Positions 1 to 64,000 of a DNA stretch of 64,000 bases are shown piece by piece. The notes beneath the pieces were generated by a model. It saw nothing but the letters and a program-made list of their open reading frames with translations. It had not been told where the DNA came from and did not search any database. The position numbers and the translations under genes are program-made. Source of the stretch: Fuerstiella sp. (GTDB lineage Bacteria; Planctomycetota; Planctomycetia; Planctomycetales; Planctomycetaceae); NCBI GenBank assembly GCA_022447225.1, contig JAKVAZ010000006.1:62001-126000 (forward strand). Reading direction: 5' to 3'. Position 1 is the first letter of the stretch. Each line of letters opens with the position of its first letter.

Positions 1-1
1 A

Positions 2-316
2 ATAGCGTCTGCAAGAACGTTTGTACTGGAATCAGAAATCACCATGCTCCGGGGACTGGGATATGGTCGGCATCTCACTGACCGGGATCTACTGGTTTGC
101 GGAACTGACGGGACATGGAACAACAGACTGCGATGGCCGGATGAGTGCGTTCGACATAAACTGCTGGACTGCGTGGGTGATTTAGCACTCAGCGGACGAT
201 CGGTGTATGGTCACCTGACCGCTGTTCGCAGTGGACACAAACTCAATCATCGACTCGCTGAGGAAGTATCCCGAATGGCCGACAGTCATTCTCAATCTAT
301 TTCATCGGCCGCATGA
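2..316 (+). CDS. lpxC: UDP-3-O-acyl-N-acetylglucosamine deacetylase, C-terminal part
   Basis: This is the tail of LpxC, the zinc enzyme that commits UDP-3-O-acyl-GlcNAc to lipid A synthesis; the gene starts before the window. The frame is open from base 2 and reads the family's conserved ARTF segment. It then reads FPDE-like and VRHKLLD segments, where the His and Asp are zinc ligands in known LpxC enzymes, and finally SGHKLN, which carries the catalytic-region histidine. The stop at 314-316 follows this domain directly, so this copy is not an LpxC-FabZ fusion of the kind found in some other phyla. lpxA follows after 42 bp, which supports a lipid A operon. Confidence 0.9.
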   Translation: MASARTFVLESEITMLRGLGYGRHLTDRDLLVCGTDGTWNNRLRWPDECVRHKLLDCVGDLALSGRSVYGHLTAVRSGHKLNHRLAEEVSRMADSHSQSISSAA

Positions 317-358
317 AACCCGCAACGGTTATCGCCAGGACGGCACATATCAATCAGG

Positions 359-1225
359 ATGACCAGCATGGAACCACAAGTCTCGCCGCTGTCCGAGGTG
401 CATTCCTCAGCCAGACTCGGTCCAGGAGTCAAAATCGGACCATTCTGTGTGGTCGGTCCGCAGGTAACCATTGGCGACGAAACCGTGCTGCAGAGTCACG
501 TCGTCCTTACCGGCCGGACAACACTCGGGCAAAGAAATCGTGTGTATCCGGGCTGCGTCATCGGTGGCGAACCTCAGGACATCAGTTACCAGGACACAGA
601 CACCCAGGTGGTGATCGGCAATGACAATATTTTTCGGGAAGGTGTGACAGTCAGCAGGGGTGCCGAGAAAGAAGACGGGTGCACACGCATCGGCAACGGC
701 AACATGTTCATGGCCAACAGTCACGTCGCTCACAATTGTCACATCTTTGACAAGGTCATCCTTGTCAACGGTGTACTGCTGGGCGGACACGTTCATGTGC
801 ACAATGGAGCAATTGTCTCGGGCAATACGGTGGTCCATCATTTCTCAACACTCGGGCGTCTGAGCTTCGTCAGCGGAGGCTGCCGTGTTCCGCACGATAT
901 CCCCCCCTTTATGCTGGCTGCCGGCAATGATAATCCTGCCGTGAAAACACTGAACATCGTCGGAATGCGAAGAGCCGGAATTTCTGAAGATTCAATTCAG
1001 CACCTGCGAGTTGCATTTCGACTGCTGTTTCGTAAACGACAACCGCTGGAAGAGGTTCGCAGCAGTCTTGAAAACACAATTGACGACGCACTACCGGCGG
1101 AACTTAGGGAACTGTTTCAATTCATTGAAAATCAGCGAGCCGGTAAACTTGGCCGTGCCCGGGAAGCCATTCGCAATCAAACGGCAACACAACAGCAGTC
1201 CGTGCAGAAATCGAAAGCAGCATGA
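359..1225 (+). CDS. lpxA: UDP-N-acetylglucosamine O-acyltransferase
   Basis: LpxA transfers a 3-hydroxyacyl chain from acyl carrier protein to the 3-position of UDP-GlcNAc (or to an amine in GlcNAc3N-using species), the first lipid A step in the cytoplasm. The 288 residues show a left-handed beta-helix hexapeptide pattern through about residue 190. They include SHVAHNC with H122 and H125, the latter matching the catalytic His of the E. coli enzyme, then GGH and a DIPPFMLAAGN segment typical of LpxA. A helical C-terminal domain follows, about 25 residues longer than in E. coli and ending in a Gln/Lys-rich tail. An in-frame ATG at 368 is an alternative start. The stop overlaps the next gene (ATGA). 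Confidence 0.95.
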   Translation: MTSMEPQVSPLSEVHSSARLGPGVKIGPFCVVGPQVTIGDETVLQSHVVLTGRTTLGQRNRVYPGCVIGGEPQDISYQDTDTQVVIGNDNIFREGVTVSRGAEKEDGCTRIGNGNMFMANSHVAHNCHIFDKVILVNGVLLGGHVHVHNGAIVSGNTVVHHFSTLGRLSFVSGGCRVPHDIPPFMLAAGNDNPAVKTLNIVGMRRAGISEDSIQHLRVAFRLLFRKRQPLEEVRSSLENTIDDALPAELRELFQFIENQRAGKLGRAREAIRNQTATQQQSVQKSKAA

Positions 1226-2271
1226 ACGATCTTCAAATGGCAGTCGTGGGTGTCGGGTCACTTGGACAGCACCACGCTCGTATCCTGGCAGGTATGAATG
1301 GTGTGCAACTCGCTGGTGTCGTGGATCCCCGACCGGAACATGGTCGGCAGATCGCGCAACGATATCGAACGCAGTGGTATGCAGACGTGCAAGGTCTTCC
1401 GCATCATCTGGACGGTGTGGTGATTGCAACTCCAACCATGTATCACCTGGAACCTGCGGAGTATTTCCTCAAAGCCGGGGTTCCCACACTGGTGGAAAAA
1501 CCACTGGCAACCAGTCTGAAAGATGCAAATCATCTTCGCAAACTGGCTGACACACATAACACCGTCCTGCAGGTCGGTCATATCGAACGATTCAACCCGG
1601 CCTTCGAAGAAGCTCTGAGTCTTTGCGACGACGTCAAATACCTGCGGTGCCAGCGGGTCAGCCCCTACTCGTTTCGCTCTACTGACATCGGTGTTGTTCA
1701 CGATTTAATGATCCATGACATTGATTTGGCACTGGCACTCATCGGTGAACTGCCTGAATCCGTGGAAGCCTTTGGTGCTGTGACGATCGGCCCGCATGAA
1801 GACTGCGCCGTGGCCCGCCTTCGAATGCCGAACAGTACGATTGTCGATATCACCTCCAGCCGGATGGCTCCTGTGTCCGAACGGTCTATGCAGATCTGGA
1901 GTTCCCGGGGATGTCTGAACGTTGATCTTCAGGCTCGCATACTCACAAGCTGGGAACCATCCGCCGCAGTGGCCGCCAACCCCGGCATGATCCGGACCAT
2001 CGCCGCCGCCACTCCCGATCCACTAACACTCAAAGACCGGGTTTTTGGGGAATGGGTTGAAGAGAAGACCATTCAGGCGTCGGACAGAGATGCCCTGACC
2101 GCGGAACTGCAGGAATTCGTTGAAGTGATTCACGGCAAAACACGGCCTCGTGTTGGCGGTCGGGAGGCCCTTGATGCAATGCTGGTAGCCGGTGAGGTCC
2201 TTAAGTCACTGAAACACTGGTCGTGGCAGGATTCATCATCATCCGATTCTTCCGGAAAAGCAGCAGCCTGA
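1222..2271 (+). CDS. Gfo/Idh/MocA-family NAD(P)-dependent oxidoreductase, GnnA-like candidate
   Basis: This is a 349-residue sugar-type dehydrogenase. The N-terminal Rossmann fold has GVGSLGQHH at about residues 10-18. It also has the family EKP motif (92-94), whose Lys is the catalytic lysine, and a VGHIERFNP segment (118-126) of the kind seen in UDP-N-acetyl-sugar 3-dehydrogenases. A later HDLMIHDID segment supplies the conserved His and Asp. Its ATG overlaps the lpxA stop by 4 bp, implying translational coupling, so its substrate is probably a UDP-GlcNAc-type lipid A precursor. In Acidithiobacillus and Leptospira a family member, GnnA, oxidises UDP-GlcNAc before transamination. No GnnB-like aminotransferase is next to this gene, so that role is a hypothesis. 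Confidence 0.85.
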   Translation: MNDLQMAVVGVGSLGQHHARILAGMNGVQLAGVVDPRPEHGRQIAQRYRTQWYADVQGLPHHLDGVVIATPTMYHLEPAEYFLKAGVPTLVEKPLATSLKDANHLRKLADTHNTVLQVGHIERFNPAFEEALSLCDDVKYLRCQRVSPYSFRSTDIGVVHDLMIHDIDLALALIGELPESVEAFGAVTIGPHEDCAVARLRMPNSTIVDITSSRMAPVSERSMQIWSSRGCLNVDLQARILTSWEPSAAVAANPGMIRTIAAATPDPLTLKDRVFGEWVEEKTIQASDRDALTAELQEFVEVIHGKTRPRVGGREALDAMLVAGEVLKSLKHWSWQDSSSSDSSGKAAA

Positions 2272-2617
2272 AGACGCTGACGGGAAAACACATTCGCCAC
2301 ACAGCAGTCAGGGAACAGCTTGTCTGTTGTCACACGGGCTGAAGTTTCTGTACACACTGTCCGGTCCTTCGACTTGAGGACATCATTCCGGTAAAACCCC
2401 TGACCACGGTAATTCCAGCCGGCCGACTCCTTTCAGGAACCTGTTCCGGAACAGGATGCACGATGCTGAAATCGGACAATCTGAAACAGCTTCACGTCAC
2501 TTCAGGTATGACGCAGGTCCGAACCGGAAGGGCCCCGAACCTACGTCTACAGGTGATTCCCTGTGCACGTCACTGCATCCAATATGAGGCCCGTGCCGAA
2601 CAGGAGATCATGCGTTA
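2272..2617. other. Intergenic region upstream of lspA
   Basis: 346 bp without a credible gene. It contains one notable perfect palindrome (2440-2455, listed separately). I see no intrinsic terminator with a T-tract and no convincing -35/-10 pair. Confidence 0.6.
2440..2455. promoter_or_regulatory. Perfect 16-bp palindrome, possible operator
   Basis: CCTGTTCCGGAACAGG is its own reverse complement and lies 162 bp before the lspA start. The CTGT...ACAG outline resembles a LexA-type box but has the wrong internal spacing for the E. coli consensus, so the binding protein is unknown. It could also form a small hairpin. Confidence 0.3.
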
Positions 2618-3214
2618 ATGAATCACGTTCCCGTCAGTCGAGTAATCCTGTACGGACTTCTGTCATCGTTCGCTGTGTCTCTGGATCTTGTCTCCAAATC
2701 GATTGCATTTCGGCAGTTGCGTGTGCATACCGGTACGGACTGGCTGATGGATGGCTGGTTGAAATTTCGGCTGTTCACCAGCATCAACCAGGGAGCTTTG
2801 TGGGGAGTCGGGCAGGGACTTTCTTTGTGGTTCGCAGCTTTGAGCGTCGCGGCCGTGGCGGGAATTTTGTACTGGCTGTTTTGGAGACAGGGCTGTCAGA
2901 GTATATGGCTGACAACCGCTCTGGCCGTGGTGTCCGGGGGAACTCTCGGCAATCTTTATGACCGCCTCGGGATGCACGGACTCCAGGACTCCGACGGCAA
3001 CACCGTTTTTGGTGTACGTGATTTTTTGGATTTTCGTCTCGGTTCGTTCGACTGGGCCATATTCAATGTGGCTGATGTCTGTCTGGTCACCGGTGCGGTG
3101 ATGCTGATGCTGCAGTCAATTATGACACCGCCCCCGTCGATAGCAGCCGAGGTCGATCAGGACCCATTCAGCATGTCCGGTGACGGCGATCCGAAAGTGC
3201 CAACTCCGGGTTGA
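2618..3214 (+). CDS. lspA: Lipoprotein signal peptidase (signal peptidase II)
   Basis: LspA is the membrane aspartyl peptidase that removes signal peptides from diacylated prolipoproteins. The 198-residue protein has four hydrophobic segments and the family blocks in order. These are an early D-x-x-x-K (residues 23-27), NQGALWG (57-63), GGTLGNLYDR (107-116), the first catalytic Asp in RDF (135), and FNVAD with the second catalytic Asp (153). The C-terminus carries an extra Asp/Pro-rich tail of about 35 residues beyond the last membrane segment, longer than in E. coli. It stands alone with untranslated DNA on both sides. Confidence 0.93.
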   Translation: MNHVPVSRVILYGLLSSFAVSLDLVSKSIAFRQLRVHTGTDWLMDGWLKFRLFTSINQGALWGVGQGLSLWFAALSVAAVAGILYWLFWRQGCQSIWLTTALAVVSGGTLGNLYDRLGMHGLQDSDGNTVFGVRDFLDFRLGSFDWAIFNVADVCLVTGAVMLMLQSIMTPPPSIAAEVDQDPFSMSGDGDPKVPTPG

Positions 3215-3631
3215 TATCTGAACAGGAATCAAAACCCCGACGCTTCGGACTCATTGGCCATGGTGCGTATTTCGGCGTCACCGACAGCATAGGCAGTCGC
3301 CTTAGTCCGTCGGACCTCGACCGTCATCCCGTACACAGGGCGGTGTCCTCTGACCGGTTGACAGCAACGTAAGAAACGCAGCCAGCGTGCTGCGGACACG
3401 GCTCACAGCAGCCGTACCAAACGTCTCTACAACAGGGGATCTGGGATTTCAAACGCCGAAGTTCTGACAATATGCTGCCAAAAATACGTGAAAAAACTTT
3501 GCCGCCCGTCCATTCTGTTACTCTCATAGAGAAGCGGGGCTGGCGAGAAATCGAATTCCGGCGGCTCAAGTGGGGTCGGCAGGGACACAGCAGCGCCGAA
3601 TCCGCACGAAAAGCTCCACAGGAACTATGGG
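3215..3631. other. Intergenic region between lspA and the kinase gene
   Basis: 417 bp with no supported gene; the ORFs here have no recognisable protein features. I see no strong hairpin or clear promoter. Confidence 0.5.
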
Positions 3632-5308
3632 ATGTATCCGGATCGCATCGGCCCCTATCACATCGAGCGAAAAATCGGCTCCGGTGGTATGGGGAACGTC
3701 TATTTAGGGACGCACACAGAGACCGGACAAATAACGGCAGTGAAAGTCTTGCCCGCAACACTGGCTCGTGAGGGGGGCTTCGTTGAACGATTCTCACGTG
3801 AGATCCAGGCTCTCAGAAAACTAAACAGCCGCCATATTGTGGAACTGTTTGATGACGGATCGACCGAGGACGGTTCATGGTACTACGCCATGGAATTCAT
3901 CGAAGGTGAAACACTCACCAATCTGATTACGATTCGTCAGAAGCTACCGTGGACCGAAGTCTCGGACATTGCTTTACAGATTGCCGCGGCTCTCAAAGCA
4001 GCACACGATGCGGGAGTGGTGCACCGTGACATTAAGCCGTCGAACCTGATGATCACTGCGGACGGATCCGTGAAGCTGACGGACTTCGGTGTTGCACACA
4101 TGTTTGCCACCACACGTCTGACTCGAACAGGAGGCGTGGTAGGCACGGCGGAGTATATGTCACCGGAACAGGCTCGAGGACTGCGGGCAACCCAGAGAAG
4201 TGACCTGTATTCACTTGGAGCCGTGATGTACGCCATGCTGACAGGACGACCACCGTTCACCGGCCGGAATGCCACTGAGATCCTGCATAAACAGCAGTTT
4301 GCACAAATTGAAAAGCCTCGGCACTACGTACCCGAAATTCCTCGACTCTTTGAAGAACTTGTCTGTCAGCTGCTGGAAAAACAACCTGACAAACGAACCC
4401 CCAATGCTCTGGTTCTGAGTCGCAAGCTTGAACAGGTCCGTTCTCGGATCGCTTTTGCAGAGCAGCAGGAACTTGAGGAACGACAGAGTCTTAACGATGT
4501 TACGAGTCCACCAGCACAGCCATCTGAATCAATGGCGGATGATCAGATGATGCAGCGGCCTGGCCCGGCAACACTCGTACGGGATATCATGCGTGAGGAA
4601 GTAACATCACAACTGGAAAAATCACTTCCGGCTCGTATCTTTAACAACACTTGGGTGCTGACTGGTCTTCTACTGATGGTGCTTGGCCTGGGATATTATT
4701 TCTGGACAAACGCAACTCTCACGGCAGAGGAACGTTTTGAGAAAGCAGCAACAGTCATGTCCGGAAAACCCACGTCCGAATGGATCCGCGAACGCGATAA
4801 CCTTCAGGAGCTGCTGGATACGGATGCGGTTCCCAAACGAGTCGCGGAAATTAAACAGATGATTCGCAACGCCGACCAGTACGAGTTCTGTCGTAACCTC
4901 AAACACATGGCACCGATTGACGGAACCAGGGATCTGGAACTTCAGCGTCTGACTCGGCAGGCATTTGATGATTTCGCGCACGGGAACGTGACGCTGGCCC
5001 GTGCTGATCTGAGTGCCGTGGCAGCTCTGACCGAAAACTCCGAACATGACCGGTTCCTACACAGGTTTATTCTGCAAACACTCGAACAGTGGAAACAGGA
5101 CACGAGTATCCGAGGTCGCCACAAACTTTTAAAAACGGCTATCGACGAAGCCAGTCTGGCACTGAATGACCCCAATCTGGCTGAGACAGCGGTTTCTCTG
5201 CTGGATTCCGTTATGCAGCTTTATCACGACGATCCCGACGTTGCTTCGGAAATATCCTACTGCCTTCACCTGAAAAAACAGATACAGCGTGAAACCGCAG
5301 ACAAGTGA
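3632..5308 (+). CDS. Membrane-anchored Ser/Thr protein kinase
   Basis: This is a Hanks-type kinase of 558 residues. The kinase domain spans about residues 8-270. It has a glycine loop (GSGGMGNVY), the ATP-binding Lys in AVKVL (K38), HRDIKPSN (131-138), DFG (151-153) and an SPE version of the APE motif (177-179). All catalytic residues are intact. A Glu/Gln-rich linker follows, then one membrane segment at about 341-359. The outer part of about 200 residues is helical, TPR-like in feel, with no domain I can name; it may be the sensor. AGGA lies 7 bp before the ATG. The aroH-type gene follows after 100 bp. Confidence 0.93.
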   Translation: MYPDRIGPYHIERKIGSGGMGNVYLGTHTETGQITAVKVLPATLAREGGFVERFSREIQALRKLNSRHIVELFDDGSTEDGSWYYAMEFIEGETLTNLITIRQKLPWTEVSDIALQIAAALKAAHDAGVVHRDIKPSNLMITADGSVKLTDFGVAHMFATTRLTRTGGVVGTAEYMSPEQARGLRATQRSDLYSLGAVMYAMLTGRPPFTGRNATEILHKQQFAQIEKPRHYVPEIPRLFEELVCQLLEKQPDKRTPNALVLSRKLEQVRSRIAFAEQQELEERQSLNDVTSPPAQPSESMADDQMMQRPGPATLVRDIMREEVTSQLEKSLPARIFNNTWVLTGLLLMVLGLGYYFWTNATLTAEERFEKAATVMSGKPTSEWIRERDNLQELLDTDAVPKRVAEIKQMIRNADQYEFCRNLKHMAPIDGTRDLELQRLTRQAFDDFAHGNVTLARADLSAVAALTENSEHDRFLHRFILQTLEQWKQDTSIRGRHKLLKTAIDEASLALNDPNLAETAVSLLDSVMQLYHDDPDVASEISYCLHLKKQIQRETADK

Positions 5309-5408
5309 GATCTTCGGATTCTGAGAATCCCGCCACCGGATTGTTGCAACCCTTGCCACACACCGGAGGTTCCTGAGAATGACGCTTAAACCCGAACAGG
5401 AGAAAAGA

Positions 5409-5780
5409 ATGGCGGTTCGAGGCATTCGCGGCGCGACGTCTGTGACCAAAGACGATCCGGAACTAATTCGTGAAGCGACCCAGGAACTGATCGAACAGAT
5501 CCTGAAGCGAAACCGAATCGAGGATTATGATCACGTCATTTCTGCCATCTTCACGACGACAGAAGACCTTCGGTCAACGTTTCCGGCAGAAGCCGCTCGA
5601 CACATCGGAATGACCCTGGTCCCTCTGCTGTGTGCTCAGGAAATACCCGTACAGGGTTCAATGCCTCGCTGTATCCGTGTGCTGCTGCATGTCAACACAG
5701 AACGCAGCACTGCCGAAATCGAACATGTCTATCTGCGCGAAGCTCAAAAGCTGCGTCCGGATATGAACAGTGCCCAGTAG
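5409..5780 (+). CDS. aroH: Chorismate mutase, AroH type
   Basis: This monofunctional chorismate mutase converts chorismate to prephenate in Phe/Tyr synthesis. From the chosen start the protein begins [12 protein letters not shown], matching the amino end of the B. subtilis AroH fold, where the early Arg lines the active site. Later blocks also match: the [11 protein letters not shown] segment, [17 protein letters not shown], and [13 protein letters not shown] with the active-site Tyr and Arg region. The start at 5409 has AGGAG with 6-bp spacing. An upstream ATG at 5379, also with a GGAGG, would add ten residues. About 124 residues is normal for this family. The preceding gene is the kinase. 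Confidence 0.9.
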
Positions 5781-5946
5781 CCAAAGACAATATCGCCTGT
5801 CGAGCGAAACGCACGGTCAGTCCCCGGAGTACACCTTGCATTGGCTTACGCACCGGCAACTCTGGGCATACCCGGTGTTCTTTCCGAATCGGGTTTCCGA
5901 AACAGTTGTCCCGATCATCCGCTGAATGAGGTGACATCAGACCGAA

Positions 5947-7029
5947 CTAGTCAGCGGCGGACAGAACCCGGTCGGAGCTGACGGCTGCGGTCTGTTTAAT
6001 TGGATTGGTGGTTGCACCAGTGAGATAATTAAAAACTTTGGCATCTTTCCTGAGAGTATCGAATGTCTCAGCCACCAGCGTCTGCACCTCACGCTCTACA
6101 AGTTCGCTGTGCAGAATCGCATGCACATCATTTCGGTCGTGTTCGACAGGTTCCGTCCTGCCTTCGTACTGCAATATGACATACTCACTACGCCCGACCT
6201 GAAGCAGTCCGGAAATCTCACCAATTTCCTTCATCCGGAATGCGGTTCTGCGAATCTCTTCATGGGCCCCTGAATACATCCGGATCGGCGGAATTTTTCC
6301 TCCCAGAGACCGACTGTTCGGCTCGACGGAATGTTCGCGTGCAAAATCTTCAAAGTTCTCCGGGTGTTTCTTGATTTCCGCAACAACCTCCTGGGCCCGT
6401 CTGAGTTTATCGAACATGATCATACGAGCGATGACCCTGGGGCCGTAATTGTCAATGTACGCTTCTTTCAACATTTCGCGGGTAATTTCAACCTCTCGCC
6501 CGGCAATTCTCTTCAGAGCGAGTAGCGGCCACACCACATCACGACGATACTGCAGTGCATTCAGTCCGCGTTCCGATTCAATGAATTTGTACCACTGATC
6601 CGCCGGAAGCCCCGCGTGTTTACTCAGGCGGAGCACTTCAGCATGAACCTCCGCATCTGTCACCTGAACGCCGTGTTCGGCACATTCCTGCTGAATGATT
6701 TTACGACTGATGAGACCATCTAGGACTTCACCTCCAAACTGATGTATGCATTCCCGTGCCAGCTGTTCTCCGGTAATGACTTCACCGTTGACTTTAGCCG
6801 CAGGTCTTGAGAGTTCACTGTCGGTGGAAACCCGAGAATCCGGTACGGCCTTCGTCGTGGAGTCCGGCTGAGCCCGCAACAGCTGAACGCCCACACCCAC
6901 GGCAAGACTTGCGATCAAAGTACCCGCCACCATCACGGACGCAGGGCGACGGTTTTTGCGGTCAGAACCGGATCCGGGAACAGGATTCCGATCCTGCATA
7001 GCATTCGTCCGGGTGTTCTTGTCATCCAT
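5947..7029 (-). CDS. Membrane-anchored parvulin-like peptidyl-prolyl isomerase (SurA/PrsA type)
   Basis: This is an extracytoplasmic foldase-like protein of about 360 residues. The chosen start at 7029 has AGGAG with 8-bp spacing; the frame is open further upstream, to 7185, without an RBS. A basic N-terminus precedes one membrane segment (ASVMVAGTLIASLAVGVGVQ). A SurA-N-like helical region follows (VNGEVITGEQLARE..., LISRKIIQQE). A parvulin rotamase-like domain lies in the C-terminal half, with the characteristic FEDFAREHS and LGGKIPP segments. It probably helps fold exported proteins. It is transcribed divergently from gyrA. Confidence 0.85.
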   Translation of the reverse strand: MDDKNTRTNAMQDRNPVPGSGSDRKNRRPASVMVAGTLIASLAVGVGVQLLRAQPDSTTKAVPDSRVSTDSELSRPAAKVNGEVITGEQLARECIHQFGGEVLDGLISRKIIQQECAEHGVQVTDAEVHAEVLRLSKHAGLPADQWYKFIESERGLNALQYRRDVVWPLLALKRIAGREVEITREMLKEAYIDNYGPRVIARMIMFDKLRRAQEVVAEIKKHPENFEDFAREHSVEPNSRSLGGKIPPIRMYSGAHEEIRRTAFRMKEIGEISGLLQVGRSEYVILQYEGRTEPVEHDRNDVHAILHSELVEREVQTLVAETFDTLRKDAKVFNYLTGATTNPIKQTAAVSSDRVLSAAD

Positions 7030-7510
7030 GACAGTAGCTCCTGAAACCGAACAAACAGCATCAGCGAGGAATTGCCTGCGCATGATACAGCTGGGTCGTC
7101 CTTTACGTTGAGAATAGCACGGAGAGAAAGTGGCCAGGATGGCCGGTGGAGAGATTCTTGAGGGGACAGGACCGGCAAAAAACACCGGCTTGAGTCACTC
7201 AGCTACGAAGCAAGGATCAAGTTATAAGAGTATTCTACAAATCGCGTCAAGTTGTGTTTCCAGCAGCTGTTTTGGCAGGTCTGCTGGATTGTGAACCGGC
7301 TGTGATCTGCTATGATTGGTCAAGTGGCCGGATTTTCTGCAACCTGTTTCAAAATCGAGAGTTACGACGCTCTTTTCAGGCAGGAGGCAGTACAGATGTG
7401 CGATCGGCTGAGCCTCGTTCATCACGAATGATCTGACTCCGCAACCACGTCCCGTATGTCCGGGCGGGTTTCCATTCTGTAGTGCTGCTGAACAGGCAGA
7501 TTTCCAGGGA
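7030..7510. other. Divergent intergenic region between the foldase gene and gyrA
   Basis: 481 bp holding the upstream regions of two diverging genes. A possible gyrA promoter is listed separately. No terminator or small gene is seen. Confidence 0.5.
7289..7316 (+). promoter_or_regulatory. Possible sigma-70-type promoter for gyrA
   Basis: TTGTGA (7289-7294) and TATGAT (7311-7316) are separated by 16 bp, matching the -35 and -10 consensus at 4/6 and 5/6 positions. This would give a leader of nearly 190 nt before gyrA. It is a by-eye match only. Confidence 0.35.
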
Positions 7511-10291
7511 GTGACCAGATTGTCTACTGACGATCCAGCAGGCGGGATTTCGGTGCCGGATCCCGTTCGTGTCCATCGCACGGACGTCCAGGATGAGATG
7601 CGAACCAGTTATCTCACCTACGCCATGAGTGTCATTGTCAGTCGTGCGCTGCCGGATGCGCGTGACGGTCTCAAACCGTCGCAGCGACGAATTCTTGTTG
7701 CAATGAACGATTTGAATCTGACTCCGGGCGGCGGGAGAAAGAAATGCGCAAAAATTGCCGGTGATACCAGCGGCAATTATCACCCGCACGGCGAGACCAC
7801 GATTTATCCAACACTCGTCCGGATGGCTCAGGAATGGGCCATGCGTGAAGTCCTTGTTGATAAGCAGGGAAATTTTGGCTCACTGGCGGGCCTGCCGCCT
7901 GCGGCCATGCGATATACGGAAGCTCGCCTGTCCGGTGCGGCAGTGGAAATGCTCCGCGATATTAATCGTGACACGGTTGATTTCACGCCAACCTACGACA
8001 ACGACAGTTTTGAGCCGGTCGTTCTCCCGGCGCGTTTTCCCAACTTACTTGTCAACGGGTCAAACGGGATTGCGGTCGGAATGGCGACCAGTATCCCCCC
8101 GCACAATATGGGCGAGGTCTGTGATGCAGTCATTCGACTGATCGACAACCCGGACTGTTCGGTTGATGAGATTCAGGAAGTCCTTCCGGGACCCGATTTC
8201 CCCACCGGCGGAATCATCTGCGGACGGATGGGTGTTCGGCAGGCTTACATGACCGGTCGCTCGACGATTACTCTTCGAGCCAAAACCCACTTCGAAACCG
8301 AAAAGAAAAGTGACGTCATTGTTGTTACGGAAATTCCGTATCAGGAGACGCGCGACCGCATTCGCGAAAAGCTGGAACTGCTGGTGCGAGATGAGCGGAT
8401 CAAAGGGATTTCCAGAATTGTCGATCTCACCGACCGCAACGTGCCGGCCTGGCAAGTGCACCTGCACATTGTTCTTAAAAAGGATGCAGACCGCGACGTC
8501 GTTCTGAATCAGCTGTATCAATTTTCACCGCTGCAAACGACAGTCAGCATGATTCATCTGGCACTGGACGGAAGCCGTCCGCAACTGATGAATATTCGCT
8601 CCCTGCTGGACGCTTTCCTGCGGCACCGTATTGACGTAATTCGTCGTCGCACCGAATTCCTGCTGAAAGAAGCCCGCAAGCGAAAGCACACCGTTGAAGG
8701 CCTGCTGATGGCACAGGTCGACATCGACCGTGTGATTCAGACCATTCGCAGTGCGGCGAGCCGGGTTGAGGCGAGGATCGCTCTGCAGGCGATTCCCATT
8801 CCGTCAGAAATGGTGGCCCGGGCTTTAGGCACAGACGGTTATGAAGAATACCGGCGTGAGCAGGGGGAAGCTGCAGAATACTTCCTGTCGACCAATCAGA
8901 CGGAAGCCATCGTTTCCATGCAGCTGGGTTCTCTTGCCAACCTTGAACACGAAAAACTGCAGGGGGAACATCGGGAATTGCTGGAAAACATCGCGGATTA
9001 TGTCCACCTGCTGTCTTCCGAAGCCAATATTCGCGCCGAAATTCGCAAAGACATGGAGGAACTCAAGGTTAAGTTTCCGGACAAACGACGGACGGAAATT
9101 TCTCAGGAAGAACTTGGAGACTACGACAAGGAAGCTCTGATTACCGAAGAACCAATGGTAGTCACCCTGTCGCAGCGCGGTTACATCAAGCGAACACCGC
9201 TTGGCACCTACGAGTCACAGCGCCGAGGCGGCAAAGGAATCCGGGGAGCACAGTCCGACAGCGAAGACCCGATCGAACATTTGTTTGTATCCAGCACCCA
9301 CGATTTCCTGCTGTTCTTCACCGACCGGGGCAAAGTGCACTGGCTCAAGGTTTATGACCTGCCGCTTCAGGGACGTACGGCCCGGGGCCGGGCACTCGCG
9401 AATGTGATCACCCTGGAAGAGGGTGAAGGCGTGGCAAACTGTTTCAATGTCCGGGAGTTCCCCGAAGACAAATTTCTGATGATCGCCACGCGTCAGGGGA
9501 TCGTCAAAAAGACGTCTTTGTCTGCCTACGGCCGGCCGATGAAAGGCGGCATTATCGCTATCCGGCTGGACGACGATGACGAACTGATTGATGTTCGAAT
9601 TCTGGAAGGTGATCAGGACGTTGTCCTGAGTACCTCCGGCGGAATGTCCATTCGGTTTAGTCACGAGGATGCACGCCCCATGGGTCGTGCGACTCGCGGG
9701 GTCAAGGGGATCAGTCTGGGATCCGACGAGTACGTCGTCGGCATGGTTGTTGCCCAGGCAGAACGCACACTGTTAACTGTCTGTGAACTTGGATTCGGCA
9801 AACGGACACCGTTCGGTACCGGAATCAGCTCCGGAGACGATGAAGAATCGAACGGGGATACAACAGTCAGCAGCAGCGCTCAGTACCGCCGTCAAAAGCG
9901 GGGCGGCAAAGGCCTGCGGGACATCAAAACCACCAGCCGCAACGGCAAAGTGGTGGACGTACTGTCCGTTACCGACGACGATGAAGTACTCATGATCACA
10001 TCCAAGGGAAAGATTCAGCGTCTCAGAGCATCGGAGATTAGTACGATCGGCCGTAACACTCAGGGGGTTCGTGTCATTCGGCTGGATTCCGGTGATTCAT
10101 TGGTCTCCTGCGCAGTCATCGCCGGGGATGTCGTCGAAGAACAGGCGACCGCGTCTCTCAAAGTCGATTCCGCCTCTGACTCAGCGGTTCCGCCCGAGCC
10201 ACAGGATCCGCCGCAAGAGTCTCAGGCATCATCCGATCCGGCTGCTCCAAATCCGGAACCGCCGGCGGAAGACACCGACAACCAGTCGTAA
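7511..10291 (+). CDS. gyrA: DNA gyrase/topoisomerase IV subunit A
   Basis: This is the DNA-cleaving subunit of a type IIA topoisomerase (926 residues). Visible features are [27 protein letters not shown] and the catalytic Tyr in AAMRYTE (Y135). Next come the tower/coiled-coil region and a six-bladed C-terminal pinwheel. QRRGGKG marks the GyrA box, favouring gyrase over topo IV, and a second RGGKG lies in a later blade. An acidic Glu/Pro-rich tail ends the protein. The start is uncertain: GTG at 7511, or TTG at 7520, which has GGGAG 8 bp upstream. At the quinolone-determining region the sequence is [10 protein letters not shown], so E. coli Ser83 is Thr and Asp87 is Pro. No gyrB is in the window. 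Confidence 0.94.
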
Positions 10292-10551
10292 GCTCAGATT
10301 CCGGCCTGTCAACAAAACCGAATGCACCTATCGACGCTCAGCCGGACAAAATTCATCAAACCTGCCGGTGCCCGGTTTTATTCAGGCACCGTACAACGGC
10401 TGTCAAACATCAACACAGATCCAACGACGCGCACCTGCCCGGTTCAGACCGGATTCGAAATCCGTACTAAGTCCGCTGTGTCAAAACTCAGTAGTGCCAC
10501 GGCCAAACATAACACCAGCGAGTCAATCGGAAACAACGAATCACGGAGTTG

Positions 10552-11262
10552 TCAGTCGTCTGCATCAACCTCGTCTGCACTCAAAGTGCGAATTCGGGCA
10601 TTGCGTACCTTGGCAACGGTCTGGTAGGTAGCAAATCCCATGGGCTTTGAGATTTCCATTTCAAACCTGACGTCGATTTTATAAAGCGCTCGTTCGACAT
10701 CTGCGATATTCCATTTGCCCAGCCAGGCTTTAACGTGGCTGTCAGTCACGCGGACACGCACCTTGTACCATTTGCCTCGAGTGAAATCCCGGTAGGAAGT
10801 AGTTTCGTTGTCGGAAGCGTCCATGAAATCCAGGCTGGAAATTCCGCAGACGCCTCCCCCCCAGCCTCCCAGCACCAGGCTGCAGGCACTGTCGCCAACC
10901 GGAAACGTGTAGCCAACAAAAAAGTCAGTCCCTTTGGCGCGCTGAGCCTCGAATTCCACTTCGTAATTAGTCGTAGGCAAATCTTTTCGCCTGGACGTGA
11001 TCCCGGACAGGTCAACTCCCCGATGAATAATGAGTTCTCCCCGGGGGCCAACCTCAACCTCACCTTCGCCGCCAAAGTTTGTGACCTTCCAGTCCTTCAG
11101 ATCTTTGCCGCTGAACAGAGGCTTCCAGTCTTTCTGATTTTCTTTCGTATCGGCAGAAGCAGCATCAGGCTGTGCCGGGGCAGCATTCTCCTGAGCCGGC
11201 AGTTCTGTAACGCTGGAAATCAAGGCGGCAGCCATGAGCAGAATCCAGGCAGCAATTGGCAT
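10552..11262 (-). CDS. Secreted DUF1080 (3-keto-disaccharide hydrolase-like) protein
   Basis: This is a concanavalin/LamG-like beta-sandwich protein of about 236 residues. The chosen ATG at 11262 has AGGA about 9 bp upstream and opens a signal peptide (MPIAAWILLMAAALISS). An in-frame ATG at 11286 is an alternative. The DUF1080 core shows the family opening WKPLFSGKDLKDWK, later GKWYKVRVRVTDSHVKAWLG, and a final VRNARIRTL strand. The family is abundant in planctomycetes and is annotated as 3-keto-disaccharide hydrolase from a few characterised members; activity here is not shown. It is convergent with gyrA. Confidence 0.85.
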   Translation of the reverse strand: MPIAAWILLMAAALISSVTELPAQENAAPAQPDAASADTKENQKDWKPLFSGKDLKDWKVTNFGGEGEVEVGPRGELIIHRGVDLSGITSRRKDLPTTNYEVEFEAQRAKGTDFFVGYTFPVGDSACSLVLGGWGGGVCGISSLDFMDASDNETTSYRDFTRGKWYKVRVRVTDSHVKAWLGKWNIADVERALYKIDVRFEMEISKPMGFATYQTVAKVRNARIRTLSADEVDADD

Positions 11263-11299
11263 GAGATCACATCCTGACCAGGTCATTCGATTTCAGACA

Positions 11300-11327
11300 C
11301 CTCAGCCCGCTTTGTACCGGGCTGAGG
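11300..11327 (-). terminator. Strong hairpin downstream of sufS
   Basis: Perfect 10-bp stem (CCTCAGCCCG with CGGGCTGAGG) and an 8-nt loop, about 130 bp past the sufS stop. There is no T-tract on either strand, so it may act as a processing or attenuating hairpin rather than a classic terminator. Confidence 0.45.
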
Positions 11328-11365
11328 GTCCCACGTCAAAAACACAACCGTTCGGGCTGAAAGTT

Positions 11366-11384
11366 ACAGACGAAAAACGTCTGT
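11366..11384. terminator. Small hairpin between sufS and the DUF1080 gene
   Basis: ACAGACG and CGTCTGT pair over seven bases around an A5 loop. It is the second of two hairpins in this 190-bp gap. Confidence 0.35.
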
Positions 11385-11453
11385 GCCTGCCGTCACACAT
11401 ACCAGCATCGATTGGTGCATCAGTGCGCTGAGCGGATCCTTTTTCTCAGGTAA

Positions 11454-12701
11454 CTACACAAGACGCAGCTTCTTGCGGGCAAACTGAATCGCATCGACCA
11501 GCTTATCCACGTCTTCCATCGTATTGTAAGCCGCAAAGCTGGCTCGCGTTGTGGCCGTGACCCCCAGAAGCTCGTGCAGTGGCATGGTGCAGTGATGACC
11601 GTGCCGGGTGAACACCCCGCAACGATCCAACATAGCTGCCAGGTCTTCCGGATGCAGATTTTCAATCCGAAAGGCGATAATGGCCCCTTTGTATTCGGGT
11701 TGCGGTCCATAGATCGTCATTCCGGGAATCTGCATTAAGCGTCGGGTGGCCTCCTGCAGCAGAGACTGTTCGTGGACGTGAATCGATTCCAGCCCCGTCT
11801 GAGTCACCCAGTCCACTGCCGTACCCAAGGCAATCGCCTGAACAATGGGCAGTGTACCAGCTTCGAGTCGTGCCGGAGTCTCCGCCCATTCCGAATGATC
11901 CGCGGCAACGTGGCTGATCATATGTCCCCCAAACACAATCGGCTCTATTTCTTCAAGGCGGTCCGCACGCCCGTAAATGACACCCACACCTGTCGGGCCG
12001 TAGATCTTGTGGCCGCTGAACACTAAAAAGTCCACATCGTCGGCTGTGACATCTGTAGAACAGTGGGGAACACTCTGAGCTCCGTCAGCGACCAGGATCG
12101 CTCCCGCATGATGAGCCCGCTGAGCAATCTCGGCGATCGGATTCACTGTCCCCAGCACATTGGACATGCTGCAGACTGCCACGATTTTTGTTCGTCTGCT
12201 GATCACCTGATCGAACGCTGTCACATCCAGCTGCCCGTCGTCGGACAAGGGAAGCATTTTCAGTGTGGCACCGGTCTGCCTGGCCAGTTGCTGCCAAGGC
12301 ACAAAATTCGCGTGGTGTTCCATGGGGGTAACCACGATTTCATCCCCCGCCCGAAGTCGGCCCCGTCCCCAGCCAAACGCGACCTGATTCAGACCAAGCG
12401 TGGTTCCCGCAGTAAATGCGATCTGCGATCCGGAGGCCGCTCCAATGAAACTCGCTATTTTTTTTCGCGACGCTTCCAGCTCTTGATCGATTCTCGCCCC
12501 AAAGCTGTATCGACCGCGGTAGGCATTTGCAAAATACTGTTCTTCGACTTCACGTTCCTTGGCGATCACCGCACACGGTTTTTGAGCTGAAGCCGCGCTG
12601 TCAAGAAATACCGGACGTCCCTGTTTGAGTTCCCGGTTCAAAACAGGGAACTGGCTGCGGACAGATTCAGCATCAAACGGCGAGGGAGTGATTTCGGTCA
12701 T
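11454..12701 (-). CDS. sufS: Cysteine desulfurase, SufS type
   Basis: SufS is a PLP-dependent enzyme that removes sulfur from cysteine for Fe-S cluster assembly. The 415 residues include LDSAASAQKP near the start and the TPMEHHAN histidine motif. ADGAQS and FSGHKIYGPTG follow, with the PLP lysine at 232. RHGHHCTMPL carries the sulfur-accepting Cys at 371, and the C-terminal RASFAAYNT completes the set. All are group II (SufS) signatures. It is the last gene of mrp-sufE-sufS on this strand; sufE stops 14 bp before its start. No sufBCD genes lie nearby, so the scaffold must be encoded elsewhere. Confidence 0.94.
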   Translation of the reverse strand: MTEITPSPFDAESVRSQFPVLNRELKQGRPVFLDSAASAQKPCAVIAKEREVEEQYFANAYRGRYSFGARIDQELEASRKKIASFIGAASGSQIAFTAGTTLGLNQVAFGWGRGRLRAGDEIVVTPMEHHANFVPWQQLARQTGATLKMLPLSDDGQLDVTAFDQVISRRTKIVAVCSMSNVLGTVNPIAEIAQRAHHAGAILVADGAQSVPHCSTDVTADDVDFLVFSGHKIYGPTGVGVIYGRADRLEEIEPIVFGGHMISHVAADHSEWAETPARLEAGTLPIVQAIALGTAVDWVTQTGLESIHVHEQSLLQEATRRLMQIPGMTIYGPQPEYKGAIIAFRIENLHPEDLAAMLDRCGVFTRHGHHCTMPLHELLGVTATTRASFAAYNTMEDVDKLVDAIQFARKKLRLV

Positions 12702-12715
12702 TGAGTTTTCTGCGT

Positions 12716-13132
12716 TCAGGCACAGTTCGACGCAGCAATGCTGCGAATTCGACGGACCATTCCGTGCAGTCCGTTGCGACGGGTTGAACTGAGATGCTGA
12801 TTAAGCCCCATACGTTCAAACAAAGCTTCGATGTCCACGTCCAGAATCTGCTGCGGTGTCTTCCCCGAATACGCCGCCAGCAATACGGAAATCAATCCCT
12901 TCACGATCATCGAATCACTGTCGGCCCTGATCCTTACGACGATAACACCGTCTGAAACCTCAGGTTCAGCCACCAGCCACACCAGGCTTTGACATCCTTG
13001 GACAATATTTTCCTCAGTTTTCAGTACGACTGAGAACTCCGGCAGTTCAAACCCAAGATCAATCAGAAAGTCACACTGTTCTTCCCAGTCGAGCAGTTCT
13101 TCAAATTCTTCCAGGAGTTCGTCGATCGACAT
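12716..13132 (-). CDS. sufE: Sulfur acceptor protein SufE
   Basis: SufE takes persulfide from SufS and passes it to the Fe-S scaffold. The protein is 138 residues, normal for the family. It has the diagnostic loop VQGCQSLVWL with the acceptor Cys at 47 and the later GLISVLLAAYSGKTPQQIL helix. A C-terminal RRNGLHGMVRRI segment is also typical of SufE. It lies 14 bp upstream of sufS on the same strand, consistent with co-expression of the two partners. Confidence 0.93.
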   Translation of the reverse strand: MSIDELLEEFEELLDWEEQCDFLIDLGFELPEFSVVLKTEENIVQGCQSLVWLVAEPEVSDGVIVVRIRADSDSMIVKGLISVLLAAYSGKTPQQILDVDIEALFERMGLNQHLSSTRRNGLHGMVRRIRSIAASNCA

Positions 13133-13244
13133 GATTCGAATCTAACGGGAATTCTGTATCGGAGGAACCTGTTCCACCGGATTCGCCGACGGTCGCCGGA
13201 GATTATAGAAAATCAGGAGTCTCAAACTTCATCGTCCAGAACAG

Positions 13245-14312
13245 CTACAGAATCTCCAAGGTGGGTGCGGAGGGAGTGTCAATCAGATTGCGGGCCACCT
13301 GCATCGCGACATTGGTGCAGACATCCCGTAGTGACTCGCAGGCCGGACAGTCTTCTTCCAGCAGTTTCGGGATTTGTCCCGCATCGCTGAGCTCGCGGAT
13401 GCACGCCTGAATGGGAATCTCTCCCAAAAACGGAACATTAAGTTCATCGGCCACCTTGTGGGCGCCTCCCCTTCCAAATATTTCTCCTGTCATATTCTCA
13501 ACAAACCCAAGCACCGGAACATTAACTTTCTGATACATATCCACCGCTTTGATCGCGTCCAGCAGCGCAACCTGCTGCGGGGTACAAACGATGACAGCTC
13601 CGGCAAGACCGATAAGCTGTGAGAGTGTCAGAGAAACATCACCGGTCCCCGGGGGCAAATCGATGACAAGGTAGTCCAGTTCTCCCCAGTCGCTGTCCTT
13701 GAGAAACTGAGTCAAAGCCTTGTGAAGCATCGGACCCCGCCAAACAACGGACTGCCCCTGTTCCATGAAAAACCCCATGGACATCAGTTTGAGTCCGTCG
13801 ACATCAATCGGATCAATCCGCACCACCTTCTGACCATCCGGTCCCGTCATCTCCTTTGCCGCCGGCTGTCCTTTGGCACCCATCATGTGCGGGATGCTGG
13901 GACCGTATACATCAGCATCCATCAGGCCCACACGACATCCAAATGATTTCAATCCGCAGGCCAGCGCGGCTGCCACGGTACTTTTTCCTACTCCACCTTT
14001 GCCGCTTCCCACAGCAATCACATTGTGCACCTTCAGTCCGATTCGACCGCCGGAATCTTTACCACGCACGGTGGGATGCAGGTTGACGGTCAGCGACCGC
14101 TCACTGCCCACCAGATCAGACAGTCGTTTTTCAATCGACTTCTGCAAACGTCCCGGATGAGGATACGCAGGAGTCAACAGCTCTATGTCCACCGTGACGG
14201 TCGCCTCGTCACACTGAACATCGCGAATCTGTCGAAGATCTCCCAGTGTTCGTTCCAGCTCGGGATCAATAATCCGGCCGACGACAGATCTGATTTCTTC
14301 AGCAGTTGTCAT
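13245..14312 (-). CDS. mrp: Mrp/ApbC-family P-loop ATPase, Fe-S cluster carrier
   Basis: This is a cytosolic Fe-S carrier-type ATPase of about 355 residues. An N-terminal MIP18/DUF59-like domain (about 1-90, IDPELERTLGDLRQI) precedes the deviant Walker A GSGKGGVGKST. DADVYGPS, DLPPGTGD and the VENM segment follow. The usual CxxC of bacterial Mrp just after VENM is absent (VENMTGEIFGRGGA). A CPAC plus a third Cys lies nearer the C-terminus (about 322-332). The start at 14312 has an AGG 6 bp upstream; longer frames open at 14327 and 14390. It is the first gene of the mrp-sufE-sufS group, matching an Fe-S role. Confidence 0.9.
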   Translation of the reverse strand: MTTAEEIRSVVGRIIDPELERTLGDLRQIRDVQCDEATVTVDIELLTPAYPHPGRLQKSIEKRLSDLVGSERSLTVNLHPTVRGKDSGGRIGLKVHNVIAVGSGKGGVGKSTVAAALACGLKSFGCRVGLMDADVYGPSIPHMMGAKGQPAAKEMTGPDGQKVVRIDPIDVDGLKLMSMGFFMEQGQSVVWRGPMLHKALTQFLKDSDWGELDYLVIDLPPGTGDVSLTLSQLIGLAGAVIVCTPQQVALLDAIKAVDMYQKVNVPVLGFVENMTGEIFGRGGAHKVADELNVPFLGEIPIQACIRELSDAGQIPKLLEEDCPACESLRDVCTNVAMQVARNLIDTPSAPTLEIL

Positions 14313-14604
14313 GAGAACCTGGATCATTCCTGTTGTTGACAAACACACCCCGGGGCCACCCCATCGGTACCTCAGGGATTCTGAAGTCAATCCTAAGCAG
14401 CAGGCGTTTCAGTTCAACGGCAGTCGGCCGTGAACTGGACCGTTTCGCCAAGTCGGGATGACACATTCCGGCCGTATTACCGGCTGGAACCGCAGATTCC
14501 GAGGCTGCTCAGGGTTCTGTACCGTAAACCAATGACAGACGAACAGGGACATGTCTGTATCATCGACCGCGTGCCGGTCACTAAAATGGCAAATCCAACT
14601 AAAG

Positions 14605-15135
14605 ATGCCGACACCGAACAGCTGCAATTACGGGACACGAATCATTTCAACGCCCAAACCCGACTTCAACCAGATTCTGCGAGATTCCGTCCCCCGCTGG
14701 AATCAGGCAAACTTCGTTTTTCTTGAGTCATGCCCGTGGTGGGCCCCGTCAGTCCAGACAGAACTGGTTCGATCTGCCGGAACATCAATCCCGGCTGTCT
14801 GCGGACAACCCCGACTGGAGACGGATGCTGCAGTCGATTACCGTTGTCACAGTTTTACGACAACACTGGAAATTTATGAACAGATCCGGACGGAATCTGT
14901 CACCGGAGTGGTGCTGATTGCCGGTCAGCAGTTACGGGACTGCCTGTTATTTCTGGGAAGGCTGAGCCGACTGTGTGCTCCGTATCCGCCGGTGCTGCTG
15001 ACTGTCCCTGAAAATTCGGCGTCATTGATGCCACTGTTACTGGAAGCCGGTGCTTCGGCCGTGATGGACCAGACGGTGACCGACATTCAAATTGCAGACT
15101 GGTGTCGCCGGGCTGCGTTCCTTGTTGGAAAGTAA
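14605..15135 (+). CDS. Hypothetical protein with degenerate receiver-like C-terminal half
   Basis: I do not recognise this protein (about 176 residues from the ATG at 14605; the frame is open from 14551). The C-terminal two thirds alternate hydrophobic strands and helices (GVVLIAG, YPPVLLTV, LLLEAGASAVM). This recalls a response-regulator receiver domain, ending with the usual hydrophobic-AGA-AV pattern. No acidic phosphorylation pocket is evident. There is no clear RBS, so the start is uncertain. It stands between the divergent mrp group and the convergent glmS. Confidence 0.5.
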   Translation: MPTPNSCNYGTRIISTPKPDFNQILRDSVPRWNQANFVFLESCPWWAPSVQTELVRSAGTSIPAVCGQPRLETDAAVDYRCHSFTTTLEIYEQIRTESVTGVVLIAGQQLRDCLLFLGRLSRLCAPYPPVLLTVPENSASLMPLLLEAGASAVMDQTVTDIQIADWCRRAAFLVGK

Positions 15136-15193
15136 ACCGGAACAGGCTGCGCTGAACCGGTGCAACCGGATGCGGACAGCATATCGGCCCTGA

Positions 15194-17056
15194 CTACTCC
15201 ACTGTCACACTCTTGGCCAGATTTCTGGGACGGTCGACATTACAGCCGCGCAGCAGAGCAATATGGTAGCTCAGCAGCTGCAGCGGAACCGCACAGACCA
15301 GCGGCTGCAGGTGTTCATCCACGGGCGGAACAAACACAACATCGTCCGCGATTCGAGTCACTTCATCATCGCCTTCACACGCAATGGCGATCACCGGCCC
15401 CTTACGAGCCTTGACTTCTTCCATATTGCTGACGACTTTAGGATAGATCCCCCCCCGAGGAATCACAAATACACTCGGCGTCTGCTCATCAACCAGAGCG
15501 ATGGGACCGTGCTTCATTTCCGCTGCAGGATACCCTTCCGCATGGATATAGCTGAGTTCTTTCAGCTTCAGAGCCCCTTCGAGGGCGACCGGAAAATTAT
15601 AGAGCCGTCCCAGGTACAAAAAATTATTGAAACCAAAGTATTTGCCGGCAATGGCTTCCACCTGTTCATGACACTTCAGCGTTTGCTCGATAATTTCAGG
15701 CATCGATTTCAACTGTTGAATCATGCGTCTGCCGGCCGGATAGGACAAGTGACGCATTCGCCCCAGAAACAGCGACAGCAGGATCAGCACACTGACCTGG
15801 GACGTAAACGCTTTGGTTGAGGCAACCCCGATTTCCGGTCCCGCATGCAGAAAAATACCTCCGTCGGCCTCGCGAGCAATCGTCGATCCCACAACGTTGC
15901 AGAGCGCCAGCGTGGGATGCCCCTTCCGTTTACATTCTCGCATTGCCGCCAGAGTATCAGCCGTTTCGCCACTCTGAGTGATTGCAAAAACAAGCGTTCG
16001 ATCATTGATCGGCGGATTGCGATAACGCAGTTCGCTTGCGTATTCGACTTCGGTCGGCAGGCGGGCAAATTCTTCCAGAAGATATTCTCCTACCAAACCG
16101 GCGTGCCAGCTGGTCCCGCAGGCTGTCAGTACCACTCGATCCACCCGTCGCAGCTGCTGAGCCGTCAGATTCAGCCCGCCAATTACTGCCGTTGCTTCCT
16201 CGTCATCCAGTCGACCGCGCAAAGCATTTTCGATGGCTTGCGGCTGTTCGTAGATCTCCTTGAGCATGTAGTGTTCATAGTCCCCCAGTTCAATGTCCGC
16301 TGAAACCTGGTCCAGAGTCTGGATGGAAGGACGTACGTTTCCTGTTTTTCTGTGTTCGATTTGCAGCGTATCAGACTGAATGACGGCGACTTCGTTGTCA
16401 GACAGGTACACTACTTCCTGGGTATAACCCACTAGTGGACTTGCGTCGCTGGCCAGAAAGTATTCATCTTTACCAACCCCGATCACCAGTGGACTGCCGG
16501 ACCGGGCAGCAATGATTGTGTTCGGCACATCCCGAAACAGGACTCCCAGACCGTAAGTCCCGTTCAGTCGTTCCAGCGTCGCATCGATGGCTCTCAGGCA
16601 GGTTGAAATTTCCGCTGACGAATGTCCCAGACCGGTCTGTTCGTCAAGGTGATAAGCAATCAGATGGGCCACCACTTCGGTATCTGTCTGTGACTGAAAA
16701 ACATATCCCACCTGCTGCAGCTGATTTCGCAGGCTGTCGTAATTTTCGATGACACCATTATGCACAATGGCAACTTCACCGCTTCCTCCGATGTGCGGGT
16801 GTGAGTTCTCATCCGTTGTGCCACCGTGAGTGGCCCATCGCGTGTGACCGATTCCGACGTGCCCGTTCAGTGGTTCATCGGCCAGCAGCCGAGACAGCTC
16901 CTCGACTCGTCCTGCCCGCTTGCGCAGGGCAATTTCGCCATCAGTGCAAACGGCGATCCCGGCACTGTCATAGCCTCGATATTCCAGCCGATGAAGTCCC
17001 TCCACCAGCAGATCGGAAACCGCTCGAAACCCGACGTACCCCACGATGCCACACAT
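15194..17056 (-). CDS. glmS: Glutamine-fructose-6-phosphate aminotransferase (isomerizing)
   Basis: GlmS makes glucosamine-6-phosphate, the entry to amino-sugar, peptidoglycan and LPS synthesis. I place the start at 17056 so that the protein opens MCGIVGYVG: the Cys after Met is the N-terminal nucleophile of the glutaminase domain. GHTRWATHG and the NGVIENY segment complete that domain. Two SIS isomerase domains follow (ACGTSWHAG, ITQSGETADT, LGRLYNFPVALEGALKLKE), and the protein ends with the characteristic DRPRNLAKSVTVE. Length (620) is usual. No glmS ribozyme-like element is evident upstream. Confidence 0.96.
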   Translation of the reverse strand: MCGIVGYVGFRAVSDLLVEGLHRLEYRGYDSAGIAVCTDGEIALRKRAGRVEELSRLLADEPLNGHVGIGHTRWATHGGTTDENSHPHIGGSGEVAIVHNGVIENYDSLRNQLQQVGYVFQSQTDTEVVAHLIAYHLDEQTGLGHSSAEISTCLRAIDATLERLNGTYGLGVLFRDVPNTIIAARSGSPLVIGVGKDEYFLASDASPLVGYTQEVVYLSDNEVAVIQSDTLQIEHRKTGNVRPSIQTLDQVSADIELGDYEHYMLKEIYEQPQAIENALRGRLDDEEATAVIGGLNLTAQQLRRVDRVVLTACGTSWHAGLVGEYLLEEFARLPTEVEYASELRYRNPPINDRTLVFAITQSGETADTLAAMRECKRKGHPTLALCNVVGSTIAREADGGIFLHAGPEIGVASTKAFTSQVSVLILLSLFLGRMRHLSYPAGRRMIQQLKSMPEIIEQTLKCHEQVEAIAGKYFGFNNFLYLGRLYNFPVALEGALKLKELSYIHAEGYPAAEMKHGPIALVDEQTPSVFVIPRGGIYPKVVSNMEEVKARKGPVIAIACEGDDEVTRIADDVVFVPPVDEHLQPLVCAVPLQLLSYHIALLRGCNVDRPRNLAKSVTVE

Positions 17057-17523
17057 GACCACGTTCCATTCGTTGACTCAGGATATCCTGCCAGCGTCTG
17101 AATCCTCCACATTCGCATGAATACGTCGACGCCCGGTACTTTTCAAATCCTTACTCACATCATTTTGATCACACCAGCAGCCATCTGAACAGATGCACCT
17201 GAATTGAAACTGGTGTTTTTCGAAACAGTGTTGAACTGATTTGTAGTTCTCCACTGTGTGATCATAGCGGCCTAACTGTCAAAAACAGAATTTTCATCCG
17301 ATTGAAATCGTTCTGCTGCCAACCGGCAGACGTGATCCGGCAGACTGTGCCGGTCGACCGAACGTCCGTAAAAATCACGGAACGCTCTGATTTCAACTCA
17401 AATGAATTTGAAATGACAGATGCAGCAGATCCGGATACATTCTGACCCTGCGTCATTCGTAGAACTGAACATCCATCGCCGCTGACGCCGATTGACGCAG
17501 CTCACTTCGGAGGTCCTCTCACC
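17057..17523. other. Divergent intergenic region between glmS and the hydrolase-like gene
   Basis: 467 bp carrying both upstream regions. A 15-mer at 17230-17244 (GTTGAACTGATTTGT) recurs at 19948-19962 on the same strand, in the gap after the next gene. I see no other structure. Confidence 0.4.
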
Positions 17524-19845
17524 GTGACACATTGTCTTTCATTGCTGATGCAGGCAGTCCTGTTGCTCCCACAACTGAAAGTCCAGCTGTCTCCAGGTGA
17601 AATACCAGTACCGGGAACTGTCCGACTTCCTGGCGGAATGCTGCTTGCAGGAATGGTGTCTCTCACCAAATCTCTGGAACCGGCCCGGGGACAGGACGTT
17701 TCCGAACTGCGTCATATCGATCAGGGGTTTCGACACTATGATGTATCGGCCCGAGTCGGAGCACGTCCCGTTGAAGACCCCGCAGTGATTCCTTCGCTGG
17801 AATTCTCGATTCCCCGCAAACCCGGAAGAGCCCGGATACCGGAGGGCATCGGTGTCCCCCAATTCTCCGCGTTTGACAAAAACGGGGAGGCGGTGGTGAA
17901 ACTTCAGTTTGATCGAAACCGATCTCAGGACATTCAGGTCGGAATCAGCAGAATCAACAGGAATATGGTGGAAGTCACCAGCCTGACTCACAAATGGAAG
18001 TTTGGAATGGCATTGTCTGCCCTGTCGGATGATGTGCTTTACCCGGGTTTGCTGGAAAAGGCAGTCGGATTTCAGGACGGCGGCGTTCGATTAACGATGT
18101 CCGGAATGCTGATGGATGCAGGACGTGTGGATGCTGCGGCTGCCCTTCTGAACAACGTGGAGGCAGAATTTCCGGATCTTTTACCCCAGGTTGAAACTGT
18201 TCGCAGCAACCTGAGACAGCAGACGGCAGCCCGAATTCTGACAGAACTTGAACGAAAAATGATGGTCGGACAGCCTGGTCGGGCCGCACAGTACGCCAGA
18301 CGGTTCCCCGAAACCGATTTGACTCCGCAGGTTCGCGTGGCCGTCCGAAATCTGATCACCAGCCATGAGTCACTGCAACGACGTGTTGACAGTGCCTCCG
18401 CAGCACTGCAGCAGACCATCGGCCAGTTCGATGACAGACACCAACGTCAACAGGCCAGGGAGATGGTCTCAGCCATGCTCAACAATCTGGACGTCCACAA
18501 CATCGATCGTTTGACAACATGGGAACTGCTGGCTGATGACCCATCCTCCTCGGCCGAGTCACGTCTTGCTCTGGCAGTTTCAGGCTGGATGCTGGGAGCG
18601 GACGAAGTCACCACCGGATTTGCTGAGTGTCACGGTGTGTTTCGGATCAGACAGTCAATTGCCGACTTCGTATTGCTGGAAGAATCAAATGAAAGCGGAA
18701 GAGGCTCTTTAACGCGAAGGTTGCAGAATCTTGAAGGATTCAGTGTTGACAGGGTCGCCGCGCTGATACGTCAGTTATCTCCCCCGCATTCTGTTCCGCT
18801 TCAGACGACTGAAGACGGCAGACGTCGTTTCGAACTCGCAGAATCCGTAGCCGGTATCCGTTGTACAGGAATTGTACCTTCGGGATATTCCACAACTCGA
18901 CAATATCCTCTTCTGATTGCAATTCCCCGCCAGGGCGTAAGTCTGCGAAACACGATTGAGTGGTGGGCCCATCAGGCAGATCGATTCGGTTTTATCCTCG
19001 CAGTTCCCGAAGTCCTGCCACAAAATTCAGAAGACTACACTGCCGATGCAGTCGGTCATCGCAGAATGCTGCAGTTGATTCGACATCTCAAACTCGGTCT
19101 GCAGATTGACGACAACCGCGTCTTCATCGGCGGTCATGGCGTTGGGGGAGAAATTGCCATGGATATGGCAACCAGTCATGCCGAACTCTTTGCGGGAGTC
19201 ATCTCGGTGGGTGGTCTCGGTCGCCGTCACCTGCAGTGGGCCGCTCACAATTCGGCTGACCTGGGATGGTATATTGTTTTGGGAGAACGACAGGCATTCT
19301 GGTATGAACGAATGGGAAAGCTGCTGAAACGACTGTTTCGTCGTATCGACAGTGCCAAAGGACACTGCAACGTGCTGCTGGCACGTTATCCGAACCGGGG
19401 CTTTGAATCCTACTATGAAGAATCGGGGTCAATCTTTGAGTGGATGAGCAGCACATACCGAAATCCGTGGCCCGAACTCATTGAATGTCGAATGATGCGT
19501 TCGACTGATCTCAGCTGGCACTGGGTACGTCTGGATTCAATTCCGGAACGATTTCAGACACTGGAAATGCCATCAACCAACACCGACCCGGTTTCTCGAT
19601 ATGTAACTCTGGATGCAAAACTTGAAAAAAACAACAGCATCCGTGTCACGGCCCCCGAACGAGGCGTGGTGCTGCTGTCTCCGGATATGCCGAACTTCAA
19701 TGCTGACAGAAAAATTTCAATCCGGGCCAGAGGTCCGGACAAACGCGTCGAATTTCAGCCGTCGGTCAGAGACATGCTGGACGAATACGCACGCACCGGT
19801 GAACGCATTCGACTGTGCCATATGAAGGTGCCGTTCGGGCAGTGA
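17524..19845 (+). CDS. Large alpha/beta-hydrolase-like secreted or periplasmic protein lacking the nucleophile serine
   Basis: 773 residues starting at a GTG with GGAGG about 9 bp upstream. The hydrophobic N-terminus (CLSLLMQAVLLL) could be a signal. The middle (about 190-400) is helical. The C-terminal part (about 440-640) resembles an esterase/prolyl-oligopeptidase-type alpha/beta hydrolase: PLLIAIPRQG, DRFGFILAVPE and then FIGGHGVGGEIA. The nucleophile elbow reads GHGVG instead of GxSxG, with Gly at residue 539, so classic catalysis looks lost. A possible catalytic His region lies later. The protein may bind rather than hydrolyse. I cannot name it further. Confidence 0.7.
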   Translation: MTHCLSLLMQAVLLLPQLKVQLSPGEIPVPGTVRLPGGMLLAGMVSLTKSLEPARGQDVSELRHIDQGFRHYDVSARVGARPVEDPAVIPSLEFSIPRKPGRARIPEGIGVPQFSAFDKNGEAVVKLQFDRNRSQDIQVGISRINRNMVEVTSLTHKWKFGMALSALSDDVLYPGLLEKAVGFQDGGVRLTMSGMLMDAGRVDAAAALLNNVEAEFPDLLPQVETVRSNLRQQTAARILTELERKMMVGQPGRAAQYARRFPETDLTPQVRVAVRNLITSHESLQRRVDSASAALQQTIGQFDDRHQRQQAREMVSAMLNNLDVHNIDRLTTWELLADDPSSSAESRLALAVSGWMLGADEVTTGFAECHGVFRIRQSIADFVLLEESNESGRGSLTRRLQNLEGFSVDRVAALIRQLSPPHSVPLQTTEDGRRRFELAESVAGIRCTGIVPSGYSTTRQYPLLIAIPRQGVSLRNTIEWWAHQADRFGFILAVPEVLPQNSEDYTADAVGHRRMLQLIRHLKLGLQIDDNRVFIGGHGVGGEIAMDMATSHAELFAGVISVGGLGRRHLQWAAHNSADLGWYIVLGERQAFWYERMGKLLKRLFRRIDSAKGHCNVLLARYPNRGFESYYEESGSIFEWMSSTYRNPWPELIECRMMRSTDLSWHWVRLDSIPERFQTLEMPSTNTDPVSRYVTLDAKLEKNNSIRVTAPERGVVLLSPDMPNFNADRKISIRARGPDKRVEFQPSVRDMLDEYARTGERIRLCHMKVPFGQ

Positions 19846-20205
19846 ACCACAATCAGTGGTAGCTTTAATCGTTCTTTACACAAAATCAGCGATTTGCTTT
19901 ACAGGCCCTTGCCACTCCGATAGGGTCCGTGCAATCAGTTCAGCGGAGTTGAACTGATTTGTTTAACGCATCCCGGTGTTAATTTTTTGACGAGCGTGAT
20001 TTCGTTGAACAGCCGGAAGGATCCGGCGACGTATCGATTGCTTCACACGAGTAAATCTGTGAGGCGATCCCTCAGAATGGAGTCTGCGGTAACTTTCTTC
20101 ACAGGGTGATGCATACTCAAAACGGGCGGTGATTGGTGAATAGTCGCTGATCGGCACTAAGCACTGATTTTACCAGATTCTTAAACTGACCAGGGAGGGT
20201 TTGTC
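19846..20205. other. Intergenic region with an inverted repeat
   Basis: 360 bp without a gene. It holds the hairpin listed at 19933-19959; the right arm of that hairpin is part of the 15-mer also found at 17230-17244. Confidence 0.5.
19933..19959 (+). terminator. Hairpin downstream of the hydrolase-like gene
   Basis: AATCAGTTCA and TGAACTGATT form a perfect 10-bp stem with a 7-nt loop, followed by TTGTTTAA. The stem is AT-rich. It could be a weak terminator or an operator for the following gene. Confidence 0.4.
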
Positions 20206-20985
20206 ATGAGTTCTACGAAGCCAACTATTGGAATTACCGGAGACTTTCGTCCGCAGCGTTATAACGGAGATGCGCTGAGCTGGTTCAATGCCGGTTATTA
20301 TGACAGCGTCATCGGCGCCGGCGGACTGCCGTTTTTGTTACCACCCTACGATAACGACGACGATATTCGGATGGCTCTGGAACAGCTGGGCGGACTGGTT
20401 CTGGCCGGCTGCAATCTGGATCTGGACCCCGTGGTCATGGGACTACAAAACAATCCCTCCGTTCGCTGTATGCCTCAACGCCGCGAACAATTCGATCGTC
20501 GCGTTGTCAAACTGGCAATCGAAATGAAGCTGCCCATCATGGCCATCGGTTCCGGAATGCAACTAGTGAATGTTCTGTGTGGGGGAACACTGCACGCGGA
20601 TATTCCTGAAGACGTGCCACGTGCACTGCACCACCGTGATACCGTCGAAAAGAATCTGCGTCACATTCTGGAAATTGTGCCGGAAACCTGTCTCGATCGA
20701 ATTTTCGGACCCGGTGAAGTCCGTGTGAACAGTCATCATCATATGGCGGTCAACGAACTGGCACCTCAGTTCCGGGTCTGCGCCACCTGTCCTGACGGAA
20801 TTATCGAAGCTTACGAATCGGTATCAGACGACTGGTACTGCATAGGTGTCCAGTGGCATCCCGAAAGTTCAACTGCCTCCGCACTGGACATTCAAATGTT
20901 TGAATCGCTGATCAATGCTGCAGGGGCTCAACAAAGTATCGACGTGATCCCCATGTCGGCTGTGATGCGTCGAGCTGCCGCATGA
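20206..20985 (+). CDS. Class I glutamine amidotransferase-like (peptidase C26/PuuD-related) protein without catalytic Cys
   Basis: 259 residues with the gamma-glutamyl hydrolase fold: PTIGITGDFRP at the start, GAGGLPFLLPP, GGLVLAGC and NSHHHMAVN. The C-terminal GVQWHPE keeps the His (218) and Glu (220) of the triad. At the nucleophile elbow, where PuuD has ICRGLQ, this protein has IGSGMQ, so the Cys is replaced by Gly115. The hydrolase name is therefore only a family label. A GGAGG-containing RBS sits just before the ATG. Single gene with untranslated flanks. Confidence 0.85.
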   Translation: MSSTKPTIGITGDFRPQRYNGDALSWFNAGYYDSVIGAGGLPFLLPPYDNDDDIRMALEQLGGLVLAGCNLDLDPVVMGLQNNPSVRCMPQRREQFDRRVVKLAIEMKLPIMAIGSGMQLVNVLCGGTLHADIPEDVPRALHHRDTVEKNLRHILEIVPETCLDRIFGPGEVRVNSHHHMAVNELAPQFRVCATCPDGIIEAYESVSDDWYCIGVQWHPESSTASALDIQMFESLINAAGAQQSIDVIPMSAVMRRAAA

Positions 20986-21045
20986 CAACTGGTTGATAAA
21001 ACTGTTTCTGTATTCTCTCGAGTCTGGTGACGTCGTGCAGGCGGA

Positions 21046-21074
21046 TTGACATTCGAATGCCTGATCAATAGCTT
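21046..21074 (+). promoter_or_regulatory. Likely promoter of the HU gene
   Basis: A perfect TTGACA (21046-21051) is followed after 17 bp by TAGCTT (21069-21074), which keeps T1, A2 and T6 of the -10 consensus. The start codon is about 40 bp downstream, with AAAGGA 6 bp before it. Confidence 0.5.
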
Positions 21075-21116
21075 CCCGGCTTCGACGGACCTCACTTAAA
21101 ATTCAAAGGAATTTCA

Positions 21117-21446
21117 ATGGCTGCAAAAAAGAAAGCCGCACCCGCCAAAGCCCTGACAAAGACACAGATTCTCAACAGTCTGGCCGAAGAAACGGGCCTG
21201 AACAGAAAAGAAATCGCCAGCGTGTTCGACGAACTTGGCAACCTGATCGGCAAGAATCTGGGCCGCCGCGGACCGGGCGTGTTTAATATTCCGGGCCTGA
21301 TGAAGGTTAAAGTCATTCGTAAACCGGCGACGAAAGCTCGTAAAGGAATTAATCCGTTCACCAAAGAAGAAACCATCTTCAAAGCCAAACCGGCACGAAA
21401 CGTCGTCAAGATTCAGCCGTTGAAAGCATTGAAAGATATGGTTTGA
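21117..21446 (+). CDS. HU-family histone-like DNA-binding protein
   Basis: A 109-residue HU/IHF-family protein. A Lys/Ala-rich N-terminal tail (AAKKKAAPAKA) precedes the HU core TKTQILNSLAEETGLNRKEI. This is followed by GPGVFNIPGLMKVKVI and then the beta-arm region with NPFTKEE. The arm lacks the usual RNP triplet wording but keeps NPFTKE. The basic extension is unlike E. coli HU and may add DNA contacts. It is a single gene with its own likely promoter. Confidence 0.92.
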   Translation: MAAKKKAAPAKALTKTQILNSLAEETGLNRKEIASVFDELGNLIGKNLGRRGPGVFNIPGLMKVKVIRKPATKARKGINPFTKEETIFKAKPARNVVKIQPLKALKDMV

Positions 21447-21714
21447 TCGCACTCGTCAATCGAAGCCTGGTCCTGCCGGGCTTCCTGAGCTGTTTCCATA
21501 CCCGCAGCTATTGTGTCGAAAATCAGTTAACGTTGATGTGAACTCAGACTACTTTTCGAATACTGAGTCACCGGTTTTCCTCGCAGTCGACCGTTTGAAC
21601 AAACGGCAAGACACAGGTGTGCAGATTCTGCCCGACTGGCGGCGTGGACTTGGCAGACGCAACATAAAACTCAGATGATGACCGTAGACGTGTGGTCACG
21701 TTTACGGTTTTTTT
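21447..21714 (+). ncRNA. Candidate structured RNA, or structured 3' UTR of the HU gene
   Basis: This gene-free stretch contains five successive stem-loops. They are 21462-21484 (9 bp, one GU, 5-nt loop), ACTCAG/CTGAGT (21542-21567), CCGTTT-GAAC-AAACGG (21591-21606), TCTGCC/GGCAGA (21627-21632 with 21652-21657), and the intrinsic terminator at 21681-21714. The terminator is 235 bp past the HU stop, so a separate small transcript or a long structured 3' UTR are both possible. I do not recognise a known RNA family. Confidence 0.35.
21681..21714 (+). terminator. Intrinsic (rho-independent) terminator
   Basis: A 12-bp stem (ACCGTAGACGTG with CACGTTTACGGT, one G-U pair) closes a TGGT loop and runs straight into a T-run. 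It is the clearest terminator in the window and points along the plus strand. Confidence 0.85.
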
Positions 21715-21919
21715 ATGCACGCAATTCACCGCTCCACAGATTCAGGATCTGCCCACAGCCATCCACCCACAGCGGACTACCGTCCAAACAGCATGGCTGC
21801 GGCCGAACCAGGAAGGTAAGCCCCGAACAGATTTCCCGGTCAAACACAGCGGATGAGCGGCATCATCATGAAACTGCCTGGCTCAGTCCGTTGACGTCAA
21901 TGCCGTGGATGCACCCGGG

Positions 21920-24397
21920 TTAGTGGCGGATCAGAAACTCATTGGAATTGAGCAGCGCGTGCTGCAGATCACGGAACGCTTCAGCACGGTCTGTTGCGGA
22001 GGCAATATGGCGATTCGCCAACAGGATTTCGGTATCCGTCGGACGGCGAGTCAACGTTGCCAGATACAGGGATTCAATCACAGCGACATCACTGATACCA
22101 CCGGCCAGCCACTGTGACAGACGACTTTCCGCAGAATCAATCCGGTCCAGAATTCCGGCGTTGTTCATCAAATGCATCACCTGTGCCAGAGTCGGGTCGG
22201 TTTCGCGGGCACAGTCACAGGCCAGATCACGTATTGGTTTGGTAAACGCCTGCAGAAAACGGTGATCAATCGCTCCTTCTGCAAGTTCAATGGCTCTGGT
22301 TCCCGGTGGATAACGACCGAACTGCTCCGGAATTCCGGTGGCCATGGAAATCGCATCAATCAACTGTTCAGCGGGCAACATCTTCACCACAGCCGTGGTG
22401 AAATAGCGTTCATCGTCGGCGGCGTCCGCTGAATGATCCGCCTGCAACCGGGCACTCAGCTGGTACGTACTTGAATTCAGAATTGTGCGAATCAGTGGCC
22501 GGAATCGATACCCGTTGTCAATAAAGTGTTGAGACAGCGCATCCAGCAGTTCGGAATTGGACGGCAGATTAGAATCACGAAAATCATCCACAGGCTCCAC
22601 GATTCCCTGCCCCATCATGTGCTGCCAGACGCGATTCACCACCGAACGCGCAAAGTAAGGATTGTTCGGATCAGCCAGCCAGGCAGCAAGCCGCCGACGT
22701 CGGTCTTCGTCCGGACCCAGATCCGATTCCACGTGACCAAATGCGGCCGGTATCATTGTTTCTTCGGTTTGAGGAAACCTGACATCACCGGACTTGCCCA
22801 GAAACACGGTTTCGTCATCAAGTCCAAATCGATAGCCCTTCAGCTGAACACGGGCGAAGTAAGCGGCCAGGCCATAATAATCACGCTGGCTGATCGATTC
22901 GTAAGGATGATTGTGACACTTGGCACACTGAATTCTGACTCCCACAAATAACTGCGAGAATGATTCGGCCGCCTCGGTTGGCGTGCGGGAAATGCGATAG
23001 AAGTTGGCAGCCGGTTCGTGAATCGTGTTGCCCAGACTGTTCAGAATCTCCGAAGAGATTTCCACAAAAGGACGGTCGGCCGCAAAATTGGAAACCAGGT
23101 AGCGGTGAAAATTATGAACGCCGCGTTCGGTGATTGATTCACGATTACCGCGCATGACATCCGCCCATCGCAGCGCCTGAAACATGGCATACGCCGGTTC
23201 CTCAAGCAGTTGATCAATCAACGCCTGCCGCTTGTCCGGGTCCGTAGAGTCAAGGAACCTGCGAACTTCTTCAGGATCTGGAATTCCTCCGGTTACGTCC
23301 AGCCAGGCCCGTCGCATAAACACCCCGTCACTGGCGAGTTCAGCAGGACGCAACTGCAGCTCACGTTGACGGGCAAATACTTTTTCATCGATAAAATTCT
23401 TAACTGGCGGCGATGCAAATTCAAAATCCGGGTCGTGCCTGATGTAAGTCAGCGGAACGGTTTCGATACGGTCCAGATACCGGACCAGTACGGCGCTGGC
23501 CGCCGTGTTTTCAAAATGCACAAACCCGTCATCTGTCACTGACAAACCTCCGTCCTCTGCTGCGGAAAACACCGCGTAGTCAGTCACGTCCTGAACGGTT
23601 CCATCGCTAAACCCGGCGTGCACAATCAACTGCTGGTCCGGACTGGATTCATGCAGACGTCTCGTGGAAGGATGCACCTCCAGCCTGGTCAGCCGGCGTG
23701 GTGAATCGGAATCACGACATCCCTGTTCAATCCATTGTTTAAGTGTCCGCAGCGCCGGATCATCACGACCAAATCGCCGCCCCCCCTGATGAGGCACCTG
23801 GCCGGTGGCCTTCAGTAACACCAGACTGGCCTCCGGGTGACCGGTGTTGACTCGGCGACCATACAGGTCCCTGGTCAACTGCGAATATCCCACGTCCGGA
23901 TCAAACCCCCGCAGGCTCAATCGAAATCCGTTTTTACCCTTTGGCGAACCATGGCAAGCTCCCTGATTACAACCACCACGGCTGAGTGCCCCGATCACAT
24001 CCGTGCGAAATTCCACCGGCCGTGAATGGCCGAACTCCGTCACTTCCACAAGTGCACTGGTTTGTAACAGGCCCACCACGGCTGTGATCTCTGCTTTCCC
24101 GTTGCCAACCGGGACAAGTTTTGCACGGTCAATTCTGACCACGTCGCTGTCAGAACTGGACAGAACCGCAGAGCGGGTCAGATCGGCTGCGGTCCCGTCG
24201 GCAAATGTACCGGAAACCACAACGTTCTGAGCTTCCGAAGATCGCAACTTCACCTGCTGCGGAAAAAGATGGATCGATTTCGGAGTGACGCGAGCATGGT
24301 CCGCATCAGCCTTTGCACCCGCTTCCACACCAGGCAGCCAGCCCAACACGATGCAGACCAGACAGGCCATTAGCTGAACACGTTTTATTCGTGACAT
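21920..24397 (-). CDS. Secreted DUF1549/DUF1553 protein with Ig-like and cytochrome-type motifs
   Basis: About 825 residues from the chosen start at 24397, which opens a signal peptide (MSRIKRVQLMACLVCIVLGW). A start at 24442 would overlap the upstream stop as ATGA. Order of parts: Ig-like BIG2-type strand region, a CNQGACH heme-type motif, a second Ig-like stretch, then DUF1549 with CAKCHNHPYES and DUF1553 to the end (FARSVVNRVWQHMMG, LPSNSELLDALSQHF). Both CxxCH motifs could bind heme, but this is unproven in the family. It lies downstream of, and probably co-transcribed with, the PPC-domain gene. Planctomycete-typical; function unknown. Confidence 0.9.
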   Translation of the reverse strand: MSRIKRVQLMACLVCIVLGWLPGVEAGAKADADHARVTPKSIHLFPQQVKLRSSEAQNVVVSGTFADGTAADLTRSAVLSSSDSDVVRIDRAKLVPVGNGKAEITAVVGLLQTSALVEVTEFGHSRPVEFRTDVIGALSRGGCNQGACHGSPKGKNGFRLSLRGFDPDVGYSQLTRDLYGRRVNTGHPEASLVLLKATGQVPHQGGRRFGRDDPALRTLKQWIEQGCRDSDSPRRLTRLEVHPSTRRLHESSPDQQLIVHAGFSDGTVQDVTDYAVFSAAEDGGLSVTDDGFVHFENTAASAVLVRYLDRIETVPLTYIRHDPDFEFASPPVKNFIDEKVFARQRELQLRPAELASDGVFMRRAWLDVTGGIPDPEEVRRFLDSTDPDKRQALIDQLLEEPAYAMFQALRWADVMRGNRESITERGVHNFHRYLVSNFAADRPFVEISSEILNSLGNTIHEPAANFYRISRTPTEAAESFSQLFVGVRIQCAKCHNHPYESISQRDYYGLAAYFARVQLKGYRFGLDDETVFLGKSGDVRFPQTEETMIPAAFGHVESDLGPDEDRRRRLAAWLADPNNPYFARSVVNRVWQHMMGQGIVEPVDDFRDSNLPSNSELLDALSQHFIDNGYRFRPLIRTILNSSTYQLSARLQADHSADAADDERYFTTAVVKMLPAEQLIDAISMATGIPEQFGRYPPGTRAIELAEGAIDHRFLQAFTKPIRDLACDCARETDPTLAQVMHLMNNAGILDRIDSAESRLSQWLAGGISDVAVIESLYLATLTRRPTDTEILLANRHIASATDRAEAFRDLQHALLNSNEFLIRH

Positions 24398-24438
24398 GTG
24401 CGTTCCGGAATTCTGTTTTCCCGACAGAGACATAAGAA

Positions 24439-26826
24439 TCACTCGTTCACAACCACAGTCAGCGGTTCGCCTTCCACACGTTCCAGAAATTTTCCGATGA
24501 TGGCGTCGCCCGTCACGCTGACAGAATACCGACCTGGCTTGACTGACTCGTCCAACACCAGATCAAATTCCACCGAATCTTCGCCGGACAGTATCGTCAG
24601 CATCTCAGGAACCTGAATTCCGTCCGTGGCTGTCAGCTTCAAACTGATTTGATCCGCGAAGGGTGACAATCGATGGGACACAATTTTCACGGCCGTACGG
24701 CCTCCTGGCGACAGCTGGATTTCCGGAATTTCCACGGACAGTCGATACGCAGATTTGGTCTCCAGCTGAAACGTACGCGTCAGATGAAGTAAGCGTCCCC
24801 CGTCACGAGCCGACCCTGTGACCGTCACGCGATGGCGTTTCAGCAGTGTATCCACACCGGATTTGAGTACCCCCACAACCTCCGATGCATCCAAAGTCGC
24901 TTCAGGAATCCAACTGGTCACAGACGCCTCCCGAAGTCTGTCGCGTTCCAGCAGGCCTCCACGGGCAACAAATGTCACGGGTTGATCGTAACCCGACTGA
25001 CGCGTTGTGCGGATGGTGAAATTCGCCTGAATGTAACGAGGAACCACAACGTCATGTTCCACAATCTCAAAATCCCACGGTGACTCAGGAACCACCAGCA
25101 CGGCGATCCGGTCACTGACCGTTGGAGGAAGACGACGCTGGTCTTCCCGCAGTTCGAAAGCCTCCCCGTGAGGTCCGCGTTCGGTGGGCACACGGTCCAC
25201 CAGCGGCGCCGTTGCTGCCACCGCTGAAACCGATGATTCGTCGGCGGTGCCGGTTGCGACCACACGAATGGTATGCAGACCCGGCGGAACAGAATCGTCA
25301 ACAACCAGTGCCGTTGTCAGCTCAGTGGCCTCGGAAGCAATTTCAGAGGTGTGCAGTGTCATGCCGGCCGGAGCACCGTGTAACGACAGTTCGATAGGGC
25401 CGTCAAAATCGGTTCGCTGGACGATGAGCGGCAAAGGCTGACGAGTGGAACGAGGAATCGTCAATCTTGCCGTTCCGGCGGAAACCGAAATCTGTGGACG
25501 GCGGGTGGCGACTTCAACCCGGTAGGTGTAGGGCGTGCCGAATTTACGAACAAGTTCGGTCACCTGCAGATAAAACGTCCCGTCCGCCGGTGCCTCAAAC
25601 GTGAGTCGTGCGTCATCAAAATCCGAATCGTCGGATGAGGTCAGTCGCTTCGCATCGGCGTCAAACACTGCCAGCTCGATATCAGCCGGAGAACCAATCG
25701 CCCGCGTTTCAGATCGAAGCTCAACAACCGTTCCCTTTTGTAACTCGAACTGAAACCAGTCTTCGTCGCCAGGCACATCGAACGAGCCGTGCAGATTGCC
25801 GGGGATGTCCGAAGCAGCCGCGGTCTTTGTATCGTCGTTTGGTTCAGCTTCCACGGTACTGGGCCATGTGGAAATCTGCATGGGGATCCATACCGGCGCA
25901 TCGTCTTCGGCTCCTCGTAATCCAAAATAGAAACGATCGGTGACATTTGCGTCAGCGGACGACACCTCGCGATGCGTGTCAGCGAAACCAGGAAACGACA
26001 CCAACTGTCTGGTATGGCGGAGGACGGTTGACGGAAGGGCAACCCGCGATTCCGGAAAGCGACCGATTCTGAGCATGTAGGTCCAGCGTTCGGATCCGTA
26101 ATACCGTGAATCATGCAAACGAAGAACGTACCGACCGGCCGACTCAAAGGTGTGGGAAAATCGAAAATCGAAAAACAAACCTGGATCATTGTCGTATGTT
26201 CTGACAGCGCGGCCTCGCTCATCAAGTATGGTGATCACCGGATCAAAGGCTTTCCCAAGTCGACTTCCGACCACTTCAAAGGCAATTCGCTGCCCGGCTT
26301 CCACGTTGATGGCGAAATGATCCAGATCCGATTGCCGCGAAGTTCCCACCACAACGGCCGGCAGCGAAACCGGCTGCGCCTGGGCGGGCCGGTCATTCAA
26401 CGCATCCGCCTGAACGGTCTCCTGTTCGCTGCGTATCGGCAAATCATCGATGGCAAACAGATGCAGATTGCTTAGACCGCTGTGCGTCGCCACTCGAAAC
26501 CCGTACATGCCCACCGGGGCCTCCGACGGTGTCCGGATGTCAAATGTCACCCGGTCACTGTCGGCAGCAATCAGTTTTGCATTTACGAAATCTGCAGACG
26601 ACCACAACGCCGATGCGCCACCAAGTTCACTTCCGGTAAATGTGACGCGAACGGTGTGGCCTCGCCGGACACAGGGAGGAAACACCCGCTCAACAAAGAT
26701 CTCCGCCGCCAGATACTCTACCGGCAAAGACAACACCACGACCGTCAACAGAGGCACGGACCACACGGGAGAGCGGGAATTCCACATTCGCCACAAATTC
26801 GTTAACCCTGGCCACCAACAGCACAT
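24439..26826 (-). CDS. Secreted protein with PPC-type beta-sandwich domains
   Basis: 795 residues, exported by a hydrophobic N-terminus (WSVPLLTVVVLSLPV). A start at 26787 would give a tidier signal peptide. An IPT/Ig-like opening domain (VFPPCVRRGHTVRVTFTG) is followed by two pre-peptidase C-terminal (PPC) type domains. Their wording is typical: SDLDHFAINVEAGQRIAFEV and then EAEPNDDTKTAA with GDEDWFQFELQKGT and DGTFYLQVTE. The rest is Ig-like strands. No catalytic domain is seen, so it probably binds polymers or partners. Its stop overlaps the next gene's upstream start by 4 bp, suggesting they work together at the cell surface. Confidence 0.82.
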   Translation of the reverse strand: MCCWWPGLTNLWRMWNSRSPVWSVPLLTVVVLSLPVEYLAAEIFVERVFPPCVRRGHTVRVTFTGSELGGASALWSSADFVNAKLIAADSDRVTFDIRTPSEAPVGMYGFRVATHSGLSNLHLFAIDDLPIRSEQETVQADALNDRPAQAQPVSLPAVVVGTSRQSDLDHFAINVEAGQRIAFEVVGSRLGKAFDPVITILDERGRAVRTYDNDPGLFFDFRFSHTFESAGRYVLRLHDSRYYGSERWTYMLRIGRFPESRVALPSTVLRHTRQLVSFPGFADTHREVSSADANVTDRFYFGLRGAEDDAPVWIPMQISTWPSTVEAEPNDDTKTAAASDIPGNLHGSFDVPGDEDWFQFELQKGTVVELRSETRAIGSPADIELAVFDADAKRLTSSDDSDFDDARLTFEAPADGTFYLQVTELVRKFGTPYTYRVEVATRRPQISVSAGTARLTIPRSTRQPLPLIVQRTDFDGPIELSLHGAPAGMTLHTSEIASEATELTTALVVDDSVPPGLHTIRVVATGTADESSVSAVAATAPLVDRVPTERGPHGEAFELREDQRRLPPTVSDRIAVLVVPESPWDFEIVEHDVVVPRYIQANFTIRTTRQSGYDQPVTFVARGGLLERDRLREASVTSWIPEATLDASEVVGVLKSGVDTLLKRHRVTVTGSARDGGRLLHLTRTFQLETKSAYRLSVEIPEIQLSPGGRTAVKIVSHRLSPFADQISLKLTATDGIQVPEMLTILSGEDSVEFDLVLDESVKPGRYSVSVTGDAIIGKFLERVEGEPLTVVVNE

Positions 26827-27165
26827 CGTCGGATTTCCATTGTCTCGCGGAACATTAGCGGAGAGGTCGGATTATTCATTCTGATGATAGCAGGCACGAT
26901 ACGACATTGCATCAGATTTCGCAGAACCACCGGTGCCTCCCCGCAGTTGAATGCATGCCCGGTGCCGTGATTCGTGTCAGGCACAAAAACCGGTCAACAA
27001 TTGACAACTTCACTCTGACGGTTGTCCGGAACAGGCTGACCATATTCCGTGACGGGCTGACCGCATGCTGACCAACCCCGGAAACGGCTTGCGGGGCGTG
27101 ATCGGTTAGGATAATCTAAATTAGCAGTAACATTGCAGAAAATGCGTGATTTTGAGGTGCAGGCA
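26827..27165. other. Divergent intergenic region between the PPC-domain and DUF1501 genes
   Basis: 339 bp with the control regions of both genes. A GATAAT at about 27111 could be a -10 for the plus strand, but no good -35 is spaced correctly. No hairpin stands out. Confidence 0.4.
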
Positions 27166-28572
27166 ATGCTTCGTATCAACGGCCCGGCCACCAAATTATG
27201 TGACGGAATCGATCGTCGCGAGATGCTGCGTGTTGGCGGGCTTGGCCTGTCGGGTGCCTCACTGCCATGGCTTTTGGATCAAGACGCGCGGGCGTCTGAA
27301 GAAAGTTATGCGGGCCGCAGCATGGCCAGTTTCGGCCAGGCGAAAAACTGTATCGTACTGTTTCAGTCCGGCGGCGCTTCGCAAATCGATATGTACGATC
27401 CCAAGCCCGATGCGCCTTCAGAAATTCGTGGCGAATTCAGCACAATCGATACCGCGCTGCCCGGGGTTCGATTTACCGAATACATGCCACTGACCAGTCA
27501 ACTGCTGAGCCGTGGTTCACTAATTCGATCGATGACACATACTTCCGGCGGTCATGCGGTTGGTGGCTACCATATGTTCACGGGATACCAATACGAAGGT
27601 ACCGGTTCCCAGGCCAACTTTATGAGTCGCGAAGATCACCCGCATATCGGAGCGGCCGTCGCTAAAGTCAGTCCGGGTCGTGGACCGATGGTGCCGTTCA
27701 TCATTGTGCCGCGTCGTCTTGATGCTGGAAGCGGACGCCGCCCGGGACAGTGGGGCGGACGACTCGGCGGACGATTCGATCCGCTGCAGACCGGAGGTAA
27801 CCCCAACGAAGAAAATTATCGCCTGGATCATCTGCCGCTACTGGCTAATCGTCCGGCTGAAGTTATCCAGCGTCGGCGCAAACTGCTGTCTCAGGTCAAC
27901 CAGCAGGTGGAGTATCTGGAACAAACAGCCCTCGCGGGATCCTTGAGAGAAAATCAGCAAAAGGCTGTGGACGTGATGGCGTCCGACGCCGTTCGCAGTG
28001 CGGTGGATCTGTCGACCGCTGACCCGCTGGATCGAGAAAAATACGGCCGAAACCAGTTTGGCCAGTCGGTATTCCTTGGTCGACGCCTGCTGAATGCCGG
28101 AACGCGTCTGGTTCAGGTCAGCTGGTTGCGCACACAGGGGAAAAAAGGATACGCCTGGGACAGCCACTGGCAAAATTGTGAATCACTGCGAGAAGATCTG
28201 ATTCCACCGTTCGACGTGGCCCTGCACGCACTGATCACCGACCTTGAACAAACCGGTCAGCTGGATGAAACCCTGGTGGTGGTTGCCGGAGAATTTGGAC
28301 GGACTCCACGCATCACGCTGACCACAGGAGGTCGCGAACACTGGCCTCACTGTTTTTCTGTGATGCTGTTCGGCGGCGGAATTCGTCCCGGTCAGGTGTA
28401 TGGAAGCTCCGACCGTCACGCCGGGTATCCCGCATCGGATCCCGTCAGCCCGGCCGACCTGACGGCGACCATCTATCACTGCCTTGGTTTGAATCCACGG
28501 ACCGAGGTACTGGATGCCAGCAATCGACCCATGTGGCTTTCCGAAGGTAATCCGGTATCAGCACTGATCTGA
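27166..28572 (+). CDS. Tat-exported DUF1501 (sulfatase-like) protein
   Basis: About 468 residues from the ATG at 27166, which has GAGGTG 6 bp upstream; the frame is open from a TTG at 27133. The N-terminus carries a twin-arginine motif (DRREMLRVGGLG), so export is folded, by the Tat path. The DUF1501 body shows NCIVLFQSGGASQIDMYDPKP, the SHTSGGH-like SMTHTSGGHAVG and VVVAGEFGRTPRI. The family is distantly related to alkaline phosphatase/sulfatase folds and regularly travels with DUF1549/DUF1553 proteins. Here it faces the PPC and DUF1553 genes divergently, so the three likely form one unit. Confidence 0.9.
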   Translation: MLRINGPATKLCDGIDRREMLRVGGLGLSGASLPWLLDQDARASEESYAGRSMASFGQAKNCIVLFQSGGASQIDMYDPKPDAPSEIRGEFSTIDTALPGVRFTEYMPLTSQLLSRGSLIRSMTHTSGGHAVGGYHMFTGYQYEGTGSQANFMSREDHPHIGAAVAKVSPGRGPMVPFIIVPRRLDAGSGRRPGQWGGRLGGRFDPLQTGGNPNEENYRLDHLPLLANRPAEVIQRRRKLLSQVNQQVEYLEQTALAGSLRENQQKAVDVMASDAVRSAVDLSTADPLDREKYGRNQFGQSVFLGRRLLNAGTRLVQVSWLRTQGKKGYAWDSHWQNCESLREDLIPPFDVALHALITDLEQTGQLDETLVVVAGEFGRTPRITLTTGGREHWPHCFSVMLFGGGIRPGQVYGSSDRHAGYPASDPVSPADLTATIYHCLGLNPRTEVLDASNRPMWLSEGNPVSALI

Positions 28573-28784
28573 ACGGAACTCCCGCATGTTGTTGCTCCGT
28601 GGTACAAACGTATGCGGAGTAACAGCCTCCCGGCGACAATGTTGCTGCGGCAAATGCCCGGGGTTCCATTAAATCGCGGCAGACGTTTGCCACGAAGCAA
28701 TTGTTTGACGGTTCAAATTTCCAGTCTGTTCGCCGGATCCGTCCGAAGATCTGAATCCGCCGGTGACGAAAAAGTGAGGTCATG

Positions 28785-30266
28785 ATGAAGCGTGTCGTTG
28801 TTGGAGGCATCAGTCACGAAACCAGTACCTTTACCCCCGTCCCGACCACCCGACAGAGCTATCTTGAACGACGGATTATGCGTGGCCAGGAGATACTGGA
28901 CACTCTGCGGGGAACCAACACCACGGTCGGCGGCTACATCGACGGTGCAGAAAAGCACGCCTTTGAACCGATTCCCACGTTTCTGGCAGAATCACATACC
29001 AGCGCCCCCACGCCACGGCCACTGTTCGACGAACTCGTCAATGAACTGCTGACGGAAATTCGGCAGGCCGGTCAGGTCGACGGTGTGTTGCTGGAACTGC
29101 ACGGTTCCATGTGTGCCGGCAATCTGGATGAACCCGAAGGTGTTCCCGACGCCGAAGGCCATATTCTGAAGGAGGTCCGTGGTATTGTTGGACCGGATGT
29201 CCCGATCCTTGCCGAACTGGATATCCATTCCAACGTCACCCCGCTAATGATCGATCAGGCGGACGTGCTGCTTGGCCGTCGGTCTTATCCGGAAGTTGAT
29301 ATGGCAGAACGAGCACGGGACTGTGCTGATATGTTGGCACGCATCTGGAACGAAGGATTACGACCCACCATGGCGCTGCACCAGATCCCGATGGTGTGGG
29401 GCATGAATCAGGTCACTGCTCACTCACCGATGAAAGAAGCCATCAGCGAACTGCATCGCATCGAAGCTCAGTCAGGTGTGGTTTGCGGATCCATCGCCAC
29501 CTGCTACTTCCTGGCAGATGTGCCCGATATGGGATGTTCGGTGTATGTGGTGACCGACAACGATCTTCCCGCAGCACAGCAGTACGCAGACCAGCTGGGA
29601 GAATGGTGCTACGAACGTCGAGCGGACTGGCATTTCGAAATCCCCACCACGCGTGAGGCTCTGGCTCAGGCCCAGGCTGCCGGTGACTTCCCGGTGGTCT
29701 TTGCCGACATGCGGGACAACACGGGCGGCGGATCTCCTGGCGACAGCACCGGGATGCTGCGAACATTCATTGATGCCGGCATTCAGGACGCCTGTGTTCT
29801 GAATATCGCCGACCCGGAAGCCGTGCAGCAGTGTCATGCCGCGGGCACCGGAGCAACATTGACTCTGGATGTTGGCGGAAAATCTTCACCGCTTCAGGGC
29901 GCCCCCGTGCGAATGACGGCTCGTATCATCGCCGTTTCAGACGGAACCTTTCGCTACAATGGTCAGATGTACTCCGGCCTTGAAAGCAACCTGGGACCTT
30001 CCGCACACATTGAGCAGGATGGAATCCACGTGCTGCTGACCACATTGCGTGAACAGCCTTTCGACACAGCTTTTGCCAAATCGTTGAAACTGGATCCCCA
30101 GGAAATGCGGTACATCGGAGTCAAATCGGCCGCGCATTTCCGCGCCGGTTTCGAATCCTGGGCCGGAGCTGTTCACGTTGTCTCCGAACCCTGTGTTCAC
30201 GACCTGGGCAATCTTCCGTTCAAACGCCTGAATCGAAAACTGTATCCGTTTGACCTGCCGGAATAA
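28785..30266 (+). CDS. M81/MlrC-family metallopeptidase-like protein
   Basis: 493 residues of the MlrC (DUF1485) family, named after microcystinase C, which cleaves linearised microcystin. Family blocks are the opening VVVGGISHETSTFTPVP, LLELHGSMC, and AELDIHSN, whose Asp and His are predicted zinc ligands. RRSYPEVDM and FADMRDNTGGGSPGD also match. Planctomycetes carry such genes without toxin exposure, so the natural substrate is likely another amide or peptide. Of two adjacent ATGs, the second (28785) has AGG at better spacing. No tightly linked partner. Confidence 0.87.
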   Translation: MKRVVVGGISHETSTFTPVPTTRQSYLERRIMRGQEILDTLRGTNTTVGGYIDGAEKHAFEPIPTFLAESHTSAPTPRPLFDELVNELLTEIRQAGQVDGVLLELHGSMCAGNLDEPEGVPDAEGHILKEVRGIVGPDVPILAELDIHSNVTPLMIDQADVLLGRRSYPEVDMAERARDCADMLARIWNEGLRPTMALHQIPMVWGMNQVTAHSPMKEAISELHRIEAQSGVVCGSIATCYFLADVPDMGCSVYVVTDNDLPAAQQYADQLGEWCYERRADWHFEIPTTREALAQAQAAGDFPVVFADMRDNTGGGSPGDSTGMLRTFIDAGIQDACVLNIADPEAVQQCHAAGTGATLTLDVGGKSSPLQGAPVRMTARIIAVSDGTFRYNGQMYSGLESNLGPSAHIEQDGIHVLLTTLREQPFDTAFAKSLKLDPQEMRYIGVKSAAHFRAGFESWAGAVHVVSEPCVHDLGNLPFKRLNRKLYPFDLPE

Positions 30267-30413
30267 TGCGGACCTTGGGTTTTCAGCCTGCTGAATCCCG
30301 CACCCTGAACGGGCCTGCCGTAGACTTCCGTCAGGATTCAGACCGCCCTGAACCTGATAACGTTGCAGTATTGAAAAAATCCTGGACCTGAAAAACGCTC
30401 GACCTGAAACACC

Positions 30414-31058
30414 ATGAATACAGATCCACTGGAAGCCGTTCTTTTTGACTGCGACGGTACACTCGTTGACAGTGAGTCACCCAGTATCAGGGTGCTGGTG
30501 AATTTTGTGTCGGAGTTCGGACTGCAGCTGGATTTTGAAGAGGCTCTCCACGAGTTTTCCGGCAGCGAACTGGCTGAGGTGCTGCGGGGCATCGAACAAA
30601 AGCTGGGAAGCTCGCTTCCGCAGGATTTTGAGCAGCAATTTCGCCGCCGGCAGATCCCGGTACTCAAAGAACAGTTGCAGGCGATCGATGGTGCCGCGGA
30701 ACTGCTGGACGCCATGACGCTTCCTGCCTGTGTCGCTTCCAACGCGCCTCTGCACAAGATCCAGGTCTGTCTGGAAGCCACCGGACTTGATCGCCACTTT
30801 GCCAAATCCCGAATCTTCAGCGCCTACCAGATTCAAACCTGGAAACCGGCTCCCGATCTGTTCCTGATGGCCGCACAATCACTGGGTGTTGCTCCGGAGC
30901 GATGCGCGGTTGTTGAAGACAGTCGATTCGGCATCGACGCCGGCCTGGCGGCCGGCATGCAGGTCTTCGCCTTCGATCCACACGGCATTCATGACCAGGA
31001 CGCCAGAGTCACTTCCGTTCGCAGCCTGTCCGGACTGATCCCGATCTTCTGCAACTGA
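30414..31058 (+). CDS. HAD-superfamily sugar phosphatase/phosphoglucomutase-like protein
   Basis: 214 residues with the HAD set complete. FDCDGTLVDSE carries the nucleophile Asp12 and acid/base Asp14. A cap of about 70 residues lies between motif I and motif II (ACVASNAP). Lys in KPAPDLF and VVEDSRFGI complete the pocket. The small helical cap and the overall wording match the beta-phosphoglucomutase/sugar-phosphatase subgroup. The exact substrate cannot be read. Its stop codon sits inside the first copy of a 20-bp tandem repeat. Confidence 0.88.
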   Translation: MNTDPLEAVLFDCDGTLVDSESPSIRVLVNFVSEFGLQLDFEEALHEFSGSELAEVLRGIEQKLGSSLPQDFEQQFRRRQIPVLKEQLQAIDGAAELLDAMTLPACVASNAPLHKIQVCLEATGLDRHFAKSRIFSAYQIQTWKPAPDLFLMAAQSLGVAPERCAVVEDSRFGIDAGLAAGMQVFAFDPHGIHDQDARVTSVRSLSGLIPIFCN

Positions 31059-31085
31059 GACTCAACTTCTGCAACGGAGACTCAG
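31046..31085 (+). repeat. 20-bp tandem duplication across a stop codon
   Basis: Two adjacent 20-mers (31046-31065 and 31066-31085) match at 18 of 20 positions. The first copy contains the TGA of the HAD gene; the second has GGA at that point. Confidence 0.85.
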
Positions 31086-31474
31086 AGGGTGTGTCGAATG
31101 ACGATAGACGTTATGCCGGCTCACGAGACAGCACGGCTGAAGCGGGACAGTCGAAATCATGATTCCGCCGACCGACTGAGCAAAGCAGGTTCCCGGATAC
31201 GGATTCAGTCTGCATGTACGTACCAATCCACACCATACTGCCTACTCAAACTGGATCTTCTTCAGTTCCATCGAAGTGCATCAACCGATTTACGAATTGG
31301 CACGTCGCGGCCGGAATCGCGGTTGATCAGATCACGTGATAGTCCACGATCTGTAAGTGGCCCGCCTGGCAACGCTCAGCGTGGCCACAATCGCGGATTG
31401 ACGATAAGCTATTGATCGGTTCAGGTCACCGGCGAGTTCAGCGACGTCCACATTGAATCAGAACAGGACATTCT
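31059..31474. other. Intergenic region between the HAD and isomerase-like genes
   Basis: 416 bp with the second tandem repeat copy at its start and otherwise no supported gene, hairpin or promoter. Confidence 0.45.
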
Positions 31475-32293
31475 ATGCCTTCGGTCAACGCCGTCAGCTT
31501 TCGCGAATATAAGGTCATCGAAACGATTTGCCGAATCGTTCGCGACGCGGGATTTGATTCGCTGGAAGTATCGCGACCGCCGTTTTACGAGAAGCTAAAA
31601 ACTCCGGAAACACGAGCCGCGTTTCTGCGCTGGTGCGAGTCAATTGACCTGAACCTGTACGGATTCGACTGCTGGGTTGAGGTGGAACCATTTGATGCCT
31701 TAGACGAAACCCTGGAAGAGTTTCGTCGTGCGGTGGATTTTGCTGCGGGCCTGGATCTGGGGCTGATCATCAGCCACGACACCTGGGGACATACCAACGC
31801 CGACCGAACACCGTCCGAGGTTCTGTCGACCAATGTGGGTCTGTTCCGTCAGGTCGCAGAGATGACCGCCGGTGCGAACCTGAAACTCGTCTTCGAACCA
31901 CATCCGGACACACTGAGTATGGAAGATTCGTGGTGCATCGACTTTATTGATGCGGTTGCCGAAGGTCATGCCCAAGGAACTGTGGGCATCCTGTATGACA
32001 CCTGCCATTACGGTGTCGGACAACCGAATTCCTATGTTCAGGCCATCGAAAATCTGGGTCAACGAATTCGACACGTTCATTTCTCCGACGGCGACTGCAC
32101 GACCTATGCGCTGCACCTGCCAATTGGTGACGGCTGCCTGGATCTGCCGTCTGTGACCGCGGCACTCAAACAGATCAGCTTTGATGGCAGTTTGACATGC
32201 GACATGCACGACTATCCTCTTCTGGAAGACGGCGCCCGAAGAAACCTGGAACCCATGCAACAGGTTGAGCAGGAATTGGGACTGAAAACCTGA
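31475..32293 (+). CDS. Xylose isomerase-like TIM-barrel (sugar phosphate isomerase/epimerase family)
   Basis: 272 residues of the AP-endonuclease-2/xylose-isomerase-like barrel. Metal-ligand-type strands can be seen: LVFEPHPD with Glu, GILYDTCHYG with Asp and His, IRHVHFSDGD with His and Asp, and LTCDMHDYP near the end. This pattern fits a divalent-metal sugar isomerase or epimerase, substrate unknown. AGGA lies 7 bp before the ATG. It is flanked by long untranslated gaps, so it appears to be a single-gene unit. Confidence 0.85.
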   Translation: MPSVNAVSFREYKVIETICRIVRDAGFDSLEVSRPPFYEKLKTPETRAAFLRWCESIDLNLYGFDCWVEVEPFDALDETLEEFRRAVDFAAGLDLGLIISHDTWGHTNADRTPSEVLSTNVGLFRQVAEMTAGANLKLVFEPHPDTLSMEDSWCIDFIDAVAEGHAQGTVGILYDTCHYGVGQPNSYVQAIENLGQRIRHVHFSDGDCTTYALHLPIGDGCLDLPSVTAALKQISFDGSLTCDMHDYPLLEDGARRNLEPMQQVEQELGLKT

Positions 32294-32836
32294 ACACTGT
32301 CATGCGTCAGACGGTCGTGCGTTATCATATCGCTCAGCAGATCCGCTCATTGAAGCTGCGTCCGTCAACTGCCCCGGACAGCCGGCTGATTCTGGATGCA
32401 CTCACACTTCATGTCCCCGGTGGATCGGGCACTCGCACTACCTTGACCCACTTCTTTGTAATCAAACCTTTGATTTTGCGACGGCCTGCACACAAGGTAC
32501 AGGCTGTGCAAACATCGAGTCGGGCCGTTCACAGCCGCGACGGTTCTGCTGTTTTATTTATTGATCTGCCCGTTTTATTTTGGCTTGAGCAGACAAATTA
32601 CAGAATGAAATCACTCAATTCCTGCAGCGCAACAACTTGTTGATTGCATGCCCCTGGTGAACTGTCCGTTTTTCCGGTTCATGCAGAACCGTTGCCTGAG
32701 GGGCTGACAGTGGAACACCGAAGAACAAAGGATATCTGCCAGGATCTCAAACTGATCCGTAACGGCCCTGCAGACTCACCGGATACTCCTCTGCCGGTTT
32801 GTCAGCTTCAGCTGAGATTTGACATACATTCTGCCC
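32294..32836. other. Intergenic region before the small membrane protein
   Basis: 543 bp with an AT-rich patch around 32550-32590. There is a short inverted repeat, AATCAAA-CC-TTTGATT, at about 32460-32475. No gene is supported. Confidence 0.45.
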
Positions 32837-33373
32837 ATGCACTACCTGACAGATAATCCGTGGCCGGCCATGATTGTGCTGGGCAGTTGCGCGGTTGCGG
32901 CACTGCTTACCGGCCATTCCACTTTGGCCAAACTTGCCCCCGTGTTTGTTGGTTGCGGCGCACTTGTGTATGTGATCTCGCAACTGGTCGTCTCAAATCG
33001 CGAACAGGTAGAAATGTCTGCGAATCAGATCCTGAAGGGACTTCATTCTGAAAATCTGACTGCAGTTGACCGATGGATTTCCGAAAACAGCCCCGGTCTT
33101 GGTGAGACGGCCAGGCAGGGTCTGAAACAGGTCCGGCTGGAACCGGACTTTCATATCCAGTCCGTGATTCTGAAATCAGAGTCGGACGCGGGAGTTGTGG
33201 TGCAGATTCGGGCTAATGGAAAGATTACGACACGCACGCACTCAATAACACATCGGGTGGCTGAATTGTGGGAAACGACCTGGGTTCACGAATCCAAAGT
33301 ATGGAAACTGTCCAACGCTGTGCGGCTGAATCCGTTGACTCATCAACCTCGCAGCACTTTCGCTCGCAGGTGA
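32837..33373 (+). CDS. Hypothetical small membrane protein
   Basis: About 178 residues from the ATG at 32837 (a TTG at 32819 is possible). Two hydrophobic segments (AMIVLGSCAVAALLTG and LAPVFVGCGALVYVISQLVV) form a hairpin in the membrane. A soluble C-terminal domain of about 110 residues follows, with alternating strands (FHIQSVILKSES, AGVVVQIRAN, WETTWVHESKVWKLSN). This recalls an NTF2-like/SnoaL-type alpha-beta cone. No function can be assigned. A palindromic hairpin begins 6 bp after the stop. Confidence 0.7.
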   Translation: MHYLTDNPWPAMIVLGSCAVAALLTGHSTLAKLAPVFVGCGALVYVISQLVVSNREQVEMSANQILKGLHSENLTAVDRWISENSPGLGETARQGLKQVRLEPDFHIQSVILKSESDAGVVVQIRANGKITTRTHSITHRVAELWETTWVHESKVWKLSNAVRLNPLTHQPRSTFARR

Positions 33374-33769
33374 TATTGTTGGCTGCTGAATTCAGCAGCC
33401 AATAAAGATCAAGGAGAACACCGGAACATTTTCACACCTCGACCCTGTCAGGGTTCGTCCCCTGCGGACTCGACACTCGTGGACAACAATGGCACGGTCC
33501 AGTTGTGTGACCGTATTGGTTGCGTAGCAGAGATAGTTGTGTACCAGAGATGATCGGCACGTGGAATATCCCTGATCAAAATCAGAGTTTCTGCCGGTTT
33601 TTCATCGCTGTACCGACACGCCCGCAAACTCTGCGGTATTCAGAACACGATCTGACGCGGAATCCCGCGTACAGGACACACTCTCCCCTCGGCCAGGTGC
33701 GTGATCATGTCGTCGGTGGCAGGAAGACGTCCGTCGGCCAAAAGGAATTGCCCAGCCGTCGGCCCCGTG
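33374..33769. other. Convergent intergenic region
   Basis: 396 bp between two converging genes. Besides the 33379-33402 palindrome there is a tight ACCCTG-T-CAGGGT inverted repeat near 33444. No gene is supported. Confidence 0.45.
33379..33402 (+). terminator. Perfect 24-bp palindrome after a stop codon
   Basis: TTGGCTGCTGAA and TTCAGCAGCCAA are exact reverse complements with no spacer, so as RNA they form a long hairpin 6 bp past the membrane-protein stop. There is no T-tract, so the terminator role is likely but not certain. Confidence 0.55.
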
Positions 33770-34339
33770 TTAGCCATCAGAGGATCGTGCGGCTTCCAGC
33801 AGCTTGATCCATGGTCCCACATACTCCCCGTTGTCATGAAACGTACGTCCACTGACCAGGTTGCCGTCAATCACGCACGGTTCATCCACAAAGATCCCTC
33901 CACAGACTTCCAGATCAAACTGACATTTGGGGACCGTTGCCATACGTCGACCTCGAACACAGTCGGCATAGGCGGGAATTTCCACTCCGTGACAAACGCT
34001 GGCAATCGGTCGTTTGGCTTCAAAGAACCAGCGGGTGATACGTACGAGGTCTTTGTCGTAGCGAATGTATTCGGGAGCCCGTCCGCCTGAAAACAAAATG
34101 CCGGTATAGTTCTCGGGAACGATGTCGCAAAAAGCGATGTCCGCCTCAAGCGTATAACCTTCCCATTCTTTGGTGATCGTCCATCCGGGTCGGTTTTCAT
34201 GCAGAACCATTTGATACCGGCGTTTTTCCGGAGCCGCGATCACAGGACGGAATCCCGATTCAATCAAACGGTAATACGGATACAGCGTATCCAGACACTC
34301 TGTGGCATCACCAATCACGATCAGAACTTCATCCGGCAT
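33770..34339 (-). CDS. DJ-1/PfpI-family protein
   Basis: About 189 residues from the ATG at 34339 (the frame is open from a TTG at 34372). Class I amidotransferase-like fold with EVLIVIGD at the start, a GILFSGGRAPEYIR segment and the nucleophile elbow ASVCHGVEIPAYA. There Cys-His matches the PfpI/DJ-1 pair. Family members include proteases, glyoxalases and chaperones, so the activity is open. Following it on this strand is only the convergent gap, so it is probably monocistronic. Confidence 0.85.
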   Translation of the reverse strand: MPDEVLIVIGDATECLDTLYPYYRLIESGFRPVIAAPEKRRYQMVLHENRPGWTITKEWEGYTLEADIAFCDIVPENYTGILFSGGRAPEYIRYDKDLVRITRWFFEAKRPIASVCHGVEIPAYADCVRGRRMATVPKCQFDLEVCGGIFVDEPCVIDGNLVSGRTFHDNGEYVGPWIKLLEAARSSDG

Positions 34340-34487
34340 TGTTGCGTCCAGGGTGGGAAGGAATTTAATCAAACAATATTTGGCTGCCGAACACCCGCAA
34401 CAAATCCACGTTTGATCACGGTACCGGCCTGAGGTTCACGATCGGTTAGTCATGAACATACTGGATTGAAACAGAAGCGCAACAAAA

Positions 34488-34515
34488 CAGCCAGCCTGCA
34501 GTTGCAGGCTGGCTG
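34488..34515 (-). terminator. Intrinsic-type terminator after the Gly/Cys-rich secreted protein gene
   Basis: A perfect 13-bp inverted repeat (34488-34500 with 34503-34515) lies 53 bp past the stop of the minus-strand gene ending at 34569. On the minus strand the stem is followed by TTTTG. Confidence 0.7.
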
Positions 34516-34568
34516 GAAATCGAATTGCCGAGCGAACCGAAAAACCAGCTCCGGTACGTCATAACATT

Positions 34569-35261
34569 TTATCGCATGGACCATGGTCGCGCCAACACGC
34601 TTCGCGGATCATACGACCTATAGGCTGACCGCCGTACCGGATGATAGGCTGCCGGATGAACCACAGCTGGCGTTGACGGACTGAACCCGTTGGGAATGAC
34701 AGGAAGTTGATGGTCGCCGCGAATATCGCCGCTCACATGAGGTGTTGGTGACGGGACCTGCCAGGCGGGTCCGTAAATCGGAGCCGTCGACATGGCCGTT
34801 CGTGGTGCCGGAGCGGAGTAGACGGGGAACTGAGGTTGAAACGCTGTTGCCGACGGTGTCAACAGAGTCGGGAAGCCTAAGGCAGATGTTTGAGTTGCCA
34901 TGCCCGCATTCGGAAAGCCGGTGTTGGTGACATCGGAACTCGGTATAGCCGGTCCGGACGTGCAGTCGCAACCGGTTGACTGTGTCAATACGGGATAGGC
35001 CGGCGTGTAACCGCTGCGGGACCACCCGTGATAGCCACGATGAGCGCCATAGTATCCACCACCACAGGCCGGGGCACACCACGGACTCGAGATTCCATAT
35101 CCTGCACCACGATATCCATATCCAAAACCGCTTCCACAGCCGTGCCCGCAGGTCCACGCAAACGGATTAAGAAACGGAAGCAAACAGCAGGCGTTTACCG
35201 TGGAGCTGGTGACAGCCAGAAGTGTCAGAACACAAAATCGAAGAGTCAGCTTGCGAATCAT
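34569..35261 (-). CDS. Secreted Gly/Cys/Tyr-rich hypothetical protein
   Basis: 230 residues. A signal peptide (MIRKLTLRFCVLTLLAVTSS) is followed by a Cys- and Gly-rich region (CGHGCGSGFGYGYRGAGYG) with Tyr repeats. The rest is a long Pro/Ser/Thr/Ala-rich, low-complexity stretch ending in an Arg-rich tail. It has no enzyme motif. It looks like an exported structural or adhesive protein; small Tyr/Gly-rich exported proteins are common in planctomycetes. A strong hairpin terminates it and an inverted repeat lies upstream. Confidence 0.75.
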   Translation of the reverse strand: MIRKLTLRFCVLTLLAVTSSTVNACCLLPFLNPFAWTCGHGCGSGFGYGYRGAGYGISSPWCAPACGGGYYGAHRGYHGWSRSGYTPAYPVLTQSTGCDCTSGPAIPSSDVTNTGFPNAGMATQTSALGFPTLLTPSATAFQPQFPVYSAPAPRTAMSTAPIYGPAWQVPSPTPHVSGDIRGDHQLPVIPNGFSPSTPAVVHPAAYHPVRRSAYRSYDPRSVLARPWSMR

Positions 35262-35854
35262 GAGAAGTCATCCTGATTGGATACCGAGGCGGCGGGAATT
35301 CGAACTGAACGCGTGGTTAAAAAACAAAGTTCGAATCGAGGAGTGAGCGGTCGCTCAGAGGGAACCTGCGAGTGCAGACAGAGTGAAAAAGTCACCCTGT
35401 TCCTGTTAATCGGTACAGAGCCTGCAGAACTTCAGTGAAATCCTGAAAGTTTTGATATTTGACTCAAGTTGTTGTGAACCGGGCGTTTATCTCCGGTAAC
35501 GGTCTTCCTGTCCGAATTCAGGTCACCGATGCCGTCCGCTTCAGTGAAAGCTGAACATAAGGGCTGGTTCGAAGTGCCATCAGCGACCAAACACACATAT
35601 TGAAAAAATTGCAAATACCGAAATCGTCCGCGACAGTCTTTTCGCAATTCGGCTGGAGCACACGCCTCCCCGATTCAACCAACAAATCATCTTCGTACCC
35701 CGTCCATATCGCATGATGTTCCAATTCGGAGACTGAACCGGGGTTGATGCGCCTGAGCTTGCCCGGAGGCCACTGCAGACCTAAACTCCCCAACCTGATT
35801 TTGTTAAGAAACATAAACACGGAATGATCAACGAGTGCCGGAAGGACAAGTTGC
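35262..35854. other. Divergent intergenic region between the Gly/Cys-rich gene and the metallophosphoesterase
   Basis: 593 bp. An 8-bp inverted repeat, ATTCGAAC (35298-35305) and GTTCGAAT (35329-35336), lies about 40-75 bp before the minus-strand start and could be an operator. An antisense frame at 35518-35877 looks non-coding. Confidence 0.4.
35298..35336. promoter_or_regulatory. Inverted repeat upstream of the Gly/Cys-rich secreted protein
   Basis: ATTCGAAC and GTTCGAAT are perfect reverse complements, 23 bp apart. Position suggests a regulator site; no binding protein is implied. Confidence 0.3.
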
Positions 35855-36601
35855 TTGCGAGCAATCATCAGTGACATTCACAGCAACCTCGAAGCACTTG
35901 AGGCGGTGCTCGCCGATATTGCCGCGAAGGATGTCGATGAGATTTACTGCTTGGGAGACATCGTAGGATACGGTCCCAATCCCTGTGAGTGTGTGGATCG
36001 CGTGATCGGTCTGAATGTTTGCCTGCTGGGTAACCACGACCAGGCGGCATTGTTCGATCCGGAAGGCTTTAACGCCGGTGCAGAACGCGCAATTTTCTGG
36101 ACGCGTTCGATTCTGGAACGAGCTCCAGGGCCGGAAGGGCAACAACGATGGGAGTTCCTGGGTGAACTCAACCGGCGGGTAGAATCCGAAGACGGGAAAA
36201 CGATTTATGTTCACGGATCGGCTCGCAATCCGCTGAATGAATATGTGTTTCCCGACGACGTCTTCAACCAGGTCAAGATGGAAAAAATATTCGCATTGAT
36301 TCCTCAGTACTGTTTTCAGGGACACACTCATATTCCCGGCGTGTTTACCGAGGAGCATGAATTCCACTCTCCCGAAGAACTGGACTACACCTACGAACTG
36401 GGATCTGGCAAAGTCATGGTCAACGTGGGTTCGGTCGGTCAGCCTCGAGACAATGATCCACGTTCCTCGTACGTCACTGTTGACGGTAGTCAGCTGAAAT
36501 TCCACCGAGTGGAATACGACGTGGACACGACGTCGAAAAAGATCTACGACATTCCGGATCTGGACAATTTTCTGGGTGACAGAATTCGTGATGGTCGCTA
36601 G
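35855..36601 (+). CDS. Metallophosphoesterase (YfcE/ApaH-like family)
   Basis: 248 residues. The start is a TTG at 35855 with AGGA 8 bp upstream; it opens [11 protein letters not shown], so the first metal-binding pair is D7 and H9. Other ligands follow in the usual order: [25 protein letters not shown] and GHTHIPGVF, completing the dimetal site. Such enzymes hydrolyse phosphomono- or diesters; the substrate is unknown. The next gene (DUF1080) begins 81 bp later. Confidence 0.9.
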
Positions 36602-36682
36602 ATGACCATCAACAGATAAGGCTGTCGGAAACCGTCCTCTTCCTCCCGTGACAGCAGCAATCTCATCACAAAGCTGAAGTCC

Positions 36683-37408
36683 ATGACTGAACGTTTATCG
36701 ATATTCGCTGTTATGCTGTGTGCCGCTGCGAGCCACGCTGCACCACCGGAATCCGGTATGACATGGATCTTCAATGGCAAAGATCTCAGCGGTTGGGAGG
36801 GTGATCCTCGTCTTTGGAGCGTTAAAGACGGAGTCATTCATGGTGAAACTACCACAGAAAACGTGGCAGACGGGAATACGTTTTTGATCTGGCAGAACGG
36901 TCGTACGTCCGATTTCGAACTCCGACTGTCGTTCCGCTGCAACGCCACCAATAACTCCGGAATTCAGTACCGTTCAAAACACATCACCGACGGATCGGCA
37001 AAGAACAAATGGGTCGTGAAAGGCTACCAGCACGAAATTCGCAATCAGGTCGATCTGCCGAGTGTCTCGGGTTTTATTTATGACGAAGGAGCTGCCACAG
37101 GCGGTCGCGGCCGAATGATACTGGTAGGCCAGAAGGGCACCTGGACAGGAGACCGTCTGCAACTGTCGGACGAAGTGCTGATTACGGATGGTGAGTTCAA
37201 GCAATTGTTCCGACTGAATGACTGGAACGATGTCATCATTCGCGCCAAAGGAACTCATATCCGGCATTTTATGAACGGCCGACTGATACTGGATTTTACC
37301 GACAGCAAAGATCGAGCCCTGCTGGACGGGGTCCTGGCACTTCAGCTGCATGAAGGAAAACCAATGTTCGCTGAGTATCGTGATATCCGCATCAGGAATC
37401 TGGACTGA
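36683..37408 (+). CDS. Secreted DUF1080 (3-keto-disaccharide hydrolase-like) protein
   Basis: 241 residues with a signal peptide (LSIFAVMLCAAASHA) and the DUF1080 sandwich: MTWIFNGKDLSGWEGDP, WSVKDGVIHGETT, FELRLSFRCNATNNSGIQYRS and a closing YRDIRIRNLD. The NNSGIQYRS wording is the common family core, closer to the consensus than the copy at 10552. It may act on sugars or glycans outside the cytoplasm; this is a family-level inference. It is followed by a lactate permease-type gene on the same strand. Confidence 0.9.
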   Translation: MTERLSIFAVMLCAAASHAAPPESGMTWIFNGKDLSGWEGDPRLWSVKDGVIHGETTTENVADGNTFLIWQNGRTSDFELRLSFRCNATNNSGIQYRSKHITDGSAKNKWVVKGYQHEIRNQVDLPSVSGFIYDEGAATGGRGRMILVGQKGTWTGDRLQLSDEVLITDGEFKQLFRLNDWNDVIIRAKGTHIRHFMNGRLILDFTDSKDRALLDGVLALQLHEGKPMFAEYRDIRIRNLD

Positions 37409-37555
37409 AGCCGACCAGGTCCGTAAGACCGGATGGCGATGGATGTGGTTCGGACTGACCGGTGTCTCCCCGACCGACGCGGCACAGATCAATCCACCGG
37501 CATCGGATTCGTACTTCCCGCACTGACGTTTTCCCGGTAATCGAAAAGAGTCCTG

Positions 37556-39259
37556 ATGCTGTCATTTCTGGCCGCCCTGCCGTTACTGGTAACCGCGATT
37601 TTGATCGTACTACTGCGGGTGCCTGCCAGTCGGGCAATGTTGCTGTCACTGGTCACCACGATTCTTGTTTCGTACTTCGCCTGGGGTATCAGTCCTTTGC
37701 AGATTGCAGCCCTGTGCCTTCAGGGTACGGGAACGGCCGCCAATCTTCTGTATATCATCTTTGGCGCCATATTTTTGCTGAACTGCCTGCGTTACAGCGG
37801 AGCGGTGGACTGCATTCGAAATGGTTTCCGGGATATTTCAGAAGACCAGCGTGTGCAGGCCATCATTGTGGCCTGGCTGTTCGGATCGTTCATTGAAGGC
37901 TCCGCCGGTTTTGGAACTCCGGCGGCGGTAGCAGTTCCGTTGCTGGTGACTCTTGGATTTCCGCCACTGGCCGCCGTCCTGTGTGGTATGACGATTCAGA
38001 GCACACCTGTTTCGTTTGGGGCCCTGGGGACTCCCATTCTGGTTGGTGTCCGCACGGGACTTAACCTGACCTCCGCAGGATTCACTGAAGGCTCCGATGT
38101 CGCCGTCGCAGCTGCCGCACACGGACTGACCGGTGACGCAGACACTGTTCTGGCACAGATTGGTTTTCGAGTGGCCATGCTTCATGGAATCATCGGAACG
38201 CTGATTCCGCTGATACTGGTCTGTCTGCTGACGCGATTGTTCGGAACGGAACGCTCGATCGCGCGAGGTCTGGCGGCGTGGCGATTCGCGTTATTTTCTG
38301 CCGTCTCTATGACAATCCCCTACGTTCTGGCCGCACGTGTTCTGGGACCGGAGTTCCCGTCGCTACTCGGCAGCGTGGTCGGATTGATCATTGTCATTTC
38401 GGCATCACGTCGTGGCTGGTTTCTTCCCTCGGACGAAATTTGGCGGTTTCCAAAGCAACAGGACTGGCTGGACGACTGGTCACCGGAACTGACGAGTCGC
38501 GGCAGACAGCCTGACGTATCTGGTGTAAATCGGAGCCTGCTGCATTCCTGTCTGCCGTATGTCTTTCTGGCGGCAGCACTGCTGATTTCGCGAATGCCTC
38601 TGCTGCCTGTTGCACAGTGGCTGCGTTCTCCGTCAGTGAGCATAGGGTTTCAAAATGTGTTCGGCACAGATGTGGACATCAATCACCCTCTGCTGGCATC
38701 TCCTGGCAGCACGTTGATCCTGGTGTGCCTGCTGACCTGGTGGATTCATCACATGTCCCTGGGGCAGGTCCGCAGTGCCTTCCGTGAATCCTTATTCACC
38801 ACACTCAAGGCTTCTGTTGCACTCATCTTTGCCGTGCCCATGGTAAAAGTGTTCACAGGTTCCACGGGGGGGATCCACGGGTATGACGGGATGCCCCAGG
38901 TCCTGGCCACATCGTTTTCAGAAGTGATGGGATCATTCTGGCCGGCAGTGGCTCCGGCGGTCGGTGGTCTGGGCGCGTTCATTGCAGGCAGCAATACACT
39001 CAGTAACATGATGCTGTCACCGATGCAATTCGAGGTCGGACAGCAAATCGGAACAGACCCGTTCTGGGTGGTTGCCCTGCAGGCTGTGGGCGGTGCCGCC
39101 GGAAATACGATCTGCGTACACAACGTGGTAGCGGCACTGGCCGTGGCCGGAATGGTGGGCCGTGAAGGACTCGTCATCCGACGTACCCTGCTGGTCTTCG
39201 CTTATTATGCAGTCGCGGCCGGCATTCTGGGTATGATGCTGTGCCAGGTCGGAGGTTGA
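37556..39259 (+). CDS. LctP/LldP-family lactate permease
   Basis: A 567-residue inner-membrane carrier with at least 12 hydrophobic segments. The family signature runs through [19 protein letters not shown] and [15 protein letters not shown], and later [17 protein letters not shown] and [12 protein letters not shown]. Known members take up L-lactate, D-lactate or glycolate with protons. A lactate dehydrogenase is not beside it, but a creatininase-family gene follows on the same strand after 135 bp. A LarA-like gene sits 16 kb away. Confidence 0.92.
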
Positions 39260-39394
39260 ACAATCGTTCGACACAGATGTTCGCAGCCGTTAAAAGTTGC
39301 CTCGGCAGTGACCGGCAGCGGGAATCCCAACTGATCGTCTGAGACAGACAATCGCAACATCTGAACACTTTTATCTTATTTAAATGGCAATCCC

Positions 39395-40150
39395 ATGGAA
39401 CTTTCCAATCTGACCTGGCCGGATGTCGATGCACTGGATCGAAATACACCGGTCATCATTCCTGTAGCGGCCCTCGAACAGCATGGTCACCACATGCCCG
39501 TGTTTACCGACAGCATGCTGCTGGGGGAAATTATGCGTCGAGCCCACCAGCAACTGGAACAGCAGACGTTACTGGTACCTCTGATGTGGCTCGGCAATTC
39601 TCATCATCACATGGATTTCCCCGGCACCGTATCCGCTGAACCCCGAGTCTGGCTGGACCTGCTCAGCGGACTGGTTGAAAATTTCATCACCCACGGGTTT
39701 CGACGCATCGTGGTTTTCAACGGTCATGGCGGCAACGATGTACCGGGACGACAGGTGACATTTGAGCTGCGACAGAAATACCGCACTCGACCGGATTTAC
39801 TGTTGTTGTACGCAACGTACTGGAGTCTGGCAGATCCTCCGTCGAGTATCCCCGGTCTGACACAGGACTCGATGCAGCATGCCTGCGAGTGGGAAACATC
39901 AATGATTCTGCGTTTATATCCGGAACTGGTGAAGGATTATCAGAACACCGAAAACATTGATCAGGGTAATCCGTTCCTGCCGGCTCAGCGTGCCTGGATT
40001 ACCGGCGATCGATCATCCACCGGACATATCGGCGCACCGAACGCGGCCACATCCGAAAAAGGCGAACAACTGCTGGAATTGTTCTCCGGCGGTGTGGTGC
40101 GGCTAATGCAGCGAGTTATCCAGTGGGATGGAAAATCCTGGGACGGTTGA
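39395..40150 (+). CDS. Creatininase-family amidohydrolase-like protein
   Basis: 251 residues of the creatininase/MftE-like family. Metal-binding blocks are ALEQHGHHMPVFTD (Glu, His and Asp ligands), LGNSHHHMDFPGT, FNGHGGN and CEWETSM with Glu. Family members include creatinine amidohydrolase and enzymes of riboflavin and mycofactocin chemistry, so the substrate is not fixed. With the MlrC-type gene at 28785 it is the second amide-hydrolase-like gene in this region. Confidence 0.88.
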   Translation: MELSNLTWPDVDALDRNTPVIIPVAALEQHGHHMPVFTDSMLLGEIMRRAHQQLEQQTLLVPLMWLGNSHHHMDFPGTVSAEPRVWLDLLSGLVENFITHGFRRIVVFNGHGGNDVPGRQVTFELRQKYRTRPDLLLLYATYWSLADPPSSIPGLTQDSMQHACEWETSMILRLYPELVKDYQNTENIDQGNPFLPAQRAWITGDRSSTGHIGAPNAATSEKGEQLLELFSGGVVRLMQRVIQWDGKSWDG

Positions 40151-40706
40151 GTTGCGTCGTTTAGAAAAAAATTGAACCCCCGCGTTTATATCCCTGACAG
40201 ACTGATTTCATCCTGGTACTGCTCTACGTGTCGCGCGGCACCAAACTGACCGCCGTATGGCAACGGTACTGTCTGAGCTAATACGAACGAGGAATTTTCC
40301 GTGGTGGTAACACCTGTTGCATGAATTCCTCGGGTGTCATCGCAGCGACTTGCTGCTGCCCGCGTTGACCGCATGCAATGGGTCCTCCCACTATCGGCTG
40401 CCAAACGCAACGTCTCTGCATTCGGTTCAGCAGGAATTTGGTAATCGGCGTTTTGTGTGGTCGATCAAATCGCACACGGGAAACGTGGCTGCATAAACTG
40501 GTCATTCCCGTGACACGGCATCAACCAGTCGTGCGTTGCGGCTGTGCAGTTTTTTCGGGTTCGATACAGGTCTGCACGACGGGTGTTTTTGACACGATTC
40601 CGGATCTGGCGACAACGGACAGGACACAGCGGTCAGGTGCGGATATAAATAGAAGAAAGCTGACCACTTCCCGGACCATTCGCCGCCCCGACAAGCGAAT
40701 CATTTC
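40151..40706. other. Intergenic region before the protease fusion gene
   Basis: 556 bp. Short minus-strand frames exist (for example 40278-40505), but none has recognisable features. No clear promoter or terminator is seen. Confidence 0.4.
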
Positions 40707-42959
40707 ATGATCATCGACAATGCAAGGATCATCCACTGTCTTCCGGTGCTGCTGTCTGTCGTGATTGCGGTGTCATCAGTGTCTGCCGATGAAGCACCGG
40801 TTAATGTTTCCGTTTCACCGGAATCAGATATCGAGCAGCTTGCATCGTCGGTGCAGAAATCTCTGGTTGTCATCGAAGGAACCGGACGCTCCGGAGATCG
40901 GAGAGGGGAAGGGTCGGGATTTGCCATCGCCGACGACCTGATCGCCACGGCCCGTCATGTCATCGGTGAAGGTCGTCGTGTGTCGATTGTTCTTCCTGAC
41001 GGCCGCCATGTCCCCGTGCTTCAGGTGTATTCTCAGACAGCCCATCTGGACATGGTGATTCTGAAGACCGAATCACATGGTCTGCCTCCACTGACACTCA
41101 GCGACCAGGAAGCACCTGTGGGGCGACCGGTCGTGGCTCTGGGACATCCGCACGGGCTCCGCAACAGCGTCGTCAATGGAGTGGTTTCCGGTCGGCGCGA
41201 TATCGACGGGATCTCCATGATTCAGCTGGCTATGGCGATCGAACCAGGCAACAGCGGCGGCCCGGTCGTCGATTATGAGGGGATGGTGGTGGGAATGGTC
41301 ACACTGAAGTCGACCGCCACCGACAACATCGGCTTCGCTATTCCGATCTCTCATCTGCATGGCCTCCGCGAGTCCCCGAATCCAATAGAAATGGACCGCT
41401 GGGTCACCATCGGTGCCCTTGACAGTCAGCGTTGGAAACCGATTGGAGGCACCGGCTGGAAACAACGTGCAGGACGCATCAAAGTTGAGGGCTGGGGAAC
41501 GGGATTCGGTGGCCGAACATTGTGCATGCTGAAGCAGGTCCACGAAATCCCGATTGAAATCGAAGTAGACGTCAAACTTGGAAACGAACGCGGAGCAGCC
41601 GGTCTCATGATGCACTCCGACGGTGGAGACCGCCACTACGGATTCTATCCAAGTGCCGGAAACATCCGTTTCACCCGGTTCGATGGCCCCAGCGTGAACC
41701 ACTGGACCATCCTTCACAACGAACCTCACTCCAGCTATCGACCCAACGACTGGAATACTCTTAAAGTTCGAATCCAGGCGGATACAATCAGTTGTCAGCT
41801 GAACGGAAATCCGGTCTTCGAAACACAGGACAAGGTCATTCCTCACGGCAGCTTGGGATTTGCAGCATTCCGAGGCACGGAAGCCACGTTTCGTAATCTC
41901 AGTATCGCACCCAGTATTCCGTCACGCCTTCCGTCTGTCGAACAACAGCAAAAAGTAACGGACCTGCTGAATCAGATGCAGCCGGATCAGCCTCTGTCAC
42001 GGCAACTGATCAGTGAATTAACACCGCTGGGACAGGGAGTCGGCGGACTGCTGGCGCGCAAGGCCGCGGAAATCGACGCCCGTGCCGTTCTGGTACGGCA
42101 ACTGGCAGATGACGTACACACCGCTCAGATCGCCCAGCAGCTCAGCAGTATACTCACCGGAAAATCTTCAGACGAATCACAACCGGACCTGCTGACAGCC
42201 GCACTGTTACTGGCAGAACTCGACAACGACGAAATCCGGGGAAGGGACTACGTTACCCGAGTCGATTCCATGGCAAACGAAATCCGGTCAGGATTCAGTG
42301 ACGATGCTGATGAACAACAGCGTCTGCAGGCACTGGACCAATGGTTGTTTGAAGAAAACGGTTTTCGCGGCAGCCGTCAGCAGTATTACGCACGTTCGAA
42401 CAGCTACATGAACGAGGTGATTGATGATCGGGAGGGCCTGCCGATCGCCTTGAGTGTGCTGTACATGGAACTGGGACAACGACTTAATCTGAACATGTCG
42501 GGAATCGGATTGCCGGGACACTATATCGTGAAATTCGAACCAGCCGATTCTGAACACGAACCGGAATGGATCGATGTGTTCAATCGCGGAAAGCGGCTTA
42601 CCGATGATGATCTGAATGATCATCTTCAGGATCGTGGCCTGACGATGGAACCCGAATATCTGGAACCACAAAGTGCGACCCGGATTATCGAACGAATGCT
42701 GCGCAACCTGCTTGGGCTGGCAGAACATGATCGCAGTGATCAGCGCGTACTGCGGTATCTTGAACTGCTTGTCACAATTTCCGGGGACAACCCGGAATTT
42801 CGGGCCAAGCGTCTGGAAATCAGGGTCAGAACGGGGCATCCAACCATGGCTCTGGAAGATGTTGACTGGTTTTACACCACACAGCCTGACGGCATTGATC
42901 TTCAGCAGCTTCAGCAGCTCAAAACACGTCTGGAAGCGGACATCCCGGGGCAAAACTAA
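40707..42959 (+). CDS. Secreted three-part protein: trypsin-like protease, DUF1080-like sandwich and SirB1-like domain
   Basis: 750 residues with a signal peptide (CLPVLLSVVIAVSSVSA). Residues about 45-220 are a DegP-type trypsin domain with the triad H84 (ATARHV), D115 (HLDMV) and S183 (GNSGGP). There is no PDZ. About 235-400 is a LamG/DUF1080-like sandwich (AAGLMMHSDGG, DWNTLKVRIQ, TFRNLSI). From about 500 a SirB1/transglutaminase-like region follows (FRGSRQQYYARSNSYMNEV, REGLPIALSVLYMELG, GIGLPGHYIVKF), ending in a TPR-like helical tail. Each part is convincing; the combination is unusual. It may cut and bind glycan-bearing proteins. It forms a single-gene unit. Confidence 0.88.
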   Translation: MIIDNARIIHCLPVLLSVVIAVSSVSADEAPVNVSVSPESDIEQLASSVQKSLVVIEGTGRSGDRRGEGSGFAIADDLIATARHVIGEGRRVSIVLPDGRHVPVLQVYSQTAHLDMVILKTESHGLPPLTLSDQEAPVGRPVVALGHPHGLRNSVVNGVVSGRRDIDGISMIQLAMAIEPGNSGGPVVDYEGMVVGMVTLKSTATDNIGFAIPISHLHGLRESPNPIEMDRWVTIGALDSQRWKPIGGTGWKQRAGRIKVEGWGTGFGGRTLCMLKQVHEIPIEIEVDVKLGNERGAAGLMMHSDGGDRHYGFYPSAGNIRFTRFDGPSVNHWTILHNEPHSSYRPNDWNTLKVRIQADTISCQLNGNPVFETQDKVIPHGSLGFAAFRGTEATFRNLSIAPSIPSRLPSVEQQQKVTDLLNQMQPDQPLSRQLISELTPLGQGVGGLLARKAAEIDARAVLVRQLADDVHTAQIAQQLSSILTGKSSDESQPDLLTAALLLAELDNDEIRGRDYVTRVDSMANEIRSGFSDDADEQQRLQALDQWLFEENGFRGSRQQYYARSNSYMNEVIDDREGLPIALSVLYMELGQRLNLNMSGIGLPGHYIVKFEPADSEHEPEWIDVFNRGKRLTDDDLNDHLQDRGLTMEPEYLEPQSATRIIERMLRNLLGLAEHDRSDQRVLRYLELLVTISGDNPEFRAKRLEIRVRTGHPTMALEDVDWFYTTQPDGIDLQQLQQLKTRLEADIPGQN

Positions 42960-43052
42960 AACAGACCGCGTCCCGCATTCGCATCGACCCGGAACCGGAC
43001 AACATTCCGCATTTCCGTCGTCAACATCCAAACCGACATTCCGCGGCAAGTC

Positions 43053-43568
43053 TCACCCAGAATGGTGTTTTACTGGCAATACCGGAAGTCCAGCCTGCAC
43101 CGCAGCAATCAGTACGAGCAGCAGATGCACGGAATTCACATTGCGTGACCAGGTATGAAGCTTTTCAAACTGTTCCGTCCGCGGACTGCCCGCAGGAATA
43201 ATCAACTCCTGAAGCAGGCGATACACAAACCAGTAATCCAGAGCAAACACCACGGCGGCCAACGTAGTCAGCAGCATGGCAATCTGCAAATGCCGGCTGA
43301 GATTTCGGCAGATGACTCCGGCAGCAATAGCTGCCGTACAGCAGGAAATACCGAACGCGTAGTAAAAAGGAAAACGAATCGTCGCCAGTTGATCCCGCAG
43401 CATAGAATCAAACGCCGGAAACTTTTGTTCCGCGATGCTGGTGATAATAAACAAAACAGCAGCACCGATCCAGAACCCCAGCGCCAGTCTCATCACAACC
43501 AGAGCTGTCACTTCCACAGCAGACGGCAGTTCCGTTGTCTTCAACCGGGAAGAAGCAGCATTATCCAT
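43053..43568 (-). CDS. DUF4149 (TMEM205-like) membrane protein
   Basis: About 171 residues from the ATG at 43568; the frame opens further upstream at 43682 with a less credible soluble extension. Four hydrophobic segments are visible: VMRLALGFWIGAAVLFII, YYAFGISCCTAAIAAGVI, IAMLLTTLAAVVFALDYW and VHLLLVLIAAVQAG. FWIGAAVLF and FEKLHTWSRNVN are the DUF4149/TMEM205 wording. The bacterial function is unknown. It sits downstream of upp on the same strand after a 192-bp gap. Confidence 0.82.
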   Translation of the reverse strand: MDNAASSRLKTTELPSAVEVTALVVMRLALGFWIGAAVLFIITSIAEQKFPAFDSMLRDQLATIRFPFYYAFGISCCTAAIAAGVICRNLSRHLQIAMLLTTLAAVVFALDYWFVYRLLQELIIPAGSPRTEQFEKLHTWSRNVNSVHLLLVLIAAVQAGLPVLPVKHHSG

Positions 43569-43759
43569 TCCGACTGACCCCGAACAGGCTTGGAACAGGG
43601 ACTTGTTGAACGACACAGCCGCTAATTCTATCGACTGTTCAGGGGCTGAGACAGTCCGCTTATTTGCCGGTCTGTCAGACAAACCGGAATACGATGACTC
43701 GTAGTCACGAGGTCTGCGAACAGTCGATAATTCTGAAGTCCACAGTCCTGAGTTCCGAC

Positions 43760-44386
43760 TCAGGTCCCGAATACCCGGTCGCCCGCATCTCCAAGTCCCG
43801 GCACGATGAATTTCCGGTCGTTGAGTTCACGGTCACACGCACAGCAAAATATCTGAACGTCCGGACAGTCACGCCTCAGACGTTCAAGCCCTTCCGGTGC
43901 AGCAATCACTGCCAGCATACGAATATCGACAACGCCCCATTCCTCAAGCAAACGAACGGCTCCCACAGCGGAGCCCCCCGTGGCCAGCATCGGATCAAGG
44001 ACAAGTCCGGTGTCCGGCGGATCTGCAGACGGAAGCCGGTTGTAATAATGGACCGGCTGAGCAGTAGCCTCATCGCGGTATATACCAAGGTGTTGAACTT
44101 CTGCTTCGGGAATGAAATCGAGTAGCGGATCGACAAGGCACAGGCCAGCCCGAAGAACCGGTACAGCCACGATTCTTCCGGCAAGAACCTGACAGTCCGT
44201 GGTCTCCATCGGCGTGGTAACTCTGACCGAAACCTGCGTCATCTCTCGAGTCGCTTCGGCGATCAGCAAACTCCCCAGTACCCTGATCCTTCGACGAAAA
44301 TCTTCCGGACGAGTATTTCTGTCGCGGACATACGCCAAGTGATGATCCACCACGGCGTGCTTCAGAATCGTCACTTTCGCAGCCAT
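43760..44386 (-). CDS. upp: Uracil phosphoribosyltransferase
   Basis: Upp salvages uracil to UMP using PRPP. About 208 residues from the ATG at 44386, with GGA 7 bp upstream; a GTG at 44398 would add four. Features: ILKHAVVDHHLAYVRDRNT at the start, VPVLRAGL, and the PRPP loop LDPMLATGGSA. The uracil-recognition end reads KFIVPGLGDAGDRVFGT. All match the family at full length. It lies downstream of the ArsC/Spx-like and rimI genes on this strand. Confidence 0.95.
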   Translation of the reverse strand: MAAKVTILKHAVVDHHLAYVRDRNTRPEDFRRRIRVLGSLLIAEATREMTQVSVRVTTPMETTDCQVLAGRIVAVPVLRAGLCLVDPLLDFIPEAEVQHLGIYRDEATAQPVHYYNRLPSADPPDTGLVLDPMLATGGSAVGAVRLLEEWGVVDIRMLAVIAAPEGLERLRRDCPDVQIFCCACDRELNDRKFIVPGLGDAGDRVFGT

Positions 44387-44425
44387 TTCGTGTTCCACCC
44401 GCGGATAGCCACCAAACAGAGGCAG

Positions 44426-44785
44426 TTATTCACATTCGATTAGCTCCAGAGTATTTTCCGGAGGTCGTCCGATCACAGCTTTGTCACCTCGAACTACAAT
44501 CGGACGTTCCATCAGTCGCGGATATGCCACCAGAAGATTAACGGCAGCGCTGTCAGAATATCGAGTATCGGGGTCACCAACCTCAGTAAACAGCTTTTCT
44601 TTTCGACGAATCAGAGCCCGAGCAGGAATCCCGAGAGCCCGTACAATCTTTCGCAACTCGGTCCGTGTGGGAGGATCGTCGAGATACTCCACAATCTCCG
44701 GATCAATGCCGTTCTCCTGGAGCAGCTGCAATGTCCGGCGACTCTTACTGCAACGAGGATTATGATAAATCGTGTACGCCGACAT
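44426..44785 (-). CDS. arsC: ArsC/Spx-family thioredoxin-fold protein (arsenate reductase-like)
   Basis: 119 residues of the glutaredoxin-type arsenate reductase family. YHNPRCSKSR carries the catalytic Cys12 with its Arg after Ser, LIRRKE is the mid-protein Arg segment, and LMERPIVVRGDKAVIGRPPE contains the downstream Arg set of ArsC. The RCS-x-SR wording and the RPIVV-GRPPE end favour ArsC over Spx. No ars operon partners are beside it, so it may serve general thiol chemistry. An upstream hairpin terminator separates it from rimI. Confidence 0.85.
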   Translation of the reverse strand: MSAYTIYHNPRCSKSRRTLQLLQENGIDPEIVEYLDDPPTRTELRKIVRALGIPARALIRRKEKLFTEVGDPDTRYSDSAAVNLLVAYPRLMERPIVVRGDKAVIGRPPENTLELIECE

Positions 44786-44917
44786 CGTCTGATTTCCTGA
44801 AGAGTCCAGCTGGCTGGATGCATATTACTGCGAGACTTTCCCGGGAACCGAGTCAGATCGGCGGTTTTTTTCAGGATCATTGGCTGATCCCTGAAGAAAC
44901 CAATCATCCGGGCGCAC

Positions 44918-44946
44918 AAAAAAACGCCGATCAACGGCATCGGCGT
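44918..44946 (-). terminator. Intrinsic terminator after rimI
   Basis: ACGCCGAT and ATCGGCGT form a perfect 8-bp stem with a 7-nt loop; on the minus strand it runs into a run of seven T. It lies 40 bp past the rimI stop. Confidence 0.8.
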
Positions 44947-44985
44947 CTGAAAATTAATGATTAGCCGGAACCTGTTTTTGTTAGG

Positions 44986-45543
44986 TCAGGCTGCGTCGGT
45001 CCCGTAGTCACGCAGTCGGTTCGACGGCTTGTAGGACTCCACACTTTCCTTAAGCGAATACCGCATATAGTACGCATCTTCCAGCGTATCATCGTAGTGA
45101 TTTCGCAGAACGGACAAGGCACGGAAATTACAGGAACCAAAGAACATCTGTGCCGCCAGGTTCGTTTCCCTAACCTCCAGAACAATTTCGCGTCGACGCT
45201 GTTGTGACAGTTTATCGATCAACCGCTGGACCATCTGGCGTCCCACACCGTCTCTGCGATGATACGGGGATACAGCAAAATTGAGAATTTTCAGCATCGA
45301 CTGGTGCAGCTCGTAGATCATGAACCCCACAATTTTGTGGTCCAGCTCAGCCACTGTGCCGATGCAGTTTCTCTGCCGCAGACAGCAAAGAAATTCTTCC
45401 TCAGTCCAGGGGTATTCAAAACTGCCTCGTTCGATGTCAAGGACTTCCTCCATGTCACGACGAATCAGCCATCGAATCAGTAAATCAGATGCAGGGTTAC
45501 TGTCACTCTGACCGGAAACGTTTTGCTTGCGCTTCAATACCAT
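44986..45543 (-). CDS. rimI: Ribosomal protein S18 N-acetyltransferase-like GNAT enzyme
   Basis: A 185-residue GNAT acetyltransferase. After about 20 extra N-terminal residues the domain reads RWLIRRDMEEVLDIERGSFEYPWTE, the RimI-like opening. It then reads VGFMIYELHQ, LNFAVSPYHRRDGVGRQMV (the acetyl-CoA pyrophosphate loop) and LEVRETNLAAQMFF with the usual Asn. RimI acetylates the N-terminus of ribosomal protein S18; other GNAT substrates are possible. A terminator follows directly. Confidence 0.87.
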   Translation of the reverse strand: MVLKRKQNVSGQSDSNPASDLLIRWLIRRDMEEVLDIERGSFEYPWTEEEFLCCLRQRNCIGTVAELDHKIVGFMIYELHQSMLKILNFAVSPYHRRDGVGRQMVQRLIDKLSQQRRREIVLEVRETNLAAQMFFGSCNFRALSVLRNHYDDTLEDAYYMRYSLKESVESYKPSNRLRDYGTDAA

Positions 45544-46007
45544 GACGGCCTCCGTGCCGACGCGACTTGAAGGGGGAATCAGCTGCCACAGTTGACAGAT
45601 GTCTTCCTGAACTCATTTTCACAACAATTAAATTTAGCAAACCGGGTCGGCTGCCGTCCATGCCAATGGCAGAACGGATGAGCGAGTTAAAAAATAAATG
45701 TAAACGTCCCCTGGAGACCGGCATTTCCTGCCCAACATCGCCGATGGATTTTCCGGACCAAAACGACGGGGCACTCCAGCTATAGCGACCACCAGATCGC
45801 CCCACTGGTCCTGTGAAGTGCAGTTTAAACCGGTTTTGACTACAAATTTGTTCCGTTTGTCTACTGGGTTCTGCCTCTCAAAACATTGAACGCAGGCTAA
45901 GGCCTTTCTAAAATACAGAACATACACCGGTTGAGGGATGTGGCCGGTCATTCGTAGCCGACTGTGTCGGTTCGGACAGATTCACTGTATTCAGCAACCA
46001 CGTCTCT
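45544..46007. other. Divergent intergenic region between rimI and a DUF1080 gene
   Basis: 464 bp of upstream sequence for both genes. Frames here (for example 45503-45805 minus) look non-coding. No obvious motif is seen. Confidence 0.45.
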
Positions 46008-46745
46008 ATGCCCCTGCCACCGTCAAGCTGCAGTACGTGCAAACGTTTCTTTGCTGCAACCGTGGTACGATATCTGCTTAACGTTCCTGCTGCCTTTCTG
46101 TTTGTAATGCCGGCAATTGAGGCTCAAACGGAACTCGAGACACCGGATGCTGCCGTATCAGATCAATCGTGGAGTAAACCGCGTGATCTGCTCAGCGGAG
46201 AATTTCAGTCATGCTGGAAACATTTTTCCTGCGTTGATGAAACTCCACTGGCCAGTGTCTGGAAACGCACGGTCGAAGAAAATTCAAAATTGGTCGAACT
46301 GGTGTGCTCAGGAGACCCCCGCGGTTACCTTTATACCAACGACGAATTTGGCGACTTCGATTTGACCTTTGAGTGGCGTTTTGTGTCGGATGCCAACGGA
46401 AACAGCGGCGTCCTGGTGTTCACACAGGACGATCAGCGGTTGTGGCCCACCTCCATGCAGGTTCAGCTTCACCAGCCGGAAGCCGGTAGTATTTTTCCGG
46501 GCGGTGAAGCCGTCAGCGGCTCCACCGTCAGAAAAGAGGATCTTGCGAATCCCGTGGGCCGGTGGAATAAATGCCGGATTATCAGCAGAAACAGAAGCAT
46601 CGTCGTTCACGTGAATGGAAAGAAATCCGGAGAAGTCAGCGACTGCAAACCGGCACGCGGTCGAATTGCACTCCAGAGTGAAGGATCGGTGGTGCACTTT
46701 CGGCGGATTCTGATTCGCACGCCTGAAACCACCCAAGATCCCTGA
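46008..46745 (+). CDS. Secreted DUF1080 (3-keto-disaccharide hydrolase-like) protein
   Basis: 245 residues. A longer-than-usual N-terminus with a hydrophobic export segment (YLLNVPAAFLFVMPAIEA) precedes the DUF1080 core. The core reads LVCSGDPRGYLYTNDEFGDFDLTFEWRF in two parts, GNSGVLVFTQD, MQVQLHQPEAGSIFPGG, and a closing GRIALQSEGSVVHFRRILI. The GEAVSGS loop fits family glycan-binding positions. Convergent with the DUF1501 gene ending at 46851. Confidence 0.87.
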   Translation: MPLPPSSCSTCKRFFAATVVRYLLNVPAAFLFVMPAIEAQTELETPDAAVSDQSWSKPRDLLSGEFQSCWKHFSCVDETPLASVWKRTVEENSKLVELVCSGDPRGYLYTNDEFGDFDLTFEWRFVSDANGNSGVLVFTQDDQRLWPTSMQVQLHQPEAGSIFPGGEAVSGSTVRKEDLANPVGRWNKCRIISRNRSIVVHVNGKKSGEVSDCKPARGRIALQSEGSVVHFRRILIRTPETTQDP

Positions 46746-46850
46746 TTTCAGCAGACAGCAGAATCAAAGAGAATTCCCTGGCAGGTCGCGAGGAATCCGC
46801 GACTCCAGGCGCTACTGCATCGGACACGCAGAACCGGCAACGGAAGACGA

Positions 46851-48371
46851 TCAGGCAAGAATGTCCTTCACCACGTGCCCGTGAACATCCGTCAAACGAA
46901 AATCGCGTCCCTGATAACGGTAGGTGAGACGGCGATGGTCGATCCCCAGCAGATGCAGGACCGTGGCATTCAAATCATGGATGTGCATGGTTCCCGGCTG
47001 CCATTTGTCTTTGGTCGGCTGAGGAAACAGCGGCACCCCGTCTGAATCGGCAATGTTGTAGGCGTAATCGTCTGTGTGTCCGTACGTCACACCCGGTTTA
47101 ATCCCGCCCCCTGCCATCCAGACTGTAAAACATCGGGGATGATGATCACGACCGTACTTTTCACGAGTCAATCCTCCCTGACAGTAGACCGTCCTGCCAA
47201 ATTCACCGCCCCAGATCACCAGTGTATCATCCAGCATTCCCCGCTGGCGCAGGTCACGAATCAGTGCCGCTGATGCCTGATCGACGTCTCGACACTGCGA
47301 TCCATGTTCCCCCGGAAGATTATCGTGAGCGTCCCAGCCACGGTGGAAAATCTGAATGTTACGCACGCCGCGTTCCGCCATACGTCTGGCGGTGAGACAA
47401 CAGGCGGCAAACGTACCAGGTGTCTTTGCGTCTTCTCCGTACAGTTCGAACGTTCCCTGACCTTCATCAGACATGTCCATCAGTTCCGGCACCGACATTT
47501 GCATCCGATAAGCCATTTCATGCTGACGAATGCGGGACAGAACTTCCGGATCTCCGAATCGATCGTACTGGGCCTGGTTGAGCGCCGACAAAGCATCCAG
47601 CTGGCTGCGTCGATCACGAGGGTTCACTCCTGCCGGATTACTCAGATACAGCACCGGATCTCCCTGACTTCGCAGCAGTATGCCCTGATGGTCTGAAGAC
47701 AGAAATCCGGGTCCCCACAGCCGATTGAACAAACTTTGTTCGGCAAAGTTCGTTCGCGCGTGCATCACAACATAGTGCGGAAGGTTTTCGTTGAAAGATC
47801 CCAGACCGTAGCTTAACCATGCCCCCAGGCTGGGTCGTCCGGGAATCTGGCTTCCGGTCTGAATGTAGGTGATAGCCGGATCATGATTGATCGCTTCAGT
47901 GTAGGTGCTGTGGATAACGCACAGTTCGTCGACAACGCCTGCCGTGTGCGGCAGCAGTTCACTCACCCACACCCCCTGATCGTTGTTGTCCATCTTTGTG
48001 AAACGATACCTGCTGGGACAGACCGGAAATCCGGTCTTCTGATTTGCCGTCATTCCTGTCAGACGCTGGCCCTGTCGGACTTCATCCGGCAACTGTTTCC
48101 CAAACATGCTGCTAAGTTTCGGCTTGTAGTCCCACAAATCATGGTGACTGGGACCACCGCTCATAAACAAATAGATCACTCGTCTGGCCGCAGGCAGATG
48201 ATGCATACCGAAACCGGTGTTTGCGGCCTGGACCCTTCCGGCTTCAGAAGACGTGATGTCATTCCCCAGCAGCTGTGCCACCGCCGCAGTGCCAATACCA
48301 AGTGCACTGCGGCCGAACAGCTGCCGGCGGGTCGTCAGTAATTCATGTTCACGGACAGGGTTCACGTACAT
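46851..48371 (-). CDS. Tat-exported DUF1501 (sulfatase-like) protein
   Basis: About 506 residues. I place the start at 48371, which has AGGA about 9 bp upstream and gives a short leader to the twin-arginine motif TTRRQLFGRSALG. Family blocks: RVIYLFMSGGPSHHDLWDYKP, the HARTNFAEQSLF region, and VIWGGEFGRTVYCQG. Near the end comes NATVLHLLGIDHRRLTYRYQGRDFRLTDV (two blocks), a common DUF1501 finish. It follows the DUF1553 gene on the same strand and is probably co-transcribed with it. Confidence 0.92.
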   Translation of the reverse strand: MYVNPVREHELLTTRRQLFGRSALGIGTAAVAQLLGNDITSSEAGRVQAANTGFGMHHLPAARRVIYLFMSGGPSHHDLWDYKPKLSSMFGKQLPDEVRQGQRLTGMTANQKTGFPVCPSRYRFTKMDNNDQGVWVSELLPHTAGVVDELCVIHSTYTEAINHDPAITYIQTGSQIPGRPSLGAWLSYGLGSFNENLPHYVVMHARTNFAEQSLFNRLWGPGFLSSDHQGILLRSQGDPVLYLSNPAGVNPRDRRSQLDALSALNQAQYDRFGDPEVLSRIRQHEMAYRMQMSVPELMDMSDEGQGTFELYGEDAKTPGTFAACCLTARRMAERGVRNIQIFHRGWDAHDNLPGEHGSQCRDVDQASAALIRDLRQRGMLDDTLVIWGGEFGRTVYCQGGLTREKYGRDHHPRCFTVWMAGGGIKPGVTYGHTDDYAYNIADSDGVPLFPQPTKDKWQPGTMHIHDLNATVLHLLGIDHRRLTYRYQGRDFRLTDVHGHVVKDILA

Positions 48372-48450
48372 TTTCGAATTCCTGCTGCTCATCCTGTCAG
48401 TTTTTCGGCTGAAATGTCCCGCTGGGGACACAGGAGAAAGCGTCTGCAAA

Positions 48451-50859
48451 TCAGTACATCATAATCGCCAGGTCGCTGGCCAGTGCGGTTATTGACAGTT
48501 GTGTCCATGCTGCTAACTCAGCCTGCACAGCCGGATCCGAGGGCAGTGTGCCGCCCTCGGCCAAAAGAGCAGCGGCATCATCGGGAGCCGACTGGTACCG
48601 CCGGCGCATGTTCTGAACCAGCCGAATGCAGGCAGCGTACTCCTGATCCGACGGATTCCGACTGGACAGTAAAATGAACAGCTGCCGAAGTCGCACCTCG
48701 TCTTCATCGCTGAAATCAACCAGCCGACCGGCCAGCGCCCGCCCCATGGCCACACGCTGGATTTCGTTTAACAGACCAAGTGACTGCAGCGGGGTGCTCG
48801 TTCGTCCCCGACGAACACAACTGGACTCACGATCGGGAGCGTCAAACAAAGTCATCATCGGATGAGGGCTTGTACGTTTCCAGTAAACGTAAAGGCTGCG
48901 GCGGTTGACCTGCGGCTGTTTGTCGGGAACGTACTGTTTCGTGTTGCTGCCGGGATGCGCCATCGCTTTCCACATTCCCGTGGGCTGAAATGGTTTAACT
49001 CCTTCGCCTCCCATGTGCGGATCCAGCAGATTGCCGGACCACAGTCCGATGTCGCGCAGGACTTCAGCATCCAGACGGTAGCCCGGACCACGTGACCACA
49101 ACCGATTTTCAGGATCACTGATCTCCGAACGCATCGCTGATGACTGCCGAAATGTCCGGCTGCTGACCATCAGACGCAGCATATGCCTGAGATCCCAGCC
49201 GCTGTCCTGAAGTTCCACCGCCAGCCAGTCCAGGAGTTCCGGATGAGTCGCCTGCTGTCCCTGGAGTCCAAAGTCTTCAGGTGTCCTCACCAGTCCGTGT
49301 CCAAACGTCCTTTGCCAGATACGATTGATCATCACACGGGAAACAAGCGGATGTTCTCTGGAAGTCAGCCAGCGAGCCAGTCCCAGTCGATTTGACGGTG
49401 CGCCGGACGGCAGCTCACCCATCACGCTCAGGACTCCCGGCTGCAGTTCTTCCCCGGTGGGGAGATGATATTCACCCCGTTGAAGTAACCGGGTTGCCCG
49501 CGGCTGCTCCAGGTCGTCGGCCACAAGTGTTGTGGTAAATCCTTCCTCAGCCGCCATGATCTTCTGCGTCAGGTTGCGGGACTCCATGGCCACAGCCAGT
49601 GAACCAAACGGACCGTCATCCGCCGCCAGCAGATTCAACCGGGCCTCCTCGTCAGACTCAGCCCACTGACCGGCCTGATCCTCAGTCAGTTCCCCGTCGG
49701 AAACCAGTGATTCCACTTTTTCAATAAGCTGATGACGAACCCTCATCAGCTGCTGCCAGTCCCTCCAGGCCTGCTGGTCACCCGGGACTCTGAGTGTCGG
49801 TCCGAATTCGTACGCATTACTGTCCATGGGTGGTTCGGCGGTACTGTTGAAAAAGGCCAGCAGCTGGTAGTACTCCCGCTGAGGAATCGGATCGTATTTG
49901 TGAGTATGACAGCGGGCACAGATCAGCGACATTCCCAGAAACACGGTCCCCAGGTTCTCAGTCCGGTCGAAATTGTTCTTCGCCTGGAACTCCTCCGGAA
50001 GGGCACCTCCTTCGGCTGTCGTTGGATTCATTCTGACATAGCCGGTGGCAATCAGTTGTGCCATTGACGGATCCGGAAACAGATCCCCGGCCAGCTGCCA
50101 CGTAATGAACTGGTCCAGCGGCAGGTTGTCATTCATGGCACGAACAACCCAGTCACGATAGGGATAGATCCCCCGACGGTTATCCAGATGCAGTCCGTGA
50201 GTGTCACCATAGCGTACAGCGTCCAGCCAGTACCGAGCCTGATGTTCACCATATCGCGGACTGTTCAGTAACTCTGACACCAGGCTGTCCCAGGATTCTG
50301 CCGTCTCATCAGCCAGGAATCGCCGAAGCTGTTCCGGTTCCGGAGGAAGTCCGGTAAGCGTCAGGGCGACCCGGCGAACCAGCGTTGAACGACGGGCCGG
50401 CTTCGCCAGGGAAAGATTCTCTGACTTCAGCCGTTTCTGAATGAAATAGTCGACAGGATTGACGGTATCATCCGATCGTGGCTGTTTTCGTGGTGCCACA
50501 AATGCCCAATGTTTCGCAAAATTCCCGCCCTCCTGAATCCACTGCGACAGGAGTTTCTTTTCAGCCACTGTCAGCTGTCGATCAGCTTCTGCCGGCGGCA
50601 TCGGGTCTTCGGCATCATGAATCCTTTTTATAAGGGCACTGGACGCAGGGTCCGCCTCGTTGACGACACGGTACCCTCCCCGGTCACGAGTTGCATCATC
50701 CGGACTGTCAAGTCGCAGATCGGTGTCGGCATTGATATCCGGCCCGTGACACACGAAACATTTGTTGGACAGGATTGGCAAAATCTCCCGGGAAAAATCA
50801 ACCGGCTCCGCAGCGCGAACTCCCGAGATCGCCAGAATCAGAATAAACAGAGGGCGCAT
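48451..50859 (-). CDS. Secreted planctomycete cytochrome-type DUF1549/DUF1553 protein
   Basis: About 802 residues from the ATG at 50859, which opens a signal peptide (MRPLFILILAISGVRAAEPV); the frame is open to 50985. An N-terminal PSCyt1-like segment has CFVCHG as a heme-type motif. DUF1549 follows with FFNSTAEPPMD and CARCHTHKYDPI, the second CxxCH, and DUF1553 closes the protein (LVSRVMINRIWQRTFGHGLV, SLGLLNEIQRVAMGRALAG). It is the classic layout and differs from the 21920 copy, which has Ig-like parts. Partner of the downstream DUF1501 gene. Confidence 0.92.
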   Translation of the reverse strand: MRPLFILILAISGVRAAEPVDFSREILPILSNKCFVCHGPDINADTDLRLDSPDDATRDRGGYRVVNEADPASSALIKRIHDAEDPMPPAEADRQLTVAEKKLLSQWIQEGGNFAKHWAFVAPRKQPRSDDTVNPVDYFIQKRLKSENLSLAKPARRSTLVRRVALTLTGLPPEPEQLRRFLADETAESWDSLVSELLNSPRYGEHQARYWLDAVRYGDTHGLHLDNRRGIYPYRDWVVRAMNDNLPLDQFITWQLAGDLFPDPSMAQLIATGYVRMNPTTAEGGALPEEFQAKNNFDRTENLGTVFLGMSLICARCHTHKYDPIPQREYYQLLAFFNSTAEPPMDSNAYEFGPTLRVPGDQQAWRDWQQLMRVRHQLIEKVESLVSDGELTEDQAGQWAESDEEARLNLLAADDGPFGSLAVAMESRNLTQKIMAAEEGFTTTLVADDLEQPRATRLLQRGEYHLPTGEELQPGVLSVMGELPSGAPSNRLGLARWLTSREHPLVSRVMINRIWQRTFGHGLVRTPEDFGLQGQQATHPELLDWLAVELQDSGWDLRHMLRLMVSSRTFRQSSAMRSEISDPENRLWSRGPGYRLDAEVLRDIGLWSGNLLDPHMGGEGVKPFQPTGMWKAMAHPGSNTKQYVPDKQPQVNRRSLYVYWKRTSPHPMMTLFDAPDRESSCVRRGRTSTPLQSLGLLNEIQRVAMGRALAGRLVDFSDEDEVRLRQLFILLSSRNPSDQEYAACIRLVQNMRRRYQSAPDDAAALLAEGGTLPSDPAVQAELAAWTQLSITALASDLAIMMY

Positions 50860-51313
50860 GAACACAGATTCTGTAGTTAAACAAAGAAACGGGTGCATTC
50901 CTGATACATCATTCGGACACAGATTCATTGAATCGTCCGTCAGACAATTCTGATCCACACCTGGCAACAGGTAAAGCCAAACCACGGACGTTGCGGCACG
51001 ATTCTCCGGGCAACAGTGAATTCAGGACTCGAAACCACCGGTCTCAAACCGAATATCTTCCCAAATCACCGGCCGAGTTGCGGTTCAGACCGGCCCGTCA
51101 CTGCCGGCCTGCGGCCCGGAACACCAGCCACATTCAGCGAATGGATCCAGCGCAGAGTGCCGCGGACCGGTTATCGGTAACGAACAGCCTGCACGGGCGT
51201 CTGTTGCACTCAGCGATTGTTTTGCCGTATCCCCCTGTTACAATTCGGGTGTCATCGCAGGACGGGCCGATCACTCAACGACCTGCGAGCAATTCCTGAT
51301 TGAGTTGCAAACC
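50860..51313. other. Divergent intergenic region between the DUF1553 gene and nrdR
   Basis: 454 bp. No NrdR-box-like repeat pair or clear promoter is seen by eye. Upstream frames belong to the minus-strand gene's extended reading frame and look non-coding. Confidence 0.4.
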
Positions 51314-51784
51314 ATGCGCTGTCCGTTTTGCCAGCATGACGAAACTAAGGTCATTGACTCGCGCACGAGTCAGGATTTCTCGATTCGAAGACGTCGGCAG
51401 TGTCTCAGCTGCGAACGTCGCTTCACAACATATGAACGCATTGAAGAATCCTCTGTTAAAGTCGTAAAAAAAGACGGTTCGCGAATTGCATTCGATCGGG
51501 GCAAAATCCGGTTTGGCATCGAGAAAGCCTGTTACAAACGTCCGGTAAGTGACCATCAGATCGATCAGGTTGTCGCGGACGTAGAAGCAACGATCTACGA
51601 AGACGGTCTACGCGAAGTTCCTTCGCGCCAGATCGGAGAAATGGTGTTCAACGCGCTGCGGGATCTCGACAAAGTCGCTTTTGTCAGATTTGCGTCCGTG
51701 TATCGGGAGTTCAAAGACGTCAATGACTTCGTCGATGAACTTCAGCCGATCCTGGACGATCGAAACAGGTCCTCGATGGACTAG
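51314..51784 (+). CDS. nrdR: Transcriptional repressor NrdR
   Basis: NrdR represses ribonucleotide reductase genes in response to nucleotide levels. The ATG at 51314 opens [17 protein letters not shown]; a TTG at 51305 is possible. The zinc ribbon is CPFC plus CLSC, and RRRRQC and RFTTYER complete the conserved stretch. The ATP-cone follows ([43 protein letters not shown]). Length (about 156) is normal. The comEC gene follows 8 bp after the stop, so the two are likely co-transcribed. Confidence 0.95.
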
Positions 51785-51792
51785 GCCAGCGT

Positions 51793-54288
51793 ATGAACTT
51801 TGGCAGCCAACCAGTCCACCGGATCGCTGCCACGGTACTCGCTTTGTCACTGGGAACGGTGTCAGCCGAATTTCTGGAAATGTCGCCGACTGTCTGCCTG
51901 CTGATAGCCTGGGGACTGTTTTTCGCCGGCATGATTTCCGGACGCATGCGATGGATTTCATTCCGGCAGCGCCGGCAACTGCGACTGCTGTCGCTGGTGC
52001 TGACAGTCGCAACTCTGTCAGCAGTGCGGTGGACGCTGGTCCTGCAGGAAAATTCGGCGTGTCCGGTGCACAGACTGGCACAACAGGACAATCTGAGCCT
52101 GGTCATGGACGTCGTCATCACATCAGTCCCTGTCGAGTACGAACGTCCTTTATCAAAACTGGCTTCACAGCGTGAAACCGGCCGTCGGCAGACCGGATTT
52201 ATCGCGGAATGTGTGACCATTCACACGGCTGAGGAACGGATCCCAGCGGACGGAACACTGCGCGTGTACATTTCCGGCGGTGCGGCCAGGAGATTCCGCC
52301 GCGGTGAAACCGTGCGAATGACGGGACGTTTGTCATGGCCGGCGCCCCCCGGCAATCCGGGTGAATTTGATTTTGCTACGTTTCTGAGTCGACGCCGTTA
52401 CGCAGGAATATTCTTTGCGGCTCATCCGGACTGTGTGCGCACCCTGCACAAAGTCGGTCCGGCATCTGCGGGGTACTGGCTGACATGGCTGCGGCGTGCC
52501 GCGGAATCCGCACTCCATGACGCCGTTGATCCCGAACACCGGGAGATTGCTTCAGCACTACTGCTGGGCAGCCGTGCTGAGATTCGGGCAGAAACGAATG
52601 AGATCTTTATCGGAAGCGGGACGATGCACCTGCTGGCTATTTCCGGACTGCACATCGGCATCTTCTGTCTGCTGCTGATTCGAATGGGTCACTGGCTCCT
52701 TATCCCGTGGAACCAGCGCCTGATACTGATTGCTGTCTTCTGCGTTGTTTATGCACTGATCACCGACCTGCGCCCGTCGGTAGTACGGGCTACCGTGTTC
52801 TCAGCCCTGTTCACAATGTCTCAGATCACTCTGCGTCAAGTTCCCGTCTCCTGTGTCATCGGTCAGACAGCCTGTCTGATGCTGCTGTGGCATCCGTATC
52901 TTGTCTTCGATACCGGTGCCTGGCTTTCATTTCTTTCGGTCACAGGTCTGACATGGGCTTCCCGAATTGTTCCGCTGGAGGTCCTGAGGAGTAAAATCGG
53001 AACTTTCTCGGCTGAACCAGCTGCCCCCCTGACGCCACGGGAACGTCTTCGGGATGTCGTAATGCGGATCCGTCACTGGCTGTCGTCGCGCTACCGTCCT
53101 CTGCTGTGGATCATGGCCGCCACGATTCCACTGACAGCGTGGGAGTTTCACGTAATTTCTCCGATCGGCCTCCTCGTCAATGTTCTTCTGATTGCGTGGA
53201 CAATGGTGACTCTGTGGCTGGGATTCGCCTCAATCATTGCCGGAATTCTGCTGCCCTGGCTCCCCAATCTGGCGGGCACCGGATTCTCACTGATGCTTGG
53301 TGGTCTCACATCAATGGTCCGGGCCGCTGCCGATATCGGATTTGGACATGTCTACATCGCAAATCTGCCGGTGTGGTTCCTGCCGATGTGGTACACGGTG
53401 TTGATTGCCGTTGTCAGTGTCCGTGAAACTCAACACAAACGAATCCTCTGGCTGATACTGTGTGGATCTACGTCTGTGGCCCTGTGGAATCACACGAACT
53501 CCAATATCGATGCCGGTCTTCGATGCACTTTTCTGGCAATCGGGCATGGCAACGCCACGGTTGTTGAGCTTCCCGGGGGTAAAGTAATGCTCGTCGATGC
53601 CGGAGCGATGAATCGCGGTGACCGTGCCGGTGAGCAAATCAGCCGATTTCTGTGGCAACGCGGCCATCGCATGATCGATTCAGTGATCGTGTCGCATGCT
53701 GACACCGATCACTTCAATGCACTGGGGACTCTATTGACCCGCTTTCCGACGGGCGAGTTACTGCTGTCACAACAATTCATTCAAAATGGTTCCGCCGCCG
53801 CTGAACAACTGATCCGGTTAGCAGCAGACAGCCGTGTTCCCGTTCGTCCAGCGGGCCATGGTGATTCACTGACGATGGACGATACTGAGATCCGGATCCT
53901 GCAGGCCTCCAGAGATCATCTCCGAAACGCACGCTCTAACAATGAAAAAAGCCTGGTTGTCAGGATCCGGTATAAAGGCCGGACGGTCGTGTTACCTGGA
54001 GATCTTGAAGGGGATGCTCTAAAAAACATTCTGCCGCAGCTGTCGCATAGTGACGTACTGGCAAGCCCTCATCACGGTTCTCTGAAGGCCAACGTACCGG
54101 CTGTCGCGGATCAACTGACGCCTGAACACGTCGTGATCAGCGCCCGAAACGACAGAAACCGACCACAGCTTGACAGAATCTTCCCGGGATCCCGGCTACA
54201 TTTCACCAGTGTGCACGGAGCAATCGAACTGGAAATCACAGCGACCGGCAAACTGAGTGTCCGTGAATTCCGACCATCAACTCCTTGA
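51793..54288 (+). CDS. comEC: ComEC/Rec2-family DNA-uptake channel protein
   Basis: ComEC is the inner-membrane channel for incoming single-stranded DNA in natural transformation. 831 residues: an N-terminal DUF4131-like region, then the competence domain with LLAISGLHIGIFCLL and many membrane segments. A C-terminal metallo-beta-lactamase-like domain (about residues 575-810) has SHADTDHFNA and SPHHGS metal-ligand motifs. All three parts are present and in frame, so it looks functional. It follows nrdR by 8 bp. No comEA or comF is near. Confidence 0.92.
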   Translation: MNFGSQPVHRIAATVLALSLGTVSAEFLEMSPTVCLLIAWGLFFAGMISGRMRWISFRQRRQLRLLSLVLTVATLSAVRWTLVLQENSACPVHRLAQQDNLSLVMDVVITSVPVEYERPLSKLASQRETGRRQTGFIAECVTIHTAEERIPADGTLRVYISGGAARRFRRGETVRMTGRLSWPAPPGNPGEFDFATFLSRRRYAGIFFAAHPDCVRTLHKVGPASAGYWLTWLRRAAESALHDAVDPEHREIASALLLGSRAEIRAETNEIFIGSGTMHLLAISGLHIGIFCLLLIRMGHWLLIPWNQRLILIAVFCVVYALITDLRPSVVRATVFSALFTMSQITLRQVPVSCVIGQTACLMLLWHPYLVFDTGAWLSFLSVTGLTWASRIVPLEVLRSKIGTFSAEPAAPLTPRERLRDVVMRIRHWLSSRYRPLLWIMAATIPLTAWEFHVISPIGLLVNVLLIAWTMVTLWLGFASIIAGILLPWLPNLAGTGFSLMLGGLTSMVRAAADIGFGHVYIANLPVWFLPMWYTVLIAVVSVRETQHKRILWLILCGSTSVALWNHTNSNIDAGLRCTFLAIGHGNATVVELPGGKVMLVDAGAMNRGDRAGEQISRFLWQRGHRMIDSVIVSHADTDHFNALGTLLTRFPTGELLLSQQFIQNGSAAAEQLIRLAADSRVPVRPAGHGDSLTMDDTEIRILQASRDHLRNARSNNEKSLVVRIRYKGRTVVLPGDLEGDALKNILPQLSHSDVLASPHHGSLKANVPAVADQLTPEHVVISARNDRNRPQLDRIFPGSRLHFTSVHGAIELEITATGKLSVREFRPSTP

Positions 54289-54400
54289 TAATTCTGTGGA
54301 ATTTTTCCGGTTCCGTCACAAACCTCTCGTCGTAATCTTTCGTAGAATGCGGCAACATCTGAAATGTTGAAGACATCGTCCATTGATATAAGGATCAATC

Positions 54401-54763
54401 ATGAGCGTTCCACAGACCGCTGATGAACTCAGACAAAAACGGTGCGTGCCATGCGAAGGCGGCGTACCAAAGCTCAACCAGGACGAAATCCGGCAGCAAC
54501 TGGAACTGGTCGACGGCTGGACGGTCTGCAGTAATCCGGATCGGATCCGAAAAACATGGACTGTCCGCAATTTTGTTGCCGGAATGTCATTCTTCGGAAA
54601 AGTCACGGAGCTGGCAGAATCCGAAGGACACCATCCTGATTTACACCTTCACGGTTACCGCAATGTCGAAATCGAAATCTGGACCCACGCGATCGGCGGT
54701 TTGTCTCTGAACGACTTTATTCTGGCGGCCCGCATTGACGAGTTGCCGATCGAAATCACCTGA
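54401..54763 (+). CDS. Pterin-4a-carbinolamine dehydratase (PCD/DCoH)
   Basis: 120 residues, usual for the family. It recycles the pterin cofactor of aromatic amino-acid hydroxylases, or salvages pterins. The active-site motif GHHPDLHLHGY gives the conserved His pair, followed by NVEIEIWTHAIGGLSLNDFILAA, split here as the family core and end helix. A Cys-containing opening (RCVPCEGG) is also typical. No phenylalanine hydroxylase gene is in the window. A large inverted repeat follows the stop. Confidence 0.92.
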   Translation: MSVPQTADELRQKRCVPCEGGVPKLNQDEIRQQLELVDGWTVCSNPDRIRKTWTVRNFVAGMSFFGKVTELAESEGHHPDLHLHGYRNVEIEIWTHAIGGLSLNDFILAARIDELPIEIT

Positions 54764-54769
54764 CAGTCC

Positions 54770-54820
54770 GGCTTCCCCGGCCCCGTTTTCGGTGATCACT
54801 TCCCGACAGACGGGGAAGCC
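54770..54820 (+). terminator. Long-loop inverted repeat after the pterin dehydratase gene
   Basis: GGCTTCCCCG (54770-54779) and CGGGGAAGCC (54811-54820) are perfect reverse complements with a 31-nt loop, starting just past the stop. There is no clear T-tract; termination is likely but unproven. Confidence 0.45.
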
Positions 54821-54898
54821 CGCTTCTCACCCGCCGACATGCGTTCACCAAACACGCCCGTGACGTTATAAGACAGTCAGACAGCTCCCGCTCCATTC

Positions 54899-56197
54899 AT
54901 GTTTACACAGGAAAAGACCCTTCGCATGCAGCTTCCTCAAATGGCCACCGTTCGTCAGCGATTTGATGCTCCGCGGGTTGATGACATTGCTTCGACCGTC
55001 CGTGCTCAGATCGAAACCCTGCGTCTGAATGATCACGTGCGTCCCGGAGACTCGCTGGCCATTACAGCGGGCAGCCGGGGCATCGCAAATATCGGCGAGA
55101 TCATTGCAGCAACGGTCGATGCCGTACGGACTGTGGGACTGGAACCTTTCATTGTTCCGGCAATGGGCAGTCATGGCGGTGGAACGGCGGAAGGCCAAGT
55201 AGAAGTTCTGGCCAGTCTGGGAATCACGGAAGAGCTGGTGAAGGCACCAATTCGCTCGTCGATGGAAACAATCGTCGTCACGGAAACCAGGTCCGGTGTT
55301 CCCGTACATTTTGATCGGCTGGCCAGTGAGGCGGATCATGTGCTGATTGTGAACCGGATCAAACCTCATACACGATTCGTTGGCCCGATTGAATCCGGAC
55401 TGCACAAAATGATGCTCATTGGACTGGGCAAACACACGGGAGCGAGCATTTATCACCGTGCAATTCTGGCACATAGCTTTTCTGAGATCCTGGCAGATGT
55501 GGCAGAAGTCGTACTGGAAAAGTGTGGCGTCATTGGCGGACTGGCAATTGTCGAAAACGCACTGGATGAAACCGCATTGATCGAAGCGGTTCCTCCCAAT
55601 GCATTTGCGGAACGCGAAGCCGAACTGCTGAAACAGGCCAGTGACTGGCTGCCGTCGCTGCCCGTCGCAGAATGTGATCTGTTGATCATTGATCAGATTG
55701 GCAAGAACATCAGCGGTTCCGGAATGGACACCAACGTGGTCGGTCGAAAATTTTTAGATCACATGGCCACACCCGATGACCGAGTGTCCTGCCGCCGTAT
55801 TCTGGTTCGCTCGCTTACCAAAAAAACCAACGGAAATGCCAGTGGAATTGGGATCGCGGAATTCACAACACAGAGTTGCGTGGATCTGGTGGATCCGGTC
55901 AAAACCAGTATCAACTGCATTACCGCACTGCATCCGGAGGGTGCCATGATTCCGATCACTCTGCCAAATGATCGTGAGGCCGTCGAAGCCGCCCTCAAAA
56001 CGATTGGCTTAACAGAACCTGAAAATGCAAAAGTCATCCAGATCTCCGACACGCTGCACCTGGACGTTATTCGGGCTTCTGAAGCTTGTCTTGCAGAAAT
56101 TCGCAGCTGTGACAGCCGGAAGGTTGAAGACGACCTGGCCCCGATACCATTCGATTCCGACGGAAACATGGCCAGCCTGGGCAGTTCAGGCCACTAA
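54899..56197 (+). CDS. LarA-like (lactate racemase N-terminal domain) protein
   Basis: 432 residues of the LarA/DUF2088 superfamily. AITAGSRGIANI, PAMGSHGGGTAEGQ and NRIKPHTRFVGPIESGLHK are in the expected order. The position of the usual PDHTRP motif of LarA reads differently (AGSRGI), so this may be another nickel-pincer-type or simply related enzyme. IGLGKHTGASIYHR and SGSGMDTNVVGRK follow in the second half. Starts at 54899 or 54926 are both possible. A lactate permease-type gene sits 16 kb upstream, an inconclusive hint. Confidence 0.82.
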   Translation: MFTQEKTLRMQLPQMATVRQRFDAPRVDDIASTVRAQIETLRLNDHVRPGDSLAITAGSRGIANIGEIIAATVDAVRTVGLEPFIVPAMGSHGGGTAEGQVEVLASLGITEELVKAPIRSSMETIVVTETRSGVPVHFDRLASEADHVLIVNRIKPHTRFVGPIESGLHKMMLIGLGKHTGASIYHRAILAHSFSEILADVAEVVLEKCGVIGGLAIVENALDETALIEAVPPNAFAEREAELLKQASDWLPSLPVAECDLLIIDQIGKNISGSGMDTNVVGRKFLDHMATPDDRVSCRRILVRSLTKKTNGNASGIGIAEFTTQSCVDLVDPVKTSINCITALHPEGAMIPITLPNDREAVEAALKTIGLTEPENAKVIQISDTLHLDVIRASEACLAEIRSCDSRKVEDDLAPIPFDSDGNMASLGSSGH

Positions 56198-56205
56198 ATA
56201 AACAT

Positions 56206-56222
56206 AAACGATCGATCGATTC
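56206..56222 (+). repeat. 17-bp repeat, copy 1 (inverted partner at 62813-62829)
   Basis: AAACGATCGATCGATTC lies 9 bp past a stop codon; its exact reverse complement is found at 62813-62829, also just after a stop. Confidence 0.7.
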
Positions 56223-56391
56223 ATGACCAGACCGCGGAAACCAGTGACTCCGGCCGGTTCGGTTTGCTCATCCAGACGGACGGATTACACTCACGGATAC
56301 GGGTTCGGCCCGGAAGCCGGACTTCTGAAACAGGCCCCCTTGTTGAAGAATGGTCCGTATCAATGCGGACCTGTCGGAACGGATTCTTATC

Positions 56392-57561
56392 ATGGAGTCT
56401 CATCACGGCCACTCGCAGCACGTTTCAGACGGACTCGAGCGCCTCGTTCAGGACATCAATACCTTAGCACGCGGTGGTAAATCCGGTCTGAGCCATGTTG
56501 TATGCGGATCTTCTGAACTGGCCGGATTCTCACAGGAACGTGTTGAGTACTGTGGAGTTGACGTCGCAGATCTCGTCGACGGAGTACCATTCGAGGCAGT
56601 CGTGTGGCTGCTGTTAACCGGAGAGCTACCCGGTGATGAACAGCTGGCCGACGCAGCCGCAGTTATGGAAGAGTCGGCGGTCGTGGAACAGTCGGCCTGC
56701 GAAGCACTTTCCGGGCTGCCACTGCGAACGCGACCGCTGGAACTGCTGCCACTGGCCATCTCCATGCTGTCTTACTTTGATCCAATGCCGATAGACAGGA
56801 ATCCCGCAGCCACCAGGTCCCGTGTCTGGCGAATTCTTGCGCAGTTGCCGATCCTGCTTGCCTGCGGCCTGGGCGACGAATCCCCTCAGGATAGTGCGGA
56901 CACATTCGTGGCATCTCGGTCCACTCTGGCCGGCGCCATCCTGCAGCTGGTCCGGGGCCAGGATGCGGCACGCAGTCAGTCTTCCATACATTCTTCTCTG
57001 GAAGAAGATGCCATGAACGTGGTGCTGACCTGCCAGTGCCTGACAGAGCTGCGTCCAGCGTGTTTTGCGGCACGGTTCTTCGGCAGCACAGTCAGCGATG
57101 TGGCCCCCTCCGTTCGATCCGCAGCTTCACTTTATGTCGCTCAGATGAGAAACGATCCCTACGAATGGATCGGTTCTCATCTTCGATCCTTTCACTCACC
57201 GGATCACGCTGAAGCATGGCTTGCCGGCAGAAACGATCAGTTGCTGCCGTTTGGATTCACGGTTGAAGAAACAGATCCAAGGTCATCAATACTTCTGCAC
57301 ACTGCACGGCAGCTACTGGGAAGCAAAGACCGAATTCATATTGCTGCGTGTGCCCAGCGACTGGAAACGCTGATGGACCGGAGAGATCGCTACCCAACCA
57401 TGGACTGGAGTGCGTCGGTTGTGCTGACCCTGCTGGATGTAAAACCGGAAAGGATGTCACTGGCGATTGCTCTGGCCCGAACGGTCGGCTGGGCGGCTCA
57501 GGCTATCGACCAAAATGCCAGCGGTGTAACACTGATGCCACAACTTCACTATGCCCTATAA
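56392..57561 (+). CDS. Citrate synthase-like protein with degenerate active site
   Basis: About 389 residues from the ATG at 56392, with GGA 8 bp upstream; 56350 is an alternative. The citrate synthase fold is clear from YCGVDVADLVDGVPFEAV, LLLTGELPGDEQL and, later, a CFAARFFGSTVSD helix that lines up with the family's ASTF-ARV segment. Yet the catalytic pieces are gone. The HELNAST motif reads CLTELRPACF, GPLHGGA reads RNDPYEWIG, and GFGHRVYK-DPR reads LPFGFTVEETDPR, without His. It is probably not a citrate synthase by activity; perhaps a regulatory or binding relative. Single gene. Confidence 0.8.
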   Translation: MESHHGHSQHVSDGLERLVQDINTLARGGKSGLSHVVCGSSELAGFSQERVEYCGVDVADLVDGVPFEAVVWLLLTGELPGDEQLADAAAVMEESAVVEQSACEALSGLPLRTRPLELLPLAISMLSYFDPMPIDRNPAATRSRVWRILAQLPILLACGLGDESPQDSADTFVASRSTLAGAILQLVRGQDAARSQSSIHSSLEEDAMNVVLTCQCLTELRPACFAARFFGSTVSDVAPSVRSAASLYVAQMRNDPYEWIGSHLRSFHSPDHAEAWLAGRNDQLLPFGFTVEETDPRSSILLHTARQLLGSKDRIHIAACAQRLETLMDRRDRYPTMDWSASVVLTLLDVKPERMSLAIALARTVGWAAQAIDQNASGVTLMPQLHYAL

Positions 57562-57652
57562 GCCGGCACACGTTGCACGGTGAACCACCGCGCAGCACAA
57601 TGTATCCGGTTGAATACGTACCTGCCGGCCACCGCAACCCGCCACTGCTGAG

Positions 57653-58267
57653 TCAGCGAGACAGCACGTATCGTTCGTAATCCTGCTGTGTGTTGATATT
57701 CCGCAGGAACTCCAGTTCCGGATCCAGATCTCTAAGTGTTCCGGAATCGATAATTCGGGTGTTCAGCGCCCCTGGCAATGAACTCAGACGTCGCTCGCCA
57801 CGTTCAATCAACTGCCTGGCGATCTGCTGAATGCCGGTTCGATAGATACCTCCGAACGGCTGCACACAATCTGCATGCTGCACCAGCACCGCATCTGAGT
57901 CAGCCCCCGCGACCAGTAGTCGATCAATCACCTGTAAACTGACAAACGGTGTGTCACAGGATCCCAGCCAGATCTTCACAGGTTTCGGACATAATTTTTC
58001 TGTTTGTTCAAGACCGGTTAAAAGTCCGGCCAGCGGTCCGGCATTCGGCAGAGAATCACGAACAACGCTCACACCTGCCGGAAGTTCAGGAAGTCGCTGT
58101 CCTTCAGCAGCCACAACCACCGTCTGCTGAAAATGAGAATTGATGATCGAACAAATGTGAGTCAGAAACGGTCGACCTTCAACAAGCAGCAAAGCTTTGT
58201 CCGACCCCATACGCACCGAATGTCCTCCGCAAAGAACAACGGCCCCGACAGAACTGTGTGAAGACAA
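57653..58267 (-). CDS. mobA: Molybdenum cofactor guanylyltransferase
   Basis: MobA attaches GMP to molybdopterin to make the MGD cofactor. About 204 residues from a TTG at 58267, which has AAGGA 7 bp upstream; the frame is open from a GTG at 58324. It has the nucleotide-binding opening AVVLCGGHSVRMGSDKALL. RDSLPNAGPLAGLLTGLE and the metal-binding GSCDTPFV follow, then FLRNINTQQDY near the end. Related sugar-nucleotide transferases are the alternative, but the NAGPLAG and NINT pieces favour MobA. No moa or moe genes are nearby. Confidence 0.85.
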   Translation of the reverse strand: MSSHSSVGAVVLCGGHSVRMGSDKALLLVEGRPFLTHICSIINSHFQQTVVVAAEGQRLPELPAGVSVVRDSLPNAGPLAGLLTGLEQTEKLCPKPVKIWLGSCDTPFVSLQVIDRLLVAGADSDAVLVQHADCVQPFGGIYRTGIQQIARQLIERGERRLSSLPGALNTRIIDSGTLRDLDPELEFLRNINTQQDYERYVLSR

Positions 58268-58529
58268 AACCAATTCCTTATGAAAATCACTCGCATCCGG
58301 GCCGAAACGACTGATCCTGCACACGATACTGAGTCATCATCGGAACGGAAATGTCGGTAACCGGCAAACGATCCGCCGGCTGAGTCGACTCCCGCAACGA
58401 TTTTTGCAGACGGCCGTAAACATTCTATTTCGGTGACAGGCAGGACGCCCCCGCGCATTGTGTCCGAACGGGTGATATGATTCGCATCAATTCCTGTATT
58501 TTGAAGACGATCAGATCGAGTCGGCACAA

Positions 58530-58979
58530 ATGACAGATCCCGACACACAGTCCGGCAAGACGTCAGACTCGGCCCCATGGTACAGTGACGGCCTTCAATT
58601 TACCTGCTCGCAGTGTGGAGACTGCTGCACAGGCGATCCAGGGGTCGTGTGGGTTAACGAAGAGGAACTGCAGGCTATCGCCGACTATCTGGACAGACCG
58701 ATTGGAGAAATCCGTCTGTTTCACACGCGTCCTGTCCGGGGACGCGTGTCCCTCACCGAATACCAGAACGGCGATTGCACCTTTTTCGATTCCCGGGAGC
58801 GAAAATGCAAGGTGTATCCTGTGCGTCCCGGACAGTGCCGAACCTGGCCGTTCTGGAATTCGAATATTGAATCCCGTCGCAAATGGAATGAAGTCTGCGA
58901 TTCGTGTCCCGGGGCCGGCACCGGCCAGTTTTTTAGTCTCGAAGAAATCGAAGAACGTGCCCGCAGGGTCGACATCTAG
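58530..58979 (+). CDS. YkgJ-family cysteine-cluster protein
   Basis: 149 residues. The Cys cluster FTCSQCGDCCTG (CxxCxxCC) opens the domain, and CTFFDSRERKCKVYPVRPGQCRTWPFW in two blocks plus CDSCPG continue it. The family is thought to chelate zinc or iron-sulfur; no partner is known here. The start has no strong RBS but the reading frame is tight. The LRR gene follows after 87 bp on the same strand. Confidence 0.9.
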   Translation: MTDPDTQSGKTSDSAPWYSDGLQFTCSQCGDCCTGDPGVVWVNEEELQAIADYLDRPIGEIRLFHTRPVRGRVSLTEYQNGDCTFFDSRERKCKVYPVRPGQCRTWPFWNSNIESRRKWNEVCDSCPGAGTGQFFSLEEIEERARRVDI

Positions 58980-59066
58980 TTCTCTGTAAGGGGCCATTGC
59001 AGTGCTCTGACGCGACAAGAGACCCCGATATCGTTTGTGACCCTCTTCGCCTGATCGAATTCACGA

Positions 59067-60728
59067 ATGAACGCCTTATCAGGAACAACGTGGTTTGCTG
59101 CCGTACTTGTGGCAGTTACTTCCGGCCCGGCGCAGGAAGAAATACGACCTTCAGCGTTGCGTGTGGAGCACGGCGACCTCACGATTGACTTCCGTGACAA
59201 CTCAAAGTCGCCTTCCGTACTGAGCGGCATCGATGCGCTGTTCAATCAAATCCCCCCGGCCGATTACGATGCGTATGATCCGGATACACATGGAGCTTCC
59301 GCCGGACTGAATTTCGAGCACATTATCTCAGGACATCAGAATCCAAACAACAAATTCACACCGCGTCACGGACCGTACACGCTGCAGATGCTGCCGGACG
59401 GAAAATCCGTTGTACTGACACGACGCGCCGAAGACAGTCCGTGGAAGGTTGCAAGTACTCTGAAGTATACGGTCAGGAAACCGCATTACATCGATTTTGA
59501 GTTTCGATGCACGCCCCAGGATGCTTCAGCGTTTGGCCGACGAGGATATGTACTGTTCTTTTTCGCGAACTACATGAACGATGTGCAGGACATCTCGCTG
59601 CATTTTCGCGGACACAAATCACACGCCGGACCGGAAGACTGGATTACCGCAGATGCCCCCGACGAACACCCTGACTGGAATGGTGGCGGGAACTATCGGG
59701 CCCTCACTGCCGAAGCACTGGAATACGACCACGATGTACGGTTCCGACTAAATACGTGGTCGTACGACTGGCCCCGAATTGCCAAACCTTTCTACTACGG
59801 ACGTGCGGCACACGGAATGACTCTGATCCTGATGTTTGATCGTCTGCACACTGAACAGGACCAGATTCGGTTCAGTCTCTACAAGTTCAAACTGCCAAAA
59901 CATCCACGCCCTGCATGGGATTTTCAGTATATCATCAACAGGGCTGAATCCGGAAAAGAGTACGGTTTTCGGGGTCGCCTGGTCTGGAAGAAATTCGTCA
60001 GTGCCGAAGACTGCCTGGAGGAATTCGAGCAATGGGCGGCAACTCTTACCACCGGGACCCCGCGAACCCGGGAAGAACGAATCCGGCAACTCAAACGACT
60101 TGACGCTACTGTTTTCTTTCAGGGCAATCATGTCATCGAAGTCAATGCAAACCGCACCGCAGTCCGGAACAAAGATCTGCAATGTCTGTCAGATTTTGTG
60201 CACATGACGGATCTTTCACTGGAGGAAACAACAGTGGGTGACAGCGGTCTGTCTCATCTGAACTGTCTGCAGTCACTGGAATGGCTTAATCTGTATCGGA
60301 CTCAAATCGGAAATGACGGTCTGAAGCAAATCAGCAAACTCAGAAATCTCCGGCATCTGCCAGTCGGAGAAACGAAGGTCACAGATGCCGGTCTGGCTCA
60401 TTTGACCGATATGAATCAGCTTTTGCATCTGGGCCTGCGCGGTAACATGGTGACGAACGACGGCGTCAAACACCTGCGAAAACTGACTGGACTGACGGGC
60501 CTGCACCTTGGCGAAACACAGGTCACCGACGCGGGGCTGAAGTATCTGTCACAGATGACGGACCTTCAGAGTCTTTGGCTCAACAAGACAAATATTTCCG
60601 ACAGTTCCATTGCCGTTCTTGGTCTGCTGAAATCTCTGCGACAACTCAACGTCACTGACACGGATTTCACAAATGACGGAATCCGGCAACTGGACGGACT
60701 GCTGCCACAATGCCGGATTCAAAGATAG
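59067..60728 (+). CDS. Secreted leucine-rich-repeat protein with an N-terminal beta-rich domain
   Basis: 553 residues. A signal peptide (TTWFAAVLVAVTSGPAQ) leads to a beta-rich region of about 300 residues with many aromatic and His positions, which I cannot assign to a named family. From about residue 355 at least seven LRR units of about 24 residues follow. They have the planctomycete-type pattern VTDAGLAHLTDMNQLLHLGL, with T/V-D-A/D-G-L at each turn. These LRRs usually sit on extracellular surfaces and bind proteins or glycans. No enzyme motif seen. Confidence 0.82.
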   Translation: MNALSGTTWFAAVLVAVTSGPAQEEIRPSALRVEHGDLTIDFRDNSKSPSVLSGIDALFNQIPPADYDAYDPDTHGASAGLNFEHIISGHQNPNNKFTPRHGPYTLQMLPDGKSVVLTRRAEDSPWKVASTLKYTVRKPHYIDFEFRCTPQDASAFGRRGYVLFFFANYMNDVQDISLHFRGHKSHAGPEDWITADAPDEHPDWNGGGNYRALTAEALEYDHDVRFRLNTWSYDWPRIAKPFYYGRAAHGMTLILMFDRLHTEQDQIRFSLYKFKLPKHPRPAWDFQYIINRAESGKEYGFRGRLVWKKFVSAEDCLEEFEQWAATLTTGTPRTREERIRQLKRLDATVFFQGNHVIEVNANRTAVRNKDLQCLSDFVHMTDLSLEETTVGDSGLSHLNCLQSLEWLNLYRTQIGNDGLKQISKLRNLRHLPVGETKVTDAGLAHLTDMNQLLHLGLRGNMVTNDGVKHLRKLTGLTGLHLGETQVTDAGLKYLSQMTDLQSLWLNKTNISDSSIAVLGLLKSLRQLNVTDTDFTNDGIRQLDGLLPQCRIQR

Positions 60729-61055
60729 ACAGCGTTCGTTTCGCTGTTCCCGGATCGACTGCTGTGCTCACACTGGTTGTTCGGCGAACAGCGACAATGG
60801 TATCCGGTCAGCTTTCCCGCACGGGCACACAGTTTCAGCCCCGCCGATGAGGAACAGATTGTTCCTCAATGCCTCCCGTCAGCCAGACTGCTCCGGACTG
60901 GTTCCTGCTCACTTGCAGCTGAAAAGAGGTAGGCAGAATCTGCGACGGGACAACTCAACCACTCATGTATTCGTGCGCTGAATTCATCGACAGGTTTCAT
61001 CCCGATTGGATTCCGGGTATTGTCCAGCAACACCAATCAGGAAAGTGAGTTTTAC
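60729..61055. other. Intergenic region before the transporter gene
   Basis: 327 bp, including a TTG-started extension of the transporter frame from 61020. No gene or clear control element is seen. Confidence 0.4.
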
Positions 61056-62795
61056 ATGACCGACAACACAACCTCGTCAGCAACGGACATTCCCTGGCCC
61101 GGTTCAAAGGAAATGCCTCAATGGACTTCGAATGAACTGATCGATGCCCCGGTGTTCACAAAAAAGAATTGGTTCGCCCTGCTGGGCCCGGGCCTGATCC
61201 TTGGTGGTGCGGCAATCGGTGGGGGCGAATGGCTTGTCGGGCCCAAGGTCACAGCCCTGTATGGTGGTTCGCTGTTGTGGCTGGCAACGCTCAGCATTCT
61301 GGGACAGGTGATCTACAACATCGAAATCAGCCGCTATACGCTGTATACCGGTGAACCGATTTTCACCGGAAAGTTCCGAACCATGCCCGGCCCAAAATTC
61401 TGGGTTTTTGCCTATCTATTCTTCGACTTTGGATCTGTTTTTCCGTACCTGGCCGCCAACGCGGCGACACCGGTGGCAACGTTGCTTAAGGGGGGAATCG
61501 TACCGGATCCCGAACACGTCGATTCCGATTTCTGGCTGATGAAGGGACTCGGCTACCTGATTTTTATTGGAGCGCTGATTCCGCTGCTGTTTGGCGGAAA
61601 AATCTACCGTTCACTGAAGGCCGTCATGACCTTCAAACTGATCGTCGTGTTCAGCTTCCTGTTGTTTCTGGCATTCGGTTATTCGAATCGCGGAACATGG
61701 GCCGAAATTGCCGTCGGATTCGTCAAATTTGGCAGCGTTCCGGTAGAGGCCGGTGAGGATACCAACGGCAACGGCGTCCTCGACTCGGGAGAAGATTTTG
61801 ATCTCGACGGCAGACTGGATGTAATCGAACCGGTCAAATCGCGTGATGAATCAGGGAAGATCACGGATTATGAAGACGTCGACGGTGACGGTAAACGGGA
61901 TGGTGTCAATGTGGCAAACATCTTTGTGTCGGTCATCAACGGCAGAGGGATGCCTGATATTGACTTTACCATGGTCGGATTTATCGCGGCCCTCGCTGCA
62001 ATCGCGGGATCCGGGGGACTTTCCAATACTCCAACCAGTAACTATACGCGAGATCAGGGCTGGGGAATGGGACATCATGTCGGAGCCATTCCCAGCGCAA
62101 TTGGTGGTCATGATATTTCGCTGTCACACGTAGGATGTGTTTTCGAAATTTCCGAGGAGTCGATGCCGCGATGGCGGAAGTGGTACAAACACGTGTGCCG
62201 CGATCAACTGGTTGTGTGGCTTCCTGCCTGCTTTGTGGGCCTGGCACTTCCTGCGATGCTGTCCATTGATTTTTTGGATCGTGGCACACAGGCCGGCAGT
62301 AACTGGACAATGGCGGTCATGACCGCCGAGGGCGTACAGGAGACCGTCACAAATCAGTCCGGTGCCGGCCTGGGCAGCTTCTGCTGGTTTATGACTATTC
62401 TCTGCGGCTTTCTGGTACTGGCCCCGACAATGTCCACATCGGCAGACGGAATTATTCGACGCTGGGTCGACGTGTTCTGGACCAGCAGTAAACGCCTGAG
62501 GGCAATGGATGCGCGACATATCAAAGTCGTGTATTTCAAAGTTTTGCTGGGCTATGCGGTTTTCGGTTGCGTCATGCTGTCGCTCAATCCGGGAGACTTA
62601 ATTACCTACGCAACAATGTTCTTTAACATTGCCCTTGGCTTCAGTTGCTGGCACACACTGGTGATCAATGTCACGCTGCTGCCGAAGCCGCTGCGCCCCG
62701 GCTGGTTCGTTCGCACGGCCCTGTCAGTGGCAGGAGCTTACTACATGATGCTGGGAACTTTCGCTATCGCACAGACGACCGGTCTCCTGAAGTAA
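61056..62795 (+). CDS. Nramp-like membrane transporter with calcium-type loops in a soluble insert
   Basis: About 579 residues from the ATG at 61056, which has GTGAG 6 bp upstream; a TTG at 61020 is open too. At least ten hydrophobic segments resemble the Nramp/APC fold, starting LLGPGLILGGAAIGGGEWL. The usual DPGN of helix 1 reads GGGE and the MPH of helix 6 is replaced by GGLSNTP, so classical Mn/Fe binding is not expected. Between helices an insert (61750-61905) holds DTNGNGVLDSGED, DLDGRLD and DVDGDGKRDG, EF-hand/dockerin-type Ca loops. The substrate is unknown. Confidence 0.8.
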   Translation: MTDNTTSSATDIPWPGSKEMPQWTSNELIDAPVFTKKNWFALLGPGLILGGAAIGGGEWLVGPKVTALYGGSLLWLATLSILGQVIYNIEISRYTLYTGEPIFTGKFRTMPGPKFWVFAYLFFDFGSVFPYLAANAATPVATLLKGGIVPDPEHVDSDFWLMKGLGYLIFIGALIPLLFGGKIYRSLKAVMTFKLIVVFSFLLFLAFGYSNRGTWAEIAVGFVKFGSVPVEAGEDTNGNGVLDSGEDFDLDGRLDVIEPVKSRDESGKITDYEDVDGDGKRDGVNVANIFVSVINGRGMPDIDFTMVGFIAALAAIAGSGGLSNTPTSNYTRDQGWGMGHHVGAIPSAIGGHDISLSHVGCVFEISEESMPRWRKWYKHVCRDQLVVWLPACFVGLALPAMLSIDFLDRGTQAGSNWTMAVMTAEGVQETVTNQSGAGLGSFCWFMTILCGFLVLAPTMSTSADGIIRRWVDVFWTSSKRLRAMDARHIKVVYFKVLLGYAVFGCVMLSLNPGDLITYATMFFNIALGFSCWHTLVINVTLLPKPLRPGWFVRTALSVAGAYYMMLGTFAIAQTTGLLK

Positions 62796-63341
62796 CGTAT
62801 TCGCTCTCTGCAGAATCGATCGATCGTTTAACGATTGTATTTCGTGGAGCTACTGTTCCTGAGTCCCCGACAGGTTTACAACATGCCCCCGGTAATAGAG
62901 ACCACGCTTTTTGTGAGCCCATCCGGTTTGGCCGGTGGACGATGCGGCTCGCGACCGGACACATCGGATCCGATCGGCAGGCAGAAAGCTTCGTGATCTC
63001 CGGCAACCGGATCAGACGATCGCGATTTACTGCAGCACCCGGATGCTGTTACGGAACCTACTCGTTGGTTTGTCCATGTTCGAAATTTACCAACGTGCCC
63101 GTACTGCTGGCGCTGGTGTTCACAATACCTCAGAAATCTCAATTTCGAAATCACCTCAGTTCATGGATAGAGAATTAACCGTTCTCTGTCGTCAAAACCA
63201 TTCTGTTACCAAAACCACTGCAACGTCATTACTGCAACCAAGTGAAACTTTTCTCATACAGATTTCTTCTGTGGCTGTCGAGTGGCCGCACCACGATCCT
63301 GTGTAAACTCTTTCTGTACTCAATCCCTCAACGAGTTGACC
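62796..63341. other. Intergenic region before the last gene
   Basis: 546 bp. It starts with copy 2 of the 17-bp inverted repeat and a short ATCGTT-T-AACGAT palindrome; the rest has no supported gene. Confidence 0.4.
62813..62829 (-). repeat. 17-bp repeat, copy 2
   Basis: GAATCGATCGATCGTTT is the exact reverse complement of 56206-56222 and lies 18 bp past the transporter stop. Confidence 0.7.
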
Positions 63342-64000
63342 ATGCTGCCCGCAATGATAATGAGCCTGACACTGACTGCCGGTCTTTCAGCGATTCCGGC
63401 AGTTCGATCTGTACCCGATACGACTGCAGGTGAGCAGACGAGGTTTGGCGGTGTGAAATGTGAAGGCGACTATCAACATCATCTGCAGGGAGTCTGTACC
63501 AATCAACGCGATTCCATTTACTGGTCGTTCACAACAGTCCTGGTCAAAACAGATCGCAATGGCACAGTCAGGAAGAGTCTGCCGGTGGCAAATCATCACG
63601 GCGATCTTTGTTTTCATAAAGGCAAACTGTATGCCGCCGTAAATCTGGGACGATTCAATGATCCGGACGGTAACGCTGATTCATGGGTCTACGTTTACGA
63701 CGCGGACACCCTGCAGGAAACGGCAAAACACCGGACACCGGAAGTGTTCCATGGTGCCGGCGGCATTGGTGCCATGCAGGGTGAATTTTATGTCGTGGGA
63801 GGCCTCCCGGACGGGGTTGAGCAAAATTACGTCTACCGGTATGACTCACAGTTTCACTTTAAACGGAAACACGTCATCAGGAGTGGCTGGACAGAACTGG
63901 GAATACAGACGGCCACATTTCACCACGGCAGCTGGTGGTTTGGCTGCTACGGCACACCGAAAATCCTGTTGAAAACCGATTCCGGTTTCCGGATGCAGGG
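63342..64000 (+). CDS. Secreted beta-propeller-like protein, 5' part
   Basis: The frame is open from the ATG at 63342 to the end of the window (219 codons and two bases), so the gene continues outside. A hydrophobic leader (MLPAMIMSLTLTAGLSA) suggests export. Repeating strand pairs follow: HHLQGVCTNQRDSIYWSFTT, HGDLCFHKGKLYAAVNLG, ADSWVYVYDADTL, GAMQGEFYVVGGLP and NYVYRYDS. These read like blades of a beta-propeller of the sort seen in planctomycete secreted proteins. No catalytic motif is visible in the part present. The call is by pattern only. Confidence 0.75.
   Translation, partial: MLPAMIMSLTLTAGLSAIPAVRSVPDTTAGEQTRFGGVKCEGDYQHHLQGVCTNQRDSIYWSFTTVLVKTDRNGTVRKSLPVANHHGDLCFHKGKLYAAVNLGRFNDPDGNADSWVYVYDADTLQETAKHRTPEVFHGAGGIGAMQGEFYVVGGLPDGVEQNYVYRYDSQFHFKRKHVIRSGWTELGIQTATFHHGSWWFGCYGTPKILLKTDSGFRMQ

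Follow-up and report, generated by a model that had tools for sequence, protein, structure and literature searches.

A planctomycete Nramp-related transporter with GGGE in TM1 and a predicted extracytoplasmic insert of calcium-type loops

Introduction

The window analysed here, a 64,000-nucleotide stretch of DNA from the planctomycete Fuerstiella sp., contains the gene of a membrane protein that resembles Nramp transporters without their metal-site motifs and carries acidic, calcium-type loops, raising the question of what such a protein transports and what the loops do for it. According to the accessible part of PMC12873925, Nramp-related proteins lacking DPGN and MPH are paraphyletic, lie outside the canonical Nramps and vary in the residues that occupy the two motif positions; NRMT-like transporters fall within this wider group, and the proteins beyond the canonical clades are largely uncharacterised. 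An earlier note on this DNA had described the protein as an Nramp-like transporter that lost its metal-site motifs and gained DxDxDG-type loops in a soluble insert, and had suggested another substrate and a gating that may sense calcium.

The gene and its family

61056..62795, + strand: gene of a GGGE-type Nramp-related transporter, 579 aa, 11 predicted TM helices (from the ORF, NCBIfam and the structural model)

The open reading frame starts with an ATG at 61056 and its stop codon ends at 62795, giving a product of 579 aa; further upstream, at 61020, there is a TTG in the same frame. The protein matches the NCBIfam model Nramp_1 (NF037982) at 3.2e-36 and 125.4 bits, above the curated cut-off of 50, with a best stretch at residues 292-527 that starts past the insert, and this family model is silent on a calcium-type insert. 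All 13 members of set A2 match NF037982 at E <= 0.01. The Pfam model Nramp (PF01566) gave no match to the window protein at E values up to 1 and matched one of the 13 members of set A2, at E 0.0096. Searching the PDB by sequence returned weak matches only; the top one (E 0.041) was to a biofilm protein that has loops of a similar kind. The contigs that match the transporter come from Planctomycetota. When the search was enlarged, the transporter profile matched in 114 of 170 genomes from the family at E <= 1e-90 and in 18 of 392 across the phylum at E <= 1e-60; G002, a third genome of the window's own genus, has no match. Viral contigs gave 21 pattern matches and no relative.

The AlphaFold2 model, built from 10 sequences, is of middling confidence (pLDDT 65.6, pTM 0.68), with pLDDT below 50 at residues 321-361 and over the greater part of the insert. 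Its top Foldseek match is DraNramp (8e5s, E 2.9e-07), and structural matches by VIA include BfraNramp (10ky_A; Z 25.7, rmsd 3.0, 361 residues), DraNramp (Z 24.7), EleNRMT (7qia_A; Z 24.2) and the YcsG model (9a52_A; Z 21.9); LAT-type amino-acid transporters rank next after the Nramp-type structures, with Z about 21. The Nramp-type fold found by both searches thus bears out the description of the protein as Nramp-like. It is best explained as a secondary transporter that belongs to the Nramp-related group and has an 11-TM LeuT fold, not as a canonical Nramp.

The 11-TM LeuT fold is common to the window protein and canonical Nramp/MntH/SLC11 transporters (BfraNramp 10ky, DraNramp 8e5s), from which it differs by having neither DPGN nor MPH, no Pfam Nramp match and an added insert of EF-type loops. 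As an Nramp fold without DPGN and MPH, it fits the Nramp-related group as defined in the accessible part of PMC12873925. EleNRMT and the NRMT-like Mg2+ transporters resemble it in fold and likewise lack the canonical motifs, whereas TM1 of EleNRMT reads NDAGG instead of GGGE. YcsG/MntG/PxpT are Nramp-related and non-canonical like the window protein (PMC12873925, accessible part), and the accessible portions of their descriptions mention no such insert.

Pocket motifs in TM1 and TM6

61218..61229, + strand: GGGE, residues 55-58 of TM1, in the place of DPGN (alignments)
62004..62027, + strand: AGSGGLSN, TM6 residues 317-324, in the place of GATVMPHN (MAFFT alignment)

TM1 residues 54-59 (IGGGEW) pair with IDPGNW of BfraNramp, and GGGE falls on DPGN in three alignments, two of which include canonical Nramps of planctomycetes. 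MPH is absent, and when distantly related sequences were aligned with MAFFT, TM6 GLSN sat on MPHN; in the same alignment, the canonical TM3 Glu becomes Ala and the TM10 Gln becomes Thr. Because they rest on a single MAFFT alignment of distant sequences, these TM6, TM3 and TM10 pairings are less sure. Profile-profile alignment with canonical Nramps covered only TM1-TM2, at a probability of 16. Within the GGGE clade, E58 and N324 are each kept in 51 of 51 rows.

Further Nramp-type relatives in the window's genome have GSGE (L002-L004) or GGGS (L006) in TM1, and canonical DPGN/MPH Nramps are present in other planctomycetes (L094-L097). In three of these canonical Nramps (L094, L095 and L096, ORFs of 662-679 aa), the C-terminal part resembles a universal stress protein domain by eye.

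A quick family tree of 33 rows picked by hand, of which the GGGE clade contributed 17 and some have long branches, unites the GGGE rows in one branch (SH-aLRT 100) apart from the canonical, NRMT-like and GPGS rows. The nearest rows to this branch are the long-branched GSGE rows, and EleNRMT pairs with L098 on a separate branch outside it, as far as a quick tree of 33 chosen rows with long branches can place it. Motif loss in a single protein is ruled out, as the replacement is clade-wide. The two motif claims of the earlier note, GGGE in place of DPGN and a missing MPH, are both supported by the alignments; the wording that metal-site motifs were "lost" is not supported, given that E58 occupies its position in all 51 clade rows. 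Since GGGE is clade-wide and Nramp-related proteins are paraphyletic to the canonical ones, ancestral absence is likelier than loss, and the metal motifs were probably never present. GGGE is the hallmark of a clade from planctomycetes within the Nramp-related proteins, a paraphyletic assemblage that had been recognised before.

Calcium-type loops ahead of TM6

61746..61919, + strand: predicted extracytoplasmic TM5-TM6 insert, residues 231-288, bounds as for the dN/dS count (topology)
61758..61793, + strand: EF-type loop 1, DTNGNGVLDSGE, residues 235-246, with ligand positions 1, 3, 5, 9 and 12 filled
61794..61829, + strand: EF-type loop 2, DFDLDGRLDVIE, residues 247-258, abutting loop 1
61875..61910, + strand: loop 3, DVDGDGKRDGVN, residues 274-285, partial, with no acidic residue at position 12

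Hydropathy shows 11 peaks in the window protein. With helix ends assigned by us from the AlphaFold2 model, the predicted inside loops hold 23 K+R and 14 D+E, and the predicted outside loops 13 K+R and 29 D+E. The TM5-TM6 loop alone contributes 21 D+E versus 9 K+R; because the outside loops still count 4 K+R and 8 D+E without it, the orientation does not depend on the insert. This charge bias predicts an extracytoplasmic insert, facing the outside of the membrane. A cytoplasmic or membrane-buried insert is disfavoured by both the charge bias and the fold. The insert thus appears to be soluble as claimed, with the topology placing it outside the membrane, not within it.

Three loops of the form Dx[DN]x[DN]Gxx[DE] start at residues 235, 247 and 274; in loop 3, position 12 is N, not E or D. 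Shuffling rules out a chance acidic run: none of 20,000 whole-protein shuffles and none of 20,000 insert-only shuffles held three or more loops, with means of 0.0016 and 0.0189 loops per shuffle, respectively. The three DxDxDG-type loops described earlier are present, except that the second was read out of register as DLDGRLD. The ligand positions retain an intact EF set, so that by their sequence the loops should be able to chelate. Like the 12-residue loops of EF-hands, dockerins and thrombospondin type 3 repeats, loops 1 and 2 fill positions 1, 3, 5, 9 and 12; unlike EF-hands, they have no helix-loop-helix pair and sit within a transporter loop. There are no residues between loops 1 and 2, so the helices that flank the loops in an EF-hand pair could not be accommodated. 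An AlphaFold2 model of the insert alone reached a pLDDT of 50.5, too poor for a fold search. In literature searches of open-licence PubMed Central, no Nramp-type protein was reported to have an insert of this kind, and the details of a calcium-type loop insert in an Nramp-type transporter are new as far as these searches tell.

Distribution and evolution of the loops

After near-identical copies were merged, at least two strict loops were counted in 27 rows of a first set of 54 homologues and one in three; strict-loop arrays reach seven per transporter, and other relatives have none. In an enlarged set, likewise merged and comprising 91 rows (two of 93 were dropped, as they did not span both flanks), at least two pattern matches occur in 42 rows, one in 23 and none in 26. 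Regular-expression counts may overlap, as in L169 and L170, and the loop classes on the tree therefore also use region length. All 91 homologues span the site, and a loop is present in 65 of them and absent from 26.

Selection by nothing but a region length of at least 35 aa left 67 of the 91 rows, and D-x-N occurs at one shared offset in 65 of these. Loop 1 positions 1 and 3 are fixed by construction in this D-x-N search; in these 65 rows, position 5 is always D or N, position 9 always D or E and position 12 always E or D, while positions 2, 4, 7 and 10 vary. The two exceptions are a degenerate loop (L158) and an unrelated insert (L079), and none of the 24 shorter regions (<35 aa) has a loop. 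The insert of L079 (genome G391), a basal relative, comprises 157 residues at the same TM5-TM6 site and lacks calcium-type loops. In genus g34, the loop of some single-loop members ends in D at position 12 (DLNGDGKFDAED); six relatives (L176, L177, L178, L180, L181 and L182) combine a single loop with this replacement of E by D. The form DxNGDGxxDxxD seen in single-loop relatives resembles dockerin loops.

The presence of loops requires nine changes on a quick tree of the 91 rows built with the insert excluded, where the state "none" needs at least seven changes on branches with SH-aLRT >= 95; on an earlier, careful tree of 54 rows, the multi-loop state needs eight changes, six of them forced. 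Both a single origin followed by repeated loss and repeated gain fit these sequence-based histories. Copy number can change between close relatives: the cores of L008 and L014 are 97.1% identical, and their regions measure 89 and 137 residues, 48 apart. Between the window and L007, dN/dS is 0.042 in the core and 0.014 in the insert, the latter from 15 synonymous differences and one nonsynonymous difference. For L008 versus L014, the corresponding values are 0.028 in the core and 0.187 over the aligned insert codons of a gap-rich alignment, so that constraint on the insert is not uniform.

Genomic context

In the neighbourhood survey, the transporter ORF lay within 59 of 67 contexts, and none of the neighbours in these 59 points to a substrate. 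In 8 of the 59, the gene immediately upstream, on the transporter's strand, encodes a universal stress protein (PF00582); a MotA/ExbB-like group occurs nearby in 15-16, and a protein of about 1,380 aa, without a match in Pfam, NCBIfam or PADLOC, in 20. A recurrent set of neighbours (e.g., in L048, L054, L056, L057 and L216) joins the protein of about 1,380 aa with the MotA/ExbB-like protein and two coiled-coil proteins. Compared with defence systems, the MotA/ExbB group gave weak ZorA-type matches only (top 7.4e-09). In the window, an LRR-type protein lies upstream, and a MobA-like gene and a LarA-N-domain gene are also neighbours. A Fuerstiella relative has a second, loop-free GGGE transporter gene directly downstream (L007:7917-9503; L063:8203-9789; Nramp_1 at 1e-46). 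This second gene has no blastn match within the window, where about 560 other bases (about 62795-63354) take its place.

A search of the window's own genome with the insert found two other places, in ORFs of 2166 and 1783 aa. The sites are G000:C16:33116-33331 (L115/L117) and G000:C3:212446-213882 (L116/L118/L119/L121). These giant ORFs carry tandem EF-type 12-mers, six in a row in one of them, and their array scores above the whole-sequence thresholds of three Pfam models, EF-hand_1, EF-hand_5 and DUF7151 (for EF-hand_1 on one array, 27.4 versus a cut-off of 25.4 bits).

Discussion

The finding described in the earlier note is real and sharper than first stated, and the protein is a variant of a known transporter kind, not a new kind. 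The reading favoured here, for which we regard the chances as evenly divided, is that the loops, loaded with Ca2+, form a structural cap over the outer gate of an Nramp-related transporter. In the pocket, TM1 is rich in glycine and has a single invariant carboxylate (E58), and for this reason the substrate should differ from dehydrated Mn2+ or Fe2+, being either a divalent cation that keeps more of its hydration shell or a solute resembling an amino acid. In the periplasm or the outside medium, the 12-residue loops would hold Ca2+ most of the time, and the ion would stiffen a flexible acidic hairpin beside TM6a into a rigid cap that may protect or steady the outer gate, of which TM6a forms part. 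Ca2+ would then be a constitutive structural ligand rather than a signal. The number of loops would drift because, as we propose, the TM5-TM6 loop tolerates the gain and loss of 12-residue units, and the 26 loop-free homologues among 91 imply that the cap is dispensable for transport in general. The accessible part of PMC3123361 describes Dx[DN]xDG motifs as mostly extracytoplasmic.

Regarding the substrate, an amino-acid-like or other organic solute instead of a metal, as claimed for PxpT/YcsG and 5-oxoproline, is a possibility that we take seriously while leaning against it. A GSG motif is a feature of APC amino-acid transporters, and the glycine-rich TM1 of the GGGE and GSGE proteins resembles it; LAT-type chains also reach Z about 21. 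Deletion of pxpT in C. glutamicum stopped growth on 5-oxoproline, according to the accessible part of PMC13274462. However, that of PMC10448178 reports YcsG instead as an Mn2+ importer, Nramps are top-ranked in the fold searches and the neighbourhood offers no clear catabolic partner. As far as the accessible part of PMC4072509 goes, an Nramp-related protein of A. capsulatum is likely an Mn2+ transporter, and others are Mg2+ transporters.

Other readings of the loops draw on the same observations. TM6a is a moving part of LeuT-fold gates, and the position of the loops immediately ahead of it, together with ligand positions that all 65 of 65 sequences of loop 1 retain in full, would suit a gate in which Ca2+ on the loops alters TM6a movement, so that outside Ca2+ switches transport on or off. 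Such switching appears improbable: the 26 loop-free homologues of 91 and the roughly nine changes in loop presence along the tree speak against a core role in sensing, and very different copy numbers at 97% core identity would be odd for a coupled gate. Moreover, seawater Ca2+ is near 10 mM and likely saturating, and the named relatives are marine according to their record titles. The excess of acidic residues in the TM5-TM6 loop (21 D+E versus 9 K+R), arrays of up to seven strict loops and a family named for divalent metal transport might instead indicate an antenna that gathers divalent cations at the pore mouth and feeds the transporter. We consider this the most doubtful proposal, as 26 of 91 orthologues do without loops, high-affinity EF loops in seawater would keep their Ca2+ and not pass it on, and metal is only a putative substrate.

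The same 12-mers in two giant ORFs, the unstable copy number and the multiple losses are what would be expected if a 12-residue repeat common in outer proteins of these bacteria had entered the exposed loop once and then grown and shrunk there as a near-neutral passenger with little effect on transport. Taken as a whole, this scenario is unlikely without being far-fetched, since each of the 65 sequences of loop 1 retains all five ligand positions while positions 2, 4, 7 and 10 vary, and since the dN/dS of the insert is 0.014 between the window and L007. A bolder proposal, which we rate as a long shot in its entirety, is that the outer-gate loop may be a modular metal-binding device, a portable 12-residue EF unit, also found in unrelated giant proteins of the same genome, that would have been inserted at a single precise site ahead of TM6a and multiplied or deleted there, with loop number tuning gating or cation supply.

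The clade shows short Ca-loop units multiplying within a loop of a membrane protein. The substrates of Nramp-related proteins bear on the origin of metal specificity in the LeuT fold. The GGGE clade also constitutes a natural series of one transporter with 0, 1, 3 or more calcium-type loops at one site, so that orthologues can be compared to test how a metal-binding loop outside the membrane affects transport.
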